A stretch of 38,924 nt of DNA from Halomonas sp. Lineage in GTDB: Bacteria > Pseudomonadota > Gammaproteobacteria > Pseudomonadales > Halomonadaceae. Position 1 is the first letter of the stretch. The number at the start of each line of letters is the position of its first letter. Made by a program: the position numbers and the translations under genes. Positions 1 through 38,924 of the stretch are shown here, piece after piece. A model generated the notes under the pieces. The model was not told where the DNA came from. It worked only from the letters and a program-made list of their open reading frames with translations, and did no database searches. The stretch spans positions 1 to 38,924 of the forward strand of contig NZ_JACUUD010000019.1 of the NCBI RefSeq assembly GCF_014859505.1, written 5' to 3'.

Positions 1-70
1 CCCTGGCGTAGGACCTCCTCCAAGGCTTGCCCCCAGCGCCCCTGATTGGTGTCGCTGACGGCGTTCTGGA
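1..70. other. window edge, unassigned sequence 3' of the DUF411 gene
   Basis: Only about 70 bases lie between the left edge and the stop codon of the DUF411 gene. On the minus strand one frame stays open to the edge and reads plausibly (…NAVSDTNQGRWGQALEEVL…). It is a different frame from DUF411, and I see no ATG, GTG or Shine-Dalgarno sequence that would start it inside the window. It could be the beginning or a remnant of a downstream gene, or chance. I assign no function. Confidence 0.2.
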
Positions 71-520
71 TCAGTGAGTGTACTCGTTGAAGATCTCCGG
101 CGTGCGATCGTCGCGGTGCCAGCCCAGCACCCGGTAGTCATCGTAACGCCCGGTCTCCATGCCCGGCGAGCCGTGAGGCATCCCCGGCACGGAGAGCCCC
201 GCCACATCCGGGCGCTCCTCCAGCAGGCGGTGAATGTCCGCCGCCGGCACGTGGCCCTCGATCACGTAGCCGTCGACCATGGCGGTGTGGCAGGAAGCGA
301 GCTCGGGGGTGAGGCCCTGCTCGATCTTGATGGCACGCATCTCGCGGGTCTTGTGGCGCTCCACCGTGAAGCCCTCGGCCTCCAGATGGTCGGCCCAGGC
401 ACCGCAGCAGCCGCAGTTGGGGTCCTGGTACATCTCGACAACGGGCCCCTCGGCCAGGGCGGGGGCGGCCAGCAGTGCCAGCAGGGCGCCGGTGGCCAGG
501 GGGAGAGTCATTCGCTTCAT
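71..520 (-). CDS. exported DUF411 family metal-binding protein
   Basis: This gene encodes 149 residues. The start is the ATG that opens a typical signal peptide (MKRMTLPLAT, hydrophobic core, cleavage near ALA-EG at about residue 24), with GGAGC seven bases upstream. The mature protein begins with a DPNCGCCGAW motif (C36, C38, C39), followed by a C77-H78 pair, H90 and a Met/His-rich stretch at 114-121. This is the DUF411 pattern, a family often found with copper-resistance genes, so a periplasmic copper or other metal-binding role is inferred. An in-frame start 21 codons upstream exists but would bury the signal peptide. The gene is divergent from the glycosylase gene and no copper-export genes are visible nearby. 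Confidence 0.88.
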   Translation of the reverse strand: MKRMTLPLATGALLALLAAPALAEGPVVEMYQDPNCGCCGAWADHLEAEGFTVERHKTREMRAIKIEQGLTPELASCHTAMVDGYVIEGHVPAADIHRLLEERPDVAGLSVPGMPHGSPGMETGRYDDYRVLGWHRDDRTPEIFNEYTH

Positions 521-623
521 CACAATCGCTCCGCGGTGATAGGGTAATGGCACGATTGTCGGCGTCGAAGGGGTCCTTGCCAAGGGGGCTGGATCACGTC
601 AGCTCGCCACGGGGAGCCTCAAC

Positions 624-1160
624 ATGAGCCACTACTGTGACCTGGCCCCGGGCCATCCGTTTCACGGCCCCTACCACGACCACGAGTACGGCTTCCCGGT
701 GGCCGAGGACCAGGCCCTCTTCGAGCGCCTGGCGCTGGAGATCAACCAGGCAGGGCTCTCCTGGCTCACCGTGCTCAAGAAGCGCGCCGCCTTCCGGGAG
801 GCCTTCGAGGGCTTCGCCATCGACCGGGTGGCCGCCTATGGCGAGGCCGAGCGCGCCCGCCTGCTGGCCGACGCCGGCATCATCCGCAACCGCCTGAAGG
901 TCGAGGCCGTGATCCACAACGCCGGCGTGGTCCAGACCCTTCGCGATGAGTACGGCAGCCTCGCCGCCTGGCTCGACCACCACCATCCGCTGCCCCATGC
1001 GGAGTGGGTCCGGCTCTTCAGGCGCACCTTCCGCTTCACCGGGCCGGAGATCACCGGCGAGTTCCTGATGAGCACCGGCTACCTGCCCGGCGCCCACCGC
1101 GACGACTGCCCGGTGCAGGGGCGCATCCTCGCCGCCGGGCCGCGCTGGGCAGATACGTAA
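624..1160 (+). CDS. tag: DNA-3-methyladenine glycosylase I
   Basis: A 178-residue protein close to the usual length of Tag (about 187 in E. coli). It removes 3-methyladenine from alkylated DNA as the first step of base excision repair. Visible family features are the YHDHEYG block at 17-23, the QAGLSWLTVLKKR substrate-pocket region, and the four zinc-snap ligands: C5 and H18 at the N terminus, H158 and C162 at the C terminus (spacing as in E. coli Tag). Start: ATG with GGGGAG about seven bases upstream. The C terminus is slightly shorter than in E. coli but all four zinc ligands are kept. The DUF457 gene follows 61 bases downstream on the same strand, so a shared transcript is possible. Confidence 0.95.
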   Translation: MSHYCDLAPGHPFHGPYHDHEYGFPVAEDQALFERLALEINQAGLSWLTVLKKRAAFREAFEGFAIDRVAAYGEAERARLLADAGIIRNRLKVEAVIHNAGVVQTLRDEYGSLAAWLDHHHPLPHAEWVRLFRRTFRFTGPEITGEFLMSTGYLPGAHRDDCPVQGRILAAGPRWADT

Positions 1161-1221
1161 GGGAACCCAGCCCCTGCCCGTGGCATCATAGCCGGGCACT
1201 CTCTGCGAGGAACGCCTCCCG

Positions 1222-2289
1222 ATGGATTCGATTACCCAGGCCGCCCTGGGCGCCGCCGTGGGCGGTGCCGTGCTCGGCCGCCGGCTGGGCCGCAAGGCGG
1301 TGCTGATCGGTGCCGTGCTCGGCACCCTCCCCGATCTCGACGTGGTCATCGACTACGGCGATGCCGTGGCCAACGTCACCGAACACCGCGGCTTCTCCCA
1401 CTCGCTGTTCGTGCTGGCGGGGCTGGCCACGGCGCTGACGCTGCTCTCCGCCCGCTTCGCCCCGGCCCGGGATATCTCCCTGGCGCGGTGGGGAGCCTTC
1501 TTCGGGCTCTGCCTGCTGACCCACCCGCTGCTTGACGCCCTGACCACCTACGGCACCCAGCTGCTGTGGCCGCTGGACGCGCCGCCCGCGGCTTACCCCG
1601 TCGTCTTCATCATCGACCCGCTCTACACCCTGCCGCTGCTGGTGGGCATCGGCGTGGCGCTGGCCACCGGCAACGGGCGGCGCGGCCCCGCCTGGGGGCT
1701 GGCGCTCTCGTCCGCCTACCTGGTGTTCGCCTTCGGCGCCAAGCAGCTGGTGGAGCATCGCCTGGAACCGGTGCTGGCCGAACGGGGGCTTGCCGAGGCC
1801 CCGCGGCTGGTCCAGCCCACCCCCTTCAACACCCTGCTGTGGCGCGTCACGGTGGTGGATGGCGACGAGCACCACGAGTTGCTGGTGGGGGTGCTGGACG
1901 GCGACACCCCGCCGCTGCTGGAGACCTACCGCCGCGGAGCCGACCTTGAGGAAGTGGCACTCGAAAGCCCGCGTGGCCGGCGGCTGGACTGGTTCGCCGG
2001 CCCCTTCCTGCGCTACGAGACCCGCGAGCTCGACGGGCACGAGACCCTGGTGGTGACCGACCTGCGGCTGGGCTTCCCCGGCTTTCACCCCTTCGCCTTC
2101 ACGCTGGCCACCCGCGAAGGAGATGGCTGGCAACCGGTGGCGACCTCCGAGCAGCTCGACGCCCCTCTTCGCGGCAACCGCGAGGCGCTCTCGCGCCTGG
2201 CCGGGCGCATCCTGGCCCCGCAGCCGGCGCTCTGCACCAGCGACTTCGTCGCCGCCGGCTGGGCACTGGAGACCCCGGAGACCTGCTGA
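1222..2289 (+). CDS. membrane-bound metal-dependent hydrolase, DUF457 (YdjM-like)
   Basis: A 355-residue protein with a hydrophobic N-terminal half carrying the motifs of the DUF457/YdjM family (COG1988): PDLD at 37-40, HRGFSHS at 55-61 and THPLLD at 100-105. These conserved Asp/His residues are thought to bind metal at the membrane. About four hydrophobic segments lie before residue 190. The C-terminal 165 residues are soluble and look beta-rich (LLWRVTVVDGDEHHELLVGV…), as in the long members of this family; YdjM itself lacks this part. The substrate is not established. GAGG lies 13 bases before the ATG. A strong hairpin follows the stop codon. Confidence 0.87.
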   Translation: MDSITQAALGAAVGGAVLGRRLGRKAVLIGAVLGTLPDLDVVIDYGDAVANVTEHRGFSHSLFVLAGLATALTLLSARFAPARDISLARWGAFFGLCLLTHPLLDALTTYGTQLLWPLDAPPAAYPVVFIIDPLYTLPLLVGIGVALATGNGRRGPAWGLALSSAYLVFAFGAKQLVEHRLEPVLAERGLAEAPRLVQPTPFNTLLWRVTVVDGDEHHELLVGVLDGDTPPLLETYRRGADLEEVALESPRGRRLDWFAGPFLRYETRELDGHETLVVTDLRLGFPGFHPFAFTLATREGDGWQPVATSEQLDAPLRGNREALSRLAGRILAPQPALCTSDFVAAGWALETPETC

Positions 2290-2306
2290 GGCGGGCAGGC
2301 CCCACA

Positions 2307-2342
2307 ACGCAGCGGGGCGACCCCATGGCCGCCCCGCTGCGT
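2307..2342. terminator. bidirectional terminator hairpin between convergent genes
   Basis: A perfect 13-bp inverted repeat (ACGCAGCGGGGCG, 10-base loop, then its complement) lies between the convergent DUF457 gene and azoR. There is only a short T-containing tail on the plus side, so termination strength is uncertain, but position and stem strength fit a shared terminator. Confidence 0.65.
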
Positions 2343-2374
2343 GTCGCTGTTTGCGCTATCGAGCGCGTGCTGCC

Positions 2375-2983
2375 TCAGAGGCGGGCGACCAGGCCGTCGA
2401 TGGCCTGACGGGCCTCCTTGAGCGCCGCGTCCCGCTTGCCCTCGCCCATGTTGAGCCCTTCGGCGAAGACGGTATCCACCTCGTTGATGCCGATCATGCC
2501 CAGCATCAGCTTGAGGTGCGGGGTCTGGGTATCCATCTCGGTGCCGGCATACTGGCCACCGCGGGCGGCCAGGATCATCGCACGCTTGCCCTCCACCAGG
2601 CCCTGGGGACCGTTCTCGGTGTAGCGGAAGGTCACCCCGGCGCGCATCACGCGGTCGAACCAGGCCTTGAGCTGGCTCGGAATGCCGAAGTTGTACATCG
2701 GCACCGCCAGTACCACCACGTCGTGGGCCTGGAGCTCCTCGATCAGCGAATCGGAGCGGGCGGCCAGCTCGCGCTGCTCGGCGGTGCGCTCCTCCTCGGC
2801 GACCTGCCAGCTGCCGAGCTCGGCCAGGGCCAGGTGGGGCAGCTCTTCGGCCACCAGGTCGCGATGGGTCACCTCGACACCGTCGCGGCCCTGGGCCCGG
2901 GCGATGAAGTGCTCGGCCAGAGCCTTGGACTGGCCATTCTCGCCGAGGATGGAAGTGGTAATCACGAGGGTACGTGTGGTCAT
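2375..2983 (-). CDS. azoR: FMN-dependent NADH-azoreductase
   Basis: A 202-residue flavodoxin-like-fold oxidoreductase of the AzoR family, the same length as E. coli AzoR (201). It uses FMN and NADH to reduce quinones and azo dyes in the cytosol. The N terminus (TTSILGENGQSKALAEHF) contains the FMN phosphate-binding loop, and PMYNFGIPSQLKAWFDRV in the middle is the family's flavin-ring and dimer motif. The ATG at 2983 is chosen because AGGAGGT lies six bases upstream; upstream in-frame ATGs would add a hydrophobic leader not seen in the family. The gene stands alone, and the AT-rich stretch before it probably carries its promoter. Confidence 0.93.
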   Translation of the reverse strand: MTTRTLVITTSILGENGQSKALAEHFIARAQGRDGVEVTHRDLVAEELPHLALAELGSWQVAEEERTAEQRELAARSDSLIEELQAHDVVVLAVPMYNFGIPSQLKAWFDRVMRAGVTFRYTENGPQGLVEGKRAMILAARGGQYAGTEMDTQTPHLKLMLGMIGINEVDTVFAEGLNMGEGKRDAALKEARQAIDGLVARL

Positions 2984-3023
2984 GGCGACCTCCTGGATGT
3001 CAGTCATCGGTACGATGATCACC

Positions 3024-3096
3024 ATGATAGGTGCATTTTTTGCCATAAAAAGCGCAAAAAACCGCACCCGCCGTTCGATAAAAACGAAAATTTAAA
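3024..3096 (-). promoter_or_regulatory. AT-rich upstream region, probable azoR promoter
   Basis: This stretch is strikingly AT-rich compared with its surroundings (several A/T runs and a TTTAAATTAA). Read on the minus strand it offers a -10-like TATCAT at 3029-3024, next to a GGTGATCATC partial palindrome that could be an operator. I find no convincing -35 at 17 bases, so the exact promoter is uncertain. The region may also help end transcription of the lipoprotein gene upstream on the same strand. Confidence 0.3.
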
Positions 3097-3807
3097 TTAA
3101 GGGGCGATGCCCTGGCCGCAGCCCCTATACTGCTCCCCGTCCACGGTCAGGGTGACCCGCGCCGGGAAGGGCTCGCCGCTCATGTCGTCCAGGCAGGCGC
3201 CGGCCTCGATGCGCAGCTCGAAGGGGGTGTCACCGCGGCCGCTCTGCAGGATCACCCGCCCCGCGCCGTTGTCCAGGGTAGTCACCCGATAGGGCAGCGT
3301 CTGCTCCCGGGTGCCGTAGTCCAGGCTCAGGGTCGCCTCGGGCCGGTCGTGGGCCAGGTGCACCATCCAGCCCGGCTCGTTGCCGCGCCCCTGGAACATC
3401 ACCCCGGGCCGCTGCTGGCGGGTCAGGGCCTGGCGCTGCACGTAGGCCTGGCACTCGAGCCGGCCCCGGGGCGTCTCCACGACGGCCTCGGAGCCCTTGT
3501 TCCAGAAGCTGACGTCGCCCTGCTCGTAGCGGGCGCCGCTGGCCACCACGGCAGGCGCAAGCCGCCAGGCGCCGTGGGCCGACCACAGCCGCAGCTCACT
3601 GTCGGGCCCCTCCGGGTCGGCGGTGACCAGGGCCTGGTCGGGCGTGCAGCGCCAGGCGGTGAAGCTCTCGGCGCCACCGGGGAAGAGCACCGAGGGCAGC
3701 AGCGGCGCGTGGTTGCCGGAGGTGATCGGCGCCGGAGCGGTAGCAGTGGCGCAGCCACCCAGCAGCAGGGCCGCCCCGAGGGCGGCGGGAGCGAGAAGGC
3801 GGGACAT
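3097..3807 (-). CDS. lipoprotein with MliC lysozyme-inhibitor domain plus COG3650-like domain
   Basis: A 236-residue predicted lipoprotein. The lipobox LGGC places the lipidated cysteine at residue 19. Residues about 48-120 match the MliC (membrane-bound inhibitor of C-type lysozyme) fold: an FTAWRC start, SGARYEQGDVSFWNKGSEA in the core and a closing C119, with C54 and C119 the likely disulfide pair. Residues about 141-235 resemble the COG3650 lipoprotein domain, beginning GNEPGW and containing two further cysteines. The predicted site is the periplasmic face of the envelope; protection of peptidoglycan against lysozyme is the known role of MliC and is inferred here. Start: ATG with AGGAGA upstream, preferred over an earlier in-frame ATG that would displace the signal peptide. 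Confidence 0.82.
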   Translation of the reverse strand: MSRLLAPAALGAALLLGGCATATAPAPITSGNHAPLLPSVLFPGGAESFTAWRCTPDQALVTADPEGPDSELRLWSAHGAWRLAPAVVASGARYEQGDVSFWNKGSEAVVETPRGRLECQAYVQRQALTRQQRPGVMFQGRGNEPGWMVHLAHDRPEATLSLDYGTREQTLPYRVTTLDNGAGRVILQSGRGDTPFELRIEAGACLDDMSGEPFPARVTLTVDGEQYRGCGQGIAP

Positions 3808-3853
3808 GGCATCTCCTTGCGGGTCGAGGTTCCGTGATCCGCCGAGCATAGCA

Positions 3854-3871
3854 GCCGCCGGGGCCGGCGGC
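3854..3871 (-). terminator. GC-rich hairpin downstream of metE (weak candidate)
   Basis: A self-complementary GCCGCCGG-GG-CCGGCGGC sequence lies about 45 bases beyond the metE stop on the minus strand. It has no T-tract, so it may be an RNA-stabilising hairpin or simply GC-rich sequence. Confidence 0.25.
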
Positions 3872-3915
3872 CGCTCCCGCTGGCTCAACGCTGGGACGGG
3901 GCTCCAGCGCTCCCC

Positions 3916-6213
3916 TCAACCGAAGCGTCGACGCAACTGGCGTGCCGCCTCCACCATATTGGCCAGCGCCGGTTCCACCTCCTCCCAGCGGCGGGTCTTG
4001 AGGCCGCAGTCGGGGTTGACCCAGAGACGCTCCAGCGGGATGCGCTCGGCGGCCTTATCCATCAGCGTCACCATCCAGTCCACCTCGGGCACATTGGGCG
4101 AGTGGATGTCGTAGACGCCGGGGCCGATCTCGTTGGGATAGGCGAAGTCCTGGAAGGCGTCGAGCAGCTCCATGTTCGAGCGCGAGGTCTCGATGGTGAT
4201 GACGTCCGCATCCAGGGCGGCAATCGACTCGATGATGTCGTTGAACTCCGAATAGCACATGTGGGTGTGGATCTGGGTCTCGTCGCGCACCCCGGCCGCG
4301 GTCAGCCGGAACCCCTCCACCGCCCAGGCCAGATAGCCCGGCCATTCGCTCCGGCGCAGCGGCAGCCCCTCGCGCAGCGCCGGCTCGTCGATCTGGATGG
4401 CGCGGATACCGGCCGCCTCCAGGTCGGCCACCTCGTCGCGCAAGGCCAGGGCGATCTGGCGGCAGGTGGTCTCGCGGGGCTGGTCGTCGCGCACGAAGGC
4501 CCACTGCAGCATGGTGACGGGGCCGGTGAGCATCCCCTTCATGGGCCTGTCGGTGAGCGACTGGGCGTACCGGCTCCAGCGCACCGTCATCGGGCCCGGA
4601 CGGCTGACGTCGCCGACGATCACCGGCGGCTTCACGCAGCGCGAGCCGTAGCTCTGGACCCAGCCGAAGCGGGTGAAGGCGTAGCCGTCGAGCTGCTCGC
4701 CGAAGTACTCCACCATGTCGTTGCGTTCCGGCTCGCCGTGCACCGGCATGTCGAGGCCGAGCGCCTCCTGGCGCGCCACGGCATGGGCGATCTCCTCCTC
4801 CATGCGCGCCTCGTAGGCCTCCCCGGCGAGCTCACCGGCCCTGAAGGCGCGGCGCGCGGCGCGGATGGCGTCGGTCTGCGGGAAGGAGCCGATGGTGGTG
4901 GTGGGGAAGAGCGGCAGGTCCAGCGCCTGGCGCTGGGCCCGGGCGCGCTGCGGATAGGGGCTCGCGCGCTCGAGGTCCGCCGGTTCGACGCCCGCCAGCC
5001 GGTCGGCCACCTCGGGGCGGTGGATGCGCGGCGAGTCGCGCCTGACCTGCAGGGCGAGGGTAGCGGCCTCCAGGCGCTGGCGGTCGACCTCGCTGGCGCG
5101 GCCATCGAGCAGGCGCGCCAGGGTCACCGTCTCGTCGAGCTTCTGGCGGGCGAAGGCCAGCCAGCTCCTGAGCTCGGGGTCGAGCTCGGTCTCGCGGTCG
5201 AGATCCACCGGGACATGCAGCAGCGAACAGGAGGGGGCGATCCACAGCCGCCTGCCGAGGCGCATGCGCGCCTGGGCCAGGCGTTCGCGCAGCAGCGCCA
5301 GGTCGGCCCGCCAGACGTTGCGCCCATCGATGGCGCCCACCGAGAGCACCTTGTAGGCGGGCAGCCGGTCGAGCACCGCCGCGAGCTGCTCGGGGGCGCG
5401 CACGGCATCGATGTGCAGCCCCGCCACCGGCAGGCTCACGGCGAGGCCCAGGTTGTCGCCGAGGCCGCCGAAGTAGCTGGCCAGCAGCAGCTTCACCGGG
5501 GCCCGGCCGAGCACGCTGTAGGCGGCCTCATAGGCCTGCTGCCACTCACGGGGCAGGTCCTGCACCAGCGCCGGCTCCTCGAGCTGCACCCACTCCACCC
5601 CCTGCTCGGCGAGGCGCGCCAGCAGCTCGCCGTAGACCGGCAGCAGGGCCTCGAGCAGGCTCAGGCGGTCGAGCCCCGCATCGCGGGCCTTGCCCAGCCA
5701 CAGCCAGGTCAGGGGGCCAAGCAGGGTCACCTTCACCGCGTGGCCCAGCGCCTGGGCCTCGGCCACCTGCTCGAAGAGGCGCGAGCTGGCGAGGCGGAAG
5801 GACTGGCCGGCGTGGAGCTCGGGCACCAGGTAGTGGTAGTTGGTATCGAAGTACTTGGTCATCTCGCAGGCGGCGGCGGGCTCGCCGCTGGGCGCCCGGC
5901 CGCGGGCCATGCGGAAGGCCGTGTCCAGGTCCACCTCGCCGGCGGCCAGCTCGGCCTCGGCGCCGAAGCGTGCCGGCACGGCCCCAAGGGCCACCGAGAG
6001 GTCCAGCACCTGGTCGTAGAAGGCGAAGTCGCCCACCGTGACCAGGTCGAGTCCCGCCTCGCGCTGCTCGGCCCAGTGGCGGGCGCGCAGCTCGCGCCCT
6101 GCCCGCTCCAGCCCCTCGCGATCGAGCTCGCCCTGCCAGTAGGCCTCCACCGCGCGCTTGAGTTCGCGGTCGGCGCCGATGCGCGGATAGCCGATAACAT
6201 GAGAAGTAATCAT
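3916..6213 (-). CDS. metE: cobalamin-independent methionine synthase (5-methyltetrahydropteroyltriglutamate-homocysteine methyltransferase)
   Basis: A 765-residue protein of normal MetE length. It transfers the methyl group from 5-methyltetrahydropteroyl-triglutamate to homocysteine, the last step of methionine synthesis without vitamin B12. The N-terminal barrel starts [15 protein letters not shown]; the C-terminal catalytic barrel starts near [12 protein letters not shown]. The zinc ligands are in place: H651 and C653 (THMCYSEF), E675 (ITIETS) and C736 (NPDCGLK), equivalent to E. coli H641, C643, E665 and C726. The ATG at 6213 has GGAGGG ten bases upstream; an earlier in-frame ATG lacks family similarity. 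It is divergent from metR, the arrangement known in enterics and pseudomonads, so activation by MetR with homocysteine is likely. Confidence 0.97.
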
Positions 6214-6317
6214 TGAAATACCCTCCATGGATGAATAATCCAGCAAAGTCTGGCTGGCCACGCAGGGTGAATCAAACTAAACTTCCTAATCTTGAAAATG
6301 AAAATGGCTCACTCGGC
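6214..6317. promoter_or_regulatory. metE-metR divergent regulatory region
   Basis: These 104 bases separate the start codons of metE (-) and metR (+) and are clearly more AT-rich than the genes. They hold several TGAA half-sites (near 6232, 6268, 6293 and 6299), and 6268-6285 reads TGAATCAAACTAAACTTC, an imperfect dyad ending in TTC. The E. coli MetR consensus is TGAA-N5-TTCA; I find no perfect copy, so the operator is only a candidate. A TAATCT at 6287 could be a -10 for metR. Confidence 0.4.
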
Positions 6318-7232
6318 ATGCTCGAACTGCGACACCTCCGCACCCTGGTCGCACTGCGCGACGCCGGCTCCCTCGTCGAGGCGGCCGAGCGGGTCCACCT
6401 GACCCAGTCCGCCCTCTCCCACCAGATCAAGGACCTGGAGGAGCGCCTCGACAACCCGCTGTTCGTGCGCAAGACCCGGCCGGTGGAGTTCACCCGCGCC
6501 GGCCAGCGGCTACTGACCCTGGCCGAACAGGTACTGCCGCTGGTGCGCATGGCCGAGCGTGATCTGGCGCGGCTGGCCGGCAACGAACAGGGTCGGCTGC
6601 ACATGGCCATCGAGTGCCACAGCTGTTTCCAGTGGCTGATGCCCACCGTCGACCATTTCCGCGACCACTGGCCTGAGGTGGAGATCGACATCCCCGGCGG
6701 CCACCACTTCGACCCGCTGCCGGCCCTGGCCAGGGAGCAGCTCGACCTGGTGATCACCGCCGACCCCCAGCCCCTGCCGGGCATCCATTACGAGCCCCTG
6801 TTCCGTTACGAGGGGCTGCTGGCGGTGGCCCGACAGCATCGCCTGGCCGGCAAGGCATTCGTGACCCCCGAGGCGCTGGCCGAGGAGACCCTGATCACCT
6901 ACCCGGTGGAGCACTCGCGGCTGGATGTCTTCACCCAGTTCCTGGACCCGGCCGGCGTGCGCCCCAGGGAGATACGCACCGCTGAGCTGACCATCATGAT
7001 GATGCAGCTGGTGGCCAGCGGACGCGGGGTCAGCGCGCTGCCCAACTGGGCCCTGACCGAATATCTGGAGCGCGACTACGTGAAGGCGGTAGCGCTGGGC
7101 GAAAAGGGGGTGTGGAGCACGCTGTTCGCGGCGATCCGCGAGGAGACCCGCCAGGCCCCGTGGATGGAGGACTTCCTGCGCACCGCCCGGGAGACCTCCT
7201 TCGCGGTGCTGGAGGGGATCAAGCCGGCCTAG
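6318..7232 (+). CDS. metR: LysR-family transcriptional regulator MetR
   Basis: A 304-residue LysR-type regulator. The winged helix-turn-helix spans about residues 1-60 (MLELRHLRTLVALRDAGSL … LTQSALSHQIKDLEERL), followed by an effector-binding domain with the MetR-like stretch LHMAIECHSCFQWLMP. MetR responds to homocysteine and activates metE and other methionine genes. The start at 6318 is chosen because it aligns with the usual MetR N terminus; a longer reading from 6213 would run through the whole intergenic region. No good Shine-Dalgarno sequence precedes it. The stop overlaps that of rstB from the other strand in a single CTAG. Confidence 0.93.
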   Translation: MLELRHLRTLVALRDAGSLVEAAERVHLTQSALSHQIKDLEERLDNPLFVRKTRPVEFTRAGQRLLTLAEQVLPLVRMAERDLARLAGNEQGRLHMAIECHSCFQWLMPTVDHFRDHWPEVEIDIPGGHHFDPLPALAREQLDLVITADPQPLPGIHYEPLFRYEGLLAVARQHRLAGKAFVTPEALAEETLITYPVEHSRLDVFTQFLDPAGVRPREIRTAELTIMMMQLVASGRGVSALPNWALTEYLERDYVKAVALGEKGVWSTLFAAIREETRQAPWMEDFLRTARETSFAVLEGIKPA

Positions 7233-8836
7233 GCGCCGGGGCGTTGTGGCAGCAGCAGGGTGAAGCGGGCACCGCCGAGCTCGGGGCTCTCATCCACCGC
7301 CACGCTGCCGCCGTGCCAGATCATCACCTTCTGCACGATGGAGAGCCCCAGCCCATAGCCACCCGAGCTGCGTGTGCGGCTGTCATCCAGCCGTGCGAAG
7401 GGCTTGAAGATCAACTGCCGCTCGCCGGCCGGCACCCCGGGGCCATCGTCTTCCACGTCGATTCGCAACAGTCGGGGCTCTGCCTCCACGCGGATCATCA
7501 CCCGGGTGCGGGCGTGGCGGCAGGCGTTGGCCACCAGGTTCTGCACCGCCCGCTGCAGGTAGCGCGCTTCGGCCAGCGCCTCCACCTCGGGCCCCTCGGC
7601 GAGCGCGATGGTCAGGTGGCCGTGCAGCGGCGCCAGCGCCGCAACCACCCGCTCCACCATGGCCCGACACCCCACCAGGCTGGCCTGCATCTCGCGACCG
7701 TTGACCGCGTCGCTACCCAGGCGGGCATAGGTGAGGATCTCGTCGACCAGGCCGTCCAGCTCCTCGATGTCACCATCGATGCCCTGCAGCTGGCGACGGA
7801 TCGCCGGATCGTCGGTCATGTCATCGACCATCTGCACGGCGAAGCGGATGCGTGCCACCGGCGTGCGCAACTCGTGGGAGACCGCCCGGATCATGTCCTG
7901 CTGGGCCCGCAGCAGCGCCTGCACCTGGGCGGCCATGCCGTTGAAGGCCATGCCCAGCCGGCCAAGGAAGTCGCCGCTCTCCACCTTGACCCGGGTATCG
8001 AGCCGGCCGGCGGCGATGCGCGTGGCCGCCAGCTCCAGCCTTGCCATGCGCGCCTCGACGCCACGCACGATCAGGTAGATGGTCGCCCCCAGCACCGCCA
8101 GCAGGATGAGCACCACCAGCAGTTGCAGCGAGCCCGGGACCGGCTCGAAGGCCTCCACCGGCCCGATGGTCATCCAGCTGGCCTCGCCGCCGCCGGGCAG
8201 CGCCAGGTACATCGCCATGGCCCAGCGCCCGGGGAAGAGCCGGATCACCACCTCGCCGTCGCCCAGGCGGCCGAGCTGGTAGGGGTCCAGCCCCGCCGGC
8301 GGGGCATCGCCAAGCTCGACCGGGATGCTGCCCCCGGCCACCCGCGAAAGCCGAGCGCGACGCTCGCCAGGCGGGCTCTCGGTGAGCCACTCCCCGAGCA
8401 GTTCGGTGAGTCCGCGTAGCTGCTGCTCGCTGAGGCTGGAGAGGTCCACCTGCAGCAGGTTCTCGCCGCCGGGCAGCAGCTTCTGCAGCCGCCAGCCGCT
8501 GCCCTCGCGCACCTGCACCAGCACCTTGCCGCGCTCGAGGCGCAGGCGGGTGAAGTAGCTCAGGGAAGCGGAATGGACGGGCAGCACGGAGGGGGTCAGG
8601 TCGAGACGGCGAGCCTGGGCCTCGAGCCAGTCGCCATGGGAATCGGCCGGCAGGGCCTCCAGACGCTGGGCGAGCAGCCGCATGGGAACCTCGGCGAGGT
8701 GCTCGCGATGGTGCTCGCGGCGCACCTGGTCAACCATGGCCACGCCCACCAGGGCGAGGCCGAAGGTCAGCAGCAGGGCAAGCGCCAGCAGCACGTAGAC
8801 GCGCAGGAAGGTGCTGTCGCCCAGGCCCCGCAGCAT
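7229..8836 (-). CDS. rstB: RstB-like sensor histidine kinase
   Basis: A 535-residue inner-membrane sensor kinase. Transmembrane helices are at about 11-33 and 236-258, flanking a periplasmic sensor domain of about 200 residues. A HAMP linker follows (about 258-310), then the dimerisation/phosphoacceptor region with AVSHELRTPVARIRF (H321) and a HATPase domain with N, G1 (DDGPGVP) and G2 (GYGLGLSIV) boxes. The H-box is close to that of E. coli RstB, and the partner is RstA-like, so the pair is named on that basis. The periplasmic region is longer than in E. coli RstB (433 aa in total), so the signal may differ. The start codon lies three bases after the rstA stop, indicating one operon. Confidence 0.85.
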   Translation of the reverse strand: MLRGLGDSTFLRVYVLLALALLLTFGLALVGVAMVDQVRREHHREHLAEVPMRLLAQRLEALPADSHGDWLEAQARRLDLTPSVLPVHSASLSYFTRLRLERGKVLVQVREGSGWRLQKLLPGGENLLQVDLSSLSEQQLRGLTELLGEWLTESPPGERRARLSRVAGGSIPVELGDAPPAGLDPYQLGRLGDGEVVIRLFPGRWAMAMYLALPGGGEASWMTIGPVEAFEPVPGSLQLLVVLILLAVLGATIYLIVRGVEARMARLELAATRIAAGRLDTRVKVESGDFLGRLGMAFNGMAAQVQALLRAQQDMIRAVSHELRTPVARIRFAVQMVDDMTDDPAIRRQLQGIDGDIEELDGLVDEILTYARLGSDAVNGREMQASLVGCRAMVERVVAALAPLHGHLTIALAEGPEVEALAEARYLQRAVQNLVANACRHARTRVMIRVEAEPRLLRIDVEDDGPGVPAGERQLIFKPFARLDDSRTRSSGGYGLGLSIVQKVMIWHGGSVAVDESPELGGARFTLLLPQRPGA

Positions 8837-8839
8837 GGA

Positions 8840-9553
8840 TCAGCTCTCCCTGACGAAGAGGTAGCCCTTGCTGCGCACCGTCTTGATGCGGTGCGGCTGG
8901 TTGGGGTCATCGCCGATCTTGGGACGGATGCGCGACACCCGCACGTCGATGGAACGGTCCTGACCGTCGTACTTGATGCCGCGCAGCTGGGAGAAGATTT
9001 CCTCGCGGGTCAGCACCCGGCCGGCGTTGCTGGCCAGCAGCCACAGCAGGTCGAACTCGGCGCTGGTGAGGTCGATGCGCTCGCGGTCCAGCCACGCCTC
9101 GCGGGTGGCGCTGTCGATCTCCAGGTTCCCGAAGGTGAGCCGCGGTTCCGCCGCGGCCTCCGCGCTCTCGGCACGACGCAGCAGCGCCCGCATCCGCGCC
9201 AGCAGCACCCGGGGCTGCACCGGCTTGGGCACATAGTCGTCGGCGCCCATCTCCAGGCCCAGCACCTGATCCATGTCGTCGGTGCGTGCGGTGAGCATCA
9301 GGATCGGCCCCGGATAGTCGCCGCGCACGCGCCGGCAGATCGACAGGCCATCCTCGCCGGGCAGCATCAGGTCGAGTATCACCAGGTCCGGCTGCAACGC
9401 CAGGATCCGCTCCACGCCCCGGGCACCGTCGGCCTCCAGGGTGACGCGGAAGCCGTTGGCCTGAAGGTAATCGCGGGTCAGGTCGGCCAGGCGTTCATCA
9501 TCCTCGATGATCAGCACATGATCCTGTTCCCCGGGGTACAAGCTCTCGTCCAT
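8840..9553 (-). CDS. rstA: RstA-like OmpR-family response regulator
   Basis: A 237-residue response regulator, almost the same length as E. coli RstA (239). The receiver domain shows the acidic pair at 17-19 (IEDDE), phosphoacceptor D61 (VILDLMLPGEDG), the LTART threonine and the KP motif. The C-terminal winged helix ends RSIDVRVSRIRPK … RIKTVRSKGYLF, very like RstA. The ATG at 9553 starts a normal-length protein and is preceded by GAGG. It is the first gene of the rstA-rstB operon and divergent from nrdA, with 335 bases between the start codons. The targets of this regulator cannot be read from the sequence. Confidence 0.9.
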   Translation of the reverse strand: MDESLYPGEQDHVLIIEDDERLADLTRDYLQANGFRVTLEADGARGVERILALQPDLVILDLMLPGEDGLSICRRVRGDYPGPILMLTARTDDMDQVLGLEMGADDYVPKPVQPRVLLARMRALLRRAESAEAAAEPRLTFGNLEIDSATREAWLDRERIDLTSAEFDLLWLLASNAGRVLTREEIFSQLRGIKYDGQDRSIDVRVSRIRPKIGDDPNQPHRIKTVRSKGYLFVRES

Positions 9554-9730
9554 CCTCAAGTTCCATCCTGACGGGCAGGTGATCGGGAAGGCGGGGGCTG
9601 AGGCCGTACCGCCATTGGCTAAAGGATACCCGAAATCCACCGGCGCGCCTGCCTGTCTCCATGCAGCGACGGCGGCGAAGCGCCGGAAGGTGCAGTGGCT
9701 CCCCAGGAAGATCACAAACCGTCCATAGGG

Positions 9731-9739
9731 TTATCCACT
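9731..9739 (+). promoter_or_regulatory. DnaA box upstream of nrdA
   Basis: TTATCCACT matches the DnaA consensus TTATNCACA at eight of nine bases and adjoins the predicted -35 of nrdA. In E. coli, DnaA binds upstream of nrdAB and links dNTP supply to replication, so the position supports a real site. The remaining intergenic sequence toward rstA (9554-9720) shows nothing I can assign beyond a possible -10-like TATCCT on the minus strand. Confidence 0.6.
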
Positions 9740-9767
9740 TGAAGCCTGCCGGAACACACACTATCTT
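9739..9767 (+). promoter_or_regulatory. sigma70 promoter of nrdAB
   Basis: A -35 element TTGAAG (9739-9744) and a -10 element TATCTT (9762-9767) are separated by exactly 17 bases. This is the best sigma70 match in the rstA-nrdA interval and lies 120 bases before the nrdA ATG. The first NrdR box overlaps the -10, as expected for repression. Confidence 0.65.
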
Positions 9768-9803
9768 GTGCCTTCATGCGAGACGCAACACTACATCCTG
9801 TGA
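9756..9803 (+). promoter_or_regulatory. tandem NrdR boxes upstream of nrdAB
   Basis: Two 16-base NrdR-box-like sequences are present: ACACACTATCTTGTGC (9756-9771) and ACACTACATCCTGTGA (9788-9803). Against the consensus acaCwAtATaTwGtgt, box 1 matches eight and box 2 seven of the ten core positions. Their centres are 32 bases apart (a 16-base spacer), the three-helical-turn spacing typical of NrdR pairs. Box 1 covers the -10. NrdR is a Zn-ribbon/ATP-cone repressor of ribonucleotide reductase genes; its own gene is not in this window. Confidence 0.75.
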
Positions 9804-9888
9804 AGACCCCCGCCGCCGCGGCCCCTTCACAGGCGCTCCTGACCGTTTCCAGCGCCGCCTCTCGATCACCTGACAGGGACTCCACGAC

Positions 9889-12789
<2,901 letters not shown>

Positions 12790-12798
12790 GCGCCAAGC

Positions 12799-12825
12799 AA
12801 GAGGGAGGGCGTCAGCCTCCCTCTT
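12799..12825 (+). terminator. intercistronic stem-loop between nrdA and nrdB
   Basis: A perfect 10-bp stem (AAGAGGGAGG, seven-base loop, then its complement) lies nine bases after the nrdA stop. It is followed by CGTCAA rather than a T-run, so it is more likely a partial attenuator or an RNA-stabilising hairpin than a full terminator. nrdB has its own Shine-Dalgarno sequence. Confidence 0.5.
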
Positions 12826-12869
12826 CGTCAACACCGAATGTAGCCGGAACCTGACCGGGAGAGAGACAG

Positions 12870-14126
12870 ATGCTGAACTGGGACGAATTCCACGAGGACG
12901 AGACATCCGTCGCCGAGGCGACGGCCGCCAAGGCCACACCGGCCCCGACTGCCAAGCCGGAGGCTCCGCAGGAGGAGGTCCGGCCCGAGGCCGTGACCGA
13001 GAGCCGCGGCAGCTACCGGGTGGCCGAGGGTGACCGCCTGGCCCGGGCCCGCAAGTCCCTGGAGGAGCTTGACGTGGCCGCCGGCCTCGAGGAGCTGGAG
13101 ATGGGCGCGGCGCGCATACAGGTCGACGACAAGCAGATGATCAATGCCCGCGCCGACCTGAACCAGTTGGTGCCCTTCAAGTACGAGTGGGCCTGGCAGA
13201 AGTACCTGGACGGCAGCGCCAACCACTGGATGCCCCAGGAAGTGAACATGAACGCCGACATCGCCCTGTGGAAGAGCCAGGACGGCCTGACCGCGGACGA
13301 ACGGCGCATCGTCGAGCGCAGTCTGGGGTACTTCTCCACCGCCGATTCGCTGGTGGCCAACAACCTGGTGCTGGCGCTCTATCGGCTGATCACCAACCCC
13401 GAGTGCCGCCAGTACCTGCTGCGCCAGGCCTTCGAGGAGGCGATCCACACCCACGCCTATCAGTACTGTGTCGAATCGCTGGGCATGGATGAAGGCGAAG
13501 TCTTCAACATGTACCGCGAGGTGCCCTCGGTGGCCGCCAAGTCCGCCTGGAGCCTCAAGCACACCCAGTCCCTGGCGCGCCCGGACTTCAACACCGGCAC
13601 GCCCGAGACCGACCAGGAGCTGCTGCGCAACCTGGTGGCCTTCTACTGCGTGACTGAAGGGATCTTCTTCTACTGCGGCTTCAGCCAGATTCTCTCCATG
13701 GGTCGGCGCAATAAGATGACCGGCGTCGCCGAGCAGTTCCAGTACATCCTGCGCGACGAATCCATGCACCTGAACTTCGGCGTGGACATGATCAACCAGA
13801 TCAAGATCGAGAACCCGCACCTGTGGACCCCCGAGTTCCAGGACGAGGTCACCCAGATGATCCTCGAGGGCACCGAGCTCGAGATCGCCTACGCCCGGGA
13901 CACCATGCCCCGTGGCGTGCTGGGCATGAACGCGGCGATCATGGAGGAGTACCTCCATTTCATCTGCAACCGCCGTCTGGCCCAGATCGGCCTGAAGGAG
14001 CAGTACCCCGGCGCCCAGAACCCCTTCCCCTGGATGAGCGAGATCATCGACCTGCGCAAGGAGAAGAACTTCTTCGAGACCCGCGTCACCGAGTACCAAG
14101 TGGGCGGCGCGCTGAGCTGGGATTGA
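12870..14126 (+). CDS. nrdB: ribonucleoside-diphosphate reductase class Ia, beta subunit
   Basis: A 418-residue radical-generating small subunit. Iron ligands can be placed: D130 (NMNADIALW), E190 and H193 ([10 protein letters not shown]), E263 (VTEGIFF), E297 and H300 (RDESMH). The radical tyrosine is Y197, with the E-x2-H-x3-Y spacing of E. coli E115/H118/Y122, so this is a tyrosyl-radical enzyme. The first 60-odd residues are Ala/Pro/Glu-rich and low-complexity, which makes the protein longer than E. coli NrdB (376). The C-terminal tail (…GGALSWD) would dock into NrdA. Start: ATG with GGGAGAGAG upstream. Likely co-transcribed with nrdA. Confidence 0.97.
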
Positions 14127-14170
14127 GCCACTGGCTTTGACATGCCCGGCCGTGACATGCCGATATGAAG

Positions 14171-14195
14171 CAAAAGGGCCGCCCGAAGGCGGCCC
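14171..14195 (-). terminator. rho-independent terminator between nrdB and the PLDc_N gene
   Basis: A perfect 8-bp stem GGGCCGCC/GGCGGCCC encloses a four-base loop that reads TTCG on the minus strand with a C-G closing pair, the extra-stable UUCG tetraloop. On the minus strand it is followed by TTTTG, a short U-tract, so it best serves the PLDc_N gene. It also lies 49 bases after the nrdB stop and may work in both directions. Confidence 0.75.
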
Positions 14196-14220
14196 GTATT
14201 GTCTCATGCCGGCAACCCGG

Positions 14221-14400
14221 CTATCCCTTGGGTCCTATCAGGAACCAGATGATCAGCCCCACCAGCGGGAAGAACAGCAGCACCAGGATCCACAGCAGCT
14301 TGGCGAGGCCACCAGCCGAGCTCTTGGCCACCTTGACGACGGCCCATATCACGATGATCAGCCAGATCAGGCCCAGCAGGCCACCTACTTCGATTCCCAT
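14221..14400 (-). CDS. small membrane protein with PLDc_N domain
   Basis: A 59-residue protein made of two transmembrane helices (about 5-23 and 33-54) with a short Lys/Gly turn between them (VKVAKSSAGGLAKLLW), ending FLIGPKG. This matches the PLDc_N domain (the membrane segment found at the N terminus of cardiolipin synthases), here as a stand-alone protein, which is common in proteobacteria. Its function is not established. The ATG at 14400 has AAGGAGA seven bases upstream; an earlier ATG would add a charged, unrelated leader. Confidence 0.8.
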   Translation of the reverse strand: MGIEVGGLLGLIWLIIVIWAVVKVAKSSAGGLAKLLWILVLLFFPLVGLIIWFLIGPKG

Positions 14401-14533
14401 TCGACGTCTCCTTGTCCATTTCCTGTCGGCGCAGTGCCGTTTCTCGAAATGCCGCCTATAGAGGTAGCACAGCGGCAGCGAAACGGACAATCGCGGCCGG
14501 TAGCGATTTGTCAGCGGCGGTAACCATCCCCTG

Positions 14534-15199
14534 TCAGTCGGGGAGCAGGTGGCCCACCTTCACGTAGATCAGTGCGCCCTCCTCGCCCGTGAAGGGCGTG
14601 TGCTGGCTGCGATGGGGGCTGCGCAGCCAGCTGCCGGCGGGATAGGCCCCGTGCTCGTCGTGGAAGACACCCTCCAGCACCAGGATCTCCTCGCCGCCCC
14701 AGTGGGCGTGGGGCTGGAAACGAGTATTGGGCGCCCAGCGCACCAGCGCCACGTGCTCACCCTCGACGTCATGCAGGGGCAGCACCTCGAGCCCTTCCAC
14801 CAGCCCCGGGCGCCACTCGGCCGAGCGGGTATCGATCACCTTCTGCTCGGTGTCCTCGGGCGAGAACTGGTGCAGCTTGACGAAGAGGGTGGCGCCCTGC
14901 TCGCCCACCCGGGGAGCATGGGCAGTGCCGATGGGGTTGCGCAGGTAGCTGCCCGCCGGGTAGCGGCCGTGCTCGTCGGCGAACTCCCCCTCCAGCACGA
15001 GGATCTCCTCGCCGCCGCCATGCTCATGGGACGGAAAGGTGCTGTCGGGTGCATAGCGCACCAGAGAGGTGGCGCGGGCCACCTCCTCGCCGATGCGGTC
15101 GAGCATCATCCGCTCGACCCCCGCCATGGGCGAGTCGACCCAGCGGTAGTCCTCGGGGGTGACCACCACCCGCTGGTCGAAGTCGGCATTGAGTCGCAT
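14534..15199 (-). CDS. double cupin protein, ChrR-type
   Basis: A 221-residue protein built of two similar ChrR-like cupin repeats. Repeat 1 has HEHGGGEEILVLEGEF at 58-73 and repeat 2 has HAHWGGEEILVLEGVF at 164-179; each is followed by an xDEHGxYPAGSxLR motif and a later His (H94, H200). The two His, the Glu and the distant His form a metal site in each repeat. In ChrR itself the cupin is the C-terminal part of an anti-sigma factor that answers singlet oxygen; here the zinc-binding anti-sigma domain is absent and no ECF sigma gene is next to it. The biochemical role is unknown. Start: ATG with AGGAGA upstream. It lies 27 bases downstream of the helicase gene and may share its transcript. Confidence 0.82.
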   Translation of the reverse strand: MRLNADFDQRVVVTPEDYRWVDSPMAGVERMMLDRIGEEVARATSLVRYAPDSTFPSHEHGGGEEILVLEGEFADEHGRYPAGSYLRNPIGTAHAPRVGEQGATLFVKLHQFSPEDTEQKVIDTRSAEWRPGLVEGLEVLPLHDVEGEHVALVRWAPNTRFQPHAHWGGEEILVLEGVFHDEHGAYPAGSWLRSPHRSQHTPFTGEEGALIYVKVGHLLPD

Positions 15200-15226
15200 G
15201 GCACTTTCTCCTGTCTGGGGCCCGCG

Positions 15227-17605
15227 TCAGGGCCGTTTCGTGTGGGTCGGACCGCCGGAGCCGCCTGGCGTTCCCGGTAGCTGCCACCACTCCGGCAGCC
15301 GGGCGCGCACCTCGCGCCGGGCGAAGCGGTCGTCCATCAGCACCACGGTGCCGCGATCCCCGGGGCCGCGGATCACCCGGCCGGCGGCCTGCACCACCTT
15401 GATCAGCCCCGGCACCCGGTAGGCGTAGTCGTCGCCGCGGCCGAAGCGCGCCTGGAGCCGCGCCTTCAAGGCCTCGTTGAAGTCGTCGAAGGGCGGCAGC
15501 CCCAGGGTGGCGACGAAGGCGCCGATCAGCCGCTCCCCCGGCAGGTCGACCCCCTCGGCGAAGGCGCCCCCCAGCACGGCGAAGCCGATGCCCTGCCCCT
15601 CCGGCGTGAAGCGCGCCAGGAAGGCGTCGCGCTCGGGCTCCCCCATCCCTCGCACCTGGGTCCAGGTGGGAATCGTCGGGTGCGCCTCGGCGAAGGCCGC
15701 CCGCGCCCGCTCCAGGTAGGCGAAGCTGCTGAAGAAGGCCAGATAGTTGCCGGAGCGGCGGCGGTACTGGCCGGCCAGTTCGGCGACGATGGGCGACAGC
15801 GAGGCCTCGCGATCCCGCAGCCGGGTGGAGATATCGGCGCGGATGCGCACCTCGAGCTGCCCCGCGGCGAAGGGCGAGGCCACCGACTGCCAGACCGTTT
15901 CCACCGGCAGCCCCAGCAGGTCGCGATGGTAGCCGGGCGGGGCCAGGGTCGCCGAGAAAAGCACCGCGGCGTGTGCCGCCTGAAAGCGCGGGGCAAGGAA
16001 GTCCGCCGGCACCAGGTTGCGCAGGCCCAGCACCGCCCGGCCGCGGCCGTGACGGGCCAGGTCGCACAGCGAGTGGTCGCCGAAGGACTCCGCCAGGCGG
16101 ATGAAGGCCAGCGCCTCGAAGAGCAGCTCCTGGAGCTCGGGGCTGGCCCCCTCGGGGTGCTCGCCCAGGTAGTCGGTGATGGCGCTGGCCGCCCCCTGCA
16201 GGGCGCCCACCATGGCCGACGGCAGGGCATCGAGCACCCGGTAGGCCGGCCGCCCCGTCTCGCCGACCTCGGCGAGCCCCGCCTCCTTCACCAGGCCCTG
16301 CCACTGGCGGGCCAGCCGCGCCAGCGGCCGGGAGAGCGCCGGCGGCACGCTGCGGCGCAGCCGGGCGAGACGGCGCTGGTCGAGCTCGGCGCTGTACATG
16401 CCCCGGGCCCGCTCCACCAGGTTGTGGGCCTCGTCCACCAGCAGGCCCACCCGCCAGCGGTTGGCCACCGCCAGGCCGTGGAGCAGCGCACTGGCGTCGA
16501 ACCAGTGGTTGACGTCCCCCACCACCACATCGCACCAGCGCGCCAGCTCCTGGCCCAGGTAGTAGGGGCAGACGCCGTGCTCGCGGGCCACCCCACGCAG
16601 CGCCTCGCGGTCCAGCCAGCCGCGCGCCACGGCCGCCTGGCGCGCCGCCGGCAGGCGGTCGTAGAAGCCCGCCGCCAGCGGGCAGGCCTCGCCGTGGCAG
16701 GCCCGGCCGGGGTACTCGCAGGCCTTCTCCCGGGCGGTGAGCTCCAGCACCCGCAGCGGCAGTCTCTCGGGAGTTTCCGCCGAGGGGCCACCGCCCTGCT
16801 CGCCCACCGTACCGGGCGCAGGCCTGGCCCCCAGCTGGCGCAGCGCATCCAGCGCCAGAGCCCGCCCCGGGGTCTTCATGGTCAGGAACATCAACCGGTC
16901 GAGGCCGTGGCGGGGCATCGCCGCCAGCTGGGGAAAGAGGGTGCCGAGCGTCTTGCCAATGCCGGTGGGGGCCTGGGCCAGCAGGCAGCGGCCGGTGGCC
17001 GCGGCCTTGTAGACCCCCTCGGCCAGCGCCCGCTGCCCGGGGCGGAAGTCGGCGTGAGGGAAGGCGAGCCTCTCCAAGGCAGCATCCCGCCGCGCGCGAT
17101 GCTCCGCCTCTTGCTCGGCCCAGGCACGATAGCGTCGGCACAGCGAGGCGAGGAAGGTGGCCAGCTCGGCGGCCTCGAAGCGCTGCTCGAGGCGGGTCTC
17201 GCGGCCGCTACCCACCTCCAGGTAGACCAGCGCCAGGGTGATCTCGGCCAGGCCCCGCTCAGCGCAGAGCAGCGCCCCGTAGGCCCTGACCTGGGCCCAG
17301 TGCAGGGCGCGCTGGTTGTCGGCCATGCGCGAAAGATCGCCGCGGTGGGTCTTCACCTCCTCCAGGCAGTGGGCGGCCGGGTCATAGCCATCGGCGCGCC
17401 CGCGCACCTCGAGCCCCTCGACCACGCCTGCGAGCGCCACCTCGCGCTCGTAGCCCTCGCCGCGACGGCGAGCGATCTCGGCGTGGCCGGCGATGCCCTC
17501 CTCGGCGCTGGGCGCGGGGGTGAAGCGGTGGTCCAGGTCCCCTTCCCGGGCGGTGAAGTCGCACAGGGTGCGCACCGCCACCCGCAGGCGTCGCATCTCG
17601 CTCAT
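15227..17605 (-). CDS. PD-(D/E)XK nuclease-linked DinG/XPD-family DNA helicase
   Basis: A 792-residue protein with two parts. The N-terminal ~170 residues form a RecB/Cas4-like nuclease: GRADG (D72), EEVK (E83, K85) and the RecB-family Q-x3-Y motif (Q105, Y109). The rest is an iron-sulfur superfamily 2 helicase of the Rad3/XPD/DinG type: Walker A QAPTGIGKT at 211-219, four candidate cluster cysteines C296, C303, C308 and C346, DEAH at 391-394, and a C-terminal motif VI (QAAGRVIRG). Such helicases unwind 5'-3' on branched or damaged DNA. The start overlaps the FAN1 stop by four bases (ATGA), implying translational coupling and joint work, probably in crosslink or recombination repair. An alternative start is the ATG three codons in. 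Confidence 0.88.
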   Translation of the reverse strand: MSEMRRLRVAVRTLCDFTAREGDLDHRFTPAPSAEEGIAGHAEIARRRGEGYEREVALAGVVEGLEVRGRADGYDPAAHCLEEVKTHRGDLSRMADNQRALHWAQVRAYGALLCAERGLAEITLALVYLEVGSGRETRLEQRFEAAELATFLASLCRRYRAWAEQEAEHRARRDAALERLAFPHADFRPGQRALAEGVYKAAATGRCLLAQAPTGIGKTLGTLFPQLAAMPRHGLDRLMFLTMKTPGRALALDALRQLGARPAPGTVGEQGGGPSAETPERLPLRVLELTAREKACEYPGRACHGEACPLAAGFYDRLPAARQAAVARGWLDREALRGVAREHGVCPYYLGQELARWCDVVVGDVNHWFDASALLHGLAVANRWRVGLLVDEAHNLVERARGMYSAELDQRRLARLRRSVPPALSRPLARLARQWQGLVKEAGLAEVGETGRPAYRVLDALPSAMVGALQGAASAITDYLGEHPEGASPELQELLFEALAFIRLAESFGDHSLCDLARHGRGRAVLGLRNLVPADFLAPRFQAAHAAVLFSATLAPPGYHRDLLGLPVETVWQSVASPFAAGQLEVRIRADISTRLRDREASLSPIVAELAGQYRRRSGNYLAFFSSFAYLERARAAFAEAHPTIPTWTQVRGMGEPERDAFLARFTPEGQGIGFAVLGGAFAEGVDLPGERLIGAFVATLGLPPFDDFNEALKARLQARFGRGDDYAYRVPGLIKVVQAAGRVIRGPGDRGTVVLMDDRFARREVRARLPEWWQLPGTPGGSGGPTHTKRP

Positions 17606-19338
17606 GCGGGCTGCACCCAGCGCACATGGCAGACCGCGACGGGGATGCCCTGCTCGCGGAAGAAGGCGAGCCAGCGGCGCTGGTTGTCCTGCAGGCGGTC
17701 ACCGGGGCCCTTGACCTCGATCAGCCGATACGGCGACTCCCCCTCGGCCGCCTCGGGGAAGAACTGGATCAGGTCCGGCAGGCCGGCGCGGTTGGCCTTG
17801 AGATCCCCCAGCAGGCGCGCGAAGCAGGCGCGCAGGTGCTCGGGCGGCAGGCAGTCGAGCGAAAGCGAAAGCAGCGCCTCGTCGAGCGCCCCCCAGTGCA
17901 CGAAGGGGTTGGCGAGCCCCTGCTTCTCCCGCCAGGTGGCGAGGATCGCCTGGCGGTAGCGGCCGTCGTCGAGGCGCGCCAGGCAGGCATCGAAGCGCTC
18001 GCGGCGGCGCGCCACGAACTCCTCCCGGTAGAGGTCCGCCGGGCCGCTGTGGAAGGGGTGAAAGAAGGCACCGGGCAGGGGCGCGAAGAGCGCCTCCCAG
18101 CAGAGCAGGCCGAAGAGCCCGGTGAGCAGGGTGTTCTCCACGTAGGCCACCGGGGCGTCGTCGCGCTGCAGGTGCTCGCCCACTGCGCGCTCGACGCTGG
18201 GTGAGAGCGGTAGGCAGAGCTCGAGGCGCTCAGGGGCAGGCGCCGCCTCCCGGGGCAGCGGCGCCAGCCCCAGCCGGCGCCGCAGGCGGGGAAGCAGCCG
18301 CGTGAGGGCCTGGGCCTCCGCCTCCCCCGGCGACTCGCCGGCCAGGGCCTCGGCCAGCGCATGGGCCTCGGCATGCTCCCCCCGGCGCTCCCGCAGGCGC
18401 AGGTGGCGAATGCGCGCCTCCGCGCTGCCGGAACCCGCCGGCCAGCCCGCCTGGCGGTAGAGCCCAAGCGCCCGCTCGCCCTCCCCGTCTCGCTCGGCCT
18501 GGCGGCCCAGGGCCAGTTCGAGGCGCCGGCGCCGCGCCGAAAGCCAGGGGTTGTCCGACGGTATCGGAGGCAGGGCATCGGCCAGCGTCGCCACCGGCTC
18601 CCCGGCATCGAGCCGGTCGCGCAGCCGGTGCAGCGCCAGGTAGGCGTCCACCTCCTCGCGGCGCTGGAAGGCCCGGGACTCGGCGCTGAAGGGCACCCGC
18701 TCGAAGCGCTGCACCCCGAGCTCCGCGAGCACGAAGTCGGACCAGTCCTGGCGCAGGTTGCCGAAGAACATCAGCCGCAGCCGGTCGCAGGTGGCCATCA
18801 CCGTCAGGCGCACCACCCGATCCGGGGCCGCCGGCCACCATGCGGCCAGCGGACGCGCCTCGAGGCCCCGAGGCGCCAGGGCCTCGAGCAGGGCGGCCTT
18901 GCCCAGCGAGGCCGAAAGCCCGGCGGCGCGGATCTCCCCGGCCAGGGCCAGGCGCAGCTCGGGCAAGCGAAGCTGGGCGAAGAGGGTCTCAAGGGAGAGG
19001 GCGGGATCGCCCTCGACCAGGCCGGCGGCCAACAGCGGCGCCAGGGCCGCCTCGCCGTCGCCGGTCTCGGCACTGTCCTCGCTGTCGGCACTGTTCTCGG
19101 CGTCGATCTCCGGATAGACGAGCTTCGAGGTGCGAAAGTGCTCGCCCCGGCGCATCACCATGCGCACCAGCAGCGCCCGGGAGGCCCGCGGCAGCGCGGC
19201 AAAGTCGGCCAGGAACGCCCGCTCCTCGTCGCCGAGCAGGTCGCCGTGGCGTTCGGCGACCCAGTCCAGCACGAACTGGAAGTTCACCAGGTAGTAGAAA
19301 GGATCCGCGAGGGAGGCGGCGGGAGAGCTACTGGTCAT
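17602..19338 (-). CDS. FAN1-type structure-specific nuclease (VRR-NUC domain)
   Basis: A 578-residue homologue of the Fanconi-associated nuclease FAN1, also known from Pseudomonas. The N-terminal part (from about 10) begins FYYLVNFQFVLDWV and carries a SAP-like DNA-binding region near 125-160; a helical TPR-like middle follows. The C-terminal VRR-NUC domain has the catalytic set P521-D522 (GLPDLIQFF), E541-V-K543 (IEVKGPGD) and Q553. FAN1 cuts 5' flaps and helps unhook interstrand crosslinks. An acidic Ser/Asp/Glu-rich loop at about 103-114 is low-complexity. The start is the first ATG before the family N terminus; its ribosome site is weak. It is the first gene of the pair with the helicase. 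Confidence 0.9.
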   Translation of the reverse strand: MTSSSPAASLADPFYYLVNFQFVLDWVAERHGDLLGDEERAFLADFAALPRASRALLVRMVMRRGEHFRTSKLVYPEIDAENSADSEDSAETGDGEAALAPLLAAGLVEGDPALSLETLFAQLRLPELRLALAGEIRAAGLSASLGKAALLEALAPRGLEARPLAAWWPAAPDRVVRLTVMATCDRLRLMFFGNLRQDWSDFVLAELGVQRFERVPFSAESRAFQRREEVDAYLALHRLRDRLDAGEPVATLADALPPIPSDNPWLSARRRRLELALGRQAERDGEGERALGLYRQAGWPAGSGSAEARIRHLRLRERRGEHAEAHALAEALAGESPGEAEAQALTRLLPRLRRRLGLAPLPREAAPAPERLELCLPLSPSVERAVGEHLQRDDAPVAYVENTLLTGLFGLLCWEALFAPLPGAFFHPFHSGPADLYREEFVARRRERFDACLARLDDGRYRQAILATWREKQGLANPFVHWGALDEALLSLSLDCLPPEHLRACFARLLGDLKANRAGLPDLIQFFPEAAEGESPYRLIEVKGPGDRLQDNQRRWLAFFREQGIPVAVCHVRWVQPA

Positions 19339-19485
19339 CTATCCATGATATCAGCGGACCAGGACAAAGGCAGTCCTTCACCATGCGAATGGGGCAAGTC
19401 GGGGTAAGGAATCGACACGCCTGCCGACCCAATCCCGGCACCTTCTTGTTCAATGTTCCCGGATACCGAGCTATCAGGAGTACCC

Positions 19486-21122
19486 ATGGCAAGTCCTGCT
19501 AACTGGCCCATACCGCTGCGCTATGGTGCCTACATCGCAAGCCTGCTGGGGCTGGGGGCAAGCCTGCCCGCCTGGGCGATGGGCGCACCCTTGTGGCCCG
19601 TCCTGCTGTTTGCCGCGCTGGTGGCTCTGGGAACCTGGGATCTCAGGCAGCGCTCCCGGACCCTGCGCCGCAACTATCCCATCCTCGCGCACCTTCGCTA
19701 CTGCATGGAGGGGATCGGCCCCGAGATTCGTCAGTATTTCGTGCAGTCGGATACCGAGGAGCGGCCCTTTTCCCGCGAACAGCGCAGTGCCGTCTACCAG
19801 CGTGCCAAGAACATCCTCGACAAGAAGCCCTTCGGATCCGTGATGGACATGTATGCAGAGGGCTACGAATGGATCAATCCTTCGTTGGCGCCGTCAGAAC
19901 CGGGTCATGATGCCATCACGGTACTGGTCGGCAGCGAGCGCCGCCAGCCCTATCGGGTCAGCCTGCTCAACATCTCGGCCATGAGCTTCGGTGCCCTCTC
20001 CGGCAATGCCATCGAGGCCCTCAACCGCGGGGCTCGACGCGGCGGCTTCTATCACGATACCGGCGAGGGCGGTATTTCGGGTCACCACCTGCAGGGCGGC
20101 GACCTGGTGTGGGAGATCGGCTCAGGCTACTTCGGCTGTCGCGACCTCGGGGGCAATTTCGACCCGAACACGTTCGCCGAGAATGCCGCCCGCCCCGAGG
20201 TCAAGATGATCGAGATCAAGCTCTCCCAGGGCGCCAAACCCGGCCACGGCGGCATCTTGCCCGCAGCCAAGGTGACCGCTGAGATCGCCGCCGCGCGAGG
20301 CGTTCCCATCGGCCAGGACGTGATATCGCCGGCAAGCCACATGGCCTTCTCCACGCCGCTGGAGATGATGCACTTCATCGAGCACCTGCGGGAACTCGCC
20401 GACGACAAGCCGGTGGGCATCAAGCTGGCCATCGGCCATCCCTGGGAGTGGTTCGGCATTGTCAAGGCGATGCTGGAGAGCGGCATCCACCCGACTTCAT
20501 CGTGGTGGACGGTGGTGAAGGGGGCACCGGCGCCTCCCCGCTGGAGTTGATCAATCGTCTGGGGATGCCGATGGTGGAGGCCCTGTCCCTGGTGCACAGC
20601 ACCCTGGTGGGTGCCAACCTGCGCCATCGCATTCGCCTCGGCGCCGCCGGCAAGATCATCTCGGCCTTTCATATCGCCCGCACCCTGGCGCTGGGCGCAG
20701 ACTGGTGCAACTCGGGGCGCGGTTTCATGTTCTCGCTGGGCTGCATCCAGGCCATGAACTGCCACTCCGACCGCTGCCCCAGCGGCGTGGCGACCCAGGA
20801 CCCTCGCCGCAGCCGACACCTGGACGTGGCCGACAAGAGCGAGCGGGTCTACCACTATCATCGCAACACCCTGGAGGCGCTGGTCGAGATGCTGTCCGCC
20901 GCGGGGCTGGAGCGCCCTGCCGACCTTCGCCCCGAGCACATCATGCGCCGCGTATCGCGCCACGAGACCCGTTCCTATGCCGAGCTGTACCCTGTGCTGG
21001 CCCAGGGCGAGCTGCTGCACCACCTTCCCGAACAGCCGCTGTTCCAGCGCTTCTGGCAGGAAAGCCGCAGCGATAGCTTCCAGGCGCCCGCGCAGATCAT
21101 CGACCTGCGCTATCGGTCCTGA
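19486..21122 (+). pseudogene. FMN-binding glutamate synthase family protein, frameshifted
   Basis: The gene encodes a GltS-type flavoprotein (COG0069): an N-terminal membrane segment, then an FMN barrel (SLLNISAMSFGALS, GAKPGHGGILPAAKV) and a 3Fe-4S cysteine motif (GCIQAMNCHSDRCPSG). The reading breaks at about 20491-20493. The first frame reads …ESGIHP and then runs to a stop at 20550; the second resumes DFIVVDGGEGGTGASP and continues to 21122. Restoring one base at CACCCG (as CACCCCG) gives a continuous protein of about 545 residues, so a single C seems to be missing. This is either a real mutation or a sequencing error in a C-run. The start at 19486 has AGGAG upstream. If intact, the enzyme would act at the membrane on an unknown electron donor or substrate. 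Confidence 0.88.
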
Positions 21123-21145
21123 CTCCGTCAGGACCGACGGCCACT

Positions 21146-22189
21146 TCAGGGCACCAGACCTCGAGCCAGCGCGGCCACCACCTCGGCGGCGGGCACCTCG
21201 CGGCAGCGGCTGGCGTTCTGGCCTGCCCACAGCGGGGAGAAGTCGCCGCTGCCGGCGGCCTCGGCAGCGGCGCGCAGCGGGCCGATGGCGCCGGTGGCCA
21301 GAGGAAAGGCGGGGGCGACGCCGCTCATCGGCCCCTGCTCGCGCATCAGGCGGGTGACGATGCCCCGGGCCGGGCGGCCGCTGTAGAGGTTGGTCAGCGC
21401 CGTGTGGCTGGCCGCCTCGCTCATCAGCGCCCGGCGGTGGATCGCCGAGACGGTCGACTCGGGGCAGCACAGGAAGGCGGTGCCCACCTGCACCGCCTCG
21501 GCCCCCAGCGCCCGGGCCGCCGCCACGCCGCGGGCATCGGCGATACCGCCGGCGGCGATCAGCGGCAGGTCGACGGCCTCGCGCACCTGGGGCAGCAGCG
21601 CGAAGGTGCCCATCTGAGTGGTGGGCTCATCGGTCAGGAACATGCCGCGGTGGCCGCCCGCCTCCAGCCCCTGGACGATGATGGCATCGGCGCCGTGGGC
21701 CGCGAGCCACCGGGCCTCCTCCACCGTGGTGGCCGAGGCGAGCACCGTGGCGCCCCACGCCTTGACCCGCGCAAGCAGCGCGGCCTCGGGCAGCCCGAAG
21801 TGGAAGCTCACCACCTCGGGGCGGAAGGGCGCGATGGCATCGCAGGCCTCGTGATCGAAGGGGCGCCGCCCGGGGCCCTCGGGCACGGCGCCGATGTCGA
21901 GGTCGAACTCGGCGTAGTAGGGGGCGAGCGCCTCATGCCAGCGCGCCCGGGCGGTGGGGTCCGGCGCAGGGGACGCATGGCAGAAGAAGTTGACGTTGAT
22001 GGGGGCCTCGGTGGCGGCCCGGATGGCGCCGAGCTCCTCGGCCATGGCCGACGGCGACAGCATGGCGCAGGGCAGCGCCCCCAGCCCGCCCGCCTTTGCC
22101 ACGGCAATGGCCAGCTCGCTGCCCTGGGCGCCGGCCATGGGGGCCTGGAGGATCGGCAGCGTGATGCCAAGGGTGTGGGTCAGGCTCAT
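21146..22189 (-). CDS. nitronate monooxygenase
   Basis: A 347-residue FMN-dependent TIM-barrel enzyme of the nitronate monooxygenase (2-nitropropane dioxygenase) family, which oxidises toxic propionate 3-nitronate and similar nitronates. Features seen: PILQAPMAGAQGSELAIAV at the N terminus, the GLEAGGHRG motif with H180, a residue linked to catalysis or flavin binding in class I enzymes, and the phosphate-binding LIAAGGIADARGVAAA and GAEAVQVGTAFL segments. The length is normal for the family. Its ATG overlaps the stop of the YihY/BrkB gene by four bases, so the two are co-translated. It converges with the frameshifted GltS-type gene, with only 23 bases between stops. Confidence 0.92.
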   Translation of the reverse strand: MSLTHTLGITLPILQAPMAGAQGSELAIAVAKAGGLGALPCAMLSPSAMAEELGAIRAATEAPINVNFFCHASPAPDPTARARWHEALAPYYAEFDLDIGAVPEGPGRRPFDHEACDAIAPFRPEVVSFHFGLPEAALLARVKAWGATVLASATTVEEARWLAAHGADAIIVQGLEAGGHRGMFLTDEPTTQMGTFALLPQVREAVDLPLIAAGGIADARGVAAARALGAEAVQVGTAFLCCPESTVSAIHRRALMSEAASHTALTNLYSGRPARGIVTRLMREQGPMSGVAPAFPLATGAIGPLRAAAEAAGSGDFSPLWAGQNASRCREVPAAEVVAALARGLVP

Positions 22190-23214
22190 CGGGGCTCTCC
22201 CGGATCTTGTGGAGCGTCTTGTGGAACGTCGGGTGGGTCGTCGGGCTCGGCGTCGCGGCGCCAGGGCCGGCGGAGCCCCAGGGTATCGGCCACGAAGGCG
22301 CCGCGCTCGCCGAGCGGCCGGGGCTCGCCGACGGTGGTGTCGCGGCGGGTCTGGCGCTCCATTTCACCGTTGATCTCGGCCCCCAGCAAGACGACGAAGG
22401 CCGATAGCCAGAACCACAGCATCAGCACCACCACGGCCCCCAGCGACCCGTAGAGCTGGCTCAGGGTGGCCATGCGCCCCACGTAGAGCGAGAGGCCGGC
22501 GGAGCCCAGAATCCACAGCAGGGTGGCGGTGACGGTGCCCACGCTGACCCACTCCCAGCGTGGCGAGCTGCGGTAGGGGGCGAAGCGGTAGAGCATCGCG
22601 ATCACCGCCATCATCACCAGCAGCAGCGCCGACCAGCGCGCCAGGCCGACCAGCATGGCCGGGGCCCCCGTCAGGCCGAGCTGGCCGCTGGCCAGGGGAA
22701 AGAGGGCCACGACGACGATGGTCACCAGGGTCAGGGCGATCATCCCCAGGGTCAGGGCGGCCACCACCAGCAGGCGGCCCAGCGGACCGCGCCGCTCCTC
22801 CTCGCCGTAGACCAGGTTGAGGGCGATGATCAGCCCGCGCACCCCCTTGGAGGCCGCAAACAGGGCCACCGCCAGGCTGCCGAAGGCGGTGAGGCTGAGG
22901 CCGGTGGGGGTGTTGTCGCCGATCTCGCGGGCCTGCTCCTCGATCAGCCCGGCCGCTTCGGGTGGCACGACGCGGGCCAGCTCGGCGATCTGGCGTGCCA
23001 TGTCCTGGGGGTCGAGCACCAGGGCCCACAGGGAGATGACCGCCGCGATGGCGGGAAACACCGAAAGCAGGGCATAGAAGGCGATGCCGGCGGAGAGCAG
23101 GCCGACGCGGTCATCGGCCAGCTGCTCCTTGACGCGCCAGAGGATGTCGAGCCAGCCGCGGCCGGGAATCTGGCTGGGCTTTTCGGCGCGGCGTCCGCGG
23201 CTCGGTGGTGCCAT
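22186..23214 (-). CDS. YihY/BrkB family inner-membrane protein
   Basis: A 342-residue integral membrane protein with about six transmembrane helices. The family signature is clear: DRVGLLSAGIAFYALLSVFPAIAA in the first helix region, LFAASKGVRGLIIALNLVYGEE in the middle and SQLYGSLGAVVVLMLWFWLSAF near the last helices. A transport role has been proposed for the family but is not established. The C terminus adds a Pro/Asp/Gln-rich tail (DVPQDAPQDPGEPR) encoded by a short imperfect repeat. The stop overlaps the nitronate monooxygenase start, and the protease gene ends eight bases upstream, so these three genes form a tight operon. Confidence 0.92.
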   Translation of the reverse strand: MAPPSRGRRAEKPSQIPGRGWLDILWRVKEQLADDRVGLLSAGIAFYALLSVFPAIAAVISLWALVLDPQDMARQIAELARVVPPEAAGLIEEQAREIGDNTPTGLSLTAFGSLAVALFAASKGVRGLIIALNLVYGEEERRGPLGRLLVVAALTLGMIALTLVTIVVVALFPLASGQLGLTGAPAMLVGLARWSALLLVMMAVIAMLYRFAPYRSSPRWEWVSVGTVTATLLWILGSAGLSLYVGRMATLSQLYGSLGAVVVLMLWFWLSAFVVLLGAEINGEMERQTRRDTTVGEPRPLGERGAFVADTLGLRRPWRRDAEPDDPPDVPQDAPQDPGEPR

Positions 23215-23222
23215 GGGGTGCC

Positions 23223-23744
23223 TCAGTTCGCTCGGGCGGGATGGAGAACCATGCGGGCGTCGCGGATCTCGATATCGAAGCGGTTGAGAAAGCTCATGCC
23301 GAGCAGCGCCACGTCGCCCTCCATGCCGGGGCTGATGGAGCCGCGCACCTCCCGCGCCGCGAAGCCGCCGAGGCTTACCTCGTCGAGGGTGGTGAGATCA
23401 CCGCGCACCCGGCCGTTGGCCGTATTGAACCAGGCGCTGCCGGTGGCCTCCAGCCCCAGCCGGTCGGCCAGCCCCGACGAGACGGCCACGTAGGTGGCCC
23501 CGGTATCGAGCAGGAACTCCACCGGCTCGCCGTTGATTCGCCCGGTGGCCAGGAAGTGCCCGGCCCGGTTGCGCTCCAGCACCACCGAGCTCTCGCCCTC
23601 CACGGCATTGACCAGGTGGGCATTGGGATTGCGCTGGTTCTCGAGGTAGCCGTGGAACCACCAGGTCCCGGCGCCGATGAACAGCATCCAGAACAACAGC
23701 ATCATGCCGAGTCCGGTACGCCGCACCGCCCTGTTGTCTGTCAT
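23223..23744 (-). CDS. retropepsin-like aspartic protease, clan AA
   Basis: A 173-residue protein with one N-terminal transmembrane helix (about 11-31) and a periplasmic domain that contains the retropepsin motif LLDTGAT (D80-T-G-A83) and the closing stretch VALLGMSFLNRFDIEI. This is the single-domain aspartic protease type (TIGR02281) common in proteobacteria; it would act as a dimer, and its substrates are not known. It sits eight bases upstream of the YihY/BrkB gene, which suggests an envelope context. Start: ATG preceded by GAGGGG. Confidence 0.87.
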   Translation of the reverse strand: MTDNRAVRRTGLGMMLLFWMLFIGAGTWWFHGYLENQRNPNAHLVNAVEGESSVVLERNRAGHFLATGRINGEPVEFLLDTGATYVAVSSGLADRLGLEATGSAWFNTANGRVRGDLTTLDEVSLGGFAAREVRGSISPGMEGDVALLGMSFLNRFDIEIRDARMVLHPARAN

Positions 23745-23816
23745 GGCCTACCCCTCTGCCTATGTATACCCATAGCGAAGTTGGACCTCCCGATACCGAC
23801 CAGATTCCCCTGCCCC

Positions 23817-25172
23817 TCAGCGGCCGTTACGCGCCTCCCACTCCGCTGCCGCCCGCTGGCCCCGGGTCTGGTCGACGCCCAGGCAGATCAGGATGGCGAC
23901 GATGAAGAGCGCGGCGCAAAGCAGGATCGAGGCCTGCAGGCCCACCACCGTCTGCAGCAGGCCGAGTGCCACGATGCCGAAGACCCCGGCCAGCTTGTTG
24001 GCCAGGCCCCAGAAGCCGAAGAACTCGGCGGCCTTGCGGGTCGGCGAGAAGAGCCCCACCAGGGCGCGGCTGGCCGACTGGCTGGAGCCCAGCGAGAGCC
24101 CCGCCAGGCAGCCGACGAAGAGGAACAGGTGCTGGGCCTCCCAGTCGAGGGCGAAGCGCACATTGAGGAAGGCAGTGACCTCCGGGGTCGCCCAGATGGC
24201 GACGATCGCCGCCACCCAGAGCCCCAGGGTGAAGAGGTAGGTGACCTTGGTGCCGATGCGGTCCTGGAGGAAGCCGAAGCCGAGTGCCCCGGCCGCCGCG
24301 GTGATCTGCACGATGATGAACATCAGGTTGCGGATCGACTCGTCCCAGCCGATCACCTGGGCGCCGTAGATGAAGGCGAAGGCGATGATGATGTAGACCC
24401 CGGCCATGGAGAAGAGCAGCGAGACCAGAAAGATGCCGAGATCCCGAAAGCGTCTCAGCTCGTGCAGGGTGGTAGAGACCCGCTCCCAGGCGATCTCCCG
24501 ATAGGGCTTGCCCGGCGGCTGGGGAGTGCCGCGCTCCTTCACCCACAGGAAGGTGGGGATGGCGGTGACCAGGAAGAAGGCCGCCGCGAAGGGCCCCACC
24601 CAGCGGATGCGCTCGAAGTTCTCCGTGGTGGCCTCGCCCAGCGCCACCAGGGTGAAGCCCGCGGCGAAGAGCCCGCCCACATAGCCCAGGGCCCAGCCGA
24701 AGCCGGAGATCTTGCCGAGATCCTCCGGCGGCCCCAGGTCGGGCAGGAAGGCGGCGATGAAGGACTCCCCCATGGAGTAGGCGTAGTTGGAGACCACGAT
24801 CAGCAGCAGGCCCAGCACCACGTAGCCCGGCGCCACAAAGTAGAGCATGGCGGTAGTGGCCACGGTGGCCAGGTAGCTCACGAACAGGAAGCGCTTCTTG
24901 GAGGCCTGGTAGTCCATCACCGCCCCGCACAGGGGGCCGGTGACCACCACCAGCAGGTAGCTCACCGCCAGCGCCAGGCTCCACAGGAAGTTGGCCAGCC
25001 GGTAACCGTCGCCGCGGTCGCCGACGATCACCGTGGTGAACAGCTCGCCGAACACCACGGTGATGATCAGCAGGGTGTAGGCCTGGTTGGCGAAGTCGAA
25101 CATCGCCCAGCCGAGGATCTCCTTGCGCGAGGCGCGGGTCCGCGGCGGTGTGACGCTGGTCAGGGGAGGCAT
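23817..25172 (-). CDS. MFS transporter, UMF1/Atg22-like family
   Basis: A 450-residue multi-pass membrane protein with about 12 hydrophobic helices. The N-terminal EILGWAMFDFANQAYTLLI and FVSYLATVATTAMLYF stretches, and SLGSSQSASRALVGLFSPTRKAAEFFGFWGL in the second half, are typical of the UMF1 (Atg22-like) branch of the major facilitator superfamily. In yeast Atg22 exports amino acids from the vacuole; the substrate of bacterial members is not known. The ATG at 25172 has AAGGA upstream and gives the usual N terminus; a reading open far upstream is antisense-type noise. It is 72 bases upstream of the protease gene. Confidence 0.9.
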   Translation of the reverse strand: MPPLTSVTPPRTRASRKEILGWAMFDFANQAYTLLIITVVFGELFTTVIVGDRGDGYRLANFLWSLALAVSYLLVVVTGPLCGAVMDYQASKKRFLFVSYLATVATTAMLYFVAPGYVVLGLLLIVVSNYAYSMGESFIAAFLPDLGPPEDLGKISGFGWALGYVGGLFAAGFTLVALGEATTENFERIRWVGPFAAAFFLVTAIPTFLWVKERGTPQPPGKPYREIAWERVSTTLHELRRFRDLGIFLVSLLFSMAGVYIIIAFAFIYGAQVIGWDESIRNLMFIIVQITAAAGALGFGFLQDRIGTKVTYLFTLGLWVAAIVAIWATPEVTAFLNVRFALDWEAQHLFLFVGCLAGLSLGSSQSASRALVGLFSPTRKAAEFFGFWGLANKLAGVFGIVALGLLQTVVGLQASILLCAALFIVAILICLGVDQTRGQRAAAEWEARNGR

Positions 25173-25248
25173 GGGGCTGTCCTTGCGGGTCGAGACGGCA
25201 AGCCTAGCAGCATGGGCCAGAGGCGCACCATCTCGACCCGCCGAGCGC

Positions 25249-25947
25249 TCAGCGGCAGAGCCGGAAGCCGCGCATGCCGAAATGGAAGTGGTCGGCGTGG
25301 GCCGGGTTGTAGTCCGGCCCCAGCACGTTGCCGAAGAGGTCGCAGGCGCCGTCCCTGGCCTCGCGCAGGAACTCGCCCCTCTCGCCCTCGTCGTCCCAGT
25401 GATCGAGCAGGCGGATCTCGCGCCCGTCGGCCAGGTGGAAGGCGGCCACGTCCAGCGCCTCGGCGGTGGCGTGCTCGCTGGGCCTCCCCTCCTCCCGCCC
25501 GTAGACGTTGCGGCAGGCGAAGCTGCCCAGGTGCTCCACCCTCGCCACCCGGCTGCCCAGCACCGCCTCGGCGGCGGGCTGCAGGCGCTGCCGCTCGAAG
25601 AGCGTCCAGGCCAGCGCCAGCGGGCAGCTCGCCACGAAGCTCGCATTGAAGTCGACGCCGCTGGCCTCGAGGCGGACCACGTTGGCCAGCGGGCAGCCGG
25701 CCACGGGTTCATGGTCCGCCAGCGGCGTCATGCGCAGTTCGCCCTCCGGCACCGTGGCCAGGGCCGCCAGGCACCCCTCGCGGTCGTCGGCCAGGCGGCG
25801 CAGCTTCCACTTCGTCACCGGCGTCAGGGGGTCATCGACGTGGAGCGGCTCGGCGGGGTGCCAGTGGCGGGGAATCTGCGCCTCGAACTGCCACCAGGCC
25901 AGCGCCAGGGCGCCGGCCAGCAGCAGCAGGATCAGCAGCCCACGCAT
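25249..25947 (-). CDS. extensin-family protein (Extensin-like C-terminal domain)
   Basis: A 232-residue protein with an N-terminal membrane anchor or signal (MRGLLILLLLAGALALAWW), then an Extensin-like C domain: paired cysteines (C59, C85, C108, C145 and others), SEHATAEALDVAAF with H159 and D166, and the HADHFHFG motif with H218, H220 and H222. These His/Asp positions resemble the zinc site of LAS-type (D-Ala-D-Ala) peptidases, so an envelope, possibly peptidoglycan, role is inferred. The ATG at 25947 has a consensus AGGAGGT. It starts 34 bases after the TelA stop and probably belongs to that operon. Confidence 0.85.
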   Translation of the reverse strand: MRGLLILLLLAGALALAWWQFEAQIPRHWHPAEPLHVDDPLTPVTKWKLRRLADDREGCLAALATVPEGELRMTPLADHEPVAGCPLANVVRLEASGVDFNASFVASCPLALAWTLFERQRLQPAAEAVLGSRVARVEHLGSFACRNVYGREEGRPSEHATAEALDVAAFHLADGREIRLLDHWDDEGERGEFLREARDGACDLFGNVLGPDYNPAHADHFHFGMRGFRLCR

Positions 25948-25981
25948 CGCCGTGACCTCCTGGATCGGGTCGGGGACAGGG

Positions 25982-27208
25982 TCACGAGCCGTCGGATGGC
26001 CTCTCTCCCGATCTGCCGCCTTCACCCGATGGGGTCGCCCGCTGGAGACGGTCGATGGCGGAGCCTCCCCGCCGGGACAGGTCGGCCAGACGATCGATCT
26101 GCGCATCCAGCCGGGGCAGGGCCTCCTGGCGATAGCGTGACAGATCATCGATGGCGCCCATCACGTCCTCGAAGGATTGCTCGAGGGCCTGCATGTCCAG
26201 CATCGCCCCTGATGCGCGCTGCTGGATCTCCACCCCCTGCTGGCGCAGGGTGCGGGCCGTGCCGCCGATCATCGCCGAGGTGGTGGCATTGAGGGCCTCG
26301 ACGCGGTCGAGCACCAGCCGCTGATTGGCCATGGCCAGGGCCACGGTCACCGCGACCGTCAAGGCAGAGACGGTGACGTTGATGGCACGGTCGACACCGC
26401 GTATCAGCTCGCGGTTGTTGCGGATGACCACCTCCAGCGCCAGCACCCCCTGCTGGCTGACCGTCAGCTGCTGCTGAAGATCGACGACCCGCTGACGCAG
26501 CGGGAAGAGCAGCTCCTCCTCGAGAAAGCCGCGCTGAGGGTCCGCCGCGTCTCGCCGTGCGATCGCCTCCTGCAGGCGGCTGTCGATCAGCCGACCCAGG
26601 GCCACCTGTCGCGCCAGCTGGCCGAGGATCTCGCCCAGCGCGGCCTGATCGTCACTCAGCGTCAGATTGTCGCGACGCAGCATGTCGCGGCCCGCCTCCA
26701 GGTCGGCGATGATCGCATCCAGGGCCTGCTGGGCACTCTCGAACTTGCGGAAATAGCGCTGCAGACGGCTGCCCACACCGGGAACCAGCGCCAGCACCCT
26801 GTCCAGCGGACTCGGCGAGAGCCGGTGCCGGGCGGGGTCGAGCTGATGCATGCGCTCGCGCAGCTCGACCAGCGAGCGCCCCGCCACCCCGCCCTCGTCG
26901 CCCTGGTGGGCCAGCTGGCGCAGGGGGGTGTCCAGCATGGCGCTGCGGTGAGCGGCCTGCTGCTGCAGTTCCAGCCCCATCTCGTCCACGGCACGTCGCT
27001 GACGTGCCAGCGATCCCTCGTCGCTGCCGCGGATCACCTCCGCGACGAACTCATCCGCCATGGCGGCCAGGGTAGCGTCCTCATCCGGGGCCTGGGTATC
27101 GCCCTCCTCGGCGCCCCCCTTTGCTGATAGCGTCGTGCCCAGCTCCCGGGCGATCTCCTCCAGCGGTGGCAACGACAGACGGGATTCGCCTGCGGGTTCC
27201 TGATTCAT
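25982..27208 (-). CDS. TelA/KlaA family toxic anion resistance protein
   Basis: A 408-residue mostly helical protein of the TelA family (PF05816), named after plasmid tellurite-resistance proteins; chromosomal members occur in many bacteria and their biochemical role is unclear. Family-like stretches are SPLDRVLALVPGVGSRLQRYFRKFESAQ and, near the C terminus, VALAMANQRLVLDRVEALNATTSAMI. The N-terminal 75 residues are acidic and low-complexity. The start is the ATG at 27208 with AGAGGT five bases upstream; a GTG two codons earlier is less likely. It follows a membrane/coiled-coil gene by 66 bases, a pairing seen for this family elsewhere. Confidence 0.88.
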   Translation of the reverse strand: MNQEPAGESRLSLPPLEEIARELGTTLSAKGGAEEGDTQAPDEDATLAAMADEFVAEVIRGSDEGSLARQRRAVDEMGLELQQQAAHRSAMLDTPLRQLAHQGDEGGVAGRSLVELRERMHQLDPARHRLSPSPLDRVLALVPGVGSRLQRYFRKFESAQQALDAIIADLEAGRDMLRRDNLTLSDDQAALGEILGQLARQVALGRLIDSRLQEAIARRDAADPQRGFLEEELLFPLRQRVVDLQQQLTVSQQGVLALEVVIRNNRELIRGVDRAINVTVSALTVAVTVALAMANQRLVLDRVEALNATTSAMIGGTARTLRQQGVEIQQRASGAMLDMQALEQSFEDVMGAIDDLSRYRQEALPRLDAQIDRLADLSRRGGSAIDRLQRATPSGEGGRSGERPSDGS

Positions 27209-27274
27209 AAGCACCTCTCGAGACGTGAAACATCCTCGGTCACGGCCGGGAGATTAAGCCCGCCGGCCCTCCCC

Positions 27275-28219
27275 TCACCCGCTGCCACGGCCGTAGCGAT
27301 CGGCCCCCTCGACGAAGCGACGCAGCTCCTCTAGCGCTCGGTCGGTGGACAAGGAGGCCTGAGGGCGCCCGGTCTCGATGCGCGCCATGGCCACGGCGGT
27401 ATCGTCAAGCACCGTGAGCGCCGACTCGTTGCGGGCGGCGAGCTCGCCCAGCCGGTGCTCGGTCTCTTCGACCAGCTCCAGGCGCCGCATCAGGGCGGCC
27501 CGCTCCTCCTCGCCCAGCCGCTTGTCGTCGGCGGCCAGGCGGCGGCGCACGAAATCGGCATCCACGCTGGCGACCCCGCGGGCCTGGGAGGCCATGGCAT
27601 TGAGGGTGTCCACCGCGCCGAGGCAGACCTCGGACACCAGGCCTCGCGCCCTTTCAAAGGCCAGCTCGCCGCTGTCGAAGCGGCCACTCAGCACGTCCAC
27701 AACATGGCGATAGCGGCTGTAGAGGCGGTCGGCCTGAACGGCCAGGTCGGGCCGGCTCGCCTCGACAAGGCCCTGCTTGGCTCGGCACATGGCCAGCACC
27801 AGGCTGTCGGCACCCGCCGGGGGGCGTGCCGGGTCGAGGACGGCCACGCCGCTTTCATGGGCCTCACGCGCCTGTCGACTTCGACGCTGCCGGTTCTCGG
27901 CCTCCCGCTGCGCCTGCAGCCGCCGCTCTCGCCGACGACGCAGCCAGCCGCGCAGGCGTCGCTCCAGCGGCAACGCCAGGGGAATGGCGACGATGCCCGC
28001 CAGCCACCCCGGCAGGCTGGGCCCGAAGCCTCCCCACAGGGAGGTCAGCCACATCAGCATGCTGATGAAGGGCACCACCAGGCTGTAGCGGACGATGACC
28101 TGCAAGCGGGAGGGGGATTCGCAGGCCACGGCCAGACGCGGGTTGGCCAGCCCCACCAGCAGCCAGGGCAGGCAGGTCATGAAAAGACCGTAGGAAAAAC
28201 CCTGCAAGAATCCCAACAT
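27275..28219 (-). CDS. membrane-anchored coiled-coil protein, probable TelA partner
   Basis: A 314-residue protein. The first ~95 residues hold two or three hydrophobic helices (FLQGFSYGLFMTCLPWLLVGL, YSLVVPFISMLMWL, GWLAGIVAIPLALPL). A very Arg-rich linker follows (RRLRGWLRRRRERRLQAQREAE, about 87-112), then a helical, coiled-coil-prone soluble domain to the end. I do not recognise an enzyme motif. The position directly upstream of telA parallels the XpaC/TelA-type gene pairs of other bacteria, so a partner role is inferred. AAGGAT lies about 11 bases before the ATG. Confidence 0.7.
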   Translation of the reverse strand: MLGFLQGFSYGLFMTCLPWLLVGLANPRLAVACESPSRLQVIVRYSLVVPFISMLMWLTSLWGGFGPSLPGWLAGIVAIPLALPLERRLRGWLRRRRERRLQAQREAENRQRRSRQAREAHESGVAVLDPARPPAGADSLVLAMCRAKQGLVEASRPDLAVQADRLYSRYRHVVDVLSGRFDSGELAFERARGLVSEVCLGAVDTLNAMASQARGVASVDADFVRRRLAADDKRLGEEERAALMRRLELVEETEHRLGELAARNESALTVLDDTAVAMARIETGRPQASLSTDRALEELRRFVEGADRYGRGSG

Positions 28220-28307
28220 GGGGATCGGTATCCTTCATCCGGCGGGGGGAGCTTCGAGTGTAGAGCAACCGGTCGGGCGAGACGACCGTCAGTGGGCATG
28301 ATTGACG

Positions 28308-28508
28308 TCAACCCCGGGAGAACGGGAGCAGCAGGGTCAACAGCAACGCCACCCCTCCCACCAACAGCGCCACGATCACGGCGATATCCACCAGACGGTC
28401 GAGCCAGCGATCGAGCCCGGCCCCGCCGGGCAGGGGCTTGCCGCGGCGCGGCTGGCGTCGTCGAGTGGCCCCGCGGCGGGGGCCGCGGGCAGTGGGCAGA
28501 AGCGACAT
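28308..28508 (-). CDS. small Arg-rich single-pass membrane protein (hypothetical)
   Basis: A 66-residue reading with a strongly basic N terminus (about 11 Arg in the first 24 residues) followed by one hydrophobic helix (LVDIAVIVALLVGGVALLLTLLL, about 39-61) and a short tail. The positive-inside pattern fits a cytoplasmic N terminus. The ribosome site is weak (GGA about nine bases before ATG). It lies on the same strand 88 bases upstream of the TelA-partner gene and may belong to that transcript. No family recognised; it could be a chance reading. Confidence 0.5.
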   Translation of the reverse strand: MSLLPTARGPRRGATRRRQPRRGKPLPGGAGLDRWLDRLVDIAVIVALLVGGVALLLTLLLPFSRG

Positions 28509-28544
28509 GGTCGAAGTCCGTTTTCACCATTTCCCTGAGCTTAC

Positions 28545-28584
28545 GGCCTGCGCCGCCGCCAGGCCAGTGGCGACGGCGCAGGCC
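28545..28584 (-). terminator. long hairpin downstream of the BCCT gene
   Basis: An 11-bp perfect stem (GGCCTGCGCCG and its complement) continues, after one mismatch, into a 5-bp stem with a six-base loop. It lies 29 bases beyond the stop of the BCCT gene on the minus strand. No U-tract follows on either strand, so it may be a weak terminator or an mRNA 3'-end stabiliser. Confidence 0.5.
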
Positions 28585-28613
28585 ATGCCGTCAGTGCCTG
28601 CCTTCACGAACGG

Positions 28614-29432
28614 CTAGATGCCTTCGCGGCGGTTGATGCGGCGGTTGACCACGTTGGGCGCGCGGCGCAGGCGCTCCTCCTCGCCCAGCAGCTCCGCCTC
28701 GAAGGCGTCGGCGCCCACCGGGGTCTCGCCGTGGCGACGGTAGAGCTGGGTGAGCATGGCCTTGCGGTCGGCGCGCAGCTCACGCAACAGCACCACCACC
28801 ATGCCGTAGAGGATGAAGGTGAAGGGCAGCGCCGCAAGCACCGTGGCCACCACGGCGAAGATATCCAGGGCCGGGGCATAGCGGCGCGCACTGGGATGCT
28901 TCGCGGTCACCGAGGAGAGCACCGAGGAGACCAGCCCGGCCTGGCCCTTGCGGAACTGGAAATAGGCGATGATCAGGCCCACCACCGCGAAGGCCGCCCA
29001 CTGGTGGATCCCCCAGTTGAAGTAGCTGTACTGGATGGCATAGCGGGCCGACTCGGTGGTCTCGGCGGTTACATCGCCGTAGGGGGGATCAATGTAGTGG
29101 AACATCGGCTCGGCCATGCCGTAGAAGACCAGGCCCACGCCGAAGCCGGCCGCCAGCAGCATGCTGACCCAGGAGAAGAAGCTGTAGCTCGGGGTGCTGT
29201 CCTGTGGGCCGAGGCGAATCTTGCCGTACTTGCTGAAGGCCAGGCCCAGCAGGAAGATCACGAAACCGAAGACCGAGAAGAGGTAGAACCAGCCGAACAG
29301 CCGGGTGACACCGGCCAGGGCGGCACTGGCGGGGCTACCGAATCCCTCGGGGAACGCCGCCCCTACGGCCACCAGCGCCAGGATGATGAGTGCAGAGACG
29401 GTAAAGACCGTCTTACCTCCATGGTCTGCCAT
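28614..29432 (-). CDS. BCCT family osmolyte transporter, internally deleted
   Basis: A 272-residue reading; BCCT transporters for betaine, choline or carnitine are normally 500-700 residues with 12 helices. Residues 1 to about 197 are the N-terminal half (SYSFFSWVSMLLAAGFGVG with the glycine-rich helix, YFNWGIHQWAAFAVVGL, then LDIFAVVATV). The sequence then jumps to what is normally the last helix and cytoplasmic tail (LAALPFTFILYGMVVVLLREL, then the charged C terminus). About 250-300 central residues are missing, including the FYWAWW/WSPFVG tryptophan-box helix that binds substrate. The join at about 28831-28850 keeps frame. Start: ATG with AAGGA eight bases upstream. Transport activity is unlikely. 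Confidence 0.82.
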   Translation of the reverse strand: MADHGGKTVFTVSALIILALVAVGAAFPEGFGSPASAALAGVTRLFGWFYLFSVFGFVIFLLGLAFSKYGKIRLGPQDSTPSYSFFSWVSMLLAAGFGVGLVFYGMAEPMFHYIDPPYGDVTAETTESARYAIQYSYFNWGIHQWAAFAVVGLIIAYFQFRKGQAGLVSSVLSSVTAKHPSARRYAPALDIFAVVATVLAALPFTFILYGMVVVLLRELRADRKAMLTQLYRRHGETPVGADAFEAELLGEEERLRRAPNVVNRRINRREGI

Positions 29433-29628
29433 GCAAGCGTCCTTTTGTGCAGGAGTTGTACAAGAAATACCCTACCAGCTTGTCCCCGCATTTTCATGGC
29501 GATATGCATGCTCGCCAGCAACCTGGCGTTCAAACCGGCGATACGGCAAATCGATCTCGGGGGATTGCACGGCGGCCCGCCGGTCCTCATGGTAGGCTTA
29601 ATCAGCAGGCTAACTTTCTGGAGGTTCC

Positions 29629-30624
29629 ATGCCCCGTCTCGCCGACACCCCCCTCTCCGTCCTCGACCTGGCCCCGATCCGCGAGGGTGGCAGTGCGGCG
29701 GACAGCTTCCGGGAGAGCGTCGCCCTGGCACGGCAGACCGAGCGCCTGGGCTTTACCCGCTTCTGGCTGGCCGAGCACCACGGCATCGAGGGCATCGCCA
29801 GCGCCGCCACCGCCGTGCTGATCGGCCACGTGGCCGGCGCCACCGAGCGCATCCGGGTGGGCAGCGGTGGCATCATGCTGCCCAACCACCCACCATTGGT
29901 GATCGCCGAGCAGTTCGGCACCCTGGAGGCCCTTTATCCCGGGCGCATCGACCTGGGGCTGGGTCGCGCGCCGGGCTCCGACGGCGCCACCATGGCCGCC
30001 CTGCGCCGCGATCCCTACGCCGGCGTCGACGACTTCCCCCAGCGCCTGGAGGAGCTGCAGGGCTTCCTGGATGACGAACGTCCCGGCCAGCGCGTGCGGG
30101 CCGTGCCCGGCCAGGGCACCAAGGTGCCGATCTGGCTGCTGGGCTCCAGCGGCTACAGTGCCCAGCTGGCCGCTCGCCTGGGGCTGCCCTTCGCCTTTGC
30201 CGCCCAGTTCGCCCCCGGCTACCTGTTCGAGGCGCTGCGCCTCTATCGCGAGCAGTTCCGCCCCTCCGCGGTGCTGGAGCGGCCCCACGCCATGGTGGGC
30301 CTGCCGGTGATCGCCGCCGACAACGACGCCCACGCCGAGTACCTGGCCACCACTGCCCGCCAGAAGTTCCTGGGGATGATCCGCGGCCAGCGCACCTGCG
30401 CGAAGCCGCCAGTGGAGCACCTGGACATGACGCCCATGGAGGAGCGGCAATTGCAGCAGTTCCTGGGGGCGGCCATCGTCGGCGGCCCCGCCACCGTGCG
30501 CGAGGGCCTCGAGGCCTTCCTCGAGCAGACCGGCGCCGACGAGCTGATGCTCAATACCGATGTGTTCGCCCTGGAGGACCGCCTGAGAAGCTACGAGATC
30601 GTCGCCGAGGTGTGGCGCTCATGA
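29629..30624 (+). CDS. LLM-class flavin-dependent oxidoreductase (YhbW-like)
   Basis: A 331-residue TIM-barrel flavoprotein of the bacterial luciferase-like monooxygenase family, closest in pattern to E. coli YhbW. Typical segments are [12 protein letters not shown] at the start, [19 protein letters not shown], the [24 protein letters not shown] block and [14 protein letters not shown]. Family members use reduced FMN and oxygen on varied small substrates; this one's substrate is unknown. Start: ATG with GGAGGT four bases upstream. Its stop overlaps the azlC start (ATGA), so it is translated with the AzlCD amino-acid exporter, which may hint at a link to branched-chain amino-acid metabolism. 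Confidence 0.93.
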
Positions 30625-31334
30625 CCGAGGAGGTCTCGTCTCGATCGGGATTCGGCCATCTGGTCGAGGGCTTCCGGCGCATGGCGCCGCTGTCGCTTTT
30701 CGTGATCGTCTTCGGGCTCGCCTTCGGAGTCGCGGCCCTGCAGCAGGGGCTCTCCGGCCTGGAGACCCTGCTGATGAGCGGCCTGGTGTTCGCCGGGGCC
30801 GCCCAGTTCGCCACCCTGGAGCTGTGGGGCGACACCATCCCGCTGGTGCCCCTGGTGGCCATCACCCTGGCGATCAATGCCCGCCACCTGCTGATGGGCG
30901 CCGCCTTCTATCCCCACCTGCGCGACCTGCCCGCCGGCCGGCGCTACGCCAGCCTGATCCTGCTCAGCGACGCCAACTGGGCCATGGCCATGAGCGGCGG
31001 CTCCACCGCGGCGCGGCTCGGCATCCTGGTGGGCGGCGGGCTGGCGCTGTGGACCACCTGGATGATCGGTACCGGCCTGGGCGTGGCCTTCGGCAGCGGC
31101 ATCGGCGAGCCCGAACGCTTCGGACTGGATGCCATCATGGGCTGCTTCCTGCTGGCCATGCTGGTGGGCGACAAGCGCGACCCCGGCGTGCTGCTGCCCT
31201 GGGGCGCCGCGGCCATCGCCGCCCTGGCGGCGATGGCCTGGCTGCCGCCCCATGCCCACGTGATCGTCGGCGCCCTGGCCGGCGGCCTGGTGGGCCTGCT
31301 GCTGCCCCCCGCCCGCCAGGAGGCGACCCGATGA
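30621..31334 (+). CDS. azlC: AzlC family branched-chain amino acid exporter subunit
   Basis: A 237-residue inner-membrane protein with about seven hydrophobic helices. [35 protein letters not shown] and [19 protein letters not shown] are AzlC signature segments. With AzlD it exports branched-chain amino acids or analogues such as azaleucine. The ATG at 30621 overlaps the stop of the oxidoreductase gene (ATGA) and is preferred over an ATG three codons earlier because of this coupling. The stop overlaps the azlD start in the same way. Confidence 0.93.
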
Positions 31335-31645
31335 CCCTGACCGCCGCCAACGGCGGGGTGCTGCTGGCCATCCTGATCATGGCGCTGACCACCTACCTGA
31401 CCCGCGCCGGTGGGGTCTTCGTGATGGCCCGGGTGCCCATCGGACCGCGCGTCGAGCGCTTCATCAACGCCATGGCCGGCTCGGTGCTGGTGGCGGTGAT
31501 CACGCCCATGGCCGTCCATGGCGACGGCGGCGCCCGGATGGCGCTGGTGGCCACGGCCGCGGTGATGCTGGCGCTGCGCAAGCCGCTGCCGGCGATCACC
31601 GCCGGCATCCTCACCGCCGCGCTGTGGCGCCTGGTCGCAGCCTGA
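31331..31645 (+). CDS. azlD: AzlD family branched-chain amino acid exporter subunit
   Basis: A 104-residue membrane protein with four hydrophobic helices. The LIMALTTYLTRAGGVFVM stretch and the RFINAMAGSVLVAVITPMAV region are characteristic of AzlD, the small partner of AzlC. The ATG at 31331 overlaps the azlC stop (ATGA). The same frame stays open far upstream inside azlC, but that part is an overlapping shadow without AzlD features. Confidence 0.93.
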   Translation: MTLTAANGGVLLAILIMALTTYLTRAGGVFVMARVPIGPRVERFINAMAGSVLVAVITPMAVHGDGGARMALVATAAVMLALRKPLPAITAGILTAALWRLVAA

Positions 31646-31745
31646 GCCATCATCGGAACGAAGCGCCCCGCCCGCTTTCCAAGGGCCAGTCCCTGCGGGG
31701 ACACCATTTCCTGCGGCGCCGTGCGCCGCCCCGACGGAGAGAGTG

Positions 31746-32192
31746 ATGTCCGATTCCCGAGGCCCCGACCAGGATCCACGCCACAATGTCGCCTGGCGCA
31801 CCGCCCAGGCGTGGCAGCAGCGCGCCAGGCAGACCAATGCCGGCGGCCTGCTCGGCAGCCTGAAGATGCTGCTCGCCTGGCTGCTGTTCGGCGCCATGAT
31901 GATCGTCGCCATGGCGCTGGGGCTGTTCTTCCTGCTGCTCGGCTGGGCGCTGATGCCGCTGCTGCGCTACCGGCTGAACAAGCGCATGGAGAAGATGCGC
32001 GCCAACCAGGCCGAGGACGTGGGCAACGGCTCTTACACCCAGCAGGCGCACTTCCACCAGACCCGCTATCGCGAGACCCAAGGCGCGGACGGCCGCTACC
32101 GGGAGCAGCAGGTGCTGGAGGGTGACTATGAGGTCAAGGGCGACGCCACCAGAGACGATGATCTCAAGGACAGTGAGCGCCGGAGAGACTAA
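31746..32192 (+). CDS. single-pass membrane protein of unknown function
   Basis: A 148-residue protein. A polar N terminus (about 1-38) precedes one long or two short hydrophobic segments (LLAWLLFGAMMIVAMALGLFF … LLLGWALMPLL, about 42-74), then a basic stretch (RYRLNKRMEKMR) and a polar, Tyr/Gln/Glu-rich soluble tail with repeated Y-R-E patterns (RYRETQ, RYREQQ). I recognise no named domain. Start: ATG with GGAGAG upstream; a GTG one codon earlier is possible. A 7-bp GC hairpin (31713-31729) sits just upstream. The gene converges on aroQ with nine bases between stops and no terminator. Confidence 0.75.
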   Translation: MSDSRGPDQDPRHNVAWRTAQAWQQRARQTNAGGLLGSLKMLLAWLLFGAMMIVAMALGLFFLLLGWALMPLLRYRLNKRMEKMRANQAEDVGNGSYTQQAHFHQTRYRETQGADGRYREQQVLEGDYEVKGDATRDDDLKDSERRRD

Positions 32193-32201
32193 CGCTTACC
32201 C

Positions 32202-32639
32202 TCAGCCCGGCTGGCGCATCACCGCCTCCAGGGCGGCGTGATAGCCCTGGCTGCCGAGCCCGGCGATCACCCCGTCGGCACGCAGCGAGACGTAGGAATG
32301 GTGCCGGAAGCTCTCGCGCTTGTGAACGTTGGAGAGGTGCACTTCGATGACGGTGCCCTCGAAGGCATTGAGGGCGTCGAGGATCGCCACCGAAGTATGG
32401 GTGTAGGCCGCAGGATTGATGATGATGGCGGCGGTGCCGTCCAGCCGTGCCGCCTGGATCCAGTCGATCAGTTGGCCCTCGTGATTGCTCTGCCGGCAGG
32501 CGATCTCCCAGCCCTCCAGCGCCGCCCGCTCGAAGAGCCGGTTGTTGATGTCCTCGAGGGTCTCGTGGCCATAGATCTCCGGCTGCCGTGTCCCCAGCAG
32601 GTTGAGGTTGGGGCCATGCAGTACCAGTATCTTCTTCAT
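32202..32639 (-). CDS. aroQ: 3-dehydroquinate dehydratase, type II
   Basis: A 145-residue enzyme of the dodecameric type II family that converts 3-dehydroquinate to 3-dehydroshikimate in the shikimate pathway. The signature [21 protein letters not shown] contains the catalytic tyrosine Y23; [17 protein letters not shown] and [18 protein letters not shown] hold the active-site Asn and His. Length is normal. Start: ATG with AAGGA upstream. It lies 17 bases after glnE on the same strand, so it is probably transcribed with it; in many relatives aroQ precedes accBC instead, which is not the case here. Confidence 0.96.
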
Positions 32640-32656
32640 CAGTAATCCTTGCTCCG

Positions 32657-35600
32657 TCAGTCCTTGTCGATGCCAGTTTTCTCGGCTGCACCCGTCTGCG
32701 GCTCCAACAGCCGCTGCCAGGCCTCGATCACCACATGGCGGTGCTCCTCGAAGGTGTCGTTGCGCCCACGAGCAGGCTCGCGGGTCAGCGAAGCGCGGTG
32801 GGCGGCGCTGCGCAGGGCCAGGTAGGCGTCACGCAGGCGCTGGCACTCCTTGGCCGGAAGGCGCTCGGCGGCCTCCAGGGTCTCGAGGATGCGCATGTTG
32901 TCGCTCCACTGCAGCAGCTCCGGCGTCTCGTGGCCCATGGCGAGCACGGCGTACTGGCAGAGGAACTCGATATCCACCATGCCGCCGGGGTCGTGCTTGA
33001 GGTCGAACTCCCCTTCCCCGCTCTTGCCGCCCAGGTGGTCGCGCATCTTGTGGCGCATCTTGACCACTTCCTCGCGCAGCGCCCCTGTCTCCCGCTCTCG
33101 GCCGAGGATCTCGCCACGGATGGCATCGAAGCCCTCGGCCAGGCGCGGGTGCCCCGCCACCACCCGGGCGCGCACCAGCGCCTGGTGCTCCCAGGTCCAG
33201 GCATCGCGTCGCTGGTAGTCGGCGAAGGCGGAAAGCGAACTGACCAGCAACCCCGAGTTGCCGGAGGGACGCAGTCGCATGTCCACCTCATAGAGGGTGC
33301 CGGCGGGCGTCAACGCGGTGAGCAGGTGAATGATGCGCTGCCCCAGGCGGGTGAAGAAGACGGCGTTGTCCAGCGGGCGCTTGCCGTCGGTGCCGCCCTG
33401 GGTGGCGCCGTCGTGGATGAACACCAGATCCAGGTCCGAGCCGTAACCCAGCTCGATGCCGCCGAGCTTGCCGTAGCCGACGATCAGGAAGTCCGGCTCG
33501 ACACCGGCACGGACACCGTCGACCAGCTCCGGAAAACCGTGCTTGCGGGTCAGATGCTTCCAGGCCATGGCCAACACCGCCTCGAGGATCACCTCGGCGA
33601 TATAGGTGAGGTAGTCGCTCACCTTCATCAGATGGCGTGTGCCGGCGATGTCGGAGGCCGCCACATGCAGCACCTGGGCATGCTTGAAGACCCGCAGCGC
33701 CTCGAGCTGGGCCTCCTCGTCCTCTTCCGGCAGGCGCGCCAGGGTCTGGCGCAGCTCGTCGGCGAGCAGTGTCTTGTCGGCGGGGGTATAGAGGGTCTCC
33801 GGGGTCAGCAGCTCATCGAGCAGGATCGGGTAACGGGCCAGCTGCTCGGCGATCCAGGGGCTCCCCGAGCAGAGCGTCATCAGGTGGCCCAGGGCGTCGG
33901 GATTCTCGCGCAAAAGCGCCAGGTAGGCGGTGCGCCGCAGCACCGACTCGACCAGCGGCAGCACGCGTTCCAGCGCGGTATCCGGCGCCTCGCTCTCCAC
34001 CACAGCATCCAGCAGCATCGGCACGAGCGCCTCGAGCCGCTCGAAACCGATGCGCTGCATGCCCTGCACCTGGCGGGAATGATAGAGGGTGGCGATTCGG
34101 CGACCCGCCGCGGCGGGGTCGTCGAAGCCGGCCTCCTCCAGCAGCTCGGCCACCTCCTCCTCGTCGAGCTCGCCTCGCCACAGCGCCCGCCACTGTTCCA
34201 GGGGAATGCCGTCGGCCGCCTCCTGCGCGGCCTCCTCGATCTCCTCCTCGGGGTCGGCGATCACCGCATCAAAGTGCTGGCGGACCCGGGCGCGCACCTC
34301 GTCGAGCCTGGCCATGAGCGCCGGCCAGTCCTCCATGTCCAGCGCCAGGGCGACCCGCTCACGGTCGAGGTCGTCGTCGGGCAGGCTCTGGGTCTGGCGA
34401 TCCTCCAGGGCCTGCAGGGCGTGCTCCAGGTCGCGCAGGAAGGCGTAGTCCGGGATGAGCTCCTCGACCACCTCGACGGGCAGCAGGCCCAGCGCCGGCA
34501 GCCGCTCGAGCGCCGTCTTCAGCGAGGTCACCTGCAGCTCGGTGTCGCGCCCGCCGCGGATCAGCTGGAAGGCCTGGACCACGAACTCCACCTCTCGGAT
34601 GCCGCCGGGGCCGAGCTTGATGTTGCCCTCCATGCCCTTGCGGCGCACCTCGCGGTTGATCATCGCCTTGAGCTCGCGCAGCGACTCGATGGCGCCGAAG
34701 TCGAGGTAGCGGCGATAGACGAAGGGTCGCAGGCTGGCCAGCAGCTCGGCGCCGGCGCCGAGATCCCCGGCCACGGGGCGTGCCTTGAGCATGGCGTAGC
34801 GCTCCCACTCGCGCCCCTGGTCCTGGTAGTAACTGGAAAGCGAGGAGAAGCTGCCCACCAGGGGGCCACCGTCGCCCAGTGGGCGCAGCCGCATGTCGAC
34901 CCGGAAGGCGAAACCGTCGGCGGTCACCGCGTCCAGGGCACCAATCAGCCGCTGCCCCAGCTTGGTGAAGTACTCCTGATGCTCCAGGGGCTTGCGCCCC
35001 CCTTCGGTCTCACCCTTCTCGGGGAAGGCGAAGATCAGGTCGATATCGGAGGAGAGGTTGAGCTCACCGGCGCCGAGCTTGCCCATGCCCAGCACCACCA
35101 GGCGCTGTTCGCTGCCATCACGGCGCAGGGCGGGCCGGCCCCAGCGCAGCGCCAGGAAACGTTCCAGCCAGGTGAGCGCCCCCTCAAGGCAGACCTCGGC
35201 GAGACGAGACACGGCGGCAGCGGTCGCCCACATGTCGATGCCCTCGGGCCGCGTCAGGTCGCGCCACACGATGCCGACCATACGCGCGCGGCGAAAGCGA
35301 CGAATGGCGGCCTGCATGGCGGCCTCGTCCTTGGCCGCCTCCAGGCGCTCCTCGAGCCAGCTGCGCAGGTTCTCTACGTCGGGGGTGACATCCAGTTCCC
35401 CGCTGGCATCCAGGTGCAGCAGCCACTCCGGGTAGCGAACCAGAGTCTCGGCGACGAACTCGGAGATCGCCAGCACCCGGGCCAACTGCTCACGACGAGA
35501 TACGGAGAGCCCCAGCCAGTCCTCCAGCGGCGAGTCCCGCCCGGCCATGTCGGCGAGGTTGTCGGCCTGGGCCAGGGCTTCCACCAGTCGTTCGCGGCTG

Positions 35601-35668
35601 CGCGCAAGCGGCGCCTTGAGGGGCTCGGGAATGTCGATCAACGGCAGGAAGTCATCGGGCAGCGGCAT
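32657..35668 (-). CDS. glnE: glutamine synthetase adenylyltransferase/deadenylase
   Basis: A 1003-residue bifunctional regulator of glutamine synthetase: it adds AMP to GlnA when nitrogen is plentiful and removes it when nitrogen is scarce, under PII control. Two nucleotidyltransferase domains are visible, one at about 190-215 ([20 protein letters not shown]) and one at about 730-747 ([20 protein letters not shown]); the first belongs to the deadenylating half, the second to the adenylating half. Each has a G-K-L-G and S-D-x-D catalytic motif. The length is slightly above E. coli GlnE (946). The ATG at 35668 gives the usual N terminus; its ribosome site is weak. An upstream in-frame extension overlaps dgkA and is rejected. 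Confidence 0.97.
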
Positions 35669-35747
35669 GGGTGTCTCGCATCGAAGTGGCGAATGCCCCC
35701 AGCATAGCGAAGCCCAGGCGCCAAGGGCACCCGGCACGACGGTGGAA

Positions 35748-36119
35748 TCAGCCGAGCAGCTTCTGGCCGGCCAGCAGCAGCCAGGTGAGCCCGACCAGGG
35801 CCAACGACACCATGACCGCGGCGGAGCCCAGGTCCTTGGCACGTCCGGAAAGCTCGTGATGCTCGGGGCCGATGCGGTCCACCACGCTCTCGATGGCGCT
35901 GTTGACCAGTTCCACGACCAGCACCAGCAGGCAGCTGCCCACCAGCAGGACCCACTCCACCGGCCCCTGGCCGATCCACCAGGCCAGCGGCAGCAGCAGC
36001 ACGCAGAGGGCCAGCTCCTGACGGAAGGCCGACTCGTGGCGCCAGGCGGCCTTGAGCCCCTTGAGGGAGTAGCGGGTGGAGTGCACCAGGTGGCGCCAAC
36101 CGGTATGTCCGGGCTTCAT
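35748..36119 (-). CDS. dgkA: diacylglycerol kinase
   Basis: A 123-residue, three-helix inner-membrane enzyme that phosphorylates diacylglycerol, recycling the lipid released during membrane-derived oligosaccharide and LPS modification. Catalytic residues match E. coli DgkA: E29 (RHES), E70, N73 and E77 (ELVNSAIESVVDR), and the conserved GRAKDLGSAAV loop. Length is that of the family. Start: ATG with AAGGAT upstream. It lies 31 bases after dacB and 79 bases before glnE on the same strand. Confidence 0.95.
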   Translation of the reverse strand: MKPGHTGWRHLVHSTRYSLKGLKAAWRHESAFRQELALCVLLLPLAWWIGQGPVEWVLLVGSCLLVLVVELVNSAIESVVDRIGPEHHELSGRAKDLGSAAVMVSLALVGLTWLLLAGQKLLG

Positions 36120-36150
36120 CGGGAGATCCTTTGCGTGGGGAGCGGGCCGC

Positions 36151-37593
36151 TCAATGGGTATCGATCATCCGCTCGAGGTCCACCGCCAGGGGGTCGAGGA
36201 CCTCGGACCAGCTCAGGTAGGGGGTGCTGCCGGTACCGTTGACCAGCACTGTGAAGACGCCCCAGCGTCCGCTGCGAGTGCGGAAGTAGCCGCCCACCGC
36301 CCGCACCGCTACCGGCTGGTTGAGGGTGCCGGTCTTGAGCATGACATGGTGCTGGAAGGTCGGCGACCCGCGCCGGATGAAGCGCATCACCCCGTTGCCA
36401 GGGGACTGCAGGGTCGCCACGAAGCTCGGGAACAGCGACGGACGGTGGAACATGCTCGCCAGCAGCGCATTGGCGCCACGGGCCGAGCTGCGGTTTTCGG
36501 GGGTCAGGCCGCTGCCGCTGAGCAGGGTCACCGGGCCGTGATCGGGGATGCCGGCCACGAACTGCTCGATGGCCGCACCGCCCAGGCGCAGGTCGGCGCG
36601 GGAGGTCTCCACCAGGTTCAGGGCGAGGATGTCGGCCATGAAGTTGTTGGAGTAGTTCATCACCCGCAGCAGCAGCTCCTGCAGCGGCTTGCCCTCCACT
36701 TCGGCCAGCGACCGGGCGCCGGCAGGCGGCTCGGCCAGGGTGGTCTCGGCCCCGCCGCGCACCGCGATGCCGGCCTGATCGAGCATCGCCAGCAGGGTCA
36801 TGGCCATCTGGTCGGCGGGATCGGAGCTGCCCCGGTAGATGTCCCGGGGACGGGCATTGGTGGAGATCTGACCACTGAGCAGCATGACGTCATGGCCGTT
36901 GCGGGTGATGCGCTCGGCGCGCAGCTCGGTGCCGCTGTTGTCGGGCCGGGTCTCCACGCGGTTGTCGATCTCGAGAATGGCCGCCTGGCTGTCGCAGCCA
37001 GTCACACGGGCCGGCTGCCCGGGGGCGGCGCCGGGTGCCACGCTGACGCACCAGCTGCCGTAGTTGATCCCGGCCGAGGAGAGCAGCGCGCTGTAGGCGT
37101 TGGCCGTGCGATCGCGGGCCTGGCAGCGGTCGGTGGTGATGCATTCCACCGGGCCGAAGCGCCACTGGCTGACCAGGAGCCTGCCCTCCACCTCTCGTAC
37201 CCCGGCCTGGTGCAGGCGCTGCACCAGCCGCCACAGGTCCTCGGTGGTCAGCGCCGGGTCGCCGCCGCCGTCGAGGATCAGGTCGCCCGACAGCACGCCA
37301 TCGCCGTCCGGGCGCGACTCGCCGAGCAGCCGGGTGGTAAAGCGATGCTGGGGCCCCCAGCGGTCCAGCGCCGCGGCGGCCAGATAGCTCTTGGTCACCG
37401 AGGCCGGCGAGAGCTGGCGGTCGGCCTCGATGGCCCCCAGCACCGTGCCCTCATCGATCAGGCGCGCCTCGGCGCTGATCAGGAACCCCTTGTCGGCCAG
37501 GCGGCCCAGTTGGGCGAAGCCCGAGGCCTGGGCAACCATTGGCAGCAGGCAGAGCAGGAGGTGTGCGGCGACTTTCAGAACAGGATGACGCAT
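36151..37593 (-). CDS. dacB: D-alanyl-D-alanine carboxypeptidase/endopeptidase, PBP4 family (S13)
   Basis: A 480-residue periplasmic low-molecular-weight penicillin-binding protein. A signal peptide (MRHPVLKVAAHLLLCLLPMVAQA) ends near residue 23. The three S13 active-site motifs are in order: S65-V-T-K68 (SPASVTKSY), S315-N-N317 (NYSNNFMAD) and K420-T-G422 (VMLKTGTL). The enzyme trims or cuts peptide cross-links in peptidoglycan. The start at 37593 is chosen because it opens the signal peptide; an earlier in-frame ATG would overlap the SMR gene. The SMR transporter gene ends 34 bases upstream. Confidence 0.92.
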   Translation of the reverse strand: MRHPVLKVAAHLLLCLLPMVAQASGFAQLGRLADKGFLISAEARLIDEGTVLGAIEADRQLSPASVTKSYLAAAALDRWGPQHRFTTRLLGESRPDGDGVLSGDLILDGGGDPALTTEDLWRLVQRLHQAGVREVEGRLLVSQWRFGPVECITTDRCQARDRTANAYSALLSSAGINYGSWCVSVAPGAAPGQPARVTGCDSQAAILEIDNRVETRPDNSGTELRAERITRNGHDVMLLSGQISTNARPRDIYRGSSDPADQMAMTLLAMLDQAGIAVRGGAETTLAEPPAGARSLAEVEGKPLQELLLRVMNYSNNFMADILALNLVETSRADLRLGGAAIEQFVAGIPDHGPVTLLSGSGLTPENRSSARGANALLASMFHRPSLFPSFVATLQSPGNGVMRFIRRGSPTFQHHVMLKTGTLNQPVAVRAVGGYFRTRSGRWGVFTVLVNGTGSTPYLSWSEVLDPLAVDLERMIDTH

Positions 37594-37627
37594 GACGGCA
37601 CCGTAGGCTTGTGAAGGTCCCGGAGGC

Positions 37628-37954
37628 TCAGTGGGACATGGAGGAGAAGAGTTGGATAGTGACAACGCCGGCCACGATCAGGCCAATGCCGATGACGGCG
37701 GGAAGATCGGGGCGCTGGCCATAGACCAGCACCCCCACCACGGCAACCAGCACGATACCCAGCCCCGCCCAGATGGCGTAGGCGATCCCCACCGGGATGG
37801 TGCGCAGCACCAGGGAGAGCATGTAGAAGGCTACCGCATAGCCGAATACCACCAGCAGGCTCGGCCACGGGCGGGTAAAGCCGTCGGTGGCCTTCAGGCC
37901 GCTGGTGGCCACTACCTCGGCCAGGATCGCCACGGCCAGGTAGACCAAGGCCAT
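37628..37954 (-). CDS. small multidrug resistance (SMR/EmrE-like) transporter
   Basis: A 108-residue, four-helix inner-membrane protein of the SMR family. The proton/substrate-binding glutamate is E13 (ILAEVVATSGLK, equivalent to E14 of EmrE), and the YAIWAGLGIVLVAVVG block in helix 3 is the family signature, with the conserved Trp. It would exchange protons for quaternary ammonium or other lipophilic cations; osmolytes such as betaine are also EmrE substrates, but specificity cannot be told here. The ATG overlaps the stop of the methyltransferase gene by one base (TGATG), so the two are translationally coupled. Confidence 0.92.
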   Translation of the reverse strand: MALVYLAVAILAEVVATSGLKATDGFTRPWPSLLVVFGYAVAFYMLSLVLRTIPVGIAYAIWAGLGIVLVAVVGVLVYGQRPDLPAVIGIGLIVAGVVTIQLFSSMSH

Positions 37955-38652
37955 CAGGTGCTCCCTCCCCCGGGGACCAGCCCGGGGTCATGGGGTAGCT
38001 CCACCACCAGCTTCCAGAGCGGCTGTCCGCTGACATGGTACTTCTGCTCGAAGGGGGTCAGGAAGGCGTTCCCCGGCTCGTGGGGCCCCACCTCGGCCTT
38101 GCGGCCGGTGGCCTGGGCCACGGCCAGGGCGAACTCCTCCACGTAGAGTCGCCAGTTGGAGCGCAGCTCCAGGCGTCCGCCCAGGGCCAGGATCACCGGC
38201 AGGACCGGGTGCCCCTGCCAGCGCATCTTGAGATGGGCCGCCTTGGGATAGGGATTGGGGTAGAGCAGGTAGTGACGCACGGGCCGCCAGCCATCGGCCA
38301 GCACCAGGCGCCAGAAGTCGACTAGGTCGGCGCGGACCAGCAGGGCGTTGTCGGGCAGTGGACCATGCTCTCGGGTCAGGCGGCTCTTGCTGCGATCCAC
38401 GCCGATCACCGCATGGTCGGGAAAGCGCTCCGCCAGGCGGCGGGTCGAGAGCCCCACCCCACAGCCGGCGTCCAGGATCAGCGGCATGTCGGGCCGTGCG
38501 GCACGCCATGTCCGAGCTGCCTCGAAGGCCTGGCGAGTGTGCTCTGCCACCGGCTTGCGCAGCGGGTGAGCCAGGGCGCGTGCCACACGCCGGCTCAGGT
38601 CCTCGTGGGGCCCGGGCTGGTTGGTGACGATGGAACGGGAACTGGCTTGCAT
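37954..38652 (-). CDS. TrmB-like tRNA (guanine-N7)-methyltransferase family protein
   Basis: A 232-residue SAM-dependent methyltransferase of the TrmB family (COG0220). The SAM motif I is ILDAGCGVGLSTRRLAE (D61-G67), motif II IGVDRSKSR, and the C-terminal T-x-F-E-x-K (TPFEQK, about 199-204) is a TrmB hallmark. The central motif is unusual: YPNPYPKAAHLKMRW (131-145), where ordinary TrmB has a DPWxKxRHxKRR pattern, so Asp is replaced by Asn. It may be a divergent TrmB or a paralogue with another substrate. The ATG at 38652 is preferred; a GTG six codons earlier is possible. No good ribosome site is seen for either. Confidence 0.82.
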   Translation of the reverse strand: MQASSRSIVTNQPGPHEDLSRRVARALAHPLRKPVAEHTRQAFEAARTWRAARPDMPLILDAGCGVGLSTRRLAERFPDHAVIGVDRSKSRLTREHGPLPDNALLVRADLVDFWRLVLADGWRPVRHYLLYPNPYPKAAHLKMRWQGHPVLPVILALGGRLELRSNWRLYVEEFALAVAQATGRKAEVGPHEPGNAFLTPFEQKYHVSGQPLWKLVVELPHDPGLVPGGGST

Positions 38653-38710
38653 GGTGATCTGCCACGACACGAAACAGGCGGATGATTCTATCAGTCCGGC
38701 ATGGCCGCCG

Positions 38711-38740
38711 CATGACCGCCAGTAGCATGACCGCCAGTAA
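38711..38740. repeat. 15-bp tandem duplication
   Basis: CATGACCGCCAGTAG is followed directly by CATGACCGCCAGTAA, two copies differing at the last base. It lies between the methyltransferase gene and the rRNA terminator and looks like a simple slippage duplication. Confidence 0.7.
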
Positions 38741-38743
38741 TGC

Positions 38744-38779
38744 GAAAGGCCCCGCGCTCTTTCGAACGCGGGGCCTTTC
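38744..38779 (-). terminator. strong terminator hairpin downstream of the rRNA operon
   Basis: A perfect 13-bp stem GAAAGGCCCCGCG with a ten-base loop and its complement. It lies downstream of the 5S tail on the minus strand and could work in both directions. The A/T-rich stem base (GAAA/TTTC) provides a short U-run at the RNA 3' end. Confidence 0.8.
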
Positions 38780-38785
38780 TATATA

Positions 38786-38838
38786 GGTGCCTGACGATGA
38801 CTCGGGCGGCGCTCCGCTACTTTCCATGGGGAGACCCC
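38786..38838 (-). pseudogene. degenerate copy of the 5S rRNA 3' end
   Basis: Read on the minus strand, this segment starts GGGGTCTCCCCATG and ends GTCATCGTCAGGCACC, both identical to the 3' end of the 5S gene at 38882-38924. Between them GAAAGTAG (for TGAGAGTAG) is followed by an extra CGGAGCGCCGCCCGA that interrupts the 5S sequence. It lies between the two terminator hairpins. It is most simply a remnant of a second, tandem 5S gene that was mostly deleted. Confidence 0.65.
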
Positions 38839-38847
38839 CAGAACGAC

Positions 38848-38875
38848 GAAACCCCAGCCATTGGGCTGAGGTTTC
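38848..38875 (-). terminator. first terminator after the 5S rRNA gene
   Basis: On the minus strand GAAACCTCAGCC, a four-base loop and GGCTGGGGTTTC form a 12-bp stem with one U-G pair; the same pair would be a C-A mismatch on the plus strand, so the hairpin is better formed in the rRNA direction. It begins six bases after the 5S end. Confidence 0.75.
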
Positions 38876-38881
38876 TGAAAA

Positions 38882-38924
38882 GGTGCCTGACGATGACCTA
38901 CTCTCACATGGGGAGACCCCACAC
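38882..38924 (-). rRNA. rrf: 5S ribosomal RNA, 3' end (partial)
   Basis: The last 43 bases of the window, read on the minus strand, are GTGTGGGGTCTCCCCATG followed by TGAGAGTAGGTCATC and the closing GTCAGGCACC. This matches the 3' third of gammaproteobacterial 5S rRNA, including the helix before the 3' strand of the terminal stem. The rest of the gene, and presumably 23S and 16S, lie beyond the right edge. Confidence 0.92.

Follow-up and report, generated by a model that had tools for sequence, protein, structure and literature searches.

The window (the whole stretch of DNA analysed, 38,924 nt of the forward strand of Halomonas sp. contig NZ_JACUUD010000019.1, assembly GCF_014859505.1) contains two overlapping genes that encode a FAN1 homologue and a fusion of a RecB/Cas4-type nuclease with an XPD-type iron-sulfur helicase. 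Taken singly, each protein is a member of a known family. Their genes are kept side by side in eight families of gammaproteobacteria, with LexA-box-like sites at the start of part of the operons. As a whole, the pair is probably an SOS-induced repair unit of two genes serving one pathway.

The overlapping FAN1 and helicase genes

The two genes and their component parts are located in the window as follows.

17602..19338, minus strand: FAN1 homologue, 578 aa, first in the pair (open reading frame; 547 bits to 4r89; FAN1_HTH, FANC_SAP and VRR_NUC)
19087..19299, minus strand: FAN1_HTH domain, residues 14-84 (Pfam PF21315, E 4.9e-32)
18838..19002, minus strand: SAP domain of FAN1, residues 113-167 (Pfam PF18081, E 2e-11)
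17617..17967, minus strand: VRR-NUC nuclease domain of FAN1, residues 458-574, with D522, E541, K543 and Q553 (Pfam PF08774, E 7.1e-36)
17602..17605, minus strand: ATGA, the FAN1 stop codon TGA overlapping the helicase start codon ATG (read from the sequence)
15227..17605, minus strand: fusion of a RecB/Cas4-type nuclease and an XPD-type iron-sulfur helicase, 792 aa, second in the pair (open reading frame, Pfam, AlphaFold2)
17072..17605, minus strand: N-terminal RecB/Cas4/EXO5/MGME1-like nuclease domain, residues 1-178, with H41, E55, D72, E83, K85, Q105 and Y109 (profile, alignment, model)
16949..16963, minus strand: Walker A motif GIGKT of the helicase, residues 215-219 (K218 in 128/128 aligned rows)
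16568..16720, minus strand: iron-sulfur cluster segment of the helicase, with C296, C303, C308 and C346 (alignment)
15281..15757, minus strand: Helicase_C_2 domain, residues 617-775, with Q739, R743 and R746 (Pfam PF13307, E 2.8e-34)
19331..19346, minus strand: candidate LexA operator across the FAN1 start codon, ATGGATAGATGACCAG (10/16 to the consensus CTGTATATATATACAG)

Both reading frames and the overlap of four bases are as described in the original prediction; the overlap reads ATGA. The residues that it named are found at their expected positions, both in FAN1 (D522, E541, K543 and Q553), where the catalytic set is intact, and in the helicase (D72, E83, K85, Q105 and Y109). The overlap of start and stop codons suggests that translation of the two proteins is coupled.

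The FAN1 homologue

All three domains of the FAN1 family score above the Pfam cut-off in a single chain. Pseudomonas aeruginosa FAN1 (PaFAN1, PA1865; PDB 4r89 and 5y7q) has the same HTH, SAP and VRR-NUC domains and the same catalytic residues, and 4r89 aligns with the window protein from end to end. Counted along this alignment, D522, E541 and K543 correspond to D507, E522 and K524 of 4r89, which the available part of the source gives as the catalytic residues of the enzyme (PMC9635880). D522, K543 and Q553 are retained in 35/35 aligned paired FAN1 sequences, and E541 in 34/35. By analogy, 5′-flap cleavage and unhooking of crosslinks are putative family properties of the window protein. In the accessible parts of the PaFAN1 literature the enzyme is handled singly, without its operon partner, the overlap or candidate LexA sites.

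The nuclease-helicase fusion

DEAD_2, DEAD and Helicase_C_2 are found in the helicase by Pfam and, together with the Walker A and DEAH motifs and four cluster cysteines, make up the XPD-family set. The cysteines (C296, C303, C308 and C346) are retained in 34/34 paired helicases, 8/8 unpaired gammaproteobacterial helicases and 85/86 others; L206, a broken frame from genome G050, was excluded from the conservation counts and from the helicase tree. The iron-sulfur superfamily 2 motor is common to XPD, FANCJ, E. coli DinG, YoaA and the window helicase, and XPD structures match it over approximately residues 178-780 (Z 20-25). XPD-family enzymes move 5′-3′ on single-stranded DNA according to the part of the source available (PMC6300356), and by analogy the window helicase would do the same.

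The AlphaFold2 model of the full protein (pLDDT 92.5) has its best PDB match in 9kqh (Z 34.6, rmsd 4.2 over 724 residues). This is DinG of Finegoldia magna, which we take to represent a Bacillota lineage, and is the closest solved chain (327 bits, 30-32% identity, Foldseek TM 0.80). It comprises an N-terminal nuclease and an XPD-type helicase end to end, as in the window. The scores are 63 bits for archaeal XPD, 33 for FANCJ and 32.5 for E. coli DinG. The helicase had been described as XPD/FANCJ-type; the XPD-type motor holds, but FANCJ is not the nearest relative. Judged by its closest solved member, the protein would not be a FANCJ orthologue, and the analogy is loose. Unlike the window protein, XPD, FANCJ, E. 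coli DinG and YoaA presumably lack a RecB/Cas4-type N-terminal nuclease. The NCBIfam DinG models score far below their cut-offs (PRK11747, 76.7 versus 598; PRK08074, 66 versus 789). A second match to the C-terminal part of the helicase lies elsewhere in the same genome (31% identity, E 5e-9). No paper on 9kqh or F. magna DinG was found in a literature search with most subscription papers outside its scope.

Pfam gives no match to the N-terminal nuclease domain at a threshold of 0.1. A profile of 30 relatives matches Cas4 SSO0001 (4ic1) with E 6.6e-4. The model of residues 1-180 (pLDDT 93) has the RecB-like fold, with Z scores of 18.7 to 9kqh, 13.1 to Cas4, 12.7 to MGME1, 10.5 to EXO5, 9.4 to the AddAB nuclease domain and 7.9 to Dna2. 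The H-E-D-ExK-Q/Y residue set is present, which we take to be the motif of the RecB-like nuclease families, and D72, E83, K85, Q105 and Y109 are retained in 128/128 aligned helicases. The RecB-type nuclease originally proposed at this position is thus borne out in fold and residues, and on sequence and model the domain is an intact RecB/Cas4-type nuclease with predicted activity. Unlike in Cas4, EXO5, MGME1, Dna2 and AddAB, the RecB-like domain is here fused to an XPD motor. C15, C80, C114 and C156 lie outside the invariant or near-invariant columns, so the nuclease domain shows no sign of a cluster like those of Cas4, EXO5 and Dna2. Two of the alignments, A2 and A3, are subsets picked by hand (54 and 50), and the helicase tree was made by a quick method with just 7/86 of the helicases from other phyla.

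Conservation of the gene pair

Within 398 sampled genomes of the window's phylum (Pseudomonadota), the FAN1_HTH model matches 55 and the helicase is present in 43. FAN1 is missing from 7/43 helicase genomes, and the helicase from 19/55 FAN1 genomes; 10 of these 19 have a DEDDh exonuclease fused to FAN1. Both genes occur in 36 genomes, and in 35 of these FAN1 is the gene immediately upstream of the helicase, on the same strand, so the coupling is not due to chance. The 35 adjacent pairs span eight families, and are thus not confined to close relatives, yet all belong to one class. The overlap is conserved as NTGA at the junction of 29/29 loci examined. In a close relative of P. aeruginosa (FAN1 93% identical to 4r89) the helicase is the next gene after FAN1.

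Fused versions of the two proteins, which had been suggested as a check, were not seen in the fetched loci. A frame of 1335 aa in Burkholderia stagnalis (L086) was considered as a fusion and rejected; the helicase frame remains open past FAN1, which is in another frame. In a quick FAN1 tree the paired sequences all cluster together once the nested split pair from genome G249 and the unresolved G304 are set aside. The tree omits L075, where FAN1 is interrupted, and ten further loci; L190 and L192 were shortened.

The helicase is also found elsewhere without FAN1. A scan of genome contigs yielded 80 helicase loci overall, including Bacillota, with no FAN1 in the fetched flanks. FAN1_HTH was found in 0/199 Bacillota and 0/96 genomes of the Verrucomicrobiota centre, with search controls that were unmatched for this family, although the same model did match in the window's phylum. 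VRR_NUC, sought in 33/80 genomes behind those loci, gave five matches, two above the cut-off; their frames of 99-150 aa are too short for FAN1. The helicase adjoins a GIY-YIG nuclease in Legionella plasmids, Aminicenantes-type genomes and one Verrucomicrobiota bin. The partner is a DEDDh-GIY-YIG (UvrC-like) protein in the first two and a shorter GIY-YIG protein in the bin. The helicase also has relatives in 16 phage records; none of these is annotated, and they may be phage or host DNA. Alignment against IMG/VR gave at least six helicase loci; among the matches listed L209 is strong (32% over the whole length) and five are weak. A single FAN1 query of IMG/VR, with narrow patterns suited to close relatives, gave no relative.

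LexA-box-like sites

A box was scored as at least 12/16 matches to the LexA consensus between -120 and +30 of the start codon. Such a site is present at the FAN1 start in 16/35 paired operons (shuffle mean 0.065; 6/4445 control windows), and at 0/34 helicase starts within the pairs. Several families have LexA-box-like sites at this position, but eleven of the 16 boxed operons come from one of them, so these are not 16 independent events. The remaining 19 operons, including those of the window and of the P. aeruginosa relative, have no box at this level. In G249 FAN1 and the helicase are on separate contigs, with a separate box for each gene (14/16 at L070 and 13/16 at L069). Boxes are found at 0/9 short FAN1-only genes and at only 3/8 unpaired gammaproteobacterial helicases. 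A GAACN4GTTC box lies upstream of 5/79 helicase loci from the genome-contig scan (shuffle mean 0.18; L140 was excluded as its upstream sequence is too short).

The candidate site in the window has a p of 0.075 and is not significant alone. When a matrix derived from lexA promoters of the window's own family is used, 0.17% of control windows reach its score, and 9/9 operons of the family have a site whose score no more than that fraction of control windows attain. Eight of these are the start-codon site, which may be kept partly for coding or initiation reasons; at L181 the site is a box close to the consensus, at -42. The window's genome contains 7 copies of the box-like pattern CTGKATAN6CAG and 4 of the reversed control pattern, so chance accounts for most of the former. 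A TATCAT-like element is also located near the FAN1 start, and leaderless transcription from there was considered.

In the portion of the study available, PA1865 and PA1866 are among 18 genes induced by UV-C, but are counted with those lacking a known LexA-like repressor, and PA1865 is repressed by hydrogen peroxide (PMC12796719). Judged by these sites, the FAN1-helicase pair looks damage-inducible.

DISCUSSION

The coupling of the two genes beyond close relatives, together with their damage-inducible look, makes a repair module the right frame. From the genomic context, it is very probable that FAN1 and the helicase act in one damage-response pathway. On DNA damage LexA would be inactivated and the two proteins made together. 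The helicase would move 5′-3′ along single-stranded DNA, as XPD-family enzymes do, and unwind the duplex up to a block, such as an interstrand crosslink or a stalled fork, creating a junction that bears a 5′ flap. The lesions are plausibly interstrand crosslinks or blocked forks; the chances that crosslinks are the main substrate we put at about even, the link being made through work on PaFAN1 seen in part. A stable physical complex of the two proteins is a more doubtful proposition. The claim that they form one repair machine is partly supported: the adjacency and the SOS-like sites speak for a repair module, and the genomes with one gene alone and the helicase of Bacillota speak against a strict two-part machine.

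Two SOS repair enzymes might instead share an operon and promoter but act independently on different lesions, with no hand-over from helicase to FAN1. Each gene occurs without the other in the sampled phylum, the split pair of G249 retains a box on each gene, the helicase is present where FAN1_HTH was not found, and some helicase loci of the contig scan have their own box. Yet adjacency in 35/36 genomes with an overlap of four bases is tighter than shared regulation requires, and in other lineages the same helicase family adjoins another type of structure-specific nuclease; we regard independent action as unlikely, though it is the strongest competitor. Slightly less probable is a general operon for processing replication forks or R-loops, with crosslinks a minor substrate, which overlaps the repair unit in all except the lesion. 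Such processing is a role ascribed to E. coli DinG, and the nearest solved relative of the window helicase bears that name. The accessible parts of the literature tie bacterial XPD-family helicases to blocked forks and D-loops (PMC6300356) and have FAN1 cutting 5′ flaps in general (PMC9635880). Against this, the NCBIfam DinG scores are very low, and the second C-terminal match in the genome suggests that this role may already be filled by another member of the family.

A defence locus of the anti-phage or CRISPR type IV (DinG/Csf4-like) kind, beside FAN1 by chance, is disfavoured and seems highly improbable. PADLOC typeIV_DinG (PDLC01439, 'CAS-IV-A; associated') does match residues 176-777 with 354.8 bits, and the phage records might be read in the same way. 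But the window has no short-spaced repeat array, PADLOC matches 0/10 neighbouring proteins at 0.001, and the NCBIfam csf4 score of 17.5 falls short of the cut-off, which is 400. Moreover, the iron-sulfur cysteines are retained, whereas CRISPR-associated DinG lacks the cluster according to the section of the source available (PMC6300356), and SOS-like sites are present at paired operons.

For the SOS-induced repair unit, what is new here are the LexA-box-like sites at FAN1 starts, the variant start-codon site in the window's family and the boxes on the split pair. No description of a FAN1-helicase operon or of its LexA control was recognised in the literature surveyed (titles and the beginnings of abstracts, with few subscription papers). 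If the unit functions as proposed, it is a candidate bacterial route for crosslink repair. Human FAN1 is a crosslink-repair nuclease and also a modifier of Huntington disease. A bacterial FAN1 orthologue is already used as a structural model, and one working in an SOS-induced unit would provide a simple two-gene system for finding out which helicase supplies FAN1 with its substrate.

More tentatively, the nuclease-helicase could lie at the centre of a general SOS repair system of bacteria, whose structure-specific nuclease can be exchanged (FAN1, DEDDh-GIY-YIG or the shorter GIY-YIG protein); the helicase would unwind damaged duplex so that its partner can cut it. Crosslinks and bulky blocks would thereby be dealt with independently of UvrABC, in parallel to eukaryotic XPD with its flap nucleases. 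That GIY-YIG nucleases take the place of FAN1 next to this helicase family predicts which feature of the partner is important.

The FAN1–helicase junction and the helicase nuclease domain

The two genes occupy the following reading frames.

19338 down to 17602, minus strand, FAN1
17605 down to 15227, minus strand, helicase (RecB/Cas4-type nuclease fused to an XPD-type iron-sulfur helicase)

The end of FAN1 and the start of the helicase have ATGA in common. This confirms both frames and the four-base overlap as placed in the original prediction, and all nine of the residues it named (9/9) are found at their predicted positions. The FAN1 protein has the three Pfam domains of its family, and matches FAN1 of P. 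aeruginosa end to end (547 bits). Pfam places DEAD_2 and Helicase_C_2 in the helicase, with no match to its nuclease half at a threshold of 0.1. That this half is a nuclease was established, from sequence and a predicted model, on three grounds: a profile matching Cas4 at E 6.6e-4, the model of residues 1–180, and conserved residues. The model superimposes on Finegoldia magna DinG (Z 18.7), Cas4 SSO0001 (13.1), MGME1 (12.7) and EXO5 (10.5). D72, E83, K85, Q105 and Y109 are retained in all 128 aligned helicase rows; H41 and E55 each have a single gap, and E55 is replaced once by D. Modelled in full (pLDDT 92.5), the helicase matches F. magna DinG with single-stranded DNA (9kqh) over 724 residues (Z 34.6), while XPD structures match it over approximately residues 178–780 (Z 20–25).

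Conservation and history of the pair

The sample comprised 398 genomes of the phylum; the FAN1 and helicase scans are treated as one sample, their listed handles agreeing. FAN1_HTH is found in 55 genomes and the helicase (E ≤ 1e-20) in 43, leaving 19 with FAN1 only and seven with helicase only. Both are present in 36 (Fisher's odds ratio 91, p 3e-30, for genomes that are not independent), and in 35 of these FAN1 immediately precedes the helicase, both being on one strand with their starts 1604–1969 bases apart. In the 36th (G249) the genes are on different contigs. The 35 adjacent pairs fall into eight families (f1, f2, f3, f4, f7, f11, f20 and f23), all of the window's class, so that the adjacency on which the prediction was based is not confined to close relatives. 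The helicase has no match outside that class in this sample. Burkholderia stagnalis is a named genome with the pair, and in three further Burkholderia records the two matches are neighbouring by their coordinates.

Each of the 29 loci examined has NTGA where the two genes meet: ATGA or GTGA in 22, TTGA in six, and the remaining one in L037, where the helicase frame is broken and starts at the same place as the others. The helicase frame is in the four-base-overlap register in 32 of 34 loci (largely the same genomes as the 29). The two exceptions are the same broken-frame genome and a relative of P. aeruginosa in which the listed frames share 14 bases.

In a FAN1 tree of 44 rows, made by a quick method, the paired rows require two label changes; the split pair of G249 is nested among them, and G304 lies beside them with a loose placement. 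Unpaired genes are interspersed with paired ones in the helicase tree (49 rows, likewise made by a quick method, many forks open), a pattern consistent with FAN1 having been lost or separated. In both trees the other f1 members form a group that excludes G046/G354 and G308, whose exact helicase placement is loose; this is only a suggestion of joint transfer of the pair.

Candidate LexA sites

The region from −120 to +30 about each FAN1 start was scored against the LexA consensus CTGTATATATATACAG. A score of at least 12/16 is reached in 16 of the 35 paired operons (the window's being one of the 35), where order-1 Markov resampling gives an expectation of 0.065; these are from f3 (11), f20 (two), f11, f1 and Burkholderia (one each). 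None of 34 helicase starts in the same loci reaches 12, and of 4445 other windows taken from them only six do so.

The FAN1 start of the window itself has a best score of 10/16 (p 0.075). Boxes such as CTGGATAGAACAACAT and CTGTATACTTGATCAC are present in the lexA promoters of its family, and a family matrix was made from 18 of them, picked with a short pattern. Scored by this matrix, 0.17% of control windows do as well as ATGGATAGATGACCAG, a site that overlaps the FAN1 start codon. A comparably ranked site is present in 9/9 operons of the family, at the start codon in eight and as a consensus-like site at −42 in one (L181). Pattern-picking of the boxes and the overlap of the site with coding sequence keep this at the level of support for LexA control of the window operon, short of proof. 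CTGKATAN6CAG occurs seven times in the window's genome against four for the reversed control. A gene whose product carries an S24-peptidase domain and is UmuD-like in size lies 39 bases away from one of the seven, CTGTATATGCCAACAG. By eye, a TATCAT-like element directly precedes the FAN1 ATG (19331–19350, minus strand); its likeness across much of the family raises the possibility of a leaderless transcript.

Sites also accompany the separated genes. FAN1 without an adjacent helicase reaches 12 in two of ten cases (L070 of G249, and L074) and in three of ten more (L243, L245 and L246), and the detached N-terminal fragment of L075 has LexA-like sites reaching 12. From these counts, boxes among the 19 FAN1-only genomes are confined to long forms of the protein. 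Three of eight gammaproteobacterial helicases without adjacent FAN1 are boxed (L067, ∼75 bases before the conserved helicase start, L068 and L069), and the other five are not. In G249 the separated FAN1 and helicase each have their own box.

An independent hint comes from PMC12796719, where PA1865 (P. aeruginosa FAN1) and PA1866 are among 18 genes induced by UV-C, none of which it lists as having a known LexA-like repressor. The same source describes PA1865 as a gene for interstrand crosslink unhooking; ciprofloxacin induced it as well, and hydrogen peroxide repressed it. The FAN1 of genome G733 is 93% identical to that of the P. aeruginosa structure 4r89, and is followed by the helicase and, further on, a secretin gene; we infer that PA1866 is this helicase. 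No LexA box was found in G733, and so induction there may work by other means.

Alternative partners of FAN1 and the helicase

The FAN1-only genomes comprise ten long and nine short forms. Pfam identifies a C-terminal DEDDh exonuclease in long forms L073 and L074. A profile built from these with L078 and L079 matches the remaining six, including the interrupted L075, and matches none of the nine short proteins nor the FAN1 of G249. By eye, the L075 gene (G015) is broken by two transposase-like frames, and those of L073 (G035) and L078 (G274) are near frames resembling DNA polymerase X, with a Y-family polymerase-like frame also near L078; these two stretches are possibly repair islands.

A contig search headed by a Clostridia sequence gave at least 443 helicase relatives. 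The best 80 are mostly from Bacillota, with three from Verrucomicrobia, two from Aminicenantes and one bin named Heimdallarchaeota. No FAN1 is near these 80 loci (flanks up to 6 kb, some shorter); VRR_NUC searched genome-wide in 33 of the genomes gave short frames only, and FAN1_HTH was not found in the samples centred on Bacillota (0/199) and Verrucomicrobiota (0/96). GAACN4GTTC is present at 5 of 79 of these loci (shuffle mean 0.18). In 13 of these best 80 loci there is a TIGR03915-like gene no more than 3.5 kb upstream (in one case a fragment); NCBIfam confirms three of the 13, and a DUF4130 domain confirms one.

Other helicases adjoin a different nuclease. The helicase gene of three Legionella plasmids shares 8 bases with a gene whose annotation is GIY-YIG nuclease; Pfam finds GIY-YIG in both of the proteins tested and RNase_T in one, below cut-off (22.3 of 24 bits). 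The same stretch carries umuD and a Y-family polymerase gene in all three and dinB in two, and the three promoters have no LexA site of 11 or more. These loci (L088, L241 and L242) are plasmid repair islands, each with helicase, GIY-YIG nuclease and umuD, and some with Ku, UdgX, dinB or an SOS-response-associated peptidase. In the Aminicenantes chromosome L136 the neighbouring gene encodes RNase_T and GIY-YIG domains, both slightly above cut-off, and forms an ATGA overlap with the helicase. The helicase is matched in 26 of 199 genomes of that phylum. The RNase_T/GIY-YIG gene adjoins it in the four closest (44–46% identity; G849, G901, G909 and the source genome of L136, G421), and no such neighbour was seen in the other 22 (30–36% identity in pieces), where the search covered short flanks and some incomplete matches. 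In the Verrucomicrobiota bin L123 the gene for a 300-aa GIY-YIG protein ends within the helicase start; among 13 helicase-containing genomes of 194 in Verrucomicrobiota, only L123 has this neighbour. The pattern of FAN1 alternating with GIY-YIG, and of a DEDDh domain occurring with either, gives the strongest hint of a helicase working for a structure-specific cut, although it draws on few lineages outside the gammaproteobacteria.

Probable mechanism

A solved structure exists for the helicase architecture, and bacterial FAN1, XPD-type helicases and RecB-type nucleases are each known already. In the open-licence papers searched, no account was recognised of the conserved operon, of its candidate SOS control or of partner exchange. 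Coupling of the genes, conserved active sites and candidate SOS boxes are directly apparent from the sequences; the substrate, the order of action and a FAN1–helicase contact are inferences. Most probably, FAN1 and helicase would be induced as a unit and reach blocked DNA together; the motor would open the duplex 5′–3′, and FAN1 would cleave the 5′ flap so formed close to the block, with trimming by the Cas4-like nuclease.

Other features of the window

Further genes lie near the pair.

9889–14126, plus strand (opposite to the pair), ribonucleotide reductase large and small subunit genes
14534–15199, minus strand, ChrR-type double cupin gene, after the ribonucleotide reductase genes
19453–21122, plus strand, glutamate-synthase-like gene in two overlapping frames

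The Glu_synthase profile is matched at positions 67–220 in the first frame and 229–368 in the second. The split over two frames suggests a frameshift or sequencing error near 20450–20550.
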